64,000 nucleotides of DNA, from contig VAWN01000033.1 in assembly GCA_005885555.1 (NCBI GenBank), positions 1-64,000 of the forward strand. The letters are read 5' to 3'. The notes below the pieces were generated by a model. It was given only the letters and a program-made list of their open reading frames with translations. It had not been told where the DNA came from and made no database searches. This document shows, in pieces, positions 1 through 64,000 of this stretch. Source of the DNA: Actinomycetota bacterium. Its GTDB lineage: Bacteria; Actinomycetota; Actinomycetes; Mycobacteriales; Micromonosporaceae. Position numbers and translations under genes: made by a program. Numbering within the stretch: position 1 is the first letter of the stretch; each line of letters starts with the position of its first letter.

Positions 1-1355
<1,355 letters not shown>

Positions 1356-1448
1356 AACCTGAAGAAAAAGACCCAGCAAAAAAACTGCCAAATCAATACC
1401 CCGACGGGGGTAAACAAAAACAAACTTGGCACTGGCTTTCACGACACC

Positions 1449-1500
1449 CTGTTGAGTTCTCAAAAAACAAACACACACACGTCAACCAGCACCGCTGGTT
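1449..1500 (-). promoter_or_regulatory. rrn leader antitermination region: hairpin plus boxA
   Basis: On the minus strand, upstream of 16S, a perfect 7-bp hairpin (AACCAGC / GCTGGTT, loop at 1491-1493, span 1484-1500) is followed by TTGTTTTTTGAGAACTCAAC (about 1451-1470). The latter matches the boxA element of actinobacterial rRNA leaders, which recruits the Nus antitermination complex. The hairpin before it is placed like a boxB element. The stretch 1360-1440 is A/T-richer leader with no gene. Confidence 0.7.
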
Positions 1501-1528
1501 TTAGGTGGGAATTTGGCAGGCCGTTCTG

Positions 1529-1558
1529 TATATCGCCCGGTGCCCTACCGACTGTTAA
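1529..1558 (-). promoter_or_regulatory. candidate rrn promoter
   Basis: On the minus strand TTAACA (1553-1558) and GATATA (1529-1534) are separated by 18 bases, in the right place for a sigma-A type promoter about 30 bases before the leader hairpin. A second reading of the -10 is TATACA (1527-1532). This is the only A/T-rich hexamer pair between tyrS and the leader. The short stem at about 1602-1612 (GCCC/GGGC) could mark the end of tyrS but is weak. Confidence 0.4.
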
Positions 1559-1645
1559 CCCTACCCGCCACGCTCGGCATCCGCAAACCGGATCACCGGG
1601 CGCCCTGCGGGCAGAGAGAAAGTTACGTCGTCGGAGGGCCGATCG

Positions 1646-2920
1646 TCAAATCGGCTCCCCGACCTCCACGCCGGCGATCGTCCGCTTGCCCCGGCGCAGT
1701 ACCAGCCAGCGGCCGTGGAGCAGGCGGTCGGCGCCGATCCGCTCGTCCGGGTCGGTGACCCGCTCGTTGTTAACGTAGGCGCCGCCCTCCGCGATCGTCC
1801 GCCGCGCGTCGCCCCCGCTGCTGGCCAGCCCGGACTCCTTGAACAGTGCGGCAACGGGCGGCAGCTCACCCGGTACCGTCGTCAAACCGGCCTCGACCAG
1901 CGCGGCCCGCAGCGTGGCCGGGGCGAGCTCCACCAGCGAACCCCGCCCGAAAAGCGCCTGGGACGCGGCGACGGCCTGCCGCGTCTCGGCCTCGCCGTGC
2001 ACCAGCCGGGTGACCTCCTCGGCCAGCCGGCGCTGGCCGGCGCGCGCCGCCGGCCGCTCGGCGGTCTCCTTCTCCAGCGCGAGGATCTCCTCCCGGTCGA
2101 GGAAGGTGAACATCCGCAGCAACTGCGGTACGAGCGCGTCCTCGACGTTGATGAAGTACTGGTAGAAGGCGTACGGGCTGGTCATCTCCGGATCGAGCCA
2201 GATGCTGCCGCCACCGGTGGACTTGCCGATCTTCTCGCCGTTGGCGTCGGTGATCAGCGGCGTGGCGAGCAGGTGCACGGACTCGCCGGTGGTCCGGTGG
2301 ATCAGGTCGGTGCCGGCGGTCAGGTTGCCCCACTGGTCACTGCCGCCGGTCTGCAGGCGGCACCCGTACCGGCGGTGCAGTTCCAGGTAGTCCAGGCCCT
2401 GCAGGATCTGGTAGCTGAACTCGGTGTAGCTGATCCCGGCCTCGGAGTTGAGCCGCGCGCTGACCGCGTCCTTGCTCAGCATCTTGCCGACCCGGAAGTG
2501 CTTGCCGATGTCGCGCAGGAAGTCGATCGCGGACAGTTCCTGGGTCCAGTCCAGGTTGTTGACCATGCGGGCGGCGGACGGGCCGGTGAAGTCCAGGAAC
2601 GGCTCGATCTGCCGACGGATGCGCTCCACCCAGTCGCCGACGACGCCGCGGTCGTGCAGGGTCCGCTCGGCGGTCGGGCGCGGGTCGCCGATCAGGCCGG
2701 TCGCGCCGCCGACGAGCGCCAGCGGCCGGTTGCCGGCCAGCTGCAACCGGCGCACGGTGATGACCTGCGTGAGGTGACCGAAGTGCAGGCTCGGCCCGGT
2801 CGGGTCGAACCCGCAGTAGTAGGTGATCGGGCCCTTGGCCAGCTCGGCGCGCAGCGCGTCGAGATCGGTGGACAGCGCGATCAGTCCGCGCCACTGCAGG
2901 TCGTCGAGGACGTCGGTCAC
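1646..2920 (-). CDS. tyrS: tyrosine--tRNA ligase
   Basis: Class I aminoacyl-tRNA synthetase that charges tRNA-Tyr in the cytoplasm. The 424-residue protein has the usual TyrS length. The signature HFGHL is at residues 46-50, the KMSKS equivalent is KIGKS at about 230-234, and the tyrosine-pocket segment GGSDQWGN is near 192. The C-terminal ~70 residues form an S4-like tRNA-binding domain. The start is GTG. An ATG eight bases upstream is out of frame and closes after four codons. The gene sits directly upstream of the rRNA operon and is divergent from the ADP-ribosylglycohydrolase, with only 44 bases between them, so the two promoters must be compact or overlapping. No T-box leader is visible. 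Confidence 0.96.
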   Translation of the reverse strand: MTDVLDDLQWRGLIALSTDLDALRAELAKGPITYYCGFDPTGPSLHFGHLTQVITVRRLQLAGNRPLALVGGATGLIGDPRPTAERTLHDRGVVGDWVERIRRQIEPFLDFTGPSAARMVNNLDWTQELSAIDFLRDIGKHFRVGKMLSKDAVSARLNSEAGISYTEFSYQILQGLDYLELHRRYGCRLQTGGSDQWGNLTAGTDLIHRTTGESVHLLATPLITDANGEKIGKSTGGGSIWLDPEMTSPYAFYQYFINVEDALVPQLLRMFTFLDREEILALEKETAERPAARAGQRRLAEEVTRLVHGEAETRQAVAASQALFGRGSLVELAPATLRAALVEAGLTTVPGELPPVAALFKESGLASSGGDARRTIAEGGAYVNNERVTDPDERIGADRLLHGRWLVLRRGKRTIAGVEVGEPI

Positions 2921-2964
2921 GGGTTCATTGTTCCGTACGATCCAACGGGTTATCCGCCGGCCGT

Positions 2965-3948
2965 ATGCTTCCAGCCGTGGAACTGTCCCGCCGTGACCGG
3001 GTGGCCGGGGCGCTGCTCGGCGTGCACACCGGCGACGCGCTGGGGTCGGCGGTGGAGTTCTCCTCGTGGGCGGACATCCGCGACCGGTACCCGGACGGGG
3101 TGCGCGACATCGTCGGCGGGGGCCCGTTCGCCTGGCCGCCCGGACACGCGACCGACGACACCGACCTGACCCGGGCGGTACTGCTCGCCTACCTCACGCC
3201 CAATCACGACATGGTCCGCGCCGCGGCCGACAACATGGTCGCCTGGCTCACCGGCGACTGGCCGGATCGGGTACCCGGGTCCAGCCCGCGCGACGTGGGC
3301 CGGGCGACAGCGGCCGGGCTGCGCCGGTACCAGCAGCGGCGCGACCCCGGTACCAGCGGCTGCGGCCAGGGGCAGGCCGGCAACGGCTCGCTGATGCGCT
3401 GCCTGCCCACCGCGCTCGCGGTGACCGACCGGGACCGCCGGATCCGCGAGTCGGTGCGGCTGTCCGCGATCACCCACGCCGACCAGCGGTGTACCGCGTC
3501 CTGCGCGGCCTACAACGAGATCTGCGCCGCCCTGGTCGGCGGTGCCACGCCGGACGCCGCGGTCGACGAGGGGCAGCGCACCGCGACCGGGCTGGACAAC
3601 CCGGCCGTGGCGGCGGCGATCGGGTACGGCCGGCATCTCAAGCCGGCGATGCTCGCGCTGACCGGGCAGGCGTTCCTCGACGACGACGCGGCCGGTTTCG
3701 TGCTCGACTCGCTGAGCCTCGCGGTGGCCGCGGTACTCGACCCGCGGCCGTTCGTCGAGGTACTCGTCGACATCGTGCGGGTCGGCAACGACACCGACAG
3801 CAACGGCGCGATCGCCGGCGGGCTGCTGGGTGCGCGCGACGGGGCCGGTGCGATTCCCCCGGCGTGGGTGTCGAAGCTGCAGTTCGCCGACGAGTTCCTG
3901 GCCGCGGCCGACCAGCTCACCGGGGGACGTGGCGACGGTAGGTGCTGA
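2965..3948 (+). CDS. ADP-ribosylglycohydrolase family protein
   Basis: Predicted Mg-dependent hydrolase of the DraG/ARH family, which removes ADP-ribose from proteins or small molecules. Family hallmarks are in order: GALLGVHTGDALG near residues 15-27, the metal-binding TDDTDL at 63-68, a Gly-rich GNGSLMR near 138, ITHADQR near 170 and the second metal site VGNDTDSNGA at 273-282. The 327-residue length is typical. The first ATG at 2965 is used here; a GTG four codons later is an alternative, and neither has a strong ribosome-binding site. Its 3' end overlaps the convergent glycosylase gene by 32 bases. The substrate cannot be read from the sequence; no toxin or nitrogenase partner is nearby. 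Confidence 0.9.
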   Translation: MLPAVELSRRDRVAGALLGVHTGDALGSAVEFSSWADIRDRYPDGVRDIVGGGPFAWPPGHATDDTDLTRAVLLAYLTPNHDMVRAAADNMVAWLTGDWPDRVPGSSPRDVGRATAAGLRRYQQRRDPGTSGCGQGQAGNGSLMRCLPTALAVTDRDRRIRESVRLSAITHADQRCTASCAAYNEICAALVGGATPDAAVDEGQRTATGLDNPAVAAAIGYGRHLKPAMLALTGQAFLDDDAAGFVLDSLSLAVAAVLDPRPFVEVLVDIVRVGNDTDSNGAIAGGLLGARDGAGAIPPAWVSKLQFADEFLAAADQLTGGRGDGRC

Positions 3949-4588
3949 CCGTCGGGTCGCCGTCGAGCCAGAACCGCCACCGCACGTCGTGCGCGCCGGT
4001 CACGCCGACCCGCGGGCCGGCCCGGACCAGGGTCGGGTCGACCGGCGCGCGTGGCGGCGCGATCCGGATCGGGCCGGTGCCGTCGAGCACCGACGTGCCG
4101 TACGCCGAGCCGTCCACGCCGAGCGCGCTGACCAGCCGGGCCGGGCCGCGCGCCAGGTCGCGGTCTTTGACGGCCGGTCCGCGCCGGGCGCGGGCCACCT
4201 CGACGCCGGCCACGACCTCGCCGGCCCGCAGCAGTACCGCCGACGCGACGCCGGCCGGTCCGGTCACCACGTTCAGGCACCAGTGCATGCCGTAGGTGAA
4301 GTAGACGTAGGCGTACCCGGACGGGCCGAACATCACCGCGTTGCGGCGGGTGCGGCCGCGGTGCGCGTGTGAGGCGGCGTCGGTACCCTCGCCGGAGTAC
4401 GCCTCCACCTCGGTCAGCCGCACCGTCACCCCGTGCGCGGTGACCAGGGCGCCGAGCAGGCCGCGCGCGGCCGGTTCGACCGGGCCGGCGAGCAGCCGGG
4501 CGAGACCACTGCGCGGGGTGTGGCCGGGCGGGGTGGGGCGGGACGGGGTGTGGCGGGTCAGCGGGGTACCACCCGTTGCGCCGCCCAC
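3917..4588 (-). CDS. DNA-3-methyladenine glycosylase (AAG/MPG family)
   Basis: Base-excision repair glycosylase that removes alkylated purines. The 223-residue protein carries the family landmarks: the N-terminal LARLLAGP...RGLLGA segment, the catalytic-glutamate region [10 protein letters not shown], the [16 protein letters not shown] loop and [15 protein letters not shown], followed by an ARGPARL segment. No ATG precedes the conserved N-terminus. The in-frame GTG at 4586-4588 is the best start and makes the gene overlap the end of argH by 31 bases, so it is likely read from the arg transcript. The opening ~20 residues are low-complexity (Thr, Pro, Arg) and the exact start is uncertain. Its end overlaps the ADP-ribosylglycohydrolase gene on the other strand. 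Confidence 0.9.
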
Positions 4589-5997
4589 TCCCGCCAGAAG
4601 TCCAGCCGGTCCTCGGCGACGGCGAGCTGGTCGCCGACCGGACCCGGGCCGGTGGAGCCGGGGGTGCGCCGGGCGGCGAGGGCTCCGGGTACCGACAGCA
4701 CCTCCCGTACCTCCGGGGTCAGCAGCGGCGACACGTTGGCCAGGTCCTCGTCCGACACCGCGTCCAGCGCGCAGTCGCGGGCGGCGCACATCGCAACGAG
4801 CTGGCCGGTGATCTCGTGCGCCTCGCGGAACGGTACCCCGCGGCGGACCAGCCAGTCGGCCACCTCCGTCGCCAGGGTGTACCCGAGCGGCGCGGCGGCC
4901 GCGAGCCGGTCCACCCGTACCGTCATCGTCGAGATCAGCCCGCACACCGCCGGCAGTACCAGCTCCAGCGTGTCCACCGCGTCGAACGCCGGCTCCTTGT
5001 CCTCCTGCATGTCCCGGTCGTAGGCCAGCGGCAGGCCCTTGAGCATCACCAGCACCCCGGTCAGCCCGCCGATCAGCCGGCCGGTCTTGCCGCGGGCCAG
5101 CTCCGCGATGTCCGGGTTCTTCTTCTGCGGCATGATCGACGAACCGGTCGCGAACGCGTCGTCGAGGTCCACCCAGCCGAACTCCGGCGTGGTCCACAGC
5201 ACGATCTCCTCGCCCAGCCGGGACAGGTGTACCCCGGCCAGCGCCGCCACGAAGAGGAACTCCGCCACGAAGTCCCGGTCGGACACGGCGTCGATGGAGT
5301 TCGGGGCGGCGCTGGCGAACCCGAGCTCCTGCGCCACCTGTACCGGATCCAACGGCAGCGACGACCCGGCCAGCGCGCCGGCGCCCAGCGGTGACACCGC
5401 GGCGCGGGCGTCCCAGTCGCGCAGCCGGTCCAGGTCGCGCAGCAGCGCCTGCACGTGCGCGAGCAGCCAGTGGCCGAAGCTGACCGGCTGGGCGTGCTGC
5501 AGGTGGGTCATCCCGGGCGCGGGCGTGTCGACGTGCCGCTGCGCCTGCTCGACCAGCGCGTCGGCCAGCTCGACCAGCCGGGTGGCGATGCCGCGCGCCC
5601 GGTCCCGCAGGTACAACCGCAGGTCGGTGGCGACCTGGTCGTTGCGGGACCGGCCGGCGCGCAGCTTGCCGCCCAGCGCGCCGAGCCGCTCCAGCAGGCC
5701 GCGCTCCAGCGCGGTGTGCACGTCCTCGTCCTCGACGCTGGGCCGGAACTCGCCCGACGCGCAGGCGGCCTCCAGGTCGTCCAGCGCGGCCAGCATCCGG
5801 CCCAGCTCGTCGGCGGTCAGCAGGCCGGCCCGGGACAGTACCCGGGCGTGTGCGCGGGACGCGGCCAGGTCGTAGGGGGCCAGCCGCCAGTCGAACTGGA
5901 CGCTGACCGACAGGCGGGCCAGCGCCTCGGCCGGTCCGCCGCGGAAACGGCCGCCCCACAGGCGGGTGGAGCGTTCGGTCAAGGATTGATCGTTCAC
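4558..5997 (-). CDS. argH: argininosuccinate lyase
   Basis: Last step of arginine synthesis: splits argininosuccinate into arginine and fumarate. Fumarase/aspartase superfamily, 479 residues. The N-terminal LWGGRF is at about 13-18, AGRSRNDQV near 114-122, THLQHAQP with the catalytic histidine at 164-171, and the mobile signature loop [12 protein letters not shown] at 285-296. The gene begins five bases after argG ends and completes the cluster argC-J-B-D-F-R-G-H, so it is probably translated from the same message. The 3' end overlaps the glycosylase gene. Confidence 0.97.
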
Positions 5998-6002
5998 ACC
6001 CG

Positions 6003-7205
6003 CTATTCTGCCAACCGCGCATCACGGGCGGCTGCGAGCTTGCTGGGCAGACCCCACAGCTCGACGAAACCCCGGGCGAGGGACTGGTCGAACATGTCGC
6101 CCTCGTCGTAGGTGGCCAGCCCGAAGTCGTACAGGCTGGCGTCGGAGCGCCGTCCGGTCACCGTCGCGCGGCCACCGTGCAGGGTCAGCCGTACCTCGCC
6201 GGAGACGTGCCGCTGGGTCTGCGCGATGAACGCGTCGAGGGCCTGCTTGAGCGGGGAGTACCACAGGCCGTCGTAGGTCAGCTCCGCCCAGCGCTGGTCG
6301 ACGGTGCGCTTGAACCGGGCCAGGTCCCGCTCGACGGTGACCGCTTCCAGCTCCTGGTGCGCGGTGATCAGCGTGATCGCGCCGGGGGCCTCGTACACTT
6401 CACGGCTCTTGATGCCGACCAGCCGGTCCTCGACCATGTCCAGCCGGCCCACACCCTGCGCGCCGGCCCGCCGGTTCAGCTCGGTGACCGCCTGGTACGG
6501 GGTGACCGTCTCGCCGTCGATCGCCACCGGCCGGCCGGCCGCGAAGGTGATGACGACCTCGTCGGGGTCGCGCGGTACGGACGGGTCGGCGGTGTAGCTG
6601 TACAGGTCCTCGATCGGCGCGTTCCAGATGTCCTCCAGGAACCCGGTCTCCACCGCCCGGCCCCAGACGTTCTGGTCGATCGAGTACGGCGACTTGTGCG
6701 TGACGTCGATCGGCAGGCCCTTCTCCTGCGCGTACCGGATCGCCTTGTCCCGCGTCCACGCGAAGTCCCGGGCCGGCGCGACGACCTTGAGGTGCGGGGC
6801 GAGCGCGGCGATGCCGGCCTCGAACCGGACCTGGTCGTTGCCCTTGCCGGTGCAGCCGTGCGAGACGATCGTGCCGCCGTGGGCGCGCGCCGCGGCCACC
6901 AGGTGCTTGACGATCAGCGGCCGGGACAGCGCCGACACCAGCGGGTACCGGTCCATGTAGAGCGCGTTGGCCTGGATCGCCGGCAGGCAGTACCCGTCGG
7001 CGAACTCCTCGCGCGCGTCGACCACCTCGGCCTGCACCGCGCCGCAGGCCAGTGCCCGCTTGCGGATGACCTCCAGATCCTCGCCGCCCTGCCCGACGTC
7101 GACGGCGACCGCGATCACCTCGGCGCCGGTCTGCTCGGCGAGGTACGGGATGGCCACGGAGGTGTCCAGGCCACCGGAGTATGCGAGAACAACCCGCTCG
7201 CTCAT
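6003..7205 (-). CDS. argG: argininosuccinate synthase
   Basis: ATP-dependent condensation of citrulline and aspartate, the penultimate arginine step. The 400-residue protein starts [16 protein letters not shown], with the ATP pyrophosphatase P-loop SGGLDTS at 10-16, the [15 protein letters not shown] segment near 110-125 and [12 protein letters not shown] near 172-183. The frame is open well upstream, but the ATG at 7203-7205 has a good ribosome-binding site (AAGGAG, 8 bases upstream). That site lies inside a 35-codon mini-ORF whose stop codon overlaps this ATG. argR lies 100 bases upstream, so argG may be translationally coupled through the mini-ORF. Confidence 0.97.
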
Positions 7206-7305
7206 GACTGTGTCTCCTTGGTCGCTACACGGGGCGCCTTGGTGCGCCGTATTCCTCGGACGCTTCGCGCGCGCGTCCAGACGGCGCCGCGCCCCGCTCC
7301 GCTGG

Positions 7306-7309
<4 letters not shown>
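7202..7309 (-). CDS. bridging mini-ORF between argR and argG (35 codons)
   Basis: The intergenic stretch between argR and argG is itself an open frame. Its ATG overlaps the argR stop (ATGA, 7306-7309) and its TGA overlaps the argG start (ATGA, 7202-7205). The predicted peptide is rich in Arg, Gly and Thr and contains AGRGAVWT...RS...IRRTKAPR, the same pattern as the mini-ORF at 31148-31249. It has no recognisable domain. It could be a real small protein, a translational relay that carries ribosomes from argR to argG, or simply a repeat inserted without breaking coupling. Expression is unproven. Confidence 0.4.
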
Positions 7310-9968
<2,659 letters not shown>

Positions 9969-9972
<4 letters not shown>

Positions 9973-10850
9973 GAAGGCACCACCATGGTTCCGAACCCTT
10001 CGGACGTGAAGACTTCCAGCAGTGTCGAGTGGGCCACCCGGCCGTCGACGACGTGTGCCGCGGGTACCCCGCCGCGCACCGCGCGCAGGCACGCCTCCAT
10101 CTTCGGCACCATGCCCGCCGCCAACGTGGGCAGCAGGACGGCGAGCGTGTCGGTGTCGATCTGGGAGACCAGGCTGGCCTCGTCCGGCCAGCGGGTGTAG
10201 AGCCCGGGTACGTCGGTGAGCACGACGAGCTTGCGGGCCTCCAGCGCGATGGCCAGGGCCGCGGCGGCGGTGTCCGCGTTGAGGTTGTGCAGCACCCCGT
10301 CGGCGTCCGGCGCGACCGTGGACACCACCGGGATCCGGCCGGCCGCGACGAGGTCGGTCACCGCCGAGACGTTCACCGAGTCGACGTCGCCGACGAGCCC
10401 GATGTCGACCGGCGAACCGTCCACAATGGCCGGTCGCCGTACCGCGGTGAACAGCCCACCGTCCTCACCGGACAGTCCGACGGCGAACGGGCCGTAGGAG
10501 TTGACGAGGTTCACCAGTTCCCGGCCGACCTGGCCGACGAGCACCATCCGCACCACGTCCATCGCCTCCGGCGTGGTGACCCGGAAACCGCCGCGGAACT
10601 CGGAGCTGATGCCCAACCGGCCCAGCATCGCCGAGATCTGCGGCCCGCCGCCGTGTACCACGACCGGCTTGAGCCCCACGTACCGCAGGAACACCATGTC
10701 GGCGGCGAACGCCCGGCGCAGTTCCGGTGAGGTCATCGCGTTGCCGCCGTACTTGATGACGACCGTCGCGCCGTGGAACCGGGCCAGCCACGGCAGCGCC
10801 TCGATGAGCGTGGCCGCCTTGTCCTGTGCGATGGACAGCGCCGCGGTCAT
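9969..10850 (-). CDS. argB: acetylglutamate kinase
   Basis: Phosphorylates N-acetylglutamate in the second step of the cyclic arginine pathway. Amino acid kinase fold, 293 residues. [10 protein letters not shown] near 31-40 and the phosphate-binding [10 protein letters not shown] near 64-73 are present, as are [12 protein letters not shown] near 203-214 and the C-terminal [13 protein letters not shown] near 262-274. The start ATG overlaps the argJ stop (ATGA at 10847-10850). In actinobacteria this enzyme is usually the arginine feedback point; the sequence itself does not show whether it is arginine-sensitive here. Confidence 0.96.
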
Positions 10851-11980
10851 GTCGAGTACGCCGAGTTCTCGTGCACGTACCCGTGCGACAGGTCGTTGGT
10901 GAACACCGTCGCGGCCGCGGTACCGGCGTGCAGGTCCACGGTGACCGTCACCGCGCGGCCGGACAGGTCCACTGTGGACCGGTCGTCGGCGGCGGCACCG
11001 GACCGGCACACCCAGACCCCGTTGACGGCGACGTCCAGCGCGTCCGGTTCGAACACCGCGGCGGTGGTACCCACGGCGGCCAGGATCCGGCCCCAGTTCG
11101 GGTCGTTGCCGAACAGCGCGGTCTTGACGAGGTTGTTGCGCGCCACCGCCCGGCCGACCGCGACCGCGTCGTCTTCGGTGGCCGCACCGGTCACCTCGAT
11201 CGCCACGTCCTTGGTCGAGCCCTCCGCGTCGGCCATCAACTGCGCGGCCAGGTCCCGGCAGGCGCTCTCGACCGTCGCGGCGAACGCGGCGGGGGCGGGC
11301 GCCACGCCGGACGCACCGGAAGCCAGCAGCAGCACGGTGTCGTTGGTCGACAGGCAGCCGTCGGAGTCGAGGCGCTCGAACGAGACCCGGGTGGCGGCGC
11401 GCAGCGCGGCGTCCAGAGTGGACGGTGCCGCGACCGCGTCGGTCGTCAGTACGCACAGCATCGTCGCCAGCGACGGCGCGAGCATCCCGGCGCCCTTGGC
11501 CATCCCACCGACAGACCAGCCACCGTCCACAATGGACACCGTCTTCGGCCGGGTGTCGGTCGTCATGATGGCCTCGGCCGCCGCGGTACCCCCGTCCGGC
11601 GACAGTGACCCGACCGCCGCCGAGACGCCGGCGAGCAGCCGGTCCATCGGCAGCCGCTCGCCGATCAGCCCGGTGGAGCAGACCGCCACCTCACCGGCGC
11701 CGATCCCCAGCGCGACGGCCAGATGCTCCGCGGTCGCGTGGGTGTCCTGGAAGCCGGCCGGGCCGGTGCAGGCGTTGGCGCCGCCGGAGTTGAGCACCAC
11801 GGCGCGTACCCGGCCGGACCGCAGCACCTGCCGGCTCCACCGCACCGGCGCCGCCTGTACCCGGTTGGCGGTGAACACCGCGGCCGCGTCGAACCGCGGA
11901 CCGTCGTTGACGACGAGCGCCACGTCCCGGCCTGCCGACTTGAGCCCGGCGGCAACGCCAGCGAAGCGGAAACCCCTCAC
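10847..11980 (-). CDS. argJ: bifunctional glutamate N-acetyltransferase / N-acetylglutamate synthase
   Basis: Recycles the acetyl group from acetylornithine to glutamate and can also use acetyl-CoA. 377 residues. The self-cleavage and catalytic site is [14 protein letters not shown]: cleavage before T173 would give the alpha and beta chains and free the nucleophilic threonine. [12 protein letters not shown] near 62-73 is also typical. Although the frame stays open upstream, the GTG at 11978-11980 is the family-length start and overlaps the argC stop (GTGA). Its presence means the organism uses the cyclic pathway and needs no argE. Confidence 0.95.
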
Positions 11981-12930
11981 GGCGCCACCCCGTGCGCGGT
12001 CAGGCCGGCGGTCTCCGGCAGGCCGAGCATCAGGTTGGCGCACTGCACGGCCTGCCCGGCCGCGCCCTTGCCGAGGTTGTCGATCGCGGCGATCACGATG
12101 ATCCGGCCGCTGTCACCGTCCACTGTGGACTGCAGGTGGACCGCGTTGGACCCGAGCGTCGCCCCGGTCGCCGGCCACACGCCGTCGGGCAGCAGCCGCA
12201 CGAACGGTTCGCCGGCATAGGCGAGCGCCTCGCGGACCGCGGCCGGCGCCGCATCGGGCGAGGCGACCGCGGTCACCGTCGCGAGGATCCCGCGCGGCAT
12301 CGGCGCGAGGACCGGCGTCATCGACAGCGTCCGCGCCCCGGTGGCCCGCTTGATCTCCGGTACGTGCTGATGCGCGCCGACCCGGTATGGCAGCAAGGAA
12401 CCCATGATCTCGGTGGCGAGCAGGTGCGGTTGCGGGGTGCGGCCGGCGCCGGAGGTACCGGACGCGGCCACGACGACCACGTCGTCGGGCGACGCGAGTC
12501 CGGCCGCGATCAGCGGGGCGAGCGCGAGGATCGTCGCCACCGCGTAGCAGCCGGTGTTGGCGACCCGGTCGGCCGCGGCGATCGCCGCGCGCCGGCCGGG
12601 CAGCTCCGGCAGCCCGTACACCCAGGTGCCGCGGTGGTCCGAGCCCAGGTCGACCACCTTGACGGTGGCCGGCAGCGCGGCGGCCAGCGCCGCGGACTCA
12701 CCGTGCGGCAGGGCCAGGAAGACCAGGTCCGCGTCGGCCAGGCTGACCGGATCGGTCGCGGTCAGCGCCAGGTCAAGCGCCAACTGCGGGTGTACCGAGA
12801 CCAGCGGCGCCCCCACCTGACTGTGCGCGGTCGCCGCGACGATCTCAAGATCCGGATGCCCGGCGAGCAGGCGGAGCAGTTCACCGCCCGCGTACCCGCT
12901 CGCACCGGCCACGGCCACCCGCGCACCCAT
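11977..12930 (-). CDS. argC: N-acetyl-gamma-glutamyl-phosphate reductase
   Basis: NADPH-dependent reduction of acetylglutamyl phosphate to the semialdehyde. 317 residues from the ATG at 12928-12930. The Rossmann motif GASGYAGGEL is at 9-18, the catalytic cysteine is C128 in NTGCYA, and the C-terminal region contains DNLGKGAAGQAVQ. A GTG two codons earlier is possible, but GGGGAGG lies five bases before the ATG and supports the shorter form. It heads the arg operon. The ribosome-binding site forms part of the palindrome described as an ArgR box, so repression could block translation as well as transcription. Confidence 0.95.
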   Translation of the reverse strand: MGARVAVAGASGYAGGELLRLLAGHPDLEIVAATAHSQVGAPLVSVHPQLALDLALTATDPVSLADADLVFLALPHGESAALAAALPATVKVVDLGSDHRGTWVYGLPELPGRRAAIAAADRVANTGCYAVATILALAPLIAAGLASPDDVVVVAASGTSGAGRTPQPHLLATEIMGSLLPYRVGAHQHVPEIKRATGARTLSMTPVLAPMPRGILATVTAVASPDAAPAAVREALAYAGEPFVRLLPDGVWPATGATLGSNAVHLQSTVDGDSGRIIVIAAIDNLGKGAAGQAVQCANLMLGLPETAGLTAHGVAP

Positions 12931-12940
12931 CGGCACCTCC

Positions 12941-12976
12941 CCGCATCGCTATGCGGGGAAGCGTATCACCATGCAA
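12941..12976 (-). promoter_or_regulatory. tandem ArgR-box-like operators ahead of argC
   Basis: Two palindromes with the 5-4-5 layout of ARG boxes lie directly upstream of argC. On the minus strand the proximal one is CGCAT-AGCG-ATGCG (12942-12955, extended to 8-bp perfect arms by flanking C and G). The distal one is TGCAT-GGTG-ATACG (12962-12975, imperfect right half). Their centres are 20 bp apart, the spacing of paired ArgR operators in other bacteria. They fill the 55-base gap between the LuxR gene and argC, so ArgR bound here would shut off the operon. Binding is inferred. Confidence 0.6.
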
Positions 12977-12985
12977 TCGATCGAG

Positions 12986-15838
12986 CTACCCGTCATCGAG
13001 GATCTTCGCGAGCTGGTCGCGGGTGCGTACCCCGAACCGCCGGTACAGCCGGGTCAGGTTGGCCTCGACCGCCTTGACCGACAGGTACGTGGCCCGGGCG
13101 ATCTCCCGGTTCGTCGCGCCCTGCCGGACCAGCTCCACGATCCGCCGTTCACTGTCGGACAGCCCACCGGTGCGGGCGCCGTCCAGCCGGGCCAGCTCCG
13201 CCTCGGCCGCCGCGCGCCACGGTGCCGCCCCGCACGCGGTGTACCGCCCGATCGCCTCCAGCAACGCCTCCCGCGCGGCACCCCGGCGGTGCGCCCGCCG
13301 CTCGATGCCGGCCAGCACGTGCCATGCCCGGGCCAGCTCGAACGGGTACGGATGGTCGGCCCAGATGTGCAGCGCGTCGGTGAGATCCTGGGCCGCCTCG
13401 CGGGGATGCCCGCCGAGCGCGGTGCACAACGCCGCCGCCCGGGCCAGGCCCAACTGCACCACGTCGCGCTCCAGCCGGCGGACCTGCGCGGTGATCTCGT
13501 TCAGTACCTCGGCCGCCTCGTCCCGGTGCCCGGCCAGTGCCAGCGCTTCCACGAAGTCGGCGTGCCAGAGGAACTGTGACGGGTCGCTCGGGCCGCGCCG
13601 CTGCTCCAGCGCGTACGAGCGGCGCATCGGCTCCACCGCGCCGACCGGGTCGCCGCGCACCAGCAGGATCTGTCCCTGTACCGCATAGGCGCCCTTGAGC
13701 CAGTCCTCGTCCCCGGCCGCCAGGCTGGCCGCGAGCGCCTGCTCGGCGTAGACCGCCGCCTGCTCGACGGTGCCGCCGCCGAGCTCGACCAGCGCGGCGA
13801 CCAGCAGCCCCGGCCCCGGCGCCCCGGGCGCCACGTCGCTGAACAGCCGCAGGCAGTAGTGCCCGGCGGCGAGCGCGTCGGCCCACCGCCCGGCCCGGCT
13901 GTACACCGAGGCGAGCGCGGTCAGCACACTCGCCAGATCCCGGACGGTGCCGGCCCGTTCCACGGCGACCCGCAGTTCCTCGATGCGCCGTACCGCCTCG
14001 GCCACCTCGCCGCGCTGCATCCGGGCCAGCGCGGCCATCTGGCGGGCGGTGACCCCGGCCGAGGACAGCGGCAACCCGCGGGACAGCGTGGCGGCGCGCT
14101 CCAGCAGGTCCTCGGCGCCCAGCACCTGGAACGTACGTTCGAGGTGCCCGCGCCAGGCCAGCACCTCGACCAGGCACTCGATGTCGCTGACCTGCTCGGC
14201 GGCCTGCTCGGCGCGCTTGAGCTCGGCCAGCATGTACTCGCTGTCCCCGTCGTAGAACGCCTTGCGTACCCGGCACAGCCGTACCCGGGCGGTCAGCACC
14301 CCGGACTCCTCGGCCTCCTGGAACGCCGCGTCGACGATCGGCCCGGTGCCCGACATGTCCTGCCCGGCGAGGTCCACCAGCAGCAGCCGGGCGCCGATGC
14401 GGGTCACCGGGTCCGCGGCGTCGCGCAGCGCGTCGTGGGCCAGCCGTTCGGCCTCCTCGGTCAGCCCGCCGACGAACGCGTGCCGGGCGGCGGCGAGGCA
14501 GCGGTCCGCCGCCCGCGCCGGGTCCGGGGTCCGTTGCGCGGCGAGCCGGGCGAGGTCCGCGGCCACCACCGGGGCACCGCGCCGCCGGGCCACCGCGGCG
14601 GCATCGACCAGCGTGCTGGCCAGTGCCTCGTTCGGGTCCGGCCGGATCACCGCGAGGTGCCGGGCCCGCTCCACCGGATCGTCCAGCGCGGCGGCCAGCC
14701 GTTCGTGCGCGGCGTGCCGGTTGCCCGGGTCGGCGTCGGCGTACAGCATCTCGCGCAGCATCGGGTGGCTGAAGGCGAGCGAGCCATCGGTACCCCCGGT
14801 GACCAGGCCCGCCGCGACCGCCTCGGCGAGGTCGGCGCCGGCGTCGATGCCACAGCGTTCGAGCAGTTCGACGGTTGGGCGGGCGGCGGCGGCCAGCACG
14901 GTCAGCGCCACCCCGGCCGACGGGGACAGCGCGGCCAGCCGCGCCGACAGCAGCGAGCGCAACCGGTCCGGTACCGGCAGCGGCTCCAGCTCCGCGGTCG
15001 GTTCGCCGCGTTCGGCGACCGCGCGGCCGAGTTCGACCGCGAACAGCGGGTTGCCGCCGGAGGCCGCGTGCACCCGGGCGACGGTGGCCGGGGACAGCCC
15101 CGGTCCGAACCTGTCGCGCAGCAGGTCGGCGACGTCGTCGCGGGACAGCGGTCCGAGCGGCAGCTCCAGGTACGGCTCGGGGCACAGCTGCGCGCGCACC
15201 GGCCCGGTCTCGGCGCGCTCGGCGGCCAGTACCTGCACGGGCAGCCCGGCCAGCCGGCGCGCGACGAAGTGCAGCACCCCCGCGCTCGGCTCGTCGACCC
15301 ACTGCAGATCATCGATCACCATGAGTACCGGCGACTGCGCCGCGAGGATCCGCACCAGCTCCAGCACGGCGAGCCGGACGGCCAGCTCGTCCTGTGGCGT
15401 GTGCGGGGCGACGGTGCGCAGCAGGGCGGCGTCCAGCGCGGCGCGTAGGTGGCCGGGCAGCAGCGAGCCCTGTTCGGTCAGCGCCGCGCCGAACAGGTCG
15501 ACCAGCGTGAGGTACGGCAGCCCGGACTCGACCTCGGCGGCGGCCGCCCGCAGCACGCGGCCGGCGATGGAGCCGTCCGCCAACGCGTTGACTACGGTCG
15601 ATTTCCCGATGCCCGGTGGCCCGACGATGAGCACACTGCTGCCGCTGGCCAGTTGCGTACGGGCCAGGCTGACGATACTGTCACGCCCCACCGGTGCGGC
15701 CGGCTGCCGCGCACTGACCACGGCCAGCCTGCGTTCGCCCGGATCGGGCGAACGGCGACCCTGCCGGCCCGGCACCACGGCGAGGACCCGCTCCCGCCCA
15801 CCGGTCACCGCTGGCCGCGCCCCCCACGCCTTCCGCAT
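12986..15838 (-). CDS. LuxR family regulator with AAA-type ATPase (LAL-like)
   Basis: Large signal-transducing ATPase transcription factor, 950 residues. The N-terminal NTPase has Walker A GPPGIGKST at 73-81 and Walker B VLMVIDDLQW near 179-188, followed by an arginine/leucine-rich winged region. A long all-helical middle resembles TPR repeats. The C-terminus (last ~60 residues) is a LuxR helix-turn-helix with LSDSERRIVELVRQGATNRE and KAVEANLTRLYRRFGV. Such proteins often activate carbohydrate or secondary-metabolite genes, but no target is indicated here. It lies 48 bases after pheT and 55 bases before argC on the same strand, so read-through either way is possible. The first ATG is taken; later GTG starts near residues 18 and 41 are possible. 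Confidence 0.88.
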   Translation of the reverse strand: MRKAWGARPAVTGGRERVLAVVPGRQGRRSPDPGERRLAVVSARQPAAPVGRDSIVSLARTQLASGSSVLIVGPPGIGKSTVVNALADGSIAGRVLRAAAAEVESGLPYLTLVDLFGAALTEQGSLLPGHLRAALDAALLRTVAPHTPQDELAVRLAVLELVRILAAQSPVLMVIDDLQWVDEPSAGVLHFVARRLAGLPVQVLAAERAETGPVRAQLCPEPYLELPLGPLSRDDVADLLRDRFGPGLSPATVARVHAASGGNPLFAVELGRAVAERGEPTAELEPLPVPDRLRSLLSARLAALSPSAGVALTVLAAAARPTVELLERCGIDAGADLAEAVAAGLVTGGTDGSLAFSHPMLREMLYADADPGNRHAAHERLAAALDDPVERARHLAVIRPDPNEALASTLVDAAAVARRRGAPVVAADLARLAAQRTPDPARAADRCLAAARHAFVGGLTEEAERLAHDALRDAADPVTRIGARLLLVDLAGQDMSGTGPIVDAAFQEAEESGVLTARVRLCRVRKAFYDGDSEYMLAELKRAEQAAEQVSDIECLVEVLAWRGHLERTFQVLGAEDLLERAATLSRGLPLSSAGVTARQMAALARMQRGEVAEAVRRIEELRVAVERAGTVRDLASVLTALASVYSRAGRWADALAAGHYCLRLFSDVAPGAPGPGLLVAALVELGGGTVEQAAVYAEQALAASLAAGDEDWLKGAYAVQGQILLVRGDPVGAVEPMRRSYALEQRRGPSDPSQFLWHADFVEALALAGHRDEAAEVLNEITAQVRRLERDVVQLGLARAAALCTALGGHPREAAQDLTDALHIWADHPYPFELARAWHVLAGIERRAHRRGAAREALLEAIGRYTACGAAPWRAAAEAELARLDGARTGGLSDSERRIVELVRQGATNREIARATYLSVKAVEANLTRLYRRFGVRTRDQLAKILDDG

Positions 15839-15886
15839 TCCGGCATTGTCGTCGATCCTGCTGGCCGCGTCGAGACGCGTGGGTAA

Positions 15887-18366
15887 CTACGCGCCGCGTA
15901 ACATCGCGCCGTAACATTCCGCGGCGACCGCCACGGCGGCATCACGCGCCGCCACCGCCTCTTCAACCGTGAGTGTGCGGTCGGGCGCCCGGAAGGTCAG
16001 TTTGTACGCAAGTGACCTTCGCCCGGCGCCGAGCTGCTCCGAGGTGTACACGTCGAAGAGCCGCACCGACTCCAGCAGCTCCCCTGCACCGCTCACCAGC
16101 GCCGCCTCGACGTCCGCCGCGGGAGTCGCCGCGTCCACCACGAGCGCCACGTCGATCAGCGCGGGCGGGTACGTCGAGATGCGCGGCGCCGGTACCACGC
16201 CGGGCAGCGGCAACGCGTCGAGGCTCAGCTCCATCGCCGCGGTCCGCCGGGGCAGGTCCAGCGCGCTGCACACCGCCGGGTGCAGCTCACCGGCGTACCC
16301 GACGACCTCGCCGTTCACGACGATCCCGGCGCACCGGCCGGGGTGCCAGGGCGGCTGGGTACCGGCCCGGACCACCGCGTGCAGCCCGGCCGCGGAGACC
16401 ACGGTGCGCGCCGCCTGCACCGCGTCCGCCCAGCTCGCCGCCCGCCCGGCACCCCACCATCCGGCCGGCTCGACGTCACCGGCGAGCACCGCGGCCACGT
16501 GCCACGGCTGCTGCGGTACGAAGCGTTCGGCCGCGACCAGGTCGGCCTCGTCCGGCCGGCCGTCGACGCCCATCACCGGCGGGGTACCCGTCGCGCCGGT
16601 CGCCCGGAACACCGGCCCCACCTCGTACAGCGCCAGGTCGCGCATGCCCCGGCCGAGGTTGCGCCGCAGGGTACCCAGCAGCGGCGGCAGCAGCGTGGTA
16701 CGCAACAGCGGTTCCTCGTCGGACAGCGGGTTGGTCAGGCGCACCACGGTGCGCCGCGGGTCGCCCTCGGGCACCTGCAGCGCGTCCAGCACCGACGCGC
16801 TGGTGAACGGGTACGACAGCACCTCCACGTACCCGTTCTCCGCCAGCGCCCGCCCGACCGAGCGCTTGCGCCGCTGCCCGGCGGTCAGCCCCCGTCCGGG
16901 CGGCGCGACCGGCAGCACGCTGGGCACCTTGTCGTACCCGTCGAGCCGCACCACCTCCTCGGCGAGGTCCGCCGGCTGGAGCAGGTCCGGCCGCCACGTC
17001 GGCGGGGTGACCACGAGGACGTCACCGACCGGCGCGACGGCACAGCCGATCCCGGTCAGCAGCCCGGTCACCCGCTCCGCCTCGTACGGCACGCCGGCCA
17101 CCCGCGACGGCAGGTCGGCCGCCACGCGTACCGGCTTCGGCGCGACCACGTGGTCCACGTCGAGGATCCGCGGGTCCAGCTCGCCGCCGCCGTACCCGGT
17201 CAGCAGCCGCACCGCCTTCTCCAGCGCGACCAGCGCCAGCCGCGGGTCGACGCCGCGCTCCCAGCGCTTGGCCGCCTCGGACAGCAGCCGGTGCCGCCGG
17301 GCCGTGCGCGACACCATGACCGGGTCCCAGTGCGCCGCCTCGAACAGCACGTCCACCGAGTCCGGCTGCATCTCGCTGTTCTCCCCGCCCATCACGGCGG
17401 CCAGCGAGATCGGACCTGTGTCATCGCAGATGACCATGTCCTCCGGGTCCAGCTTCCGGTCCACACCGTCCAATGTGGTCAGTCGCTCACCGGCGCGGGC
17501 ACGCCGGACCAGCAGCGGGCCGGACAGCCGGTTCGGGTCGAACGCGTGCATCGGCTGGCCGAGTTCGAGCATCAGGTAGTTGGTGATGTCGACGGCGAGG
17601 CTGATCGAGCGGATGCCGGCGACGGCCAGCCGGTTGCGGATGACCGGCGGCGTCGGCGCGGCCGGGTCGATGCCGCGCACCAGCCGCGCCGCGAACCGGT
17701 CACAGCCCACCGGGTCCTCGACCGTCACCGGGTACGGCGGCTCGTCCGTGGCGCCGGGTGCCTCGACCGCGTGTGCCGGGTCGCGGTACGCCACGCCGAG
17801 CGCGTGCGACAGCTCCCGCGCGATGCCGCGCACCGACAGGCAGTACCCGCGGTCCGGGGTCACCTCCAGGTCCAGCACCACGTCGTCGAGGCCGACGAGC
17901 GGCCGGGCCGGGTCGCCGGGCGCCGCCGAATCCGGCGGCAGCACGATGATCCCGCTGTGGTCCTCGCCGATGCCCAGCTCCCGGGCCGAACAGATCATGC
18001 CGTCGGAGACCCGGTCGTACGTCCGGCGGGCCGCGATCGCGAAGCCGCCCGGCAGCACGGTACCGGGAAGAGCCACCACGACCAGGTCCCCGGCCGCGAA
18101 GTTGGTGGCCCCGCAGATGATCCCGCGCACCCGGTCGCCGGAATCGACGTCGCCCACGTCGACCTGGCAGTACCGGATCGGCTTCTTGTACCCGGTCAGC
18201 TCCTCGATCGAAAGGACCCGCCCGACCACCAGCGCACCGTCGACCGTGGCCGCGAGGTCGACGACCTCCTCGACCTCGATGCCGACCCGGACCAGCGCCT
18301 CTTCGAGCACGGCCGGATCGGCCGGCGCATCCACCCACTCACGCAGCCACGCGACCGATACCCGCA

Positions 18367-18367
<1 letters not shown>
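15887..18367 (-). CDS. pheT: phenylalanine--tRNA ligase beta subunit
   Basis: Larger subunit of the alpha2-beta2 PheRS, 826 residues. It begins MRVSVAWLREWVD. An N-terminal EMAP-type tRNA-binding region (VGRVLSIEEL, QVDVGD near 45-75) is followed by the B3/B4 editing region, a B5 domain, the catalytic-like core and a C-terminal ferredoxin-like anticodon-binding domain (YPPALIDVALVVD to LTFRAPDRTLT). The ATG overlaps the pheS stop by one base (TGATG), so the two subunits are translationally coupled. Confidence 0.97.
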
Positions 18368-19518
<1,151 letters not shown>

Positions 19519-19582
19519 TCAGCCCCGCCGCCCGCCGCGACCGGCGGGCCCGGTAAACAGGAAGCTGCGCACGGAGCACACG

Positions 19583-20343
19583 CTACCGCAACGCGCGGGC
19601 GCTCGCGTACAGGCAGACCGCCGCGGCCGCCGCCAGGTTCAGGCTCTCCGCGCCGCCGTAGATGGGTACCCGCACCCGCGCGTCCGCGGTCCCGGCCAGC
19701 TCATCCGGCAGCCCGTGCGCCTCGGAGCCGAACAGCCCGCGTCGAGGTCGGCGGCGCCGTACGGGTCGGCGGCCAGTACCCGCAGCCCGGCGTCGCGCAG
19801 CGCGTCGATCACCGGGGCCGGGTCGGCGGCCCGCACGAGATCCAGATGGAACAGGCTGCCGGCGCTGGCCCGCACGCACTTGCCGTTGTACGGGTCGACC
19901 GCCTCCCCCGCGAAGACCACCGCGCCGGCACCGGCCGCGTCGGCGGTGCGCAGTACCGTGCCGGCGTTGCCCGGGTCGCGGATCCCGGCCAGCACCGCCA
20001 CCAGCGGCGGCCGGCCGGCGAGCGCCGCGGCAAGCGGTACCTCGACGGCGGAGCAGACCGCGACTAGGCCCTGCGGCGCCACGGTCTCGGCCAGCGCGGC
20101 GATCGCGTCATCGGTGACCAGCGACGCGGCCCCGGTCAGTTCCGGGTACCGCTGCCGCGCGGCCCCGGTGGCGAACAGTTCGCGGACCGCACCGGCGGCC
20201 AGCGCCTCCCGTACCGCCTGCGGCCCCTCCACCAGGAACCGGCCGGTCTCGTCCCGGTCGCGCCGGCGCAACAGCCGCCGCGCGGCAACGACCCGGGGCG
20301 TCCGTCGGGTGAACGGACCGGCCCCGGGTCGCCGGACGGTCAA
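19583..20343 (-). pseudogene. SpoU/TrmH family RNA 2'-O-methyltransferase, frameshifted
   Basis: Two overlapping frames together make one SPOUT methyltransferase. The first, from 20343, carries the N-terminal substrate-binding region and motif 1 (AGIRDPGNAGTVLRTADAAG) and runs to about 19742 with ...YGAADLDA. The second continues with GLFGSEAHGLPDELAG (motif 2) and SLNLAAAAAVCLYASAR (motif 3) to the stop at 19583. Homologues normally have some ten or more extra residues between these parts, so a short out-of-frame deletion near 19735-19745 is likely. Without a shift the product lacks the AdoMet knot and would be inactive. A sequencing error could explain a frameshift, but less easily the missing linker. 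The position after rplT matches intact trmH-like genes in relatives. Confidence 0.75.
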
Positions 20344-20367
20344 GTCAGGCTTCGTTGGACGGCCAGG

Positions 20368-20754
20368 TCAGGCAGCGGCTGCGCCGCCGACGCCCTCGGC
20401 GGCCACCGCGGCGCGGGCCACCTCGACGATCGCCGCGAACGCCGCCTCGTCGGTCACCGCCAGGTCAGCGAGGATCTTGCGGTCCACCTCGACGCCGGCC
20501 AGCTTCAGGCCCTGGATCAGCCGGTTGTAGGTCATCCCGTTGGCCCGGGCGGCGGCGTTGATCCGGGTGATCCAGAGCTGGCGGAAGTCCCCCTTGCGGT
20601 CCCGGCGGTCCCGGTAGGCGTACTGCATCGAGTGCAGTACCTGCTCCTTGGCCTTGCGGTAGAGCCGTGAGCGCTGGCCGCGGTAACCGCTGGCGGTTTC
20701 CAGTACGGTGCGGCGCTTCTTCTGGGCGTTGACAGCCCGCTTCACGCGTGCCAC
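20368..20754 (-). CDS. rplT: 50S ribosomal protein L20
   Basis: Large-subunit assembly protein that binds 23S rRNA, 128 residues. The N-terminus [15 protein letters not shown] and the central [10 protein letters not shown] and [14 protein letters not shown] segments are diagnostic. The start is GTG with GAAGGAG eight bases upstream. The C-terminal ~10 residues are an Ala/Gly-rich tail. Third gene of infC-rpmI-rplT. Confidence 0.97.
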
Positions 20755-20784
20755 GTCGGTATCTCCTTCTCGTCAAGGCACGCG

Positions 20785-20979
20785 TCAGCGGCCGAGCAGC
20801 TTCTTGATGCGGCGGGTGTCGACCTTGCTCGCCTCGACCAGGCCGGTCAGCCGGCGGGTACGGTGCGACGACTTCTTCTCCAGGTTGTGGCGCAACCCGG
20901 CCTGCTGGGCGACGATCCTGCCGCTGCCGGTCACCCTGACCCGCTTGCCCATGCCCGTGTGGCTCTTCATCTTCGGCAT
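20785..20979 (-). CDS. rpmI: 50S ribosomal protein L35
   Basis: 64-residue basic ribosomal protein beginning MPKMKSHTGMGKRVRVTGSG, with the conserved RHNLEKKSSHRTRRL segment and the C-terminal KKLLGR. AAGGA lies upstream of the ATG. It is 30 bases from rplT and 188 bases from infC. The infC-rpmI gap contains two strong hairpins. Confidence 0.97.
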   Translation of the reverse strand: MPKMKSHTGMGKRVRVTGSGRIVAQQAGLRHNLEKKSSHRTRRLTGLVEASKVDTRRIKKLLGR

Positions 20980-21062
20980 CGAATATGTCCTTCTGATACG
21001 GGCCGCCGGAAACCGGCGCCGGGGGGCGCCGCTGGCGGTCTGCTACGGAACCGCAGCCAACC

Positions 21063-21143
21063 GGGCGCCACCCGCGTGGCGCCCCTGCGGTCCGGGGTCT
21101 ACTCCGAACGCCTGTCAACCCCGGGAGCGTCGCTTCGCGACGC
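21063..21143 (-). promoter_or_regulatory. structured infC-rpmI intergenic region
   Basis: Two perfect stems occur in the rpmI leader: GCGTCGC-gaa-GCGACGC (21127-21143) and a 9-bp stem GGGCGCCAC / GTGGCGCCC with a four-base loop (21063-21084). Between them TTGACA (21113-21118) resembles a -35, without a clear -10. This could be a ribosomal-protein autoregulatory leader or an attenuator. Function is inferred only from structure and position. Confidence 0.4.
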
Positions 21144-21167
21144 ACGGCGGGCCGGACAAGCGTTCCC

Positions 21168-21779
21168 CTATTGCGCGACCGTTTCCGGGCCGGGGGTCTG
21201 GCCCTGGTCCGGCGCGATGTCGCGCTCCTTTGTCGCGACGCCGCGCCCGGCGGTCGCGGCGGTCTTCGTGGCCCGGTGGGGCGCGATCACCATGATCATG
21301 TTGCGGCCGTCCTGTTTCGGTGCGGCCTCTACGAACCCCAGCTCAGCGACCTCTTCCGAGAGCTTGCGCAGGAGCCGGAAGCCCAGCTCCGGGCGGCTCT
21401 GCTCGCGGCCGCGGAACATGATCGTCACCTTGACCTTGTCGCCCTGCTTCAGGAACCGCACCACGTGACCCTTCTTGGTCTCGTAGTCGTGCGGGTCGAT
21501 CTTCGGCCGGAGCTTCATCTCCTTGATGACGGTCTGCTGCTGGTTACGCCGGGCCTCGCGCGCCTTGATGTCGCTCTCGTACTTGAACTTGCCAAAGTCC
21601 ATGAGCTTGCACACCGGCGGGCGGGCCATCGGCGCGACCTCGACCAGATCCAGATCCACGTCGCCGGCCAGCTGCAGAGCGCGCTCCAGGGGCACGATGC
21701 CTACCTGCTCGCCCTCCGGGCCGACCAGCCGGACCTCCCGAGCCCGGATCTGCTCGTTGACGCGTGGTTCGACGCTGAT
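21168..21779 (-). CDS. infC: translation initiation factor IF-3, ATC start codon
   Basis: IF-3 keeps subunits apart and proofreads the start codon. The protein is 203 residues. The conserved N-terminus [20 protein letters not shown] precedes any ATG or GTG, and in its place the codon ATC (21777-21779) lies four bases after AGGAGG. Rare AUU/AUC/AUA starts are the known basis of infC autoregulation. [20 protein letters not shown] and [15 protein letters not shown] follow, with a C-terminal extension of about 25 residues rich in Ala, Thr and Pro. A shorter form starting at the GTG at 21693-21695 would lose most of the N-domain and is unlikely. Confidence 0.95.
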
Positions 21780-22023
21780 GGGGCCTCCTCAAGTCAGTTC
21801 CAGGTGTGGCGACCGACCCCAAACGGAAGGCCCCGGCGCATGCCAGGGCCCGCTCGACCGGTCGCCGCCAAATGGCGGTTCAACACCGCGGCGGGCGGAT
21901 GCTTCCCGCGCGGTGGACCGGACCCGGCGGCCGTGACTGCCGGCGGGTGGGAGCGGGCTGCTCCACTTGGGACACTGCGCGCTGTCCGGGGACACCGCGC
22001 AGTCGGTCGACTCCAGGACTCTA
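21780..22023 (-). promoter_or_regulatory. long structured 5' leader of infC with possible -10
   Basis: No gene is convincing in 21780-22091. TAGAGT (22018-22023) could be a -10 on the minus strand. It is followed by a strong stem, ACTGCGCG...CGCGCAGT with TGTCC/GGACA nested inside (about 21973-22002), and by CCGCCA-tt-TGGCGG near 21866-21879, before AGGAGG (21784-21789). The ~235-base leader is long for a housekeeping gene. It may take part in control of infC, but no known riboswitch class is recognised. Confidence 0.4.
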
Positions 22024-22091
22024 GCACGGAAAGTGAGATCGAGACGCTTGGGGGTGATGCCAGGGGGCCGGTGCCGCCGCCCCGCCCCGGC

Positions 22092-22547
22092 TCACCCGGC
22101 GTCCGAGCCGGTGCGGTGGGCGGTGGCGAGCAGCGCGCGCAGTCCCCGTACCGCCGCCACGGCGTACTCCTTGTCGGCCGCCTGTACCGCCATCACCGCC
22201 ACCACGTCGTCGTTCTCCAGCTCCAGGCTGGCCCACGGCGACCCGCGCCGGAACTCGACCGACCGGACCACGTCCCACGGCAGCTCGTAGCTGCCGATCA
22301 CGTTGCGGATCCGGATCCGGTCCGCGTCCGCGGACACCCTCGGCCGGGTGAACAGCAGGATGCCCAGGGCGCCCAGGACGCCCAGTCCGATCATGGCGAC
22401 CTGGTCGCCGGTCTGGAACACGCTCTTGCCGCTGTCGGTCGGCCCGCGCAGCGTGGTGGCGACCGCGCTGAACACGACCACCACGAGGACCGCGAGGATC
22501 CAGGCGACCTTCGTCGCCTTCACCGGTCGCGCGGTCACAGTCGGCAT
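22092..22547 (-). CDS. PH-domain membrane protein
   Basis: Small membrane protein of about 151 residues. Two hydrophobic helices (WILAVLVVVVFSAVATTL near 15-32 and IGLGVLGALGILLF near 52-65) are followed by a soluble bacterial PH-like domain (RVSADADRIRIRNVIGSYELPW...FRRGSPWASLELENDDVVAVMAVQ). Actinobacteria often carry this type of protein after hisG. The start is either the ATG at 22545-22547 or the GTG at 22536-22538, which overlaps the hisG stop as GTGA. Function unknown. Confidence 0.8.
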   Translation of the reverse strand: MPTVTARPVKATKVAWILAVLVVVVFSAVATTLRGPTDSGKSVFQTGDQVAMIGLGVLGALGILLFTRPRVSADADRIRIRNVIGSYELPWDVVRSVEFRRGSPWASLELENDDVVAVMAVQAADKEYAVAAVRGLRALLATAHRTGSDAG

Positions 22548-23383
22548 GCGTGGATGTCCGTGACGAGGATGGCCCGGGCACCCAGGTCGTACAGCTCGTC
22601 CATGATCCGGTGCACCTCGGCCCGCAGCACCATCGCCTGTACCGCCACCCAGCCCTCCCGGTGCAGCGGCGAGATCGTCGGCGACTCGATACCGGGCGTC
22701 AGCGCGCACGCCGCCTCCACCTGGTCGGCGCGCACGTCGTAGGCCAGCATCACGTACCGGCGCGCCACCAGTACCCCCTGCAGGCGGCGCAGCAGCTGGC
22801 TGACCGCGCCGTTCGCGGGCGCGCCGACCCGCCGTACCAGCAGCGCGGAGGACTCCAGGATCGGCTTGCCGACCGGTTCCAGGCCGGCCTGCCGCAGGGT
22901 GGCACCGGTGGACACGACGTCGGCGATCACGTCGGCGACGCCGAGCCGGATCGCGTTCTCCACCGCGCCGTCCAGCCGCACGACGTGCGCGTCGATGCCC
23001 AGCTCGCGCAGGTGCCGCTCGACGACGCCGGGGTATGCGGTGGCGATCCGGCGGCCGGTGAGCTGGCCGATGTCGGTCAGCACGTCAGGCCGGGCGGCGA
23101 ACCGGAACGTGGCGCCGCCGAAGCCGAGGTCGAGGATCTCCTCGGCACCGGTACCGGCGTCGACGAGCAGATCCCGGCCGGTGATGCCCAGCTCAAGGTC
23201 GCCGGAGCCGACGTAGGTGGCGATGTCGCGCGGGCGCAGGTAGAGGAACTCGACGTCGTTGGCGGGGTCACGGCAGACCAGGTCGCGGTCGTCGGACCGC
23301 TGGCGGTACCCGGCCTCGCGCAGCATCCCGGCGGCCGGCGCGGCGAGGGTGCCCTTGTTCGGGACGGCGATGCGGAGCGTCAT
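22535..23383 (-). CDS. hisG: ATP phosphoribosyltransferase, long form
   Basis: First enzyme of histidine synthesis, joining ATP and PRPP. 282 residues, long form with a C-terminal ACT-like regulatory domain, so no HisZ is needed. [11 protein letters not shown] is at 3-13, ITGRDLLVD near 70, and the PRPP loop [20 protein letters not shown] near 151-170. The ATG overlaps the hisE stop (ATGA at 23380-23383). The frame is open upstream but the homology starts here. Other his genes are not in the window. Confidence 0.96.
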
Positions 23384-23643
23384 AGGTGGCGGTACACATC
23401 CTCGGGCTTCAGGTTCAGCGCCAGCATCAGCACCTGCGCCTGGTAGAGCAACTGGGATATCTCCTCGGCGGCCCGCTCGGGACCCTCGTGCTCGGCGGCC
23501 ATCCAGGACTCGGCGGCCTCCTCGACGACCTTCTTGCCGATGTAGTGCACGCCCCGGTCGAGCGCGGCGACCGTGGACGAGCCGGGGGTACGGGCGGCGG
23601 CCTTCGCGGCAAGCTCCGCGTACAGCTCCTCGAAGGTCTTCAC
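23380..23643 (-). CDS. hisE: phosphoribosyl-ATP diphosphatase
   Basis: Second step of histidine synthesis, removing pyrophosphate from PR-ATP. 87 residues, all-alpha MazG-like fold. The metal-binding helix [16 protein letters not shown] is near 38-53 and [16 protein letters not shown] near 59-74. It is translationally coupled to hisG by an ATGA overlap, the usual actinobacterial hisE-hisG order. Confidence 0.96.
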
Positions 23644-23672
23644 GAGGCCCGATTGTCGCAGGTGGTGCCCAC

Positions 23673-24062
23673 CTACCGCGGACCGGGTACCGGAGGCAGC
23701 AGGTCGAGCAGGTCGGCCGGTACCGCGGCGACGACGTCGGCGAGCACGCCCCCGGGTACCCCGTGCGCCACCGCGTGCAGCACCATCCGGACCCGGTCGC
23801 GGGCCTCGTCGGGTGCGCAGCCGTCGCGCTCGGCCACCCGGTACAGGAAGTGCGGGCGGTCCAGGTGGGCACCGGCGTCGTCGCCCGGCTCCGGCCGGCG
23901 TACCCGCACCCCGGCCTCGTCGGGCACGTTGGTGGCGAGGTACCCGGCGGTACCGGCCGGCAGCTCCTCGCCCAGCGTGGTCAGCACCGCGGCGACGGTG
24001 CGCTCGACCGGCTCGGGTACCCCCGCCTGCCGCGCCTCTTCCAGCAGCTCCTGGTAACGCAT
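23673..24062 (-). CDS. DUF2267 domain protein
   Basis: 129-residue soluble protein recognised as DUF2267 by its start [17 protein letters not shown] followed by [19 protein letters not shown] (about 18-36) and a helical C-terminal half. The biochemical role is unknown. It precedes hisE on the same strand with 29 bases between, so co-transcription is possible. The C-terminus is rich in Pro and Val. Confidence 0.8.
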
Positions 24063-24068
24063 AGCGGT

Positions 24069-24325
24069 GCGGTACCCCGGCTCGATGTTCTGGTGCCGAC
24101 CCGCAACCGGCCCGCGGAGCTGGCGGTGACCCTGAGCGGGCTGGCCGCGCAGGGGGAACCGTTCGGCGTGGTCATCAGCGACCAGTCCGACGGCCGGCCG
24201 GCCTGGACCCAGCCCGCGGTCGCCGCGCTGGTCCGTGTGGCTGGAGCCGGGCAGCGTGGCCCGGATGCTTACCGCGATCGAGCAGCTGCGCTGCGGCTAC
24301 CCCGATCTTCCCCACGTCCGGCTCC
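24069..24325 (+). pseudogene. remnant of a GT2-type glycosyltransferase
   Basis: One frame reads [20 protein letters not shown]...[18 protein letters not shown] (24069-24230), the nucleotide-sugar binding start of a family 2 glycosyltransferase. The next frame then reads WLEPGSVARMLTAIEQL (from about 24238), which looks like the part just after the DDD motif of the same family. The segment between is missing, as are the rest of the enzyme and an in-frame start. It therefore looks like an internally deleted, truncated gene. The intact GT2 gene at 49169 shows what the family should look like. Confidence 0.6.
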
Positions 24326-24445
24326 CCCATGGTGCCAACAGCTACCCGCCAGCCGGGGCGGCAAACGCGCGGGACACTGGTCCCGCATGGGTTGCCCGGC
24401 GGTGGGTAATCCGACCTCGACCGGCGATCCATCGAGGAGGCTGCC

Positions 24446-25003
24446 ATGGCCGAAGGCGAGAACCTGATCAGCGTGTTGATGACCGACCACCGCGAGGTGG
24501 AGGAGATGTTCACCGAACTGGAGTCGGCCGGACTGCCCGCTCAGCGGCGCGCCGAGCTGCGCGACAGGGTGATCACCGAGCTGGTCCGCCACTCGGTGGC
24601 CGAGGAGATGTACCTGTACCCGACGACCCGCACCGCGCTGCCCGGCGGCGACCAGCTCGCCGACCGGGAGATCGAGGAGCACGCGGCGGCCGAGCGGGTG
24701 ATGAAGGACCTGGAGAAGGTGGACCCGGACGACGCCCGGTTCGACGACCTGCTGACCCAGCTCATCACCGACGTCCGTGGGCATGTCGGCGAGGAGGAGA
24801 CCGACCTGTTCCCGCGGCTGCAGGCGGCCTGCTCCGAGCAGGAGCTGGCCGAGCTCGGGGCGAAGGTGCAGCAGGCGAAGAAGCTGGCACCGACCCGGCC
24901 GCACCCGTCGGCGCCGGACAAGCCGCCGCTGAACAAGGTGCTCGGTCCGCCGGTGGGGCTGGTGGACCGGGTACGCGACGCGTTGAGCGGCCGCGCGACC
25001 TGA
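24446..25003 (+). CDS. hemerythrin HHE domain protein
   Basis: 185-residue protein with a four-helix bundle that should bind a di-iron centre. Ligand-bearing motifs are DHREVEEMF (about 14-22), VRHSVAEEMYLYP (48-60), EEHAAAERVM (about 79-88) and VRGHVGEEETDLFPRL (109-124). The C-terminal ~45 residues are Pro-rich and probably unstructured. GGAGG lies seven bases before the ATG. Members of this family sense or store oxygen, NO or iron; the exact role here is unknown. It stands alone, divergent from DUF2267 and next to the glycosyltransferase remnant. Confidence 0.9.
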   Translation: MAEGENLISVLMTDHREVEEMFTELESAGLPAQRRAELRDRVITELVRHSVAEEMYLYPTTRTALPGGDQLADREIEEHAAAERVMKDLEKVDPDDARFDDLLTQLITDVRGHVGEEETDLFPRLQAACSEQELAELGAKVQQAKKLAPTRPHPSAPDKPPLNKVLGPPVGLVDRVRDALSGRAT

Positions 25004-25060
25004 GCGCACCCCGGACCCGGCGGGCCGCGAGCGCGCCGGGTCCGGCCGCCGGGTTCTACC

Positions 25061-25756
25061 ATGTCCGGCATGGCGGACCTCCCCGATGTCCCGCAGGACC
25101 GGACCCCGCAGCTGCGCGCGTCCAATGCCGACCGGGAACGGGTCGCGGAGATCCTCCGGACCGCCGCGGCCGAGGGTCGCATCGACCTCGACGAGCTCGA
25201 CGAGCGGCTGGGCGCCGCGTACGCGGCCAAGACGTACGCCGACCTGGTACCGCTGACCCGTGACCTGCCGGTCGCCGCGCACCCGGGTCCACCGATGGCC
25301 GTCGACAACCGGATCGGCGGGGCACCGACCTCGTCCGGCGGCGTGGCCGTCATGGGCGGGTTCCATCGCAAGGGCCGGTGGGTGGTACCGCCGCTGTTCG
25401 TCGGCTTCGCCTTCTGGGGCGGCGGGGAGCTGGACCTGCGGGAGGCGCGCTTCGCCGAGGCGGAGGTGGAGATCCGGCTGTTCGCGGTCATGGGCGGGTT
25501 CGAGGTGATCGTGCCGGAGGACGCCGAGGTGATCATCAACGGCGTCGGCATCATGGGCGGCTTCGACGACCGGGCCGCCGGCCCCGGGGTACCCGGCGGG
25601 CCCCGGATCAAGGTGACCGGACTGGCCTTCTGGGGCGGGGTGGACGTGAAGCGCCTGCCGCCCAAGGAGGAGGTGGAGCGGCGCAAGCTCGCCCGCAAGC
25701 AGGAACGCCGCCAGGCCCGCCTCGACCGCCGCATGCAGCGCCGCCTAGACACCTAA
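25061..25756 (+). CDS. DUF1707 and LiaF-like domain protein
   Basis: 231 residues. The N-terminal DUF1707 (SHOCT-like) module is LRASNADRERVAEILRTAAAEGRIDLDELDERL in the first ~55 residues. After a linker, a beta-rich domain with repeated MGGF and FAFWGG units (ELDLREARF, FAVMGGFEVIVPEDAEV, GIMGGFDDR, LAFWGGVDV) resembles the C-terminal part of LiaF-type cell-envelope stress proteins. The tail is strongly basic and charged (RRKLARKQERRQARLDRR). There is no membrane helix. A second ATG three codons in is an alternative start. Common in actinobacteria; function not established. Confidence 0.85.
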   Translation: MSGMADLPDVPQDRTPQLRASNADRERVAEILRTAAAEGRIDLDELDERLGAAYAAKTYADLVPLTRDLPVAAHPGPPMAVDNRIGGAPTSSGGVAVMGGFHRKGRWVVPPLFVGFAFWGGGELDLREARFAEAEVEIRLFAVMGGFEVIVPEDAEVIINGVGIMGGFDDRAAGPGVPGGPRIKVTGLAFWGGVDVKRLPPKEEVERRKLARKQERRQARLDRRMQRRLDT

Positions 25757-25840
25757 CCCCCGCCGCGCCCCGCCCCGCGCGCCCCGCGCGCCCCCCGCCC
25801 GGCCCGGCCCGCCCCGCCCCGTCGGCCCCGCCCCGCCCGC

Positions 25841-25910
25841 CGATCTTGGAGTTGTGTCGGGGACAAAAGCCGCATGACTTCGCGATTCGGGCACCACAAG
25901 TCCAAGATCG
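25841..25910. repeat. 70-bp palindromic repeat, copy 1
   Basis: Imperfect inverted repeat with arms CGATCTTGGAGTTGTG (25841-25856) and CACAAGTCCAAGATCG (25895-25910), 15 of 16 matching. It encloses a 38-bp centre with GTCGGGGACA and CGGGCACC. The copy at 63616-63685 is exactly the same length and shares arms and parts of the centre. It lies between the convergent DUF1707 and radical SAM genes after a run of C-rich DNA (25757-25840), so it could also end transcription from both sides. No coding. Confidence 0.8.
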
Positions 25911-25947
25911 ACGAGGGCTGGGCGGGGGCCGGGCGGCGGGGGCGGGG

Positions 25948-26952
25948 TCAGAACGTGTGCTGGTACAGGGAGCAGCCGCGGCACACCTCGGGCGGGTTGT
26001 CGTCGTCGGCGAGCCGGGCGCGGAACTCCTGGTACGCCGGGCCAGCCCAGATCGTCGGGAACGTCGCCTCGTGCAGGTTGCCCAACGCCACCCGGTCGTC
26101 GCCCATCACCATGCAGCACGGCTGGACGATCCCGGCACTGGTGACGTAGGCGGCGTCCCAGGGCCAGGTACACCGCGAGCCGGGGGTACCGGACAGGTGC
26201 GGCAGGCGCAGTTCCAGCCCGGCCGCGTCGGCCAGCGTCCGGGCCCTGCCGAACGCCGCCGCGCTCGCCGCCCGGTCCGCTCCGGTCCACAGCGCCTCGG
26301 CGGCGGTGTAGTCGCGGATCTCCCGGTACGGGCCGTCGTCGGGGGTGTCGGCGAAGTCGTGCGCGAGGTTCTGCACCCGCACCTCCTGGACCCCGACCCG
26401 GCCCATCAGCTCGACCAGCTCGGGAAGCTCGGCGACGTTGCGCCGCATGGCCACGAACACGACCCGGATCCACGGCTTGTCCCCGCCGGCCGCCCGCTTC
26501 GCCGCGACGAGGCCGGCCAGGTTCGCGACCACCTTCGCGAAGTCGGCGCCGTCGCGGATCGCCTCGAAGGTACCGGCGCGGGCACCGTCCAGCGAGACGT
26601 GCAGCCAGTCCAGCCCGGTGGCCACCAGCGCGTCGGCCTTCGCGCGGGTGAGCAGCGTCGCGTTGGAGTTGAACCCGACCTCGACGCCGTTGCGCTTGGC
26701 CAGCCGGATCATGTCCAGCAGGTACGGCGACAGCAGCGGCTCGCCCAGTCCCTGCAGGGTCAGCCGGCGCAGCGGGGGCACCTCGTCGAGCAGCCGGCGG
26801 TACAGGTCCAGGGGCAGCGCGCCGGCCAGCTTGTTGACCGGCGGGCGGTACCGCACCAGGCACATCGCGCACCGCAGGTTGCACGCCGAGGTGACCTCGA
26901 CCTGCAGCGCCGAGGGCAGCGGCGGTACCCGGGTCAGCGTCGGGGTGCTCAC
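25948..26952 (-). CDS. radical SAM / SPASM-type enzyme
   Basis: 334-residue AdoMet radical enzyme. The 4Fe-4S motif is CNLRCAMC near residues 24-31 (CX3CX2C), followed by LQGLGEPLLSPY (GGE-like) and LDWLHVSLDGA. The C-terminal part has extra cysteines (SRCTWPWDAAYV, IVQPCCMVMGD, EVCRGCSLYQ), as in SPASM auxiliary-cluster domains. The GTG at 26950-26952 overlaps the stop of the DUF6158 gene (GTGA), so the two are coupled. No RiPP precursor is evident beyond that small neighbour. The substrate is unknown. Confidence 0.88.
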   Translation of the reverse strand: MSTPTLTRVPPLPSALQVEVTSACNLRCAMCLVRYRPPVNKLAGALPLDLYRRLLDEVPPLRRLTLQGLGEPLLSPYLLDMIRLAKRNGVEVGFNSNATLLTRAKADALVATGLDWLHVSLDGARAGTFEAIRDGADFAKVVANLAGLVAAKRAAGGDKPWIRVVFVAMRRNVAELPELVELMGRVGVQEVRVQNLAHDFADTPDDGPYREIRDYTAAEALWTGADRAASAAAFGRARTLADAAGLELRLPHLSGTPGSRCTWPWDAAYVTSAGIVQPCCMVMGDDRVALGNLHEATFPTIWAGPAYQEFRARLADDDNPPEVCRGCSLYQHTF

Positions 26953-27173
26953 GAGCGGGAGGTGATGGTCAACCGGCTCGGGTCGATCTCCCGCTCCGGG
27001 TACCGGGTGAGGTACTCCTCCTCCAGTTCGGTGGTCCGGGCCAGGTGCACGGCCAGGGCGTCGTCGGGGGCGTGCCGGAAGGTGTCCAGGCGGGTCCGGT
27101 GCAGGCTGGCCAGCTCCCGGAACAGGTTCTCGTCGGGCAGCTCGCTGGCGGGTACGCCGTCGGTGGTCGCCAT
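26949..27173 (-). CDS. small DUF6158-like protein
   Basis: 74 residues from the ATG at 27171-27173. It contains ASELPDENLFRELASLHRTR, TFRHAPDDALAVHLARTTEL and EEEYLTRYPEREID, which I recognise as the short DUF6158 family of actinobacteria. It is helical and acidic, without cysteines or a membrane segment. It precedes the radical SAM gene with a GTGA overlap. It could be a partner or carrier of that enzyme, or unrelated. Confidence 0.75.
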   Translation of the reverse strand: MATTDGVPASELPDENLFRELASLHRTRLDTFRHAPDDALAVHLARTTELEEEYLTRYPEREIDPSRLTITSRS

Positions 27174-27234
27174 GGTTTGCCCGGTACCCGGGGAGCGGCC
27201 GGCTAACCACAAGCTGGAGCAGAGGCGCGGCGGG

Positions 27235-27259
27235 GCCGCCGGCACCCGTGTCCGGCGGC
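27235..27259. terminator. possible intergenic hairpin / terminator
   Basis: GCCGCCGG and CCGGCGGC form a perfect 8-bp stem around a nine-base loop. It lies in the 223-base gap between GerMN (27397) and DUF6158 (27173), both on the minus strand. There is no T-tract, so termination is only a suggestion. Nothing else is seen in 27174-27396. Confidence 0.3.
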
Positions 27260-27396
27260 CTCCGCCGCGACGGTCGCCCCCGCGTCCGGTTGGACCCCCA
27301 CCCAGCTCGGCGCATCGGCGATCGGTCCCGCAATTTAGCCAGATCCGGGGTACCGGAGGAGAAACCCGCCCGCTTTCTTGATGAACTCTTGAGGCG

Positions 27397-28401
27397 TCAG
27401 CCGACCGTGATCTCGTGGCCGTCCGCGTCCGGGCCCGGACCGCCGGACGGGCCGGGCAGGTACGCGGTCACCAGGTAGTGGCCGGGCGGCAGCGCCACCG
27501 ACAGGTGCGCCTCGCCGAGCTGCGGGGCCGCCGCGCTCAGCGTGACCTGCTCGGTCTTGACCACCGGGCCGCCGCCGGCCGGGGTGACCAGCAACTGGAC
27601 GGTACCGCCGGGCGCCGTCGCCGCGACGTACACCGCGAACGTGCCACCGACCTGAGCGCCCTGCTGCGGGTCGATCAGCCAGACCGGCGCCTGGACGTCG
27701 GTGCGCGCGGCGCGTTCCAGCCGGCCGGCGACCGCCTGCCCCCAGAGGGTCGGCAGGGTCCGCCCGTCAACGGTCAGCCGCAGCCCGGTCGCCGCGCTGG
27801 CCCCGCTCCCCGCGCCGGCCGCGGTCGCCGTCCAGACCAGCTGCTGTACCGCCATCCGCGGATCGGCCGGCCGGGTCTGCGGTACCCCGGTCAGGTCGAC
27901 GAGCACCGTGTCCCCCTCGATCCGCACGGAAGCCACCCGGGCGTTGCCCCAGGGGGTGCGGTAGTCGGGATCGGCCGGGCTGCCCGTGGTGAGCATCGCC
28001 TGCAGCGCCGCCCGGGTACGCGCCACCGGGTCGGTACCGTCGGCCGGCACCGGGTGGTACTCCCGGAACAGCCGGATCCCCGCGCTCGTGTCGCCCAGGT
28101 AGTACACCGGCACGTTGGCGCTGGGCGGTAGCTGGGCGACGCTCGGCGGGCCGGCCGGTGCCTGCGGTACCCGCGGCTTGTCCGGCGCCTGGGCCAGCGC
28201 GAGGGCGACAGCGGCGGCCGCGACGACCGCGGTACCCCCGGTGAAGCTCAGCAGCGCCAGGCCGCTCGGCCGCCACGACCGCCACCAGCGCGCCCGGCGG
28301 CGGGCGATGCGGCCACGGATCACGTTGAGCGCGTCGGGTGCCACCTCGACCGACTCGGCTTCCGCGGCCAGGATCTGCCGCAGCGTCTGCTCGGTCGTCA
28401 T
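27397..28401 (-). CDS. GerMN domain membrane protein, sigma-factor partner
   Basis: 334 residues. A cytoplasmic N-terminal region of about 45 residues (TTEQTLRQILAAEAESVEV..., IRGRIARRRARWW) leads into a single membrane helix near 47-70 (LALLSFTGGTAVVAAAAVALALA). An extracytoplasmic GerMN domain (PVYYLGDTSAGIRLFREYHPV...VRIEGDTVLVDLTG) and a C-terminal immunoglobulin-like Gmad2 domain (WLIDPQQGAQVGGTFAVYVAA) follow. The ATGA overlap with the upstream SigE-type gene and the membrane topology suggest it may serve as the anti-sigma or sensor, although no zinc-binding anti-sigma motif is visible. Confidence 0.82.
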   Translation of the reverse strand: MTTEQTLRQILAAEAESVEVAPDALNVIRGRIARRRARWWRSWRPSGLALLSFTGGTAVVAAAAVALALAQAPDKPRVPQAPAGPPSVAQLPPSANVPVYYLGDTSAGIRLFREYHPVPADGTDPVARTRAALQAMLTTGSPADPDYRTPWGNARVASVRIEGDTVLVDLTGVPQTRPADPRMAVQQLVWTATAAGAGSGASAATGLRLTVDGRTLPTLWGQAVAGRLERAARTDVQAPVWLIDPQQGAQVGGTFAVYVAATAPGGTVQLLVTPAGGGPVVKTEQVTLSAAAPQLGEAHLSVALPPGHYLVTAYLPGPSGGPGPDADGHEITVG

Positions 28402-28964
28402 CGCGCCGCCTCCAGCGTCGTGCGCAGGGCGGCGATGCCCCGCGCGGCATGGCTCTTCACCGCACCCCGGCTGATGCCCATCACGTCAGCTATCTCGCTC
28501 TCCGAAAGATCCAGGTAGTAGCGCAGCACGAGGGCCTCCCGCTGGCGCGCGGGCAGCTTGCGCAGCGCGGCCAGCACCTCCGTCCGGCCGAGCGCGCCGA
28601 GGGCGCCGTACTCGGCGCTGGGCATGTCGGGTGGCGGCGGCAGGCTGGCCGTGTACCGGTCGGCCACCCCCCGGCGCCGCTGCGCCGACCGGGCCGCGTT
28701 GACCACGCTGGTGCGCAGGTACCCCAGCGCCTTGTGCGGATCACGCAGCCGCCCCCAGCGCTGGTGCAACTGCACGAACGCGTCCTGCACCAGCTCTTCG
28801 GCCACCGCCCGGTCGGCGAGCAGCAGTACCGCGAGCCGGACCAGCTGCCGGTAGTGCGCGCCGAACAGGCGGGTGACCGCCTCGTCGGCGCTCCAACTCG
28901 CCTCGTCGAGGCCGCTGACCACGGACTCACCGTCCCCCGAGCGGGTCATGAGGTTGAGCGCCAC
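28398..28964 (-). CDS. SigE-family RNA polymerase sigma factor (ECF type)
   Basis: 188-residue extracytoplasmic-function sigma factor. Region 2 spans about 28-95 (ADEAVTRLFGAHYRQLVRLA...VAEELVQDAFVQLHQRW). The linker follows, and region 4 spans about 125-180 (LRKLPARQREALVLRYYLDL, SEIADVMGISRGAVKSHAARGIAAL). The start is ATG at 28964; a second ATG five codons in is an alternative. It is co-translated with the GerMN protein. The regulon is unknown. Confidence 0.9.
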   Translation of the reverse strand: MALNLMTRSGDGESVVSGLDEASWSADEAVTRLFGAHYRQLVRLAVLLLADRAVAEELVQDAFVQLHQRWGRLRDPHKALGYLRTSVVNAARSAQRRRGVADRYTASLPPPPDMPSAEYGALGALGRTEVLAALRKLPARQREALVLRYYLDLSESEIADVMGISRGAVKSHAARGIAALRTTLEAAR

Positions 28965-28995
28965 GAGAGTATGACGCGCGACCCGCCCGCGCGGT

Positions 28996-29178
28996 TTACC
29001 CGACCGGCTCGGTGAACCGCCGGACGTGTTCCTGCCAGTGTCGCTCCTCCGCCGCCGGGTCGGCCAGCGGCCGTAGCCGCAGCGCGGACATGCCCGCGTA
29101 GTGCATGGCGGTGACGGCGAGCACGGGCGTCAGCCAGCCGTAGGTGAAGTGATGGATACCGGCCACGTCTGGCATCAT
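28996..29178 (-). pseudogene. apparent remnant of an MHYT-domain protein
   Basis: A 60-codon frame that begins MMPDVAGIHHFTYGWLTPVL, like the start of actinobacterial MHYT membrane sensors. It passes at once into AVTAMHYAGMSALRLRP, which resembles a later MHYT repeat, and ends with ERHWQEHVRRFTEPVG. Most of the usual seven-helix domain is missing while the frame is kept, so an internal in-frame deletion is likely. It may be a non-functional relic or a tiny membrane peptide. Confidence 0.5.
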
Positions 29179-29227
29179 CCGAGCCGGTGACGGAGCGGGG
29201 TAACCGACCTTCGGGCAGGCCGGCGCG

Positions 29228-30208
29228 TCAGGCGTCGCGCAGCAGGCGCAGGACGGCCGACTCCAGGGCCGGCCGGGTGAACCGCGTCGGTAGCGGCACG
29301 GTCACTCCGTCGTGGTACAGATCGACGATGCGCGGGTCCACATAGGACGCCTTCGCCACCGCCGGGGTGTTGCCCAGTTCCTCGGCGACCTCGCGCATGA
29401 CCCGGGCCACGGTACGGCGACGGCGGGTCAGCGACGTGCCGGTCGGGTCGTGCCCGGCGAGCAGCGTGGCGGCCAGCACGGTGGCGTGCCAGGTCCGGAA
29501 GTCCTTGGCGGTCATGTCGATCCCGCTGGCCGCCTTGAGGTACCCGTTGAGGTCGTCGCTGCGCAGCTCACGCCACTCGCGGCCGGCGCGGTACCTGAAC
29601 AGGCGGCTGCCGCGACGGCGGCGCAGCTGGGTCAGCACCCGGCACACGTCGTCGTCGACGATCGAGCAGACCCGCTCGACGCCGCCCTTGGCGGGGTAGC
29701 GGAACTCCATCCCGGTACGCCGGATGCGCAGGTGCTCGGGGAGCAGCGTGGTCACTCCGTAGGTCGCGTCGTCACCCTTGGCGTACTCGTCGCTGCCGAC
29801 CCGGAACAGGCCGAGGTCCACGAGCTTCGCGGCGGCCGCGAGCACCCGGTCCGCGGTCAGCCGGTCGCCGCGCAGGTCGGCCGCCAGTCGCCGGCGCAGC
29901 CGGGGCAGCCGGGCGGCGACCTCCAGCACGTGGTCGAACTTCTCCCGGTCGCGCTTGCGGCGCCAGGCGTCGTGGTACAGGTACTGGCGCCGGCCGGCGG
30001 CGTCGGTACCGGCGGCCTGGATGTGCCCGCGCGGGTCCGGCGAGATCCACACGTCCGTCCAGGCCGGCGGGATCACCAGTTCCCGGATGCGGGCGAGCGT
30101 CTCCGGATCGGTGATCGGGCGCCCGCCGGTACCGGTGTAGCTGAAGGACCTTCCCCGGCGCCGGCGCCCCAGGCCGGGAGCGGAGAGGTCACTGCGGCGC
30201 AGCCGCAT
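29228..30208 (-). CDS. DNA topoisomerase IB
   Basis: 326-residue type IB (poxvirus-like) topoisomerase that relaxes DNA through a 3'-phosphotyrosine. The N-terminal domain contains SYTGTGGRPITDPETLARI and PPAWTDVWISPDPRGHIQA. The catalytic domain has the usual residues, including KDFRTWHATVLAA near 243-255. The nucleophile is Y289 in AKASYVDPRIVDLY. Scattered in actinobacteria. The start ATG is inside the end of the GT9 gene (20-base overlap), so it is probably read from the heptose-cluster transcript, although functionally unrelated. Confidence 0.93.
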   Translation of the reverse strand: MRLRRSDLSAPGLGRRRRGRSFSYTGTGGRPITDPETLARIRELVIPPAWTDVWISPDPRGHIQAAGTDAAGRRQYLYHDAWRRKRDREKFDHVLEVAARLPRLRRRLAADLRGDRLTADRVLAAAAKLVDLGLFRVGSDEYAKGDDATYGVTTLLPEHLRIRRTGMEFRYPAKGGVERVCSIVDDDVCRVLTQLRRRRGSRLFRYRAGREWRELRSDDLNGYLKAASGIDMTAKDFRTWHATVLAATLLAGHDPTGTSLTRRRRTVARVMREVAEELGNTPAVAKASYVDPRIVDLYHDGVTVPLPTRFTRPALESAVLRLLRDA

Positions 30209-31151
30209 GGGCGCAGAGCAGTCCGACGGCGGCGAGCACCTCGTCGACGGTGATCGCGTCCAGCGCCGGGTGCGGCGGGCGCCACCCGGTGCGCGGCGCC
30301 CGCCGGCCCGCGGTGTCGTACCGCTCCTCGTGCCACAGCACCCGGTGCCGGTCCCCGTCGAGCAGCGGCCCCCACCACGCCGGCGGGGTCGGCCCGAACA
30401 GCAGTACCGACGGGGTGCGGTACCCGGTGGCCAGGTGCGCGATCCCGGTGTCCCCGCAGATCACCAGCCGGGCGTGCGCGACGAGAGCGGCCAGTTCGCC
30501 CGCGTCGGTCTGCCCTGCGAGCACCGACCGGTCCGGCAGGCCGGCCCGGTCGGCGACCCGCCCGGCGAGCCAGCGTTCGGCCGGCGAGCCGGTCACCACC
30601 ACGTCGTGCCCGGTGGTCGTCAGGACTGTGGCCAGCTCCGCGAACCGGGCCGGCGGCCAGCGGCGGGCCGGGTCCTTGGCGCCCGGATGCACGATCGTCA
30701 CGCCCTCGGCGACCGGGCGGACCGCCGGCCGGTGCAGCAGCAGGTCGTTGGGCGAGGCGGCGATGCGGTACCAGTCGAGCATCCGGCACCACCGGTGCAC
30801 CTCGTGCTCGTCGACCGTCCACTGTGGACCGTCCGGGAAGCCGGCCGCCGGGCAGGCGAAGGCGAGCATGCGCTCGGGCCGGGTACCGGCGAGCAGCCGG
30901 TGCGACCGCGGTCCCCGGCCGTGCAGGTTGACCGCGAGCCGGGGCGGCGGCACCTCTATCCGCGGCACCTCGATCCCGTCCACCGGCAGCACCCGGTCGA
31001 CGGCGCCGGTCAGCCGGGCCAGCGGCGCCAGCCAGGCCGGTGCGGCCAGCACGATCTCCTCGGTCGGGCGGGCGGCCCGGATGCCGCGCAATACCGGTAC
31101 CGCGGTCGCCAGGTCCCCGATCCCGAGCGCCCGCAACACAAGGACACTCAC
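30189..31151 (-). CDS. glycosyltransferase family 9 (heptosyltransferase-like)
   Basis: 320-residue GT-B enzyme. The N-terminal VLVLRALGIGDLATAVPVLR (about 3-22) matches the acceptor-domain start of ADP-heptose:LPS heptosyltransferases. The C-terminal half has VTIVHPGAKDPARRWPP (donor site) and GDTGIAHLATGYRTPSVLLFGP. The start is GTG at 31149-31151, overlapping the stop of a bridging mini-ORF (GTGA). It is the last biosynthetic gene of the heptose cluster and is predicted to transfer a heptose-like sugar from ADP-heptose to an unknown cell-surface acceptor. Confidence 0.88.
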   Translation of the reverse strand: MSVLVLRALGIGDLATAVPVLRGIRAARPTEEIVLAAPAWLAPLARLTGAVDRVLPVDGIEVPRIEVPPPRLAVNLHGRGPRSHRLLAGTRPERMLAFACPAAGFPDGPQWTVDEHEVHRWCRMLDWYRIAASPNDLLLHRPAVRPVAEGVTIVHPGAKDPARRWPPARFAELATVLTTTGHDVVVTGSPAERWLAGRVADRAGLPDRSVLAGQTDAGELAALVAHARLVICGDTGIAHLATGYRTPSVLLFGPTPPAWWGPLLDGDRHRVLWHEERYDTAGRRAPRTGWRPPHPALDAITVDEVLAAVGLLCAHAAAPQ

Positions 31152-31249
31152 AGAGCCTCCCGGTTCGTTCCGCGGCGCGCTCTGGTGCGCCGCCTTCCCT
31201 CCTCGCTGCGCTCGTCAGTCCAGGCCCCGCCGCGCCCCGCTGCACTCAC
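31148..31249 (-). CDS. bridging mini-ORF between SDR and GT9 genes (33 codons)
   Basis: A GTG overlaps the SDR stop (GTGA, 31246-31249) and the TGA overlaps the GTG of the GT9 gene (GTGA, 31148-31151). The peptide contains AAGRGGAWTDERSEEGRRRT, which aligns with the mini-ORF at 7202-7309 (AGRG..WT..RS..G.RRT). The two DNA segments also align without gaps over about 60 bases (GGTGCGCCG ... GTCCAG ... GCCGCGCCCCGCT on the plus strand). It is highly charged, with no domain. Expression is unproven. Confidence 0.4.
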   Translation of the reverse strand: MSAAGRGGAWTDERSEEGRRRTRARRGTNREAL

Positions 31250-31914
31250 GGGTAGCTGCTCTCCTTGCCGGCGCAGACGACCAGTTCGCGGATCTCGCAG
31301 CCGGCCGGCTGGTCGAGGGCGAACAGCACCGCCTTCGCCACGTTGGCGGGGTCGTTGAGCACCGCGTCCGGCCCCGGCCGGTACTTCTCGTCGCGGTCGT
31401 CGAAGAAGTGGGTACGCATGCCGCCGGGTACCAGCAGCGTCACCCCGTACCGGCCGGCGAGCTCCGCGGCCAGCGCCCGGGTGAAGCCGACGACGCCGAA
31501 CTTGGCGGCGCAGTACGCGGTCGCGTCGGAGACCGCCTTGAACCCGAGCGTCGAGGCGACGGTGACGATCCGCCCGCCGTCGTTGAGGTACGCCAGCCCG
31601 GCCCGGATCACCGCGACGGTGGCCAGCAGGTCCACCGCGAGGATGCGCTCCCAGTCCGGGCCGGGCAGCTCGGCGAGCTTGCCGGGGACGTCCATGCCGG
31701 CCGCGGTGACGATGCCGTCCAGCCCGCCGGCCCGCGCGGCGAGCTGCGCGGTGGCCCGCTCGGCGGCCCGGGTGTCGGCCAGGTCGACGACGACGTGGGG
31801 TACCCCGTCGACGGGTACCCGGTCCAGCACGTACGGGCTGCCGCCGGCCTTGTGCACCGCCTCCACCACGGCGGCGCCCAGCCCGCTGGCACCGCCGGTC
31901 ACCAGGACGTTCAT
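31246..31914 (-). CDS. short-chain dehydrogenase/reductase
   Basis: 222-residue classical SDR. The cofactor loop TGGASGLG is at 6-13, the catalytic serine lies in VASTLGF near 118-124, and the YCAAK active-site pair is near 132-136. The start ATG overlaps the hldE stop by one base. Within the heptose cluster it may oxidise, reduce or epimerise a sugar intermediate. It is too short and of the wrong SDR type to be the ADP-heptose epimerase HldD. Confidence 0.9.
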   Translation of the reverse strand: MNVLVTGGASGLGAAVVEAVHKAGGSPYVLDRVPVDGVPHVVVDLADTRAAERATAQLAARAGGLDGIVTAAGMDVPGKLAELPGPDWERILAVDLLATVAVIRAGLAYLNDGGRIVTVASTLGFKAVSDATAYCAAKFGVVGFTRALAAELAGRYGVTLLVPGGMRTHFFDDRDEKYRPGPDAVLNDPANVAKAVLFALDQPAGCEIRELVVCAGKESSYP

Positions 31915-33344
31915 CAGCTGCCTCCTTCGATGGGTGCGGGATCGGGTCGCGCCGCCGCGATGAGCTGCGTGGTGGACCGGCCGGACAGGTACGGCACCAC
32001 GACCGTCTGGCCGCCCCAGCGCCGGACCAGCTCGGCCTCGGGCAGCGCCGGTTCGCCGTCGGGACCGTCGAGGAAGTAGTCGCCGCCCTTGACCCAGATG
32101 TCCGGGCGCAGCCGGTCCAGCAACCGGTCCGGGGTCAGCTCGTCGAAGGTCACGACGGCGTCCACGCAGTCCAGGGCGGCGACCAGACGGGCCCGGTCGG
32201 TCTGCGGTACCACCGGGCGGGTCGGCCCCTTGAGCGAGCGCACGCTGCGGTCGGAGTTGAGGCACACGATCAGGCAGTCGCCGAGCTTGCGGGCCGCGCG
32301 CAGGGTCGACAGGTGCCCGACGTGCAGCAGGTCGAAGCAGCCGCCGGTGGCCACGACGGTACCCCCGCGCAGGCGGGTGGCCCGCGCCACCGCGTGCGCC
32401 GCGGCCAGGCCGATCGCGGCGCGCTCCGGCGGCCGGCCGGGCCCGCCCGGCTGCCACGCGGCCGCGCCGCCCGCGCCGACGTACGCGCTGGCCGCGACGA
32501 CCGCCTGGGCGACCGCCTCGGACAGCACCTCGCCGCGGGTCAGCGCGGCGGACACGGCCGCGGCGAACCGGTCCCCCGCGCCGCACGGGTCGCCGCCGTG
32601 CACCGGCGGCGCCGGCACCACCAGCGGCGCCGCGGTGCCCTGCACGACCAGCGCGCCGTCGGCGCCCAGCGTCACCGCCACCGCCTGGGCCTGCCAGGTC
32701 CCGCACAGCCGCGCGGCCCGCTGCGCCACTCCCGCCAGCCGTCCCGTTCCAGGCTCCGGGGGTACCTGATGCGCCAGCTCCGCCTCGTTCGGCGTGGCCA
32801 GCCGCACCCCGGGCACCGGTGCGCCGCCGCGCGGATGCGGGTCCCACACCACCGGGCGGCGCTTGGCGGTCTCGCCGAGCACCCGGCGCAGCTCCGGTAC
32901 CGCGGTGACCCCGCGGCCGTAGTCGCTGACCAGCACGCCGGTCGCGGCGCGCAGCACCGCCGCCGCCTCCCTGCCCAGCTTCTCCGGTACCGGAGCCGGC
33001 GCACCCGCCTGGTCGACCCGCATCAGCATGTGGCCGCCGGCCCGGATGCGGATCTTCTCCGGCATCGGCCCGGCGACCGGCAGCGCGCACAGCCGCACAC
33101 CGGCGTCGTCGAGCAGGGCGCGCAGCCGGGTGCCGCCGGCGTCGTCGGGTACCGGCGCGACCAGCGTCACCTCGACGCCAAGATCGGTGGCGAGCGCGGC
33201 GGCCAGGGCCGCGCCCCCGGGCCGGTCCATGCTCTCGGTGGCGGCGAGCACCGGTACCGGCGCGTCCGGCGCGACCCGGTCGACAGTGCCGACGAGATCG
33301 CGGTCGAGCAGCGCGTCGCCGACCACCACCAGGCGCGGTGTCAT
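31914..33344 (-). CDS. hldE: bifunctional heptose-7-phosphate kinase / heptose-1-phosphate adenylyltransferase
   Basis: 476 residues, two fused activities of ADP-heptose synthesis. The N-terminal ~310 residues are a ribokinase-type domain (VVVGDALLDRDLVG at 6-19, GGAALAAALATDLG near 43-56, and the anion-hole HGGDPCGAGDRFAAAV near 252-267). The C-terminal ~140 residues are a cytidylyltransferase-type domain with the HXGH motif in GGCFDLLHVGHLSTL and the LKGPTRPVVPQTDRARL and WVKGGDYF segments. The ATG overlaps the gmhA stop (ATGA). Together with GmhA and GmhB it would convert sedoheptulose 7-phosphate to ADP-heptose. Confidence 0.92.
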   Translation of the reverse strand: MTPRLVVVGDALLDRDLVGTVDRVAPDAPVPVLAATESMDRPGGAALAAALATDLGVEVTLVAPVPDDAGGTRLRALLDDAGVRLCALPVAGPMPEKIRIRAGGHMLMRVDQAGAPAPVPEKLGREAAAVLRAATGVLVSDYGRGVTAVPELRRVLGETAKRRPVVWDPHPRGGAPVPGVRLATPNEAELAHQVPPEPGTGRLAGVAQRAARLCGTWQAQAVAVTLGADGALVVQGTAAPLVVPAPPVHGGDPCGAGDRFAAAVSAALTRGEVLSEAVAQAVVAASAYVGAGGAAAWQPGGPGRPPERAAIGLAAAHAVARATRLRGGTVVATGGCFDLLHVGHLSTLRAARKLGDCLIVCLNSDRSVRSLKGPTRPVVPQTDRARLVAALDCVDAVVTFDELTPDRLLDRLRPDIWVKGGDYFLDGPDGEPALPEAELVRRWGGQTVVVPYLSGRSTTQLIAAARPDPAPIEGGS

Positions 33345-33931
33345 GACACCATCGCCTCCGCCACGAGCACCGCCGGCAGGTGCACGTCGACGTACTCGCA
33401 CAGCAGGTGCGCGGCGACCAGATGCAGCTCCTGGACGACCTGGGCCTGCGGCGACGGTACCGCGACGACCTCGGCGCAGCGGGCGGCCAGCGGGTTGGGC
33501 ACCGGGCCGGTGAACCCCCAGACGTGCAGGCCGCACTCGGTACCGGTGGCGGCGGCCGCGATCAGGTTGGCGCTGCGGCCGCTGGTCGACATCAGGAGCA
33601 GCACGTCACCGGGTCGGCCGTGCGCGCGCACCTGGCGGGCGTACACCTCGGTGTAGCCGAAGTCGTTGGCGATCGCGGTACCGCTGCTGGTCTCCGCGTG
33701 CAGCGCCAGCGCGGACAGCGGGGTGCGGTCCTCGCGCAGCTTGCCGACCAGCTCGGCGGTCAGGTGCTGGGCCTCGGCCGCGCTCCCGCCGTTGCCGGCG
33801 ACCAGCAGCCGCCCGCCCCGGCCGAGGACGCCGGCCAGCTTCTCGCCGAGCCGGGGCAGCTCGACGGCCACCTCCCGGAACGGCATCAGCGCATCCGCGA
33901 GCGCGGTCAGGTGCTCGTCGACGAGTCTCAC
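33341..33931 (-). CDS. gmhA: D-sedoheptulose-7-phosphate isomerase (SIS domain)
   Basis: 196-residue SIS-fold isomerase, first committed step to heptose. LLVAGNGGSAAEAQHLTAEL is near 42-61, LALHAETSSGTAIANDFGY near 75-93, and the phosphate-binding LLLMSTSGRSANL near 110-122. The C-terminal metal/His region is VVQELHLVAAHLLCEYVD. The start is GTG at 33929-33931 with GAGGAG eight bases upstream. The GTG overlaps the stop of a 19-codon mini-ORF. It is fully consistent with GmhA. Confidence 0.92.
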   Translation of the reverse strand: MRLVDEHLTALADALMPFREVAVELPRLGEKLAGVLGRGGRLLVAGNGGSAAEAQHLTAELVGKLREDRTPLSALALHAETSSGTAIANDFGYTEVYARQVRAHGRPGDVLLLMSTSGRSANLIAAAATGTECGLHVWGFTGPVPNPLAARCAEVVAVPSPQAQVVQELHLVAAHLLCEYVDVHLPAVLVAEAMVS

Positions 33932-33987
33932 GCGGTCATCTCCTCGCCCGCTCCGTGGGGCGCTCCGGTGCGCCCCACGCCGTTCAT
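33928..33987 (-). other. bridging mini-ORF between GT4 and gmhA genes (19 codons)
   Basis: The ATG overlaps the stop of the GT4 gene (ATGA, 33984-33987) and the TGA overlaps the gmhA GTG (GTGA, 33928-33931). The DNA includes GTGGGGCGC / GCGCCCCAC inverted arms (about 33955-33978), related to the hairpins inside the other two longer mini-ORFs. The peptide contains RTGAPHGAGEEM, and gmhA's ribosome-binding site lies within it. Confidence 0.35.
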
Positions 33988-35201
33988 GCGACCGCCTCCG
34001 ACAGCAGCGCCTCCCGGCCGGTGACCGCGCCGTAGAGCCGGCCGAGCTGCTCGGCGGTGCGCCGCCACGAGTAGCAGCTGCGCGCCCGGTCCACGGCGGC
34101 GGTGCCGTACGCCATGAGGCGCGACGGTTCGTGCAGCAGCTTGCGCAGCGTGCTGGCCAGCGCGCGGTGGTCCCGGGCGGGTACCAGGTGCCCGGTGACC
34201 CCGTCCACGACGGTGTCGGTGAACCCGCCGACCGCGTAGGCGACGACCGGTACCCCGCAGGCCATCGCTTCCAGCGGGGTCAGCCCGAACGGCTCGTACC
34301 AGGCCGGGCAGGCGAGCACGTCGGCGGAGCGGTACCAGCGCGGCAGCTCCTCGCGGGACACCCCGCCGACGAGCCGGACGCGCTCGGCGACCCCCACCGA
34401 ACCGGCCAGGTCGGTCAGCTTGCGCGCCACCGGTTCGCTGGACAGCTCGGCGGCGGGCGGCCCGCCGACGATCACGCACTCGGCCTTCGGGATCGCCGGC
34501 AGCGCGCGGATCAGGTCGGCGTACCCCTTGCGTTCGACCAGCCGGCCGACGCACAGGATGCGGGCCAGCGGTCCGCGGGGTGCGGCCGGCCCATGCGGCG
34601 TGAAGTGCGCGGAGTCCACGCCGGAGGGGATCAGGTTGATCCGTTCCCGGGGCACCCCGAGCGCGATCATCTCGTCCAGCTCGTCGTTGCACTGCGCGAC
34701 GACGGCGTCGGCCTGCCGGCCGATGACCCGCTCGTACCCGATCCGCTGCCGCGGGCTGGTGTCCGCCGCCCCCTGGTGGCGCCGCTTCACGGTGCCCAGC
34801 GCGTGGTAGGTGACCACCACCGGTACCGGGTACCGGCTGCGCGCGGTCAGCGCCGCGAGGCCGCTCATCCAGAAGTGCGCGTGCACCACGTCCGGCGCCC
34901 ACGGCCCGTGCTTCCACCGGCCGAGCAGCCATTCGCCGAAGATCCCCATGTACGGCAGCAGCCCGTCCTTGGGTACCGGTGCGGCCGGCCCGGCGGGCAC
35001 GTGCTCGACCACCACACCGGGTTGCAGCGGCACCTCGTCGGCCGTGTCCGGATCCGCGCGCCGGGTGTAGACGCGCACCTCGTGGCCGTCCTCGGCCAGC
35101 GCCGCCGACAGTTCGGCAACGTGCTGGTTCTGCCCGCCGGCGTCGACCCCACCTAACACGGCCAGCGGGCTGGCGTGTTCGGAAATCATGGCGATGCGCA
35201 T
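33984..35201 (-). CDS. glycosyltransferase family 4
   Basis: 405-residue retaining GT-B enzyme. The N-terminal Rossmann half begins MRIAMISEHASPLAVLGGVDAGGQNQHV, typical of GT4 (GT1/GT4 sucrose-synthase-like group). VVHAHFWMSGLAAL is near 105-118. The donor half has RILCVGRLVERKGYADLIRA (about 218-237) and the EX7E region CPAWYEPFGLTPLEAMACG near 307-325. It is preceded by a second glycosyltransferase with a 16-base overlap. It is likely to add a sugar to the same glycan as the heptosyltransferase-like enzymes; donor and acceptor are unknown. Confidence 0.9.
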   Translation of the reverse strand: MRIAMISEHASPLAVLGGVDAGGQNQHVAELSAALAEDGHEVRVYTRRADPDTADEVPLQPGVVVEHVPAGPAAPVPKDGLLPYMGIFGEWLLGRWKHGPWAPDVVHAHFWMSGLAALTARSRYPVPVVVTYHALGTVKRRHQGAADTSPRQRIGYERVIGRQADAVVAQCNDELDEMIALGVPRERINLIPSGVDSAHFTPHGPAAPRGPLARILCVGRLVERKGYADLIRALPAIPKAECVIVGGPPAAELSSEPVARKLTDLAGSVGVAERVRLVGGVSREELPRWYRSADVLACPAWYEPFGLTPLEAMACGVPVVAYAVGGFTDTVVDGVTGHLVPARDHRALASTLRKLLHEPSRLMAYGTAAVDRARSCYSWRRTAEQLGRLYGAVTGREALLSEAVA

Positions 35202-36151
35202 GTGATCACCTCTTTCAGGAGTCGATCCCAGTCAGAAAGGAACCGGGGAAGGCCGTACCGGTCGCGCGCGGCGGACCGGGCGGCGGCACCCATCCGGTGC
35301 GCGGCCGCCTCGTCGGCCAGCAACCAGCGGGCTGCGTCGACCAGGTCGTCGACGCGGGTGGACAGCACGCCGGCACCGGGGGGTACGGCACGGGCGGCTT
35401 CGGTGACGGCGAGCGCGAGCACGGGCATCCCCAGGAACATCGCCTCCAGCAGGGACAGGCCCAGCGACGTCCACCGGGTCAGGTGCAGGTAGGCCCGCCG
35501 GCGGGGCAGTTCGGCGTGCAGCACGGACTGCGGCGGGTCGTCGTAGGCGACGAGCGTGGCGTCGGGTACCCGGAGGTGGCCGGTGAGTCCGGCGACGCCC
35601 ATGCCGAACACGTCCAGCGGCGCGACCCGGGTGAACCGCGGCATCAGGTCGGTACCGGTGACCCGCCCGCGGCGCACCGGCTCGTTGGTCGCCACGCCGA
35701 ACCGGGGCAGCTCGCCGGTGTACCGCCAGCCCGGGTCGGGGATGCCGTGCTCGATGACCGCGGTGCGGGTACCGCCGCTGTCCCAGAACAGCTCGTTGAA
35801 GTGGGTGACGTGGACCAGCGTCAGGTCGTCTCGGTCGGCCATCGGGTGCCGGGTACCGGGTACGCCGCCCTTGGGCGTGTTGTGCTCGACGTACACCGTC
35901 GGCAGGTGCCGGCCGAGCCACCGGCGGGCCAGCTCGTGCTCCTCGGGGCGTTGCAGCACGACCACGTCCACGTCGGTACCGGCCAGCTCGGCGGGGCTGA
36001 CCTCGACGACGTCCTCGGGCCACTCGTAGGTCCGGGCGCGGCCGAGGCCGTAGGCGTCACGCCGGTCGTTGACCGGTACCAGGTAGGTGTGGCCGCCGTG
36101 GACGAACGCCGTGGTCCACGATCCGTGGACGTGCCAGAGCAGGATCCTCAT
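35186..36151 (-). CDS. glycosyltransferase (GT-B, GT4-like)
   Basis: 321 residues from the ATG that overlaps the stop of the upstream fusion gene (ATGA at 36148-36151). It starts MRILLWHVHGSWTTAFVHGGH and includes PTVYVEHNTPKGGVPGTRHP, VTHFNELFWDSGG and IEHGIPDPG. In the C-terminal half LTRWTSLGLSLLEAMFLGMPVLA corresponds to the GT4 donor-site EX7E region. It is shorter than most GT4 enzymes. An annotation from a far-upstream start is unlikely because the overlap rule of this operon fits the ATG. Confidence 0.85.
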   Translation of the reverse strand: MRILLWHVHGSWTTAFVHGGHTYLVPVNDRRDAYGLGRARTYEWPEDVVEVSPAELAGTDVDVVVLQRPEEHELARRWLGRHLPTVYVEHNTPKGGVPGTRHPMADRDDLTLVHVTHFNELFWDSGGTRTAVIEHGIPDPGWRYTGELPRFGVATNEPVRRGRVTGTDLMPRFTRVAPLDVFGMGVAGLTGHLRVPDATLVAYDDPPQSVLHAELPRRRAYLHLTRWTSLGLSLLEAMFLGMPVLALAVTEAARAVPPGAGVLSTRVDDLVDAARWLLADEAAAHRMGAAARSAARDRYGLPRFLSDWDRLLKEVITCASP

Positions 36152-37725
36152 CGGGCTTCCCCACACAGGAGTGCGACGGCGTCGACCACGTCCCGGCCGG
36201 TGACCGAGGACAGGCACGGGTGGCCGGGTACCGGGCAGGTCGCCGCCCGGCTGCCCCGGCACGGCGCGAGCGGGTCACCGAGGCGCACGTGCGGTACCCG
36301 GTACGGCGCCCACCGGCCAAAGGGGACGGTCGGGGCGAACAGGCTCACCACCGGGGTACCCACGGCGGCGGCGAGGTGTGCCGGACCGGTGTTGGCACAG
36401 ACCAGGCAGGCCGCCCGGGCCAGTACCCCGGCCAGGTCCGCGAGGCGGGTACGGCCACCCAGGTCGCGCGCCTGCGTCCCGGCCACGTACCGGGTCAGCT
36501 CCCGTTCCTGCGGGGCGCCGGTGACCACGACGCGGTAGCCGGCGTCCGCCAGCGCCACCACGGCCTCCCGTACCCGCTGCGGCGGGCAGGCCCGCGCCGG
36601 CACGCTCGCCCCGGGGTGCACGACGACGTACCCGGGTTCGGCCCGCCGGCCGCCCGCCGCCCGTACCGCGAGCCGCCCGTCGTCGCCGGGCGGCAGGCTG
36701 AAGCCGGCCGCGGCGGCCAGCGACAGCGCCCGTTCCGGCTCGGGCAGCCGGTCGTCGACGCGGTGCCGCACATCGAGCAGCGAGCCGGGGTACTCGTCGC
36801 TGACCGCGCTGATCCGCAAGACCCCGGCCAGGCGCAGCAGCAGCGCGAACGGCAGCGGCGACTGGTGGTACGAGGTGAAGATCACGGCCTCGTCCACGGC
36901 CAGCGCGGCGATCCGGTCGACCAGCGCGTTGACCTTGACCGCGTCCACCGGCTTGGGCTCCGGGTCGATCCACGGCGTGTGCCAGCTGATCACCTCGGCC
37001 ACGCCGGGCAGCAGGCCGGCGGCGTGCTCGCCGCGCGGCCCGCACACCAGGGTCACCCGGTCGGCGCCGGCGGCCAGCGCGCGCAGGGCCGGACCGGTGA
37101 GCAGCACGTCGCCGGCCGAGTCCGCGCGCACCGCCAGCACATGGCCACCGGGGCGCCGGTCGGCCGGCGTGGGGTCGCGGGCCAGGATCCAGTCCGCGGC
37201 GGCACCCAGGTCCGGCACGACCACCGGTGCGGCCGCGACCTCCTCGGGCCGGGTGACCGGCGTCGGTACCAGCACGCCGAGCGCTCCGGCAGCGGCGGCG
37301 GCCACCATGTCCCGGCCGATGTCCCCTACGACGACACAGCGCGCCGGTTCGGTACCCAGCGCGCGCGCGGCCTCGATAACCAGGCCCGGCGCGGGTTTGC
37401 GGCACCGGCAGCCGCTGTTCTCGTGATGCGGGCAGACCTGCCAGTCGTCGAACGGGCCGAGGAACTGGTCGACGCGGGCGTTGACCGCGTCGACCTGGGC
37501 GGCGCTCAGCAGTCCGCGGGCGACGCCGGACTGGTTGGAGACCACGCCGACGCGCAGGCCACGGGCGCGCAGCCGGTCCAGCGCGGCCTTGGCGCCGGGC
37601 ACCGGTACCACGGCATCGGGATCGCCGTTGTAGGGAACGTCCCGGACGAGGGTCCCGTCCCGGTCGAACAGAACCGTCTCGGTCAACCGTCCCGGTAGTT
37701 CACTCCTGTCGTCGAATCGACCCAC
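36148..37725 (-). CDS. fusion: heptose bisphosphate phosphatase (GmhB-like) + GT9 heptosyltransferase
   Basis: 525 residues with two enzymes in one chain. Residues ~15-185 are a HAD-IIIA phosphatase: nucleophile motif LFDRDGTLVRD, SNQSGVARGLL, the zinc loop CPHHENSGCRCRKPAPGL and VVGDIGRDMVAA. This matches D,D-heptose 1,7-bisphosphate phosphatase. Residues ~195-525 are a GT9 transferase: HVLAVRADSAGDVLLTGPAL, VVHPGASVPARACPP and NTGPAHLAAAVGTPVVSLFAPT. The start is GTG. First gene of the heptose operon. Fusion of the sugar-making and sugar-transferring steps links the two in one pathway. Confidence 0.9.
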   Translation of the reverse strand: MGRFDDRSELPGRLTETVLFDRDGTLVRDVPYNGDPDAVVPVPGAKAALDRLRARGLRVGVVSNQSGVARGLLSAAQVDAVNARVDQFLGPFDDWQVCPHHENSGCRCRKPAPGLVIEAARALGTEPARCVVVGDIGRDMVAAAAAGALGVLVPTPVTRPEEVAAAPVVVPDLGAAADWILARDPTPADRRPGGHVLAVRADSAGDVLLTGPALRALAAGADRVTLVCGPRGEHAAGLLPGVAEVISWHTPWIDPEPKPVDAVKVNALVDRIAALAVDEAVIFTSYHQSPLPFALLLRLAGVLRISAVSDEYPGSLLDVRHRVDDRLPEPERALSLAAAAGFSLPPGDDGRLAVRAAGGRRAEPGYVVVHPGASVPARACPPQRVREAVVALADAGYRVVVTGAPQERELTRYVAGTQARDLGGRTRLADLAGVLARAACLVCANTGPAHLAAAVGTPVVSLFAPTVPFGRWAPYRVPHVRLGDPLAPCRGSRAATCPVPGHPCLSSVTGRDVVDAVALLCGEAR

Positions 37726-37807
37726 GTGCTGCCGGTTCCCTCACCATGCAACATCAAACATGGCCCCACCTCGTGTGATCGGAGAGCCGGTGGGGTACCA
37801 GCAATTC

Positions 37808-38374
37808 ATGTCTGTGGGTACCGACAAGGACCTGATCACGACATTGAAGCGGGTTGCTGCCGTGTTGAAGCAGGCCGGGATCCCGTTCGCGCTGGCCGGA
37901 GGGTTCGCCGCCTACGCCAGGGGCGGTACCTCCAGCGACCACGACGTCGACTTCCTGTTACGGGAACAGGACGTGGACAAGGCTCTCCATGCGCTGTCCG
38001 AGGTGGGCTTCCGAACGGTACGCCCGCCGGAGGACTGGCTCGTCAAGGTCTACGACGAGGACCTCATGGTGGACCTGATCTTCCGACCGGTCGACAAGCC
38101 GGTCACCGACGAGACGCTGGCCGACACCGACCCGATCTCGGTGAGTGCGATCCTCATGCCGGTCATCTCGGCTACCGTGCTGATGGAGCACAAGCTGCTC
38201 ACCTTCGGGCAGCACTACTGCGACTTCGCCAAGGCGCTGCCGCTGGCCCGGTCGCTGCGCGAGCAGATCGACTGGCGACGGGTGCGCAAGGCCACCGAGG
38301 AGTCGCCGTACGCCCAGGCGTTCCTCGTGCTGCTGCAGAAGCTGGACGTGATCCACGAAGGAGACACCACATGA
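37808..38374 (+). CDS. nucleotidyltransferase-fold protein
   Basis: 188 residues from the ATG at 37808 (an upstream in-frame ATG at 37760 has no ribosome-binding site). GIPFALAGGFAAYARGG followed by DHDVDFLL is the GG...DxD signature of the polymerase-beta-like nucleotidyltransferase superfamily, and DLMVDLIF supplies the third acidic position. It resembles stand-alone nucleotidyltransferases related to AbiEii-type enzymes. First of three overlapping genes. It is not a clear toxin, since no antitoxin-like DNA-binding partner follows. Confidence 0.8.
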   Translation: MSVGTDKDLITTLKRVAAVLKQAGIPFALAGGFAAYARGGTSSDHDVDFLLREQDVDKALHALSEVGFRTVRPPEDWLVKVYDEDLMVDLIFRPVDKPVTDETLADTDPISVSAILMPVISATVLMEHKLLTFGQHYCDFAKALPLARSLREQIDWRRVRKATEESPYAQAFLVLLQKLDVIHEGDTT

Positions 38375-38625
38375 GCTCAACGCTGGACGAGTACACGGAG
38401 GCGGAGGTCCAGCGGCTGCTGACCGAGCACCCGGGCCTCGGCGAACAGGGCATCACGTTGACCCGCCGGGAACACTGCCTTGTCCTGTCCGGCGAGGTGG
38501 AGAGCCCGCGGCGGCGCGCGGAGATCGAGCGGCTGGTCCACGAGGCGCTGCCGGACGTCGAGCTGTGCTGCGACATCGGCATCGTCCGGGCCGCCGCCCC
38601 GACCGAGCACGAGGACCTTCCATGA
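38371..38625 (+). CDS. small BON-like domain protein
   Basis: 84 residues, starting on an ATGA overlap with the nucleotidyltransferase gene and ending on another ATGA with the phosphoesterase gene. The middle (ITLTRREHCLVLSGEVESPRRRAEIERLVHEALPDVELCCDIGIVR) has the beta-alpha-beta pattern of a BON domain with the usual L.G.V.S...R..IE core. There is no signal peptide, so it acts in the cytoplasm. It may tether or regulate the neighbouring enzymes; the role is unknown. Confidence 0.72.
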   Translation: MSSTLDEYTEAEVQRLLTEHPGLGEQGITLTRREHCLVLSGEVESPRRRAEIERLVHEALPDVELCCDIGIVRAAAPTEHEDLP

Positions 38626-39371
38626 TCAGGGTCGCCGCGGTCGGGGACGTGCACATCGACGCCGACGTGGTCGGGCGGTACCGGCCGGCGCTGGACCAGC
38701 TCGGCGACTGCGCCGACGTCCTGCTGCTGGCCGGCGACCTGACCCGGCACGGCACGGTCGCCGAGGCGAAGTGCGTGGCGACCGAGTTCGGCGGGCTGCC
38801 GGTACCGGTGATCGCCGTGCTCGGCAACCACGACCACCATTCCGACCAGCCGGACGAGGTCACCAAGGTCCTGGAGGACGCCGGGATCACCGTGCTGGAG
38901 GGCAGCGGCACGGTACAGACGTTCGGCGGGACGCGGCTGGGCGTGGCCGGGGCCAAGGGCTTCGGCGGCGGCTTCGCCGGCCGGTGCGGCAGCGACTTCG
39001 GCGAACCGGAGATGAAGGCGTTCATCCGCACCACGTCGCGGATCGCCGACCGGCTCGGCGAGGTGCTGCGCGGGCTCGACTGCGACGTGCTGGTCGCGCT
39101 GACCCACTACGCGCCGGTACCGGAGACCCTCGCCGGGGAGCCGCTGGAGATCTACCCGTTCCTCGGCTCGTACCTGCTCGGCCAGGCGATCGACTCGGCG
39201 CCGACCGCGCTCGCGCTGCACGGCCACGCGCACCACGGTTCCGAGCGGGGTACCACGCCCGGCGGGGTACGCGTCCGCAACGTCGCCCACCCGGTCATCA
39301 AGCAGGCGTACAGCGTCTTCCACGTGGCGACGGCGGACGCCGACGCGCTCACCGCGACGTCCAGAGCCTAG
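38622..39371 (+). CDS. calcineurin-like metallophosphoesterase
   Basis: 249-residue phosphoesterase with the full metal-binding set: GDVHID (8-13), LLAGDLTRHG (about 35-44), VLGNHDHH (about 65-72), ALTHYAPVP and ALHGHAHHG. The closest general type is the cytosolic 3',5'-cAMP or unknown-substrate group. It is the third gene of an operon with a nucleotidyltransferase and a BON-like protein, which suggests a make-and-remove nucleotide modification pair. That idea is inference. Confidence 0.88.
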   Translation: MIRVAAVGDVHIDADVVGRYRPALDQLGDCADVLLLAGDLTRHGTVAEAKCVATEFGGLPVPVIAVLGNHDHHSDQPDEVTKVLEDAGITVLEGSGTVQTFGGTRLGVAGAKGFGGGFAGRCGSDFGEPEMKAFIRTTSRIADRLGEVLRGLDCDVLVALTHYAPVPETLAGEPLEIYPFLGSYLLGQAIDSAPTALALHGHAHHGSERGTTPGGVRVRNVAHPVIKQAYSVFHVATADADALTATSRA

Positions 39372-39424
39372 TCGCCGCCCTTGACGTACCTACCCGCCGG
39401 CCGGGCGCCGAAACGGGCGCGGGG

Positions 39425-39769
39425 TCAGGTCCGCGGTGGCGGGGCGGCGCGGCCGATCACCGGGATCGCGCGGTCCACTCCGCTGATCTTCAGTACCTCG
39501 CGCACCGCCTTGCGCGGCGCACACAGCACCAGCCGGCCGCCCGCTGCGGTGGCCTGCCGGTGCAACCAGACGAAGGTACCCACACCCGTCGAGTCGCAGA
39601 AGTCCACCGCGGACAGGTCGAGGCGCACCTCGACGCCGGTGCCGCAGGCCGGCCCGACCGCCGCCCGGAGCCGGTCGACCGTGGTCAGGTCGAGGTTGCC
39701 GGCCAGGCGGAAGACCACTGCCTCCCCTGGTACCCGCTCGACCTGGAACTGCGCCTGTCGCGCTGCCAT
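39425..39769 (-). CDS. STAS domain anti-sigma factor antagonist
   Basis: 114 residues from the ATG at 39767-39769. SpoIIAA/RsbV-like single STAS domain with FRLAGNLDLTTVDRLRAAV near 19-37 and the phosphorylation loop LSAVDFCDSTGVGTFVWL near 54-71. The serine (or threonine) in DST is the position phosphorylated by anti-sigma kinases. It is divergent from the STAS-ATPase gene at 39915. A plausible member of the same partner-switching circuit. Confidence 0.88.
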   Translation of the reverse strand: MAARQAQFQVERVPGEAVVFRLAGNLDLTTVDRLRAAVGPACGTGVEVRLDLSAVDFCDSTGVGTFVWLHRQATAAGGRLVLCAPRKAVREVLKISGVDRAIPVIGRAAPPPRT

Positions 39770-39914
39770 GCAGTAAGTCTCCCGCCGCCAACGCGGCACA
39801 CTCTACGCATCATCGTGGCGCACCGCGAGAATGGGCGGCGAGGCGCGGGGTACCTGCGAGGCGGGCGGTCCGGCGACCCGGCCGGTACGCTCGTGGTACA
39901 CGAACGGCGGAATA

Positions 39915-40664
39915 ATGAATCGGCTGCATTCCGAGATCGCCTCGACAGGCCCGGTGGCCGTCGTGCGGCTCGACGGGCCGTTCGAACTGCTCGGCGCGGG
40001 CGCTGTCTGGCACCTGCTGGTGAAGCTGCTCGCCGACCAGCCCGACGCGCTCGTGGTCGACCTGTCCGCGGTCACCTTCGACGATCCGCAGGTGCTGCTG
40101 CTGTTCGGTGCGCTGGCCCGGCGGGCCGGGATATGGCCGGGCATACCGGTCATCCTCGTCGCGCCCGACCCCGGGCAGCGGACCGCGCTGCACCGCCAGG
40201 CGGTCGACCGGCAGCTCGCCGTCTGCGCCGAAGGCGGCGAGGCGATGGTGCTCGCGGGAAGCGCCCCGCTGCCGCTGCGGGTACGGGAGGCGCTGCTACC
40301 GGAGCCGGGCGCCGCCCGGCATGCCCGGGACATCACCACCGAGGCGTGCGTGAAATGGGGGCTGCCCCAGCTGGTGACCGGAGCCAGCATCATCGCCAGC
40401 GAGCTGGTCACCAACGCGGTGCAGCACGCCGGGACGCCGCTCGTGCTCATGCTGGCCCGCACCTCGCGGTACCTGCACGTCGCGGTACGCGACAACGACC
40501 CGCGGCCGGCGGTGCTGCGTCATCCGAGCCTGCTCGCGACCGCCGGGCGGGGCCTGCTGATCGTCCAGCGCACCGCGCTGAGCTGGGGGTCGAGCCCAGC
40601 TCAGGACGGCAAGGTGGTGTGGGCGACGCTCGTCGCGGACGACCGGTCGGGACACCTCGGGTAG
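39915..40664 (+). CDS. STAS - HATPase fusion (anti-sigma factor kinase-like)
   Basis: 249 residues. The N-terminal ~105 residues resemble a STAS domain (VVDLSAVTFDDPQVLLLFGAL) but the usual phosphoserine loop is replaced by DDPQ. The C-terminal ~130 residues are a GHKL ATPase like RsbW: N-box ASELVTNAVQHAG near 164-176, G1-like RDNDPRPA and G2-like GRGLLIVQ. It probably binds and restrains a sigma factor or phosphorylates a STAS antagonist. Its 3' end overlaps the convergent sigma factor gene by 64 bases. Confidence 0.85.
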   Translation: MNRLHSEIASTGPVAVVRLDGPFELLGAGAVWHLLVKLLADQPDALVVDLSAVTFDDPQVLLLFGALARRAGIWPGIPVILVAPDPGQRTALHRQAVDRQLAVCAEGGEAMVLAGSAPLPLRVREALLPEPGAARHARDITTEACVKWGLPQLVTGASIIASELVTNAVQHAGTPLVLMLARTSRYLHVAVRDNDPRPAVLRHPSLLATAGRGLLIVQRTALSWGSSPAQDGKVVWATLVADDRSGHLG

Positions 40665-41818
40665 GCCAGGTCGGCCAACCCGGCCCGGCACAGCGCCCGC
40701 AGCACCGTCGGCCGGATGTGCCGCAGCCGCAGCTCGGCTCCGCCGCGGTGCGCCGCCTGGTACCCGGCGACCAGGGCGCTCATCCCGGCCGCGTCGATCA
40801 GCGGCACCTGGGCCAGGTCCGCCAGCACCTGACGGGGCCGGTCGGCCAGCGCGGTCTCGCACAGCCCGGTGCGCAACAGGTGCGCGTTGTCGGCGTCCAC
40901 CTCCCCACCGATCTCGACGACGACGGTACCGCCGGGCAGCCGCCGCACCGCCAGCCGCAGCGCACCCGGTTCCGCGGCCTGCGCACCACCGGCCAGCCCC
41001 GGCCAGACCGGCTCCACCTCGCCCGTCATCGCCTCGCGCAGCCAGGCCAGCGTCTGCGCCAGCAGGCGGGACACGTGCATCTGCGAGATGCCGATCTCGG
41101 CGGCGATCTGCGACTGGGTCATGTTTCCGGAGAACCGCATGTGCAGGATGCGCTGCTCCCGCTCGGGCAGGTGGGGCAGCAGGTCGGCCAGCGTCACCCG
41201 GTCGTCCACGCTCTCCACGGCCGGGTCCCGCCCGCCGAGGGTGGCGCCGAGCTCCATCGCGTCGTCCTGGCCGGAGACGGGGGCGTCCAGCGACACCGGC
41301 TGGTACGCGTGCGCCAGGTCCATGCCCTCGATGACCTGCTCCTCGTCGATGTCGAGGTGCTCGGCGATCTCGGTGACGGTCGGTGTCCGGCCCAACTGCT
41401 GGGTCAGCTCCTGGTGTACCCGGGCCATCTCCATCTTCAGTTCCTGCAGCCGCCGCGGTACCCGGATGCTCCAGCCCCGGTCGCGGAAGTGCTTGCGCAG
41501 CTCACCCCGTACCGTCGGCATGGCGTAGTGGCTGAACGGGCCGCGCTTCGGGTCGTACCCGTCGATGGCCTTGATGAGCCCGACCGCGGCGACCTGGACC
41601 AGGTCTTCGGACGGCTCACCCCGGCCCTGGTAGTGGCGCGCCAGCCGGGCGGCGAACGGCAGCGCCGCCTCGATCATCTGTTCGCGCAGTTGCGGTCGCT
41701 GCACCGGGTCGGCGGCCATCCGGGTGAACAGTGCGGCGGCCGCCTCGTCGAGTTCGGTACCGGCGACCCCGTCCTCGAACACGTGTGTCGGCGATCTGTG
41801 TGGCGATACGACAGCCAT
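40601..41818 (-). CDS. SigB/SigF-type sigma factor fused to a STAS domain
   Basis: 405 residues. The first ~275 are a sigma-70 of the SigB/F/G group: region 2 GEPSEDLVQVAAVGLIKAIDGYDP, region 3 PRRLQELKMEMARV and TPTVTEIAEHLDIDEEQVIEG, and region 4 LPEREQRILHMRFSGNMTQSQIA and SQMHVSRLLAQTLAWLRE. The last ~100 residues form a STAS domain (VVEIGGEVDADNAHLLRTGL, VLADLAQVPLIDAAGMSALV) in which the phosphoserine position is alanine (DAAG). The start ATG at 41818 is chosen over upstream in-frame codons because homology begins there. The upstream gap 41819-42075 holds no gene. Confidence 0.88.
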   Translation of the reverse strand: MAVVSPHRSPTHVFEDGVAGTELDEAAAALFTRMAADPVQRPQLREQMIEAALPFAARLARHYQGRGEPSEDLVQVAAVGLIKAIDGYDPKRGPFSHYAMPTVRGELRKHFRDRGWSIRVPRRLQELKMEMARVHQELTQQLGRTPTVTEIAEHLDIDEEQVIEGMDLAHAYQPVSLDAPVSGQDDAMELGATLGGRDPAVESVDDRVTLADLLPHLPEREQRILHMRFSGNMTQSQIAAEIGISQMHVSRLLAQTLAWLREAMTGEVEPVWPGLAGGAQAAEPGALRLAVRRLPGGTVVVEIGGEVDADNAHLLRTGLCETALADRPRQVLADLAQVPLIDAAGMSALVAGYQAAHRGGAELRLRHIRPTVLRALCRAGLADLAYPRCPDRSSATSVAHTTLPS

Positions 41819-42075
41819 GGCAAACCCCTCGCCAATGACCGCGAACAGGCGGGTCGACGCCGCGTGCGGAGGCGACGTGCCGTCCCTGCCGTCGCGGAAA
41901 ATTCGCGGTGGCGGGCGCCCGTTTCTTGAGCGCCGAGTCAGGTCGGCGAACAACGGCATGGCCCTACCGACTGTAAGACCCGGCCACTTGCTACCTTAAA
42001 GCGACCGGAAACCTCCCGCAAAATTTGCCGGGTCTTCCCAGCCTGCCGGGGCGCGCGCCGGCATGGAGGCAGCTC

Positions 42076-43110
42076 ATGACCAATGCGCAGCCGGGTCGAG
42101 GGCGGGACCTCGTAGTGGTCGGCGCGTCGGCCGGCGGCGTCGAGGCGCTGCGCGCGATGGTCGCGCACCTGCCCGCCGACCTGAAGGCCACTGTGCTGGT
42201 CGTGCTGCACCTGCCGCGGGGTGCCTTCAGCGCGCTGGCCAGCATCCTGCGCCGGTCCGGACCGCTGCCCGCCGAGGTCGCCTTCGACGGGGCGCCGCTG
42301 CGGCACCGGCAGATCTACGTGAGTCCGGCCGACCATCATCTGCTCGTCCACGACGGTCGCGTCCGGCTGTCCCGTGGGCCCAGCGAGAACGGTCACCGCC
42401 CGGCGGTCGACCCGCTGTTCCGGTCGGCGGCCCACGCCTACGGGATCCGGGTGATCGGCGTCGTCCTGTCCGGGGCACGCGACGACGGTGCGGCGGGCCT
42501 GGCGACGATCAACGCGCACGGCGGCGCCGCGCTCGTTCAGGATCCCCGGGACGCGTTGTACGGCAGCATGCCGGCCAGCGCCCTGGAGTCGGTACCGTCG
42601 GCGGTCGCGGCGACCGCGGCCGACCTGGGTGGGCTGATCGCGGAGCGGACCCGCGACGACGTCGCCTGGCTGGACGACCCGGATCCCCAGCCCGATCCGG
42701 TCGAGCTGATCGCGTCGACCGCCGGCCCGGAACCGCCGCCGGTGTTCAACTGCCCCAGCTGCCAGGGTGCCCTCTACGAGATCCGGTCCGGCGGCACGAT
42801 GCGGTACCGCTGCCGGGTCGGCCACGTCTGGTCCGGGCCGGCGCTGCTCGACGAGCAGGGCGCCGCGCTGGAGGGGGCGCTGTGGATGGCGCTGCGCAGC
42901 CTCGCGGACAAGGCCGCGCTCGCCCGCCGGATGGCAGCCGCCCACCAGGCCCGCGGCAACGACGCGGGCGCCGACCGGTACACCGCCCGCGCGGTGGAGG
43001 CGGAGTCGGCCAGCAAGTTGATCGCCGAGCTGATCTCGCACGGCGACGCGCTGAACAACGCCGATGACACCGACCTGGCTGGCATCTCCGGCGCGAACCG
43101 CGGCCGGTAG
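42076..43110 (+). CDS. chemotaxis methylesterase CheB-type protein
   Basis: 344 residues from the ATG preceded by GGAGG. The N-terminal ~190 residues are a CheB catalytic domain: VVVGASAGGVEALRAMV (catalytic Ser) near 10-26, LHLPRGAFSALASIL (His) and VVLSGARDDGAAGL (Asp). There is no receiver domain. The C-terminal part has a two-cysteine knuckle pair, FNCPSCQGALYEI and YRCRVGHVW, likely binding zinc, then a helical tail. With the next gene it makes a CheB/CheR set without a chemoreceptor, so a role in non-motility signalling is more likely than chemotaxis. Confidence 0.87.
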   Translation: MTNAQPGRGRDLVVVGASAGGVEALRAMVAHLPADLKATVLVVLHLPRGAFSALASILRRSGPLPAEVAFDGAPLRHRQIYVSPADHHLLVHDGRVRLSRGPSENGHRPAVDPLFRSAAHAYGIRVIGVVLSGARDDGAAGLATINAHGGAALVQDPRDALYGSMPASALESVPSAVAATAADLGGLIAERTRDDVAWLDDPDPQPDPVELIASTAGPEPPPVFNCPSCQGALYEIRSGGTMRYRCRVGHVWSGPALLDEQGAALEGALWMALRSLADKAALARRMAAAHQARGNDAGADRYTARAVEAESASKLIAELISHGDALNNADDTDLAGISGANRGR

Positions 43111-43157
43111 TTTGACAGACTCGGGCACCGATTCCGGTTCCCGCCGCAGCGGAGGCG

Positions 43158-45044
43158 ATGGTGACCGTCCCAGACCCCCAGTTCGAGTTGCTGCTGGCGC
43201 ACCTGAAGGAGGCGCGCGGCTTCGACTTCACCGGGTACAAGCGTTCCAGTCTCGGCCGGCGGGTGAACCGGCGGATGAGCCAGGTCGGCGTCAGCGGCTA
43301 CGGCGACTACCTCGACTACCTCGAGGTACACCCGGAGGAGTTCACCGCGCTGTTCAACACCGTGCTCATCAACGTGACCAGCTTCTTCCGTGACCCGGAC
43401 GCCTGGAACTACCTGGGCGACGAGGTGCTGCCGCAGCTGCTCGCCGCCAAGGAGGTCAACTCCCCGATCCGGGTCTGGAGCGCCGGCTGCGCCTCCGGTG
43501 AGGAGGCGTACTCGCTGGCCATGCTGTTCGCCGAGATCCTCGGGCCGGACGAGTTCCGCGACCGCGTCAAGGTGTACGCCACCGACGTCGACGAGGAGCA
43601 ACTGGCCGAGGCCCGCCAGGCGACCTACCCGGAGGAGTCGCTGTCGGCGCTGTCCCCCGAGCGCAAGGAACGGTTCTTCGAGCATTTCGCCGGCCGGTAC
43701 GTCTTCCGCAAGGACCTGCGCCGCACGGTCATCTTCGGCCGCAACGACCTGGTACAGGACTCGCCGATCTCCCGGGTCGACCTGCTGCTGTGCCGCAACA
43801 CGCTGATGTACTTCAACGCCGAGACCCAGGCGCGCATCCTGTCGCGGTTCCACTTCGCGCTGGCCGGCGGCGGGGTGCTGTTCCTCGGCAAGGCGGAGAT
43901 GCTGCTCAGCCACAGCAACCTCTTCCTGCCCATCGACCTCAAGCGGCGGATCTTCCGCAAGGTGCCGCAGCGGTTACCGGCACCGGTCACGTTCCTGCCC
44001 GATCCGCCCGACACGCCGGTACACCGCGAGCTGGTGGGCCTGGATCGGCTGCGCAACGAGGCGTTCCTGGCCACCCCCGTGGCGCAGATCGTGGTGACCT
44101 CCGACGGGCTGGTCGCGCTGACCAGCCGCCAGGCGGAGACCATGTTCGGTGTCTCGTCGCGCGACGTCGGCCGCCCGTTCCGCGACCTCGACGTCTCGTA
44201 CCGGCCGGCCGAGCTGCGCCGCTACATCGAGCAGGCGCAGCTGGAGCGCCGGGTCGCCCGGATCACCGACGTCGAGTACCCCCGCGGCGGCGATACGGCA
44301 TACCTTGAGGTACACGTCAACCCGCTGGTGGACACCGACGGCAGCCTGCTCGGGGTGGCCCTCGTCTTCCACGACGTGACCGCGGCGCGGCGCATGCAGG
44401 AGGATCTGGAGCAGGCCAACCACCAGCTGGAGGACGCCTACGAGGAACTGCAGTCCACCAACGAGGAACTGGAGACCACCAACGAGGAACTGCAGTCCAC
44501 GGTGGAGGAACTGGAGACCACCAACGAGGAGCTCCAGTCCACCAACGAGGAACTGGAGACCATGAACGAGGAGCTCCAGTCCACCAATGACGAGCTGCAG
44601 AACATCAACGACGAGCTGCGCGACCGCTCCCGCGAGCTGTCCGCCGCCGAGATGTTCCTCGACGCCGTGCTGACCAGCCTGCGGGCCGGCGTCACGGTGG
44701 TGAACAAGGAGCTGGACATCCAGGTGTGGAACCGGCAGGCCGAGGACCTGTGGGGGCTGCGTCGCGAGGAGGTCATCGGGCAGCGGTTCCTCAGCCTGGA
44801 CATCGGGCTGCCCACCGACGAGCTGTGGCCGCTGATCCGCCGGGCGCTCGTCGGCGAGGGACCGCAGCAGACCCAGCTGGCCGCGGTGAACCGGCGCGGC
44901 CGGTCGATCGTGGTCCGCGTCGTGTGCACGCCGCTGCTCAGCGACGGGGCGCAGCCGACCGGGGCGATCCTCGTGATGGAGCAGGCCGAGGCCGGGGAGC
45001 AGCGGTCCGGGGACGGCGGAGAGACGCGCACCACACCGGCATGA
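43158..45044 (+). CDS. CheR methyltransferase - coiled coil - PAS protein
   Basis: 628 residues. The CheR N-domain and SAM domain span about 1-275 (VWSAGCASGEEAYSLAMLFAEI near 108-129, DLLLCRNTLMYF near 208-219). A PAS domain lies at about 290-410, a long coiled coil at 410-495 with repeated ELQSTNEELE units, and a second PAS at about 500-610. There is no histidine kinase domain. In relatives, CheB-CheR-PAS units are often fused to one. The start could be ATG at 43158 or GTG at 43161; the GTG has better spacing to GGAGG. It follows cheB by 47 bases. Confidence 0.87.
   Translation: MVTVPDPQFELLLAHLKEARGFDFTGYKRSSLGRRVNRRMSQVGVSGYGDYLDYLEVHPEEFTALFNTVLINVTSFFRDPDAWNYLGDEVLPQLLAAKEVNSPIRVWSAGCASGEEAYSLAMLFAEILGPDEFRDRVKVYATDVDEEQLAEARQATYPEESLSALSPERKERFFEHFAGRYVFRKDLRRTVIFGRNDLVQDSPISRVDLLLCRNTLMYFNAETQARILSRFHFALAGGGVLFLGKAEMLLSHSNLFLPIDLKRRIFRKVPQRLPAPVTFLPDPPDTPVHRELVGLDRLRNEAFLATPVAQIVVTSDGLVALTSRQAETMFGVSSRDVGRPFRDLDVSYRPAELRRYIEQAQLERRVARITDVEYPRGGDTAYLEVHVNPLVDTDGSLLGVALVFHDVTAARRMQEDLEQANHQLEDAYEELQSTNEELETTNEELQSTVEELETTNEELQSTNEELETMNEELQSTNDELQNINDELRDRSRELSAAEMFLDAVLTSLRAGVTVVNKELDIQVWNRQAEDLWGLRREEVIGQRFLSLDIGLPTDELWPLIRRALVGEGPQQTQLAAVNRRGRSIVVRVVCTPLLSDGAQPTGAILVMEQAEAGEQRSGDGGETRTTPA
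44442..44609 (+). repeat. 21-bp tandem units encoding the coiled-coil heptads
   Basis: Eight consecutive 21-base units of the type GAGGAACTGCAGTCCACCAA / GAGGAACTGGAGACCACCAA, each with one more base (C or T), encode seven-residue heptads EELQSTN / EELETTN. They alternate in two forms and diverge toward the 3' end (GACGAGCTGCAGAACATCAA). Copy number could vary by slippage, which would lengthen the coil in heptad steps. Confidence 0.85.
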
Positions 45045-45066
45045 GTACCGGCCCGGTGGGTACCTT

Positions 45067-45108
45067 TCCCCCAACGACGTGAGCGAGTCCCCCAACGACG
45101 TGAGCGAG
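45067..45108 (+). repeat. perfect 21-bp tandem duplication with chained mini-ORFs
   Basis: TCCCCCAACGACGTGAGCGA plus one G occurs twice back to back. A 13-codon frame starts on the CheR stop (ATGA, 45041) and ends at 45082. A 17-codon frame starts on that stop (GTGA, 45079) and ends with TAG at 45132. The 141-base gap up to the SRPBCC gene holds nothing else. Confidence 0.7.
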
Positions 45109-45185
45109 GCGCTGGCCGGGTCCGGACGGTAGTCCGGGCAGCGTCCGGTTTGTCCGTCGACCGCACACGAAAGGAGACCACCACG

Positions 45186-45647
45186 ATGGCCGGCACGACC
45201 GAGTCTGTGGACGTCGCGGTACCGATCCGGACCGCGTACAACCAATGGACCCAGTTCGAGGACTTTCCCCGCTTCATGTCCGGCGTCAAGGAGGTCCGCC
45301 AGCTTGACGACACCATGACCCACTGGACCGTGGAGATCGGTGGGATCCGCCGCGAGTTCGACGCGCGGATCACCGAGCAGCTGCCCGACGAGCGGGTGGC
45401 ATGGACCTCGACCAGCGGTACCCGGCAGGGCGGTGTGGTGACCTTCCACCGCATCGACCCCGACCACACCCGGGTCACCGCCCAGCTGGAGCTGGACCCG
45501 CAGGGCGCCGCCGAGCAGGTCGCCGACAAGACCGGCCTGGTCAGCCACCGGGTCAAGGGTGACCTCGAACGGTTCCGCGAGTTCATCGAGGCGCGCGGGC
45601 AGGAGACCGGAGCCTGGCGCGGCCAGGTCGACCGGCCGCAGCCGTGA
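45186..45647 (+). CDS. SRPBCC family protein (polyketide cyclase/dehydrase-like)
   Basis: 153-residue START-like hydrophobic-pocket protein. It starts MAGTTESVDVAVPIRTAYNQ and has WTQFEDFPRFMSGVKEVRQL and RREFDARITEQLPDERVAW, the hallmark order of the polyketide cyclase 2 group. GGAG lies nine bases upstream of the ATG. The stop overlaps the GTG of the aldehyde dehydrogenase (GTGA), so the two are coupled. The ligand is unknown. Confidence 0.88.
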   Translation: MAGTTESVDVAVPIRTAYNQWTQFEDFPRFMSGVKEVRQLDDTMTHWTVEIGGIRREFDARITEQLPDERVAWTSTSGTRQGGVVTFHRIDPDHTRVTAQLELDPQGAAEQVADKTGLVSHRVKGDLERFREFIEARGQETGAWRGQVDRPQP

Positions 45648-47005
45648 CGAGCACACTGGCCGTCGGCCGGGTCCTCACCATCGAGGACCCGGCCGACGGA
45701 TCGGTCGTGGTCGAGGTACCGGTGGCCGGCGAGCAGGAAGTCGTGGCGGCGGTGGCCGCCGCCCGCGCGGCCTTCCCGGGCTGGGCGCGCACCGCGCCCG
45801 TGGAGCGGGCGGCCGCGGTGGCCCGCGCCGCCGACGCGGTGGCCGCCCGTGCCGACGAGCTGGCCCGGCTGACCACCCGGGAGATGGGCAGGCCGCTGGC
45901 TGACGCGCGCGCCGGGGTACTGGCCGGGGTGGACACCCTGCGGCAGTACGCGCAACTGGGGCCGGCGCACCGCGGCCGGTCGCTGGCCGGCCAGCACGGC
46001 GCGCTGGACGTGATGGTGTTCGAGCCGCGCGGCGTGGTCGCCGCGATCACCCCGTGGAACGACCCGGTGGCGGTGGCCTGCGGGCTGATCGGGGCGGCGC
46101 TGGTCACCGGTAACACCGTGGTCACCAAGCCGAGCGAGCGCACCCCGGCCACCGGGGCACTGCTCGCGGAGATCATCGCCGGGCAGCTGCCCGCGGACGT
46201 GCTGCGCCACCTGACCGGCGACGGTACCGTCGGCGCCCGCCTGGTCGAGCAGCCGGTGGACGTCGTCGCGCACGTGGGTTCCACCGCCACCGGCCGGCAC
46301 ATCGCGGCCACCTGCGCCGGTACCGGAGCCAAGGCGGTACTGGAGAACGGCGGCAGCGACCCGCTGATCGTGGACGACGGCGTGGACCCCGGGTGGGCGG
46401 CCGGGCAGGCGGCCACCGGCGCGTTCGCCAACGCCGGGCAGCTCTGCGTGGCCGTCGAGCGCATCTACGTGCACCGGTCGGTCGCCGACGAGTTCCTGCG
46501 GCACCTCGTGGCCGCGGCGCAGGAGGTGACGATCGGGCCGCTGGTCGACCGGCGGCTGCGGGACGCGGTACACGCACAGGTCAGCGCGGCCGTCGAGGCC
46601 GGTGCCCGGCTGCTGGCCGGCGGCGTGGTACCCGACGGTCCCGGCGCGTTCTATCCGGCCACGGTGCTCGCCGACTGCACCGACGACATGGCGGTCGTGC
46701 GCGAGGAGACGTTCGGGCCGGTCGCCCCGGTGCTCGTGGTGGACTCGTTCGACGAGGGGCTGCGCCGGGCGGCGCGGTCGCCGTACGGCCTCGCGGCCAC
46801 GGTACTGACCGGCTCGATGACCAATGCGCAACGGGCCTGGCGCGAGCTACCCGTCGGTACCGTGAAGATCAACAGTGTGTTCGGTGGCGCACCCGCGGGA
46901 TCGGCGCACCCCCGCGCGGCCAGCGGCGAGGGCTTCGGCTATGGCCCGGAGCTGCTCGACGAGCTGACCGCGACGAAGGTGGTGCACCTGGAGCCGCCGC
47001 CCTGA
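45644..47005 (+). CDS. aldehyde dehydrogenase (NAD(P)-dependent)
   Basis: 453 residues. EPRGVVAAITPWNDP near 126-140, TKPSERTPATG near 162-172, HVGSTATGRHI near 206-216, the general-base region KAVLENGGSDPLIV near 229-242 and the catalytic cysteine in FANAGQLCVAVERIYV near 263-278. It resembles succinate-semialdehyde-type dehydrogenases, but with ENGG in place of the usual ELGG. The start is GTG on a GTGA overlap. The substrate is unknown. Confidence 0.9.
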   Translation: MTSTLAVGRVLTIEDPADGSVVVEVPVAGEQEVVAAVAAARAAFPGWARTAPVERAAAVARAADAVAARADELARLTTREMGRPLADARAGVLAGVDTLRQYAQLGPAHRGRSLAGQHGALDVMVFEPRGVVAAITPWNDPVAVACGLIGAALVTGNTVVTKPSERTPATGALLAEIIAGQLPADVLRHLTGDGTVGARLVEQPVDVVAHVGSTATGRHIAATCAGTGAKAVLENGGSDPLIVDDGVDPGWAAGQAATGAFANAGQLCVAVERIYVHRSVADEFLRHLVAAAQEVTIGPLVDRRLRDAVHAQVSAAVEAGARLLAGGVVPDGPGAFYPATVLADCTDDMAVVREETFGPVAPVLVVDSFDEGLRRAARSPYGLAATVLTGSMTNAQRAWRELPVGTVKINSVFGGAPAGSAHPRAASGEGFGYGPELLDELTATKVVHLEPPP

Positions 47006-47012
47006 CGGCTCC

Positions 47013-47081
47013 GCTCACCAGCGCTGCGACCCGGCGCTCACCAGCGCTGTGACCCGGCGCTCACCAGCGTTGCGACTCGAT
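47013..47081. repeat. 23-bp tandem triplication at the 3' end of the DUF2795 gene
   Basis: Three units of GCTCACCAGCGCTGCGACCC plus GGC follow each other (47013-47035, 47036-47058, 47059-47081), the last with three or more changes. They contain the reverse complement of the final codons and TGA of the DUF2795 gene, so its end has been duplicated twice downstream. They fill the gap between two convergent genes. Confidence 0.75.
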
Positions 47082-47477
47082 GCCGCCGCCGGCCGCCGCC
47101 CACGCCTCGGCCACGTTCGGGTACTCCCCGTCGGGCAGCTGGTCGATCACCGCGACGACCCAGTCCGGCGCGTTGGCCTCCTGCGCCGCCCGGCGCAGCT
47201 TCGAACGCTTGGCCGGGAACAGCGAGCGGTGCAGGTAGCTGGCGAACTCGGCGCGCCGCTCGGTCTCCTCGACGGTGATCCCCGCCGGGGCGCCACCCGG
47301 CCGGTCCAGCTCCGGCGCGGGGAACCCGGCCGCCTCCGGCTGGTCCTCGCCGGCCGGCTCCGGGTCGTGCCACTCCTCGACCCGGTCGTTGCCCGGCTGG
47401 CCCTGGAGCAGGCCGCGTACCTCGTGCTCCATCTGCTCGTCCAGCCGGGGCCCGTGCTTGCTGCTTCCACGCTCCAT
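47061..47477 (-). CDS. DUF2795 domain protein
   Basis: 138 residues from the ATG at 47475-47477. The N-terminal half is acidic and disordered-looking. The C-terminal ~65 residues (RAEFASYLHRSLFPAKRSKLRRAAQEANAPDWVVAVIDQLPDGEYPN) match DUF2795, a small helical fold of unknown function. The gene ends in a tandem repeat. It is divergent from the carbamoyltransferase gene, with 52 bases between starts. Confidence 0.85.
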   Translation of the reverse strand: MERGSSKHGPRLDEQMEHEVRGLLQGQPGNDRVEEWHDPEPAGEDQPEAAGFPAPELDRPGGAPAGITVEETERRAEFASYLHRSLFPAKRSKLRRAAQEANAPDWVVAVIDQLPDGEYPNVAEAWAAAGGGIESQRW

Positions 47478-47529
47478 GCCTGTGACGGTACCCGCGGTTG
47501 GCGCGATCAATCTGGGGTATGCGCTGTCC

Positions 47530-49176
47530 ATGCGGGTACTCGGTGTCAACGCGATCTTTCACGATCCGGCGGTCGCGCTCGTCGTCGACGGCGAGGTGGT
47601 CGCCGCGGCCGAGGAGGAGCGGTTCTCCCGGCGCAAGCACGGCAAGCGGCCGGTACCGTTCTCGGCCTGGGAGCTGCCGGAGCTGTCGGCGAAGTGGTGC
47701 CTGGCCCAGGCCGGGCTGCACCCCGGTGAGCTGGACGCGGTGGCGTACTCCTTCGACCCGGCCCTGTGCCGGCCGGCCGAGGAGCTGGGCCTGGCCGACC
47801 CGTGGGACTGGCTGCGGCAGGAGTACGCCCGGCGCGCCCCGCACTTCATTGCCGACATGCTGCCCGGCCTGGACCCCGCCCGGGTCGTGTTCGTACCGCA
47901 CCACGTCGCCCACGCCGCCTCCGCCGCCCTGGCGATGCCGGAGGACACCGGCGACTGCGCGGTACTGGTCCTCGACGGCCGGGGCGAGAAGGCCAGCCAC
48001 CTGTCCGGCCGGTACCGCGACGGCGTCCTCGAACCGCTGGCCGCGCAGGAACTGCCGCACTCGCTCGGCCTGCTGTACGAGGACCTGACCGCGCACCTGG
48101 GCTTCCTGCGCTCCAGCGACGAGTACAAGGTGATGGCGCTGGCCTCCTACGGGCGGCCGCGGCACCTGGACCTGTTCCGCGACCTGGTGCGGGTGGACCA
48201 GGCGACCGGTGGGTTCAAGGTCGGCGCCGTCGACTTCGCCACGCTGGCTGCGCCGCTGCGCCCGGGCGCCGAGCTGACCGAGCCGCACGCCGACCTCGCC
48301 GCCAGCGTGCAGACCCGGCTGGAGGAGGTCATCCTCGACCTGGCCCGGTGGCTGCACGAGGCGGCCGGCGGGCCGCGCACGCTCGCGCTGGCCGGTGGCG
48401 TCGCGCTCAACTGCGTGGCCAACGCCCGGCTCGCGGCGCAGGGACCGTACCGGCAGCTGTGGGTACAGCCGGCGGCCGGCGACGCGGGTACCGCGCTGGG
48501 CGCGGCGCTGCACGTGGCGACGGTACGCGGGAACCGGGTGGCGCCGATGCCGGGCGTCGATCTCGGGCGCGGGTACACCGACGACGAGCTGGAGGCGGAG
48601 CTGCGCCGGGCCCGGGTGCCGTACACCCGGCCGGCGTCGATCGCCGAGCACGCCGCCGAGGTACTGGCCGCGGACGGGATCGTGGCCTGGTTCCAGGGGC
48701 GCAGCGAGTACGGGCCGCGGGCGCTGGGGCACCGGTCGCTGCTGGCGCACCCGGGCAACGAGTACAACACCGAGCGGCTCAACGACGTCAAGGGCCGCGA
48801 GCAGTTCCGGCCGGTGGCGCCGATGGTGCTCGCCGACCGGGCGGCCGAGCTGTTCGAGGGCCAGCTACCCAGCCCGTACATGCTGTTCGTGCACCGGGTC
48901 CGGGACGGGTGGCGCAAGCGGATCCCGGCGGTGGTGCACGTGGACGGCACCGCCCGGATCCAGACCGTCGACCCGGCCGCCGAACCGCTGGTGGCCGCGA
49001 TGCTGCGCGGGTTCGAGCGGCGTACCGGACTGCCGGTCGTGGTGAACACCTCGCTGAACACCGCCGGCCGGCCGATGGTCGACACCCCGAAGGAGGCGCT
49101 GGAACTGTTCGGGTCGGCACCGGTGGACCTGCTGGCACTGGGCCCGTTCGCGGTGTCGAGGCCGCTGGATGCCTGA
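47530..49176 (+). CDS. carbamoyltransferase (NodU/CmcH family)
   Basis: 548 residues. Enzymes of this family transfer carbamoyl from carbamoyl phosphate to hydroxyls of sugars or antibiotics through a carbamoyl-adenylate. The N-terminal Kae1-like domain starts RVLGVNAIFHDPAVALVVDG and carries the iron-binding HHVAHAASA near 119-127. LAGGVALNCVANARL is near 288-302. The C-terminal domain has WFQGRSEYGPRALGHRSLLA and TGLPVVVNTSLNTAGRPMVD. The stop overlaps the start of the GT2 gene by eight bases, so the pair probably decorates one glycan. Confidence 0.93.
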   Translation: MRVLGVNAIFHDPAVALVVDGEVVAAAEEERFSRRKHGKRPVPFSAWELPELSAKWCLAQAGLHPGELDAVAYSFDPALCRPAEELGLADPWDWLRQEYARRAPHFIADMLPGLDPARVVFVPHHVAHAASAALAMPEDTGDCAVLVLDGRGEKASHLSGRYRDGVLEPLAAQELPHSLGLLYEDLTAHLGFLRSSDEYKVMALASYGRPRHLDLFRDLVRVDQATGGFKVGAVDFATLAAPLRPGAELTEPHADLAASVQTRLEEVILDLARWLHEAAGGPRTLALAGGVALNCVANARLAAQGPYRQLWVQPAAGDAGTALGAALHVATVRGNRVAPMPGVDLGRGYTDDELEAELRRARVPYTRPASIAEHAAEVLAADGIVAWFQGRSEYGPRALGHRSLLAHPGNEYNTERLNDVKGREQFRPVAPMVLADRAAELFEGQLPSPYMLFVHRVRDGWRKRIPAVVHVDGTARIQTVDPAAEPLVAAMLRGFERRTGLPVVVNTSLNTAGRPMVDTPKEALELFGSAPVDLLALGPFAVSRPLDA

Positions 49177-50149
49177 CGGCGTGTCGATCGTCGTCCCGAC
49201 GGTCGGCCGGCCGTCGCTTTCCGCGCTGCTGGAGCGGCTGCGGCCACAGGTGGCCGGTGCGCCGGTACCGGTCGAGCTGCTCGTGGTGCCCGACACCGGC
49301 CGGCGCGGTCCGGCGGCGACGCGCAACGTGGGGTGGCGCGGGGCACGGTACCCCTGGGTGGCCTTTCTCGACGACGACGTGCTGCCGCCGGCCGACTGGC
49401 TGGACCGGCTGCTCGCCGACCTGGACCAGCCCGCGGACGTCGGCGGCGTGCAGGGCCGGCTGCACGTGCCGGTACCCGGGCGGTGCGGCGACTGGGCGGC
49501 CACCACCGCCGCCCTGGAACGGGCGTCCTGGGCGACCGCCGACATGGCGTACCGGCGTGCCGCGCTGGAGGGCGTCGGCGGCTTCGACGAACGCTTCCCG
49601 CGGGCGTACCGGGAGGACGCCGACCTCGCCTACCGGGTGCGCCGGGCCGGCTGGCGGCTGGTCGTCGGCACCCGCCGCACCACGCACCCGGTCCGCCCGG
49701 AGAGCCCCTGGATCAGCCTGCGCACCCAGCGCGGCAACGCCGACGACGCGCTGCTGCGCCGGCTGCACGGGCCGGCCTGGCACCGCCTGCTCGACGCGCC
49801 GGCCGGGCGCCGGCACCGGCACGCCCTCGTCGTGGCGGCCGGCGCGGCCGCCCTGGCCGGTCCGGCGCTGATCTCCTGTCGGCAAGCCGCCAGAGTGGCC
49901 GGGGCGGCCTGGCTCGCCGGTACCGTCGAGTTCGCCGTGGCCCGGTTGCGGGCCGCACCAGGCGCCCGGGACCAGGTGGTGCCGCTGCTCCTGACGAGCG
50001 TGCTGATCCCTCCGCTGGCGATCGGGCACTGGCTGACCGGCTGGATCCGGCACCGACACGCCGAGCCGTGGTTTGCCACGCCGGCGGGTCGGGTGGTGCC
50101 TGCCGGCACGAAGGAGGAGGAATGGACGGCGTCAGGCCCGCCCCGATGA
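49169..50149 (+). CDS. glycosyltransferase family 2 with C-terminal membrane segments
   Basis: 326 residues. GT-A fold: VSIVVPTVGRPSLSALLERL near 5-24, DXD-like VAFLDDDVLPP near 64-74, FDERFPRAYREDADLAYRVR near 138-157. The C-terminal third has hydrophobic stretches (ALVVAAGAAALAGPALIS; VPLLLTSVLIPPLAIGHWL), suggesting anchoring to the inner face of the membrane. It overlaps the carbamoyltransferase gene. The acceptor is unknown. Confidence 0.88.
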   Translation: MPDGVSIVVPTVGRPSLSALLERLRPQVAGAPVPVELLVVPDTGRRGPAATRNVGWRGARYPWVAFLDDDVLPPADWLDRLLADLDQPADVGGVQGRLHVPVPGRCGDWAATTAALERASWATADMAYRRAALEGVGGFDERFPRAYREDADLAYRVRRAGWRLVVGTRRTTHPVRPESPWISLRTQRGNADDALLRRLHGPAWHRLLDAPAGRRHRHALVVAAGAAALAGPALISCRQAARVAGAAWLAGTVEFAVARLRAAPGARDQVVPLLLTSVLIPPLAIGHWLTGWIRHRHAEPWFATPAGRVVPAGTKEEEWTASGPPR

Positions 50150-50379
50150 CGGGGCCGCTCGCGCCGCGGCTGAGCCCGGACAGCCCGCTCGTCGCGTCCG
50201 CGCGGGAACTGGTCGTCCGGCACCGCGATACGGTCGCCGACGACCGGTGCGGCTGGTGCGCCGACGTGTACCCGTGCCCTCCGACCATCCACGCCGCGCT
50301 GGTCTGCCTGGCGGCCGGACTCGACCCGCACGCGATCGGCCTGCCCCCCGAGGCGGCCGGCTGGCAACTGACCGCCTGA
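50122..50379 (+). CDS. small protein with CxxC...C motif, unknown
   Basis: 85 residues, with a strong ribosome-binding site (AAGGAGGAGG, 50111-50120, immediately before the ATG at 50122). It overlaps the GT2 gene by 28 bases. It contains RCGWCADVYPCPPTIHAALVC, a cysteine-rich patch that may bind a metal, in an otherwise helical protein. I do not recognise the family beyond small hypothetical actinobacterial proteins. It ends 14 bases before the convergent ribH. Confidence 0.65.
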   Translation: MDGVRPAPMTGPLAPRLSPDSPLVASARELVVRHRDTVADDRCGWCADVYPCPPTIHAALVCLAAGLDPHAIGLPPEAAGWQLTA

Positions 50380-50393
50380 CGCAGGGGTCGTCT

Positions 50394-52098
<1,705 letters not shown>

Positions 52099-52102
<4 letters not shown>

Positions 52103-52692
52103 CGGGGCACCCTCACCATCTTCTCGACGTATTTGGCGATCACGTCCACCTCAAGGTTCACCGGTGCGCCGGGGCCCTTGCGGCCCAGCGTGGTCAGCGC
52201 CAGCGTGGTCGGGATCAGGCTCACCGCGATCTCGTCGCCGTCGATGGCGGCCACGGTCAGCGACACCCCGTCGACGGTGATCGAACCCTTCTCGACCACA
52301 TACCGGTCAAGGCCGGGCGGCAGCCCGATCGTGACGGTCTCCCAGTGCTGCGCGGGCTGGCGGCCCAGTACCGTACCGACACCGTCGACGTGTCCCTGCA
52401 CCAGGTGGCCGCCGAGCCGGGTGGTCAGGGTGGCGGCCCGTTCCAGGTTGACCGGGTCGCCCTCGGCCAGCGTGCCCAGCGCCGAACGGTCCAGCGTCTC
52501 CTTCATCACGTCGGCGGTGAACGCGTCGCCGTCGACGGACACCACGGTCAGGCACACGCCGTTGACCGCGATCGAGTCGCCCGGCCGGGCGTCGCCCGCC
52601 ACCAGCGGGCCGGTCACCCGCAGCAGCGCCGCGTCGCCCAGGTCCTCGACCGCGGCGACGGTGCCCAGTTCCTCGACAATGCCGGTGAACAT
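52099..52692 (-). CDS. ribE: riboflavin synthase alpha chain
   Basis: Final dismutation step to riboflavin. 197 residues, two lumazine-binding repeats, each with its own [14 protein letters not shown] / [14 protein letters not shown] segment. It starts [12 protein letters not shown], invariant for the family. The ATG overlaps the ribD stop by one base (TAATG). The open frame upstream is antisense and artefactual. Confidence 0.96.
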
Positions 52693-53714
52693 TACTGGCG
52701 GTCCTCCTTCGGTACGGCGGTGATCCGCACGTCGGGCCCGATCCGGGCGACGTCGGTAAGTTCGAGGGCCAGGGCCTGCGCGACCGTGCCGACGCCGGCC
52801 GGGCCGAGCGCCGCCGGGCCGGCACCGAGCAGCTTCGCCGCCAGGTAGCCGACCACCTCGTCGACCAGGCCCGCGGCGAGGAACGCGCCGGCCAGCGTCG
52901 GGCCGCCCTCCAGCAGCGCGCCCCGCACGCCGCGGGCGTACAGGGCGGTCATCAGCTTGCCGAGGTCGACCCGGCCGGTCGGGTCGGACCCGACCTCCGC
53001 GCCGGTCGCGATCCAGGTGGGTGCGGCGCCGTCGCGCACGCGCGCTCCTGCGGGGGTACCGCCGGCAGAGTCCACGATTACCCGCAGCGGCCGGCGCACC
53101 TTGTCGGGTACCCGGACGGTCAGCGCCGGATCGTCGGCTCGCACCGTACCGGCGCCGGCGATGATCGCGTCGACGGTCGCGCGCAGCTCGTGCACGTCGG
53201 CGCGCGCCTCGGCCGAGGTGATCCACCGGCTGGTACCGTCGGCGGCCGCCGACCGGCCGTCCAGCGTCGCCGCGTACTTCCAGATCAGGTAGGGCCGGCC
53301 CCGGCGTACCGCGGTGAGCCAGTACCGCAACTGGTGGGCCGCTTGCGCCGCCAGTACCCCCGACTCGACCTGGACCCCCGCGGCCCGCAGCGTGTCGAGG
53401 CCGCCCGCGGCGAGCGCGTCGGGGTCGCGGACCCCGACCACCACGCAGGCGATCCCGGCGGCGAGCAGCGCCTGCGTGCACGGCCCGGTGCGCCCGGTGT
53501 GGTCGCACGGCTCCAGGGTGACCACGGCGGTACCGCCCCGGGCCCGCGCACCGGCCCGCGCCAGCGCGACGACCTCGGCGTGCGGCCCGCCGGCCGGGGC
53601 GGTGCGGCCCTCGCCGACCGGCTCCCCGGAAGCGGCCAGGATGACCGCGCCGACACTGGGGTTCGGGCTGGTCTCGCCCAGCCCGAGCGCGGCGAGCGCC
53701 AGCGCGCGGCGCAT
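52692..53714 (-). CDS. ribD: diaminohydroxyphosphoribosylaminopyrimidine deaminase / reductase
   Basis: 340 residues from the ATG at 53712-53714. The N-terminal zinc deaminase domain has GGPHAEVVALARAG and LEPCDHTGRTGPC. The C-terminal reductase domain starts near 140 (RPYLIWKYAATLDGRSAA) and has TALYARGVRGALLEGGPTL. An in-frame GTG at 53820-53822 with AGGGG six bases upstream would add 36 residues not expected in the family. First gene of the operon, 217 bases after the FMN riboswitch. Confidence 0.93.
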   Translation of the reverse strand: MRRALALAALGLGETSPNPSVGAVILAASGEPVGEGRTAPAGGPHAEVVALARAGARARGGTAVVTLEPCDHTGRTGPCTQALLAAGIACVVVGVRDPDALAAGGLDTLRAAGVQVESGVLAAQAAHQLRYWLTAVRRGRPYLIWKYAATLDGRSAAADGTSRWITSAEARADVHELRATVDAIIAGAGTVRADDPALTVRVPDKVRRPLRVIVDSAGGTPAGARVRDGAAPTWIATGAEVGSDPTGRVDLGKLMTALYARGVRGALLEGGPTLAGAFLAAGLVDEVVGYLAAKLLGAGPAALGPAGVGTVAQALALELTDVARIGPDVRITAVPKEDRQ

Positions 53715-53931
53715 CCCCGCAGTCTCCGCCGGCCTGCTCGTCGACCCGGCTCGCTGCCGCTCGCCGTCCCGACGAGACACGATAGGGCTGCGACCATGGT
53801 TCGCTCGCTGGCGCTCGCTCACCGCCTGCCCCTCTCGTCGCGCGGTGCGCGCCGACGGAGGAGCAGCGGAACGGGCGGCCAGCCGGCGAACGCCGACGGC
53901 CAGCCCTCGACACCGATACCGGTGCCGCCCG

Positions 53932-54077
53932 CGCGCTGTCTCCCATCCGGACTTTGACCGTCGGCCCCGGATTCTCACCAGGTCCACCGTCCGACACGAG
54001 GTCGGCCGGGTCGCGGGCTTACCAGGTCGTCCCTGGATCACCGCCGGTTCGGAATTTCACCGAGTCCCGCCAGCGCG
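53932..54077 (-). promoter_or_regulatory. FMN riboswitch (RFN element) of the rib operon
   Basis: The minus strand contains the RFN core: GGTGAAATTCCGAACCGGCG, then CCTGGTAAGCCCGCGA, GGTGAGAATCCGGGGCCGA and AGTCCGGATGGGAGA. The closing P1 stem is CGCGCTG (54071-54077) with CAGCGCG (53932-53938). FMN binding should lower rib expression. The 217 bases to ribD (53715-53931) have no T-rich terminator. They contain CTGCTCCTCC (near 53865), an anti-ribosome-binding sequence that could act by translation control. 54078-54137 holds a CGGCGG/CCGCCG stem and no gene. Confidence 0.93.
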
Positions 54078-54137
54078 TGGTGGGTTCTCTGAAGTGTCGC
54101 ACGGTCCGGCGGTTCCCGCCGACCCCGGCGAGCTACC

Positions 54138-55085
54138 TCACACCGCGCTGCGGCGGTCCATCGCGACGTAGGAACCCGGCTGGCTCTTGGCGACCGTCTT
54201 CATCTCCGAGGCGACCGCGACGACTTCGCGCGGCTCAGAGTAGTTGCGGTTGGTCGACAGCGCCACGCCGATCGACAGGGTGACCAGGTTCACCTGGCGC
54301 GTCTCGCCCTTGCGGTCGGTCAGCTCCAGGTACCCGCGCCGGGCGTCCAGCGGGTCGTACAGCTCGTCGGCCATCGCCTCGAAGTCGACCACCGCGCGCT
54401 CGGTCAGCGGGCGCACCTGCTCAGGGGTACAGACCAGGACGAAGTCGTCGCCGCCGATGTGGCCGAGGAACGCCGGCGGCAGCCCGACCTCGACCACGGC
54501 GCGGTGCAGCGACCGGGCGAGCGCGGTGATGAACTCGTCGCCGCGGGCGAACCCGTACGCGTCGTTGACGCTCTTGAACCGGTCGATGTCGATGTGGCAC
54601 ACCGCGTACGCGGCACCGCTGCGTACCCGGTCGGCGATCTCGCGCAGGATCCGGGTGTTGCCGGGCAGGCCGGTCAGCGGGGACACCTCGCGGTACTCCT
54701 GGTTGCGCCGCAGCGTGGAGTTGACCCGGGCGACCAGTTCCAGCGTGTCGAACGGCTTGACCAGGTAGTCGTCCGCGCCGGCGGTGAGCCCGAGCACCTT
54801 GTCGACGGTCAGCCCGCGCGCGGTGAGCATGATGACCGGGATCGTCGCGGTCAGCGGGTTGGCGCGCAGCTGCCGGGTCAGCTCCATGCCGTCGACCCGC
54901 GGCATCATCAGGTCCACCACCATCAGGTCGGGTTGGCGGAGGCTGACCAGCTTCAGCGCCTCCTCGCCGTCGTGCGCGACCTCGACGTCGAAGCCCTGCA
55001 GCCGGAGGTTGACCTGAACGAACCGGGCGATGTCCTCGTCGTCGTCGACCACGAGGATGAGGTCTTTGTCGCCCGCTTCGGTCAC
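54138..55085 (-). CDS. response regulator with GGDEF-type output domain
   Basis: 315 residues from the GTG that overlaps the rpe stop. The receiver domain (1-125) has [14 protein letters not shown], the phospho-acceptor in [12 protein letters not shown] and the lysine in DDYLVKPF. The GGDEF domain (about 138-305) has [21 protein letters not shown] and a signature loop that reads GGDDF rather than GGDEF or GGEEF. It may be an active diguanylate cyclase with a conservative change, or an effector-binding version. Its neighbours are metabolic genes, so its partner kinase is elsewhere. Confidence 0.87.
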
Positions 55086-55780
55086 GGTGTCTCGCCGTCC
55101 GGTGGGCGTGGCGCCGCCGTCTCGACGGTCCTTCTGATCGCCCGTACCGCGGCGGCCGGGTCGGCGGCACCGTAGACGGCGGTACCGGCGACGAACGCGT
55201 CCGCCCCCGCCTCCGCCGCCGCCTCCACGGTCTCCTCGTTGATCCCGCCGTCCACCTCGATGCGCAGCTCCAGGTGCCCGGACCGCAGGTGCCGGCGGGC
55301 CGTGCGGACCTTGTCCAGCAGCTCCGGCATGAACGCCTGCCCGCCGAAACCGGCCTTGATCGTCATGATCAGCAGGGTGTCGAAGTGCGGCAGCAGCTCC
55401 AGGTACGGCTCGACGGGGGTGTCCCGGTCGATGGCCAGCCCCGCCTTGCTCCCGGCGGAGCGCAGGTCCTTGGCCAGCCCCGCCGGGTCCTGCGCCGCCT
55501 CGGCGTGGAAGCTGACGTTGTACGCCCCCGCCTCGGCGTACCCGACCGCCCAGCGATCCGGCGCCTCGATCATCAGGTGCACGTCCAGCGGCAGCGTCGT
55601 CGCCTGCTTGAGGTCCTGCACGACCGGCAGCCCGATGGTCAGGTTCGGCACGAAGTGGTTGTCCATCACGTCGACGTGCAGCCAGTCGGCGCTGCCCTCG
55701 ACGGCGCGGGCCTGCTCGCCCAGGCGGGAGAAGTCGGCGGCGAGCAGGCTCGGCGCGACGACCAGCGACGAAGCGGTCAC
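55082..55780 (-). CDS. rpe: ribulose-phosphate 3-epimerase
   Basis: Pentose-phosphate enzyme linking ribulose 5-phosphate and xylulose 5-phosphate. 232-residue TIM barrel starting from [19 protein letters not shown] near 8-23, [18 protein letters not shown] near 33-50, [19 protein letters not shown] and [20 protein letters not shown] are the conserved strands with metal-binding His and Asp residues. The next gene starts inside its stop codon. Ribulose 5-phosphate is also a riboflavin precursor, which may explain its place next to the rib operon. Confidence 0.95.
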
Positions 55781-55803
55781 CGGCCCAGTGTACGGAGGCA
55801 CCC

Positions 55804-57228
55804 TCAGTCCGTTCGCCGCAGGAGTGCCAGGTACATCGCATCGGTACCGTGCCGGTGCGGCCACAGCTGCGCCGCCGGCCCGGTACCCACGTCGGGCGGC
55901 ATGAGCGGCCGGACATCGACCGGCTCCACGGCGATCGTCGAGCGGCGCCGCGCCTCCCCGACCGACACCTCGGTCTCCACCCGGTGCGGCGAGCAGGTCA
56001 CGTACCCGACCAGCCCGCCGGGGCGTACCGCACCGAACGCGGCGACGAGCAGCTCGCGCTGCAGGCGGGTCAGCGGCGGCAGGTCCGACGGCTGCCGGCG
56101 CCAGCGCGACTCCGGCCGGCGGCGCAGCGCACCGAGGCCGGAGCAAGGGGCGTCGACGAGTACCCGGTCGAAGCCGGTCGCCTCGATCTCCCGCCCGTCG
56201 CCGACCTCGACGGTGACCGGCAACCCGCGTACCGCCTCCTCGACCAGGGCCGCGCGGTGCGGAGCGACCTCGACCGCGTGCAGCCGCGCACCCCGCTGGG
56301 CGGCCAGCGCACCGAGCAGCGCCGCCTTGCCGCCCGGTCCGGCGCACAGGTCCAGCCAGCGCTGGTCCGGCCCGGCCAGCTCCGCCGTGGCCAGGGCGAG
56401 CGCGACGAGCTGGGAGCCCTCGTCCTGCACGTGTGCCCGCCCGTCGGCGATCGCCGGCAGGTCACCGGGTGCGCCGCCGGGCAGGTACACCGCGTACGGC
56501 GAGTACCGGCCCGGTTCGCCGCCGGCCTGGTCCGCGAGCTCCGCCGCGGAGATCCGGCCCGGCCGGGCGCACAGGTGCACCGGCGCCGGGGTGTTGTCGG
56601 CGGCGAGCAGGTCCTGCGGGTCCTCGCCGCCCAGTGCCTCGGCGCCCAGTGCCTCGGCGAACGCGCGCACGATCCACGGTGGGTGGGCGTAGGCGACGGC
56701 GAGGTACCCGAGCCGGTCGGCCTCCGGGTCGGGCGCCACCTCGGCGATCCAGTCGTCCCACGGCCGGTCGCCGATGCGGCGCAGTACCGCGTTGGCGAAG
56801 CCGGTCGCCGACGGGCCGGCCACACTGCGGACCAGGTCCACGGTCGAGAAGACGGCGGCGTGCGGCGACACCCGCATGTGCAGCAGCTGGTAGGCGCCCA
56901 GCCGCAGCGCATCGCGGATCGGCGGGTCGATCCGGCTGACCTCCCGCCCGGCGGCGACCGCGACGATCGCGTCGAGCGTGCCGCTCATCCGCAGCGTGCC
57001 GTAGGTCAGCTCGGTGGCGAAGGCGGCATCCCGGCCGTGTACCCGCAGCTCGCGCAGGATCCGGGGAAGGGCCAGGTTGGCGTAGGCATCGTCACGGTGT
57101 ACCGCGGCCACCGTCTCGTACGCCGCCTGCCGCGCCGGGTCGACCATCGGGCGGCCGCCGCGCGGGGGTCGGGTGCCGCCACGCTGGTCGCGGGTGCTGC
57201 CCGGCCGGCGCGGCCCACGGTCAGCCAC
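55804..57228 (-). CDS. rsmB: 16S rRNA (cytosine(967)-C(5))-methyltransferase
   Basis: 474 residues. An N-terminal NusB-like RNA-binding domain ([21 protein letters not shown]) is followed by the RsmB SAM domain: [51 protein letters not shown] and [12 protein letters not shown]. The two cysteines (PCSG and TCSP) are the catalytic and release residues. The start is GTG, overlapping the end of fmt by eight bases. The basic, low-complexity stretch of about 35 residues before MVDPARQ is poorly conserved. Confidence 0.94.
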
Positions 57229-58150
57229 CGAAGCGCTCCCCCGGCTCCGGGCGTACCCCGCGGGCCCAGTCCCGCGCCGGCATGGCCTTCTTGCCGGCCG
57301 CCCGCACCTCGCCCAGCGCCACCGCCGCGGTACCCGTGCCGACCAGTACCCCCGACCGGCCCACCGCGATCTCGCCCGGGGCGAGGTTCGCCGCGCCGCC
57401 GGTGGGATCCACCGGCCCGACCTTGATGCGCTCGCCACGGAAGACGGTCCACGCGCCGGGCGCCGGGGTACACGCCCGGATGCGCCGGTCGACCGCGAAC
57501 GCCGGATCGGTCCAGCGCACCCGGGCTTCCTCGACGGTGACCTTGGGCGCCATGCTGACCCCCTCGGCCGCCTGCGGTACCGCGGCCAGCGTGCCGGCCT
57601 CGATCCCGTCGAGCACCTGCACCAGCAGCTTCGCCCCGGACACCGCCAGCCGCTCCAGCAGGTCACCGGCCGTGTCGCGGGGCCGGATCGGCTCGGTCAG
57701 GGTGCCGTACAGCGGCCCGGTGTCAAGCCCCGCCTCCAGCTCGAACACGGCCGCACCGGTGACCTCGTCGCCGTGCAGCAGCGCGTGCTGCACCGGCGCC
57801 GCACCCCGCCACGCCGGCAGGAGCGAGAAGTGCAGGTTCACCCAGCCGTACCGGGGGATCTCCAGCGCCACCGGCGGTACCAGCGCGCCGTAGGCGACGA
57901 CGGGCACGCAGTCCGGGGCCAGCTCGGCGAGCCGGGACAGGAACGACGGCTCCCGCGGCCGGACCGGCGTCAGCACCTCGACGCCGCGCGCGTCGGCCCA
58001 CGCGCCGACCGGCGAGCGGACCAGGTGCCGGCCCCGCCCCGCCGGCGCGTCCGGCCGGGTCAGCACCGCGAGAAGCTCGTGCTGGGACGCGGCGATCGCG
58101 TCGAGCGCGGGTACCGCCACCGCCGGGGTACCCGCGAACACCAGCCGCAT
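57221..58150 (-). CDS. fmt: methionyl-tRNA formyltransferase
   Basis: Adds formyl to the initiator Met-tRNA. 309 residues. [19 protein letters not shown], then [16 protein letters not shown], and the folate and active-site segment [20 protein letters not shown] (the Asn-His pair); the C-terminal OB-like domain binds tRNA. Its partner def is immediately upstream (one base apart), the standard def-fmt pair. Confidence 0.96.
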
Positions 58151-58151
58151 C

Positions 58152-58697
58152 TCAGCCGACCCGGCCGCGCGTCTCGTGCGGGCTGACCTTGATGGTCATG
58201 CCGGCCCGGTACCAGTCGCTGGCGCGGATCTCCTTCATCGCCACCTTGCGCCGCTCAGCGTCCAGCCGCTGGATGAACAGCACCCCGTCGAGGTGGTCGG
58301 TCTCGTGCTGCAGGCAGCGCGCCATCATCCCGGTGCCGACGATCTGCACCGGGTCGCCGTGCTGGTTGAAGCCCTTGGCGACGGTGTTGAGCCGGCGCTT
58401 GGTGTCGACGTACACGCCGGGGATCGACAGGCAGCCCTCCGGCCCGTCCTGCTCCTCCTCGTCGGGGAACTCCAGCACCGGGTTGACCAGGTACCCTTCC
58501 ACCTCGTCGACGTGGAAGGCGAACACCCGCAGGCCGACGCCGATCTGCGGGGCGGCCAGGCCCGCGCCCTCCTCGTCGCGCAGCGTGTCGAGGAGGTCGG
58601 CGACCAGTCCGCGCAGCTCCTTGTCGAAGTCCACCACCGGGTCGGCGGGGCTGCGCAGTACCGGGTCGCCGAGCAGCCGGATGGGGGTGACGGTCAC
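58152..58697 (-). CDS. def: peptide deformylase
   Basis: Removes the N-formyl group from nascent proteins. 181 residues from the GTG at 58695-58697, with GAGGAGG seven bases upstream. The three family motifs are [10 protein letters not shown] near 43-52, EGCLSIP near 86-92 (metal-binding Cys) and QHETDHLDG near 132-140 (metal-binding HExxH-like). It has a C-terminal helical extension of ~30 residues. Upstream frames are antisense artefacts. Confidence 0.95.
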
Positions 58698-58732
58698 GCG
58701 TGGCCTCCTCGCCGGGGAACAACTGCTCCAGT

Positions 58733-60907
58733 CTAGAGAAGCTCCAGCGGGTCGATCTGCACGCGTACCGGGTCCGGCGCCTTGCGGGCGCTGCGCACGC
58801 CGAGCGCGGCGTGCAGGGCCGCCGCCAGGGCCAGGCCGGCGGCCCGCGGTACCCGCAGCAGCATCCGCTCCTGCCCGTCGGCGACCGGTACCGGACCGAG
58901 CGGCTCGGTACCGTCCGGCAGCCGGGCGGCGGCGAGCAGCTCGTCCAGCGCCGCCGCGGTACCGGTCAGCGACGCCATCCGCACCGCCGGCGGAAACCCC
59001 AGCTCCCGCCGCTCCGCCAGCTCCCGTTCGGCGAGCCAGCCGGGATCGAAGCGCAGCAGCGCCTGCACCGGTGCCAGCCCGCCGTCGGCCACCACCACCA
59101 CCCGACCGTCCGGCCGGGCCAGCGTGGCGGCGGCCAGCCAGCGGCGCAGCGCCTCCTCGCCGGCGCGCAGGTCGGCCCGGGTGAGCAGCGCCCAGGTGTC
59201 GAGCAGCAGGACGGCGCCGTAGCGGCCCACCGGTTCGGCGCCGGGCGTGCTCACCACCACCGCCGGCTCGTCGGCCACGGTCGCCAGCACCTCGTCGCGG
59301 CCGCTGGTCCGGACCGGCACGCCCGGGAAGGCGCGACCCAGCTCCTCCGCGGTGCGCCGGGCGCCGACGACCGAGGCACGCAGCCGGCGGCCGCCGCACG
59401 CCGGGCAGGTGTAGCCGGCCGCGGCCCGGCCGCACCACCGGCAGGTCGCGGTACCCGCGGCCGAGGACAGGGCGAGCGGTCCGTGGCAGTTGGCGCACCG
59501 GGCGGGGGTACGGCAGTCGGCGCAGGCCACCGACGGCAGGTACCCACGCCGCGGTACCTGCACGAGCACCGGCGCCCCGGTCGCGAGCGCGTCCCGGGCG
59601 GCCCGCCACGCGAGGCTCGGCAGCCGGGCCGGGGCCTGGTCGCGGGGATCGTCGGCGGTGGGTACCACGGCCGGGGACCGGGTCCGGACCACCTCGCGGG
59701 GCGCGACGACCTCCCGTGCCCATCCGGTCGCGAGCAGCTGCTGCGCCTCGACGCTGCGCGCGTACCCGCCGAGCAGCGCCGCCGCATCGCCGAGCTGGGC
59801 GCGGGTGAGCAGCACCTCGCGGGCGTGCGGGTACGGGGCGCGGGGTTCGGCGTAAAGGTCGTCGCCGTCGTCCCAGATCGCCACGAGCCCGAGGTTCGCC
59901 ACCGGCGCGAAGGCGGCCGCCCGGGTACCGATGACGGCCGACACCTGTCCCCGGTGGGCCGCGAGCCATCGCCGGTACCGTTCGGCCGGCCCGAGGGCGG
60001 CGGACAGCGCGACGTGCCGGCCCGGCCCGAGCAGCGCGGACAGTGCGGCGTCCAACCGGTCGAGGTCGCGCGCGTCGGCGACGGTGACCACCGCGCCGCG
60101 CCCGCCGTGCACGGTGGCGGCCACCGCCTCGGCGAGCCGGGCCGGCCAGTCCTCGCCGGGCAGCGCGGTCCACACCGCCCGCGGGTTGCGCCGCTGCGCG
60201 AGCCCGGTGAGGAAGGCGCGACCGGCCGGGTAGGCCGCCCAGCCGGCGAAATCGGCCGCCGCCCCCGGGCCGGGGACGGTGCCGGCGGACCCGGCCGGGC
60301 CGGGGACGGTGCTGGCGGACCCGGCCGGGGCGGGGACGGTGCTGGCGGACCCGGCCGGGGCGACGACGGGCCCAGGCGGGGCGGCGGCAGGCCCGGCCGG
60401 GGCGGCGGCGGGCGCGGCTTCCGCCCGGGCGTGCCGGGGCGGCACCGCCAGCCGCAGCACGTCGGCGAGCGTCCCCGCATAGCGCTGCGCCACCGCACGG
60501 GCCAGGGCCAGCGTGTCCGGACCGACGACCGGCTCCGGCGAGACGACGCGCTCCAGGAAGGTCAGCCGCCCCGGGTGCTCGGACGCCTCCGCGCGCGCCA
60601 GCAGGTACCCGTCGACGAGCTGCCCGGAGAACCGGATACGCACCCGCACCCCGGGTACCGCGTCGGCGTCGAGGTCGGCCGGTACCAGGTAGTCGAACGG
60701 CCGGTCGAGGTGCGGCAGCGGTACGTCGACGCAGACCCGGGCCACCGGCGCGGCGGCGGCCGGCTCCCGCCCAGCGGCACGCCGCGCGCCACCGGTGCGG
60801 CCGGGACGCCCCGCCGATCTTGGCTTTGGTTCGGCGACAGAAGCCGCATGACTCCGCGAGTCGGGCACCTCGACTTTCGGATTTTCCTCCGGCGGGTCAG
60901 TGGTCAC
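58733..60907 (-). CDS. priA: primosomal protein N' (PriA), helicase motifs degenerate
   Basis: Replication-restart protein of the actinobacterial type. The DNA-binding N-domain (VARVCVDVPLPHLDRPFDYLVP) and the zinc knuckles CADCRTPARCANC and CRWCGRAAAGYTCPACGG are present. The Walker A position reads WTALPGEDWPARL and the DEAH position reads WDDGDDLY, so ATP-driven helicase activity is doubtful, as is known for actinobacterial PriA. The start is uncertain: GTG 60907 (inside a repeat), ATG 60976 (inside a hairpin) or GTG 60745 (at the conserved N-terminus). About 724 residues if from 60907. A Pro/Ala-rich insert carries a 30-bp minisatellite. Confidence 0.88.
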   Translation of the reverse strand: MTTDPPEENPKVEVPDSRSHAASVAEPKPRSAGRPGRTGGARRAAGREPAAAAPVARVCVDVPLPHLDRPFDYLVPADLDADAVPGVRVRIRFSGQLVDGYLLARAEASEHPGRLTFLERVVSPEPVVGPDTLALARAVAQRYAGTLADVLRLAVPPRHARAEAAPAAAPAGPAAAPPGPVVAPAGSASTVPAPAGSASTVPGPAGSAGTVPGPGAAADFAGWAAYPAGRAFLTGLAQRRNPRAVWTALPGEDWPARLAEAVAATVHGGRGAVVTVADARDLDRLDAALSALLGPGRHVALSAALGPAERYRRWLAAHRGQVSAVIGTRAAAFAPVANLGLVAIWDDGDDLYAEPRAPYPHAREVLLTRAQLGDAAALLGGYARSVEAQQLLATGWAREVVAPREVVRTRSPAVVPTADDPRDQAPARLPSLAWRAARDALATGAPVLVQVPRRGYLPSVACADCRTPARCANCHGPLALSSAAGTATCRWCGRAAAGYTCPACGGRRLRASVVGARRTAEELGRAFPGVPVRTSGRDEVLATVADEPAVVVSTPGAEPVGRYGAVLLLDTWALLTRADLRAGEEALRRWLAAATLARPDGRVVVVADGGLAPVQALLRFDPGWLAERELAERRELGFPPAVRMASLTGTAAALDELLAAARLPDGTEPLGPVPVADGQERMLLRVPRAAGLALAAALHAALGVRSARKAPDPVRVQIDPLELL
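60271..60360 (-). repeat. 30-bp minisatellite inside priA
   Basis: Three tandem 30-base units (60271-60300, 60301-60330, 60331-60360), the last two identical, encode ten-residue repeats of the type PAGSASTVPG/A. They lie in a Pro/Ala-rich linker between the PriA N-domain and the core. No frame disruption; length change by slippage would stay in frame. Confidence 0.85.
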
Positions 60908-61132
60908 GCTCGTAGGGAGTTGCCCAGTGCGAGATCTTGGACGCTTGTACCCCTTGCAGGGGGTGTAAGCGTCCAAGATCTCGCTCCACGGCGCCCATCA
61001 TGGCCCGTCGACCACCGCAGAGCGCGCAAATAGGGCGCCCCTGTCACGCTCGTCGTCGCCGAAGACACCGCAACCACCCACCGCCGCAGGAAATCCGAAA
61101 GTCGAGGAGCACCAGAAGTCCAGGATCGGCGG
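60811..61132. repeat. 322-bp nested palindromic composite between metK and priA
   Basis: Outer arms CCGCCGATCTTGG (60811-60823) and CCAGGATCGGCGG (61120-61132) match at 12 of 13. Inside them, CCTCGACTTTCGGATTT (60868-60884) and AAATCCGAAAGTCGAGG (61091-61107) are a perfect 17-bp inverted pair. In the centre GAGATCTTGGACGCTT (60931-60946) and AAGCGTCCAAGATCTC (60967-60982) are a perfect 16-bp hairpin. The left part shares GCCGCATGACT..CGCGA.TCGGGCACC with the 70-bp repeat at 25841, so it looks like one family member with others inserted. No coding capacity. Confidence 0.8.
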
Positions 61133-61147
61133 TACCGCGGGCCGCCG

Positions 61148-62341
61148 TCAGGCGCCGGCTGCCGACTTCAGGTCGGCCACCCGGTCGGTGCGCTCCCAGG
61201 TGAACTCGGGCAACTCCCGGCCGAAGTGACCGTACGCCGCGGTCTGCTGGTAGATCGGGCGCAGCAGGTCGAGGTCGCGGATGATCGCGGCCGGGCGCAG
61301 GTCGAACACCAGCCCGATCGCCTTCTCGATCCGGTCCACCGGAACCGTCTCCGTGCCGAAGCACTCGACGAACAGCGAGACCGGCTGGGCCTTGCCGATC
61401 GCGTACGCCACCTGGGCTTCGCACCGCTCGGCGAGCCCGGCCGCGACGACGTTCTTGGCGACCCAGCGCATCGCGTACGCGGCCGACCGGTCCACCTTCG
61501 ACGGGTCCTTGCCGGAGAACGCGCCGCCGCCGTGCCGGGCGTACCCGCCGTAGGTGTCCACGATGATCTTCCGCCCGGTCAGGCCGGCGTCACCCATCGG
61601 GCCGCCCACCTCGAACCGGCCGGTCGGGTTGACCAGCAGCCGGTACCCGCCGGTTTCCAGGCCCAGCCCCTCGATCTCCGGCGCGATCACGTGCTCGCGC
61701 ACGTCGGGGGCGAGCAGCGAGTCCAGCGAGATGTCCGGAGCGTGCTGGGACGACACGACGACGGTGTTCAGCCGGACCGGCTTGAGCCCGTCGTACTCGA
61801 CGGTCACCTGGGTCTTGCCGTCCGGCCGCAGGTACGGGATCGTGCCGTCCTTGCGGACCGCGGACAGCCGGCGCGCGAGCCGGTGCGCGAGCGCGATCGG
61901 CAGCGGCATCAGCTCGGGCGTCTCGGAGCAGGCGAAGCCGAACATCATGCCCTGGTCGCCGGCGCCCTGCGCGTCCAGCGCGCTCTCCGACTCGCCGCTG
62001 CGCAGCTCGATCGCGGAATCCACGCCCTGGGCGATGTCCGGCGACTGCGCCCCGATCGCGATGTTGACCCCACAGGAGGCTCCGTCGAAACCCTTCTTCG
62101 ACGAGTCGTACCCGATCCGCAGGATCGTCTCCCGCACGATCGAGTTGATGTCCGCGTAGGCCTGGGTGGTGACCTCACCGGCCACGTGCACCTGGCCGGT
62201 GGTGATCAGCGTCTCGACCGCCACGCGGCTCCTGGGATCGGCGGACAGGAGCGCGTCGAGCACCCCGTCGCTGATCTGATCGGCAATCTTGTCCGGGTGC
62301 CCCTCGGTCACCGATTCGGACGTGAAAAGGCGGCGCGCCAC
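61148..62341 (-). CDS. metK: S-adenosylmethionine synthetase
   Basis: Makes AdoMet from methionine and ATP. 397 residues. [20 protein letters not shown] near 6-25, [12 protein letters not shown] near 126-137 and [19 protein letters not shown] near 271-289 are the conserved loops. The start is GTG with AAGGGGG seven bases upstream. The 86-base gap to coaBC has TTTATCC and TAAACT as possible promoter hexamers, but no SAM riboswitch was recognised there. Confidence 0.96.
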
Positions 62342-62427
62342 AAACTACCCCCTTGACGGGTCTGGATTTTCGTCGAGTTTACGCATGCGGTGGCGCCCAG
62401 GATAAACCGGCCGGGTCGGCGCCGCAG

Positions 62428-63648
62428 TCAGCCCAACAGCGGGCGCACCAGGTCCCAGACGGCGTCCGCCAGCTCCTCCTTGGGTCTGGCGCTGAGCTCG
62501 GTCGCCTTCCCGTCGGCGTCCAGGACGGTGGCCGCGTTGTCGTCGGTGCCGAACGCCCGTCCCTCGCCGACCTCGTTCACCACCACCAGATCTGCGCGCT
62601 TGCGGGCCAGCTTGGCCCGCCCGCTGGCGACCGCGTCGTGGGTCTCCGCGGCGAAGATCACCAGAACCTGGCCGGGCCGCCGCGTGGCGCCCAGCTCCGC
62701 GGCTATGTCCGGGTTGGTGACAAGTTCCAGGGTCGGTGCGGCGCCGTCCTTCTTGATCTTCTGTGGCTGGTACCGCACCGGGCGGTAGTCGGCCGGCGCC
62801 GCCGCCATGATCACCACGTCCGCGTCGACCGCCGCGGCCAGCGTAGCGTCGCGCAGTTCCGCCGTGGTACCCACCGGCACGATCTCGACGCCGGCCGGGT
62901 AGGGCAGGGCCACGTTGGCGGCCACGAGCGTCACCCGGGCACCGCGCGCGATTGCCGTGCGGGCGAACGCGTACCCCTGCTTGCCGGACGACCGGTTGCC
63001 CAGGTACCGCACCGGGTCCAGCGGCTCCCTGGTACCCCCGGCGGTGACTACCACGTGCCGGCCGGCCAGGTCGGGACGTACCGGCCCACCCCGGCGCAGG
63101 ACCGCCCGGGCCACCGCGAAGATCTCCTCCGGTTCCGGCAGCCGGCCCTTGCCGGTGTCCGCCCCGGTCAGCCGGCCGGTCGCCGGCTCGATCACGACCG
63201 CGCCCCGCTCGCGCAGCGTCGCGACGTTGACCACGGTGGCCGGGTGCTCCCACATCTCGGTGTGCATCGCCGGCGCGTACACGGTCGGGCACCGGGCGGT
63301 GAGCAGCGTGTTGGTGAGCAGGTCGTCGGCGATGCCGTGGGCGGCCCTGGCGAGCAGGTCGGCGGTGGCCGGCGCGACGACCACGAGGTCGGCGTGCCGA
63401 CCGAGCGCGACGTGGGGTACCTCGTGCGCGTCGGTGAACACATCCGCGACGACCGGCTGCCCGGACAGCGCCGCCCAGGTCGGCACGCCGACGAAGCGCA
63501 GGGCGGCTGCGGTGGGTACCACCCGCACCGCGTACCCGGACTCGGTGAACAGCCGCAGCAGCTCGCAGGCCTTGTAGGCGGCGATCCCGCCCGCGACCCC
63601 GAGCACCACGTTCGTCGATCTTGGACTTGTGTCGAGGACATTTGCCAC
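62428..63648 (-). CDS. coaBC: bifunctional phosphopantothenoylcysteine decarboxylase / phosphopantothenate--cysteine ligase
   Basis: Two CoA-biosynthesis steps. 406 residues. The N-terminal flavin domain (VVLGVAGGIAAYKACELLRL, VVVAPATADLLARAAHG and PAMHTEMW) is followed by the C-terminal ligase (HVVVTAGGTREPLDPVRYLGN-type loop, SSGKQGYAFA, KIKKDGAAPTLELVTNPDI). The start at GTG 63648 has AGGGG six bases upstream. Both lie in a 70-bp repeat, as do residues 2-11. The alternative GTG at 63607-63609, at the conserved start of the domain, has no ribosome-binding site. Confidence 0.94.
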   Translation of the reverse strand: MANVLDTSPRSTNVVLGVAGGIAAYKACELLRLFTESGYAVRVVPTAAALRFVGVPTWAALSGQPVVADVFTDAHEVPHVALGRHADLVVVAPATADLLARAAHGIADDLLTNTLLTARCPTVYAPAMHTEMWEHPATVVNVATLRERGAVVIEPATGRLTGADTGKGRLPEPEEIFAVARAVLRRGGPVRPDLAGRHVVVTAGGTREPLDPVRYLGNRSSGKQGYAFARTAIARGARVTLVAANVALPYPAGVEIVPVGTTAELRDATLAAAVDADVVIMAAAPADYRPVRYQPQKIKKDGAAPTLELVTNPDIAAELGATRRPGQVLVIFAAETHDAVASGRAKLARKRADLVVVNEVGEGRAFGTDDNAATVLDADGKATELSARPKEELADAVWDLVRPLLG

Positions 63649-63685
63649 TACGCACCCCTAACCGGGCACCACAACTCCAAGATCG
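63616..63685. repeat. 70-bp palindromic repeat, copy 2, at the coaBC start
   Basis: Arms CGATCTTGGACTTGTG (63616-63631) and CACAACTCCAAGATCG (63670-63685). Same 70-bp length as the copy at 25841-25910, with shared GTGTCG.GGACA...GCC and CGGGCACCACAA. It lies between rpoZ and coaBC and overlaps the likely start region of coaBC. Confidence 0.82.
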
Positions 63686-63706
63686 GCGCGGAAAAGGGCC
63701 TTCGGC

Positions 63707-63964
63707 TCAGCCCTCGATCGGCTCGGCGACCAGCAGGCCGGAGTTGATCTCGCGCATGGCGATCGACAGCGGCTTCTCCTGCGGCGTCGTCTCGACCAGC
63801 GGGCCCACGTACTCCAGCAGGCCCTCGCCGAGCTGGCTGTAGTAGGCGTTGATCTGCCGCGCCCGCTTCGCCGCGAAGATCACCAGGGCGTACTTGGACG
63901 GGCTCCGTTCGAGCAACTCGTCGATCGGGGGGTTGGTGATGCCTTCAGGGTTGGCGACGGTCAC
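63707..63964 (-). CDS. rpoZ: DNA-directed RNA polymerase omega subunit
   Basis: 85 residues. [31 protein letters not shown] near 12-42 is the diagnostic omega segment; the rest is a short acidic tail. The start is GTG at 63962-63964 with AGAGGAAG upstream. It assists assembly of the beta' subunit. It lies upstream of coaBC in the common actinobacterial gmk-rpoZ-coaBC-metK order; the gene before it is cut off by the window edge. Confidence 0.96.
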
Positions 63965-64000
63965 AGCAGAACTTCCTCTAAGGAGACAGCGGGAGACAAC

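Follow-up and report, generated by a model that had tools for sequence, protein, structure and literature searches.

Results

A frame with overlaps at both ends fills the argR-argG joint

We analyzed a window (the whole stretch of DNA, 64,000 nucleotides, at the start of contig VAWN01000033.1) from a Micromonosporaceae genome of 6.7 Mb in 197 contigs. The following features lie at the joint.

7306..7824, minus strand: upstream gene, which we take from the earlier note and the sequence to be argR
7202..7309, minus strand: relay frame of 35 codons plus TGA, with ATGA overlaps on both sides
7207..7306, minus strand: class A repeat element, matched by covariance model R1 at 83.4 bits
7214..7218, minus strand: AGGAG, a Shine-Dalgarno-like motif that is part of the element, 8 bases ahead of the argG ATG
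6003..7205, minus strand: downstream gene, argG (name from the earlier note)

Read on the minus strand from 7309 to 7202, the sequence is ATGACCAGCGGAGCGGGG...CACAGTCATGA. The ATGA at 7306-7309 contains the argR stop (TGA, 7308-7306), and the ATGA at 7202-7205 contains both the stop of the relay frame (TGA, 7204-7202) and the argG start (ATG, 7205-7203). This arrangement confirms the earlier description of a 35-codon frame that spans the argR-argG gap and shares a 4-bp ATGA with each neighboring gene. The hairpin tip of this copy (7207-7306) is altered (GCGCGAAGCG), as it is in copies on contigs C19, C149, and C75, and with its diverged tip the copy lacks the canonical core.

The earlier note had placed four other sites of the window in one set with this frame. 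We found that the set comprises three different things: class A copies, which belong together, a link from another family, and frames unrelated to the repeat. Three of the four sites are genuine links.

31148..31249, minus strand: another complete copy, with a 33-codon relay frame from GTGA to GTGA, R1 94.5 bits
33928..33987, minus strand: shortened copy, ATGA to GTGA, 60 nt, 19-codon relay frame
9943..9972, minus strand: argB-argD link, ATGA to GTGA, 30 nt, 9 codons

At 31148-31249, between genes that presumably encode an SDR-like and a glycosyltransferase-9-like protein, the same peptide pattern does recur, with GTGA overlaps at both ends. The site at 33928-33987, described earlier as a related shorter bridge, is an abridged copy of the same element in which the core is deleted and the outer arms are retained (R1 27.2 bits; E 1e-4 within the window). 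The link at 9943-9972 is real as well, and its sequence is that of another relay family in this genome. We rejected the remaining site, two chained short frames after a CheR-like gene (45041-45132), as a repeat copy. The second of these frames runs into TAG, which leaves 53 bases to the next ATG. The best R1 match near the CheR end (44973-45066) is at chance level (12.6 bits, E 0.49), and thus the frames are not members of the family. They contain a 20-bp direct repeat.

The element is one copy of a large repeat family

A blastn search with the 108-base founding sequence gave 49 matches in its own genome (E ≤ 10). We built the covariance model R1 from 28 copies and found at least 103 matches in the same genome at E ≤ 1, of which 93 reached E ≤ 4e-4, with a unit of ~100 bp. 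This count is a lower bound because 150 of the 15,109 first-look candidates were scored. The core pattern with ≤2 mismatches matched 76 times, versus 0 for the reversed pattern. The DNA pattern, for which the earlier note had proposed a genome search, therefore recurs above chance.

We left the 8 weakest of the 103 R1 matches (E 0.07 to 0.58) out of all class counts and analyzed 95 copies, which form 81 arrays, 13 of them tandem. A script assigned the copies to class A (62 copies, xTGAGCGCAGCGGGGCGC...GGGAGGCACxGTGA), class B (19 copies, cTGAGGGAGCGAG...GGACGGGGC), class C (10 copies), and class D (4 copies, with an insert in the loop); class A is the default bin and includes some B- or C-like copies. 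Flanking genes were called from codon-position composition. By flank orientation, class A copies were distributed as ++ 49, -+ 7, +- 6, and -- 0, and class A arrays as ++ 43, +- 6, -+ 4, and -- 0, so that between co-directional genes class A is always in the sense orientation (43 versus 0). The class B and C arrays (n = 25) were ++ 10, +- 7, -+ 3, and -- 5. Judging from protein ends, many class A arrays sit at joints that we take to be those of core operons, namely, ruvA-ruvB, murG-murC, gap-pgk, rplM-rpsI, and pdxS-pdxT; further joints are presumably transaldolase-glucose-6-phosphate isomerase and the regions upstream of aroQ and of hemH. In two copies (L122 at C75:13949 and L095 at C167:57981), a ~45-base palindromic insert is nested in the repeat, and in the first of these the frame is open through the insert (147 nt).

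Class A copies link the upstream stop to the downstream start

We found that in 32 of the 43 co-directional class A arrays, tandem chains counted, the upstream stop is joined to the downstream start via (A/G)TGA overlaps. The same was true of 1 of 3 class D arrays and of none of the 25 class B and C arrays, 10 of which are co-directional. Among the 66 class A and D copies, 54 start with xTGA, and the frame test left out the other 12. In 38 of the 54, that TGA is the stop of the upstream gene. Also in 38, the frame opened by xTG reaches its stop at an (A/G)TGA that is in phase with the downstream gene, and 28 copies have both properties. A Shine-Dalgarno-like motif precedes the downstream start in 28 of 34 relay-scored arrays. 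One relay call within these counts of 34 (C121:6129, class A) is spurious, as its downstream gene is on the other strand, and another array (C178:29788) was scored as a relay solely via two additional short links.

Relay frames were 60, 63, 96, 99, 102, 105, 108, 111, 123, 126, 153, 201, or 294 nt long, and some arrays relay via strings of full-length and shorter links. Phase was thus retained after deletions (60 and 63 nt), after an insertion (126 nt), and through tandem growth (153, 201, and 294 nt). The 147-nt copy with the nested insert also terminates on an ATGA, a candidate link. In one copy (C159:35408), an internal frameshift has removed the peptide and both gene overlaps are intact. 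The 11 nonrelay arrays of the co-directional class A set (for example, C178:93227 and C53:19847) are degenerate, have lost the TGA, or are fused in frame with the downstream gene.

An empty site and a worn duplication point to insertion

In a same-genus genome that is 77% complete (G001), ruvA and ruvB meet in a bare ATGA overlap with no element. In the genome analyzed here, this joint is ACCCGATGAGCG-element-ACCCGATGAGCG, and the protein ends match those of G001 by eye. This is the only joint seen empty within the genus. Among relatives, a -4 candidate was found at 12/21 ruvA-ruvB loci, at one of them together with other candidates; at gap-pgk, a -4 candidate was found at 5/23 loci and a -1 candidate at 5 more. 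The first 80 residues of argG had matches in 17/25 relatives, and a -4 candidate was found at 6/17 argR-argG loci. Because the empty state of argR-argG varies among relatives, the empty-site evidence for insertion comes from ruvA-ruvB, and an insertion at argR-argG itself is presumed. In a genome of another genus (G003, L179), the argR-argG joint holds a different GC-rich insert of ~70 bases ending in GGCATGA.

We compared the bases preceding the two xTGA motifs in the 34 relay-scored arrays. Base -1 was identical in 22/34 (9.8 after shuffling) and base -2 in 21/34 (11.5 after shuffling); beyond -2, agreement was weak or at chance. We interpret the agreement at -1 and -2 as a worn target-site duplication. 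The repeat is probably mobile.

The core occurs in other genera, and other families share the architecture

The core (≤2 mismatches) was found in 6/354 genomes of the same family, with 0 for the reversed control, and only in G000 among 396 genomes sampled across the phylum. The exact core pattern was present in 42 stretches from Virgisporangium, one Micromonospora, Acrocarpospora, Herbidospora, Actinomadura, Kribbella, and Streptosporangiaceae metagenome-assembled genomes (MAGs). Viral contigs gave 0 exact matches. From the core positions of G359 and G334, which agree with those of named records, Virgisporangium and Micromonospora sp. CPCC 205371 apparently belong to the same family as the genome analyzed here, and Virgisporangium is placed in Micromonosporaceae. 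Three loci of genome G010 (L128, L130, and L131) were left out of the analysis.

With no coding threshold, 17 of 43 cores in other genera had a relay frame. An Actinomadura locus (L169) and a MAG (L151) have the same relay frame as here (WTEERSDEG). A different frame (GLRS.ATRE) was found in Virgisporangium (L147, L149, L150, and L155, with longer frames in L152 and L156) and in a MAG (L135). At 7 of 8 Kribbella loci, the relay is on the opposite strand (..LLSP.REAP), with an upstream flank that is not coding-like in 4 of the 7. No relay was found in the Acrocarpospora and Herbidospora copies. When both flanks were required to be coding, the relay was present at 9/43 cores (including Kribbella L145, L158, and L160) versus 20/8,400 random stretches, a contrast that partly reflects where the element lies because the random stretches were not matched gene joints. 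In four Herbidospora species (L133, L166, L167, and L173), the core is part of a conserved leader that immediately precedes what is apparently the same gene, where it looks recruited as a cis element.

Two further families, judged by their overlaps, have the same relay architecture. One is in the genome analyzed here (ATGAsCGAGCGNAGCGAG..., mostly 78 to 84 nt; 18 pattern matches versus 0 reversed). At 8 of 12 sites examined, including a short form at argB-argD (9943-9972), it links coding flanks directly via ATGA or GTGA overlaps. Its members (9943-9972, L269 to L272, L274, L275, and L279) usually have two GCGNAGC tips, with other sequence outside the tips. The other family is a 59-bp repeat of unlike sequence, often tandem, in another genus of the same family (G004, L280 to L299; 44 matches). 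It relays from gene to gene, GTGA to GTGA, in 5 of 8 arrays examined.

The frame is kept open, and the peptide is not conserved

The recurrence of a peptide, AGRG..WT.ERS.EGRRRT, in most full-length open-frame class A copies of this genome raises the question of whether these are genuine small proteins encoded between operon genes, as the earlier note had offered as one of its two readings. We compared 45 distinct ungapped class A copies (of 62 copies, 12 gapped and 5 identical ones were left out). Over the first 84 bases, 1/45 had an in-frame stop (C149:28357, which lacks xTGA and does not relay). When the same changes were placed at random, 6.2 such copies were expected, and 3 of 400 simulations were as low as the observed 1. 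Differences by codon position 1, 2, and 3 numbered 104, 175, and 169 (146, 149, and 153 expected), with first positions spared. In contrast to this depletion of stops, the synonymous share of changed codons was 0.249 versus 0.252 at random, and thus no selection on the amino acid sequence was detected among class A copies. Because the copies share ancestry, both tests overstate independence, and the stop result is modest. The repeat therefore appears to be one whose open frame is preserved and whose amino acid sequence is not conserved.

Further observations argue against the small-protein reading. The internally frameshifted copy at C159:35408 retains relay phase without the peptide, certain tandem copies merge into longer frames, and the relays of Virgisporangium and Kribbella read the same DNA core in another frame and on the antisense strand, respectively. 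We consider a family of unannotated small proteins very unlikely. The earlier note had itself proposed that stops, frameshifts, or insertion in either orientation would count against a coding role; this refutation applies to classes B and C, which have the core but occur in every orientation without a relay, and to the 11/43 co-directional class A arrays that do not relay. Its other reading, that the repeats have been selected to maintain the flow of ribosomes from one operon gene to the next, has good sequence support in the empty site, the overlaps, the orientation, and the depletion of stops.

The core fits a covarying hairpin

We assembled 76 copies from this genome (≤3 mismatches) and 43 from other genera, which after removal of duplicates gave 103 distinct copies; 19 of the 95 copies of this genome, including the founding copy, were too far from the core pattern to be in the set. 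The core is consistent with a rod in which three G-A steps lie in tandem, with every pair kept in 100 to 103 of the 103, together with a covarying pair (GC 73, CG 29, CC 1) and a GNA loop (GCGNAGC). Conservation of the core is partly by construction because copies were selected by the core pattern, which does not apply to the covariation. The flanking arms pair in 568/618 cells versus 460 when shuffled. In 26 divergent copies, we counted 41 double-change cells; shuffling gave 10.3, and slid controls gave no more than 12. Folding with DNA parameters showed no excess stability for the core, three MIRU (mycobacterial interspersed repetitive unit) stretches, or the elements of two relatives; the hairpin thus rests on covariation and not on energy. 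We infer that the core tip matters as single-stranded DNA or RNA.

A covarying hairpin would also be expected of a structured RNA, or of a processing or terminator hairpin in operons, with a frame that is open merely through GC-richness. Six copies have RNA minimum free energies of -45 to -55 kcal/mol, classes B and C have the core without the relay, and a rough estimate indicates that an open 33-codon frame by itself is not rare at the given GC. However, the frame must meet two overlaps simultaneously, which it does in 32/43 arrays here and at 9/43 cores versus 20/8,400 unmatched random stretches in other genomes, and its stops are depleted. In addition, the energy z-scores of the six copies are modest (-1.0 to -3.2), and no Rfam family matched the element: a search of 12 loci at E ≤ 10 gave six weak matches, all below the gathering score and none on the element. 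A structured RNA that carries its frame by chance therefore seems improbable to us. At the gathering threshold, Rfam found in the window a partial 16S rRNA at its edge (1-1354, minus strand) and an FMN riboswitch (53931-54078, minus strand) and nothing else.

REP/REPIN sequences with RAYT are non-autonomous hairpin elements of high copy number. The element described here resembles them in being an apparently non-autonomous hairpin, imperfect, with many copies, some of them tandem, and a patchy distribution, and it could in principle be a palindrome of this type moved by a Y1 (RAYT) transposase. Unlike REP/REPIN, however, class A has a fixed orientation and carries a relay frame. We also found no Y1 transposase (PF01797) in 15 genomes, 6 of them with the core; the same search was positive in 5/14 control genomes. 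We give this explanation hardly any credence.

The element resembles the MIRUs of mycobacteria

MIRUs were reportedly described by Supply et al. in 1997 and are said there to be without dyad symmetry. We picked MIRU loci with a MIRU motif (≤3 mismatches), which was present in 163/346 genomes of one genus. Tandem spacing was 53 bp in 7 of 20 loci and 50 bp in one. At 15/20, an (A/G)TGA-to-(A/G)TGA frame spans the unit and one or both flanks are coding, and at three loci there is also, or solely, a reverse frame. According to a review that cites Supply et al., MIRUs insert at start codons with an internal open reading frame coupled at -4 (PMC12548453), and 53 bp is given as a MIRU size (PMC4213456).

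The element described here is similarly a short, interspersed, often tandem repeat between genes (at least 103 R1 matches; 13/81 arrays tandem), with an internal frame in sense orientation that overlaps both neighbors by 4 bp (32/43 co-directional class A arrays; antisense, 0). The cores are also alike, over just ~20 to 30 nt: the MIRU frame reads DDAERSDEEERR versus TEERSDEGRRR here, with ERSDE in common. On 18 of the 20 MIRU loci, model R2 matched the unit in 17 (best per locus, 15.4 to 22.1 bits; E 0.004 to 0.36) and gave no match in one, the loci having been preselected by a motif that contains the matched stretch; 18 control loci gave two matches (15.0 and 10.6 bits). Because of how the loci were chosen, this statistical link is biased, and it is weak.

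The two differ in several respects. The element here is ~100 bp with long pairing outer arms, whereas the MIRU unit is 53 bp, and it forms a long covarying hairpin, whereas three MIRU stretches were without excess folding stability (DNA parameters). It is found in Micromonosporaceae and other families, and its core also occurs in nonrelay subclasses and, in Kribbella, on the opposite strand. Judged from sequence, the element functions like a MIRU and resembles the MIRU core, and common descent is plausible. Enterobacterial RU-1/2/3, as described in PMC2759123, are small mobile sequences of ~100 to 170 bp and are likewise repeats with open frames; in contrast to the frame here, which lies between genes with -4 overlaps, RU frames lie within annotated genes.

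Discussion

Because the peptide is not conserved and the core still relays in other frames and on the other strand, the frame at the argR-argG joint does not appear to belong to a small-protein family and is probably part of a mobile, MIRU-like repeat. The MIRU kind is already known from mycobacteria; the repeat described here appears to be one in a nonmycobacterial actinomycete lineage. Among the literature matches listed, there was no report of such repeats outside mycobacteria, and the accessible part of PMC4255298 contained nothing relevant to them.

We think it likely that the element is a nonautonomous mobile repeat of ~100 bp that inserts at (A/G)TGA joints and relays ribosomes through a throw-away frame. 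According to this model, the element would insert beside the TGA in the (A/G)TGA start/stop overlaps of cotranslated genes and duplicate a few bases of the site, and its DNA or RNA would fold into a long hairpin. Three features would come with it: an open frame of ~33 codons that begins in an overlap with the upstream stop, a Shine-Dalgarno-like motif toward the right end of the element, and an (A/G)TGA at which the stop of that frame overlaps the downstream start. Ribosomes finishing the first gene would reinitiate on the relay frame, traverse the hairpin, and reinitiate on the second gene. Insertion would therefore be nearly silent, even in essential operons, and the peptide would be a by-product. 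The relay frame would thus be translated, and the element may still be moving. The hairpin could serve as the mobility signal, and a putative enzyme would mobilize the element.

A broader possibility, to which we give even chances, is that MIRUs represent one branch of a class of mobile "ribosome-relay" repeats found throughout the Actinomycetota. The frame and (A/G)TGA ends, which make insertion at operon joints silent, would have arisen separately in several lineages, not all of them related in sequence. A common hairpin tip (tandem G-A steps around GCGNAGC) would have been put to use again in various frames and on either strand, and an undiscovered mobilizing enzyme would recognize it.

These observations suggest that mobile DNA can colonize operon joints, often those of core genes, with translational coupling intact. 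They set apart two selections that may act on one short sequence, one for an open in-phase frame and one for a folded core. Relay frames of this kind could easily be mistaken for small proteins. The repeats would offer a natural collection of relay insertions for the study of termination-reinitiation, and they point to a putative system that mobilizes them.
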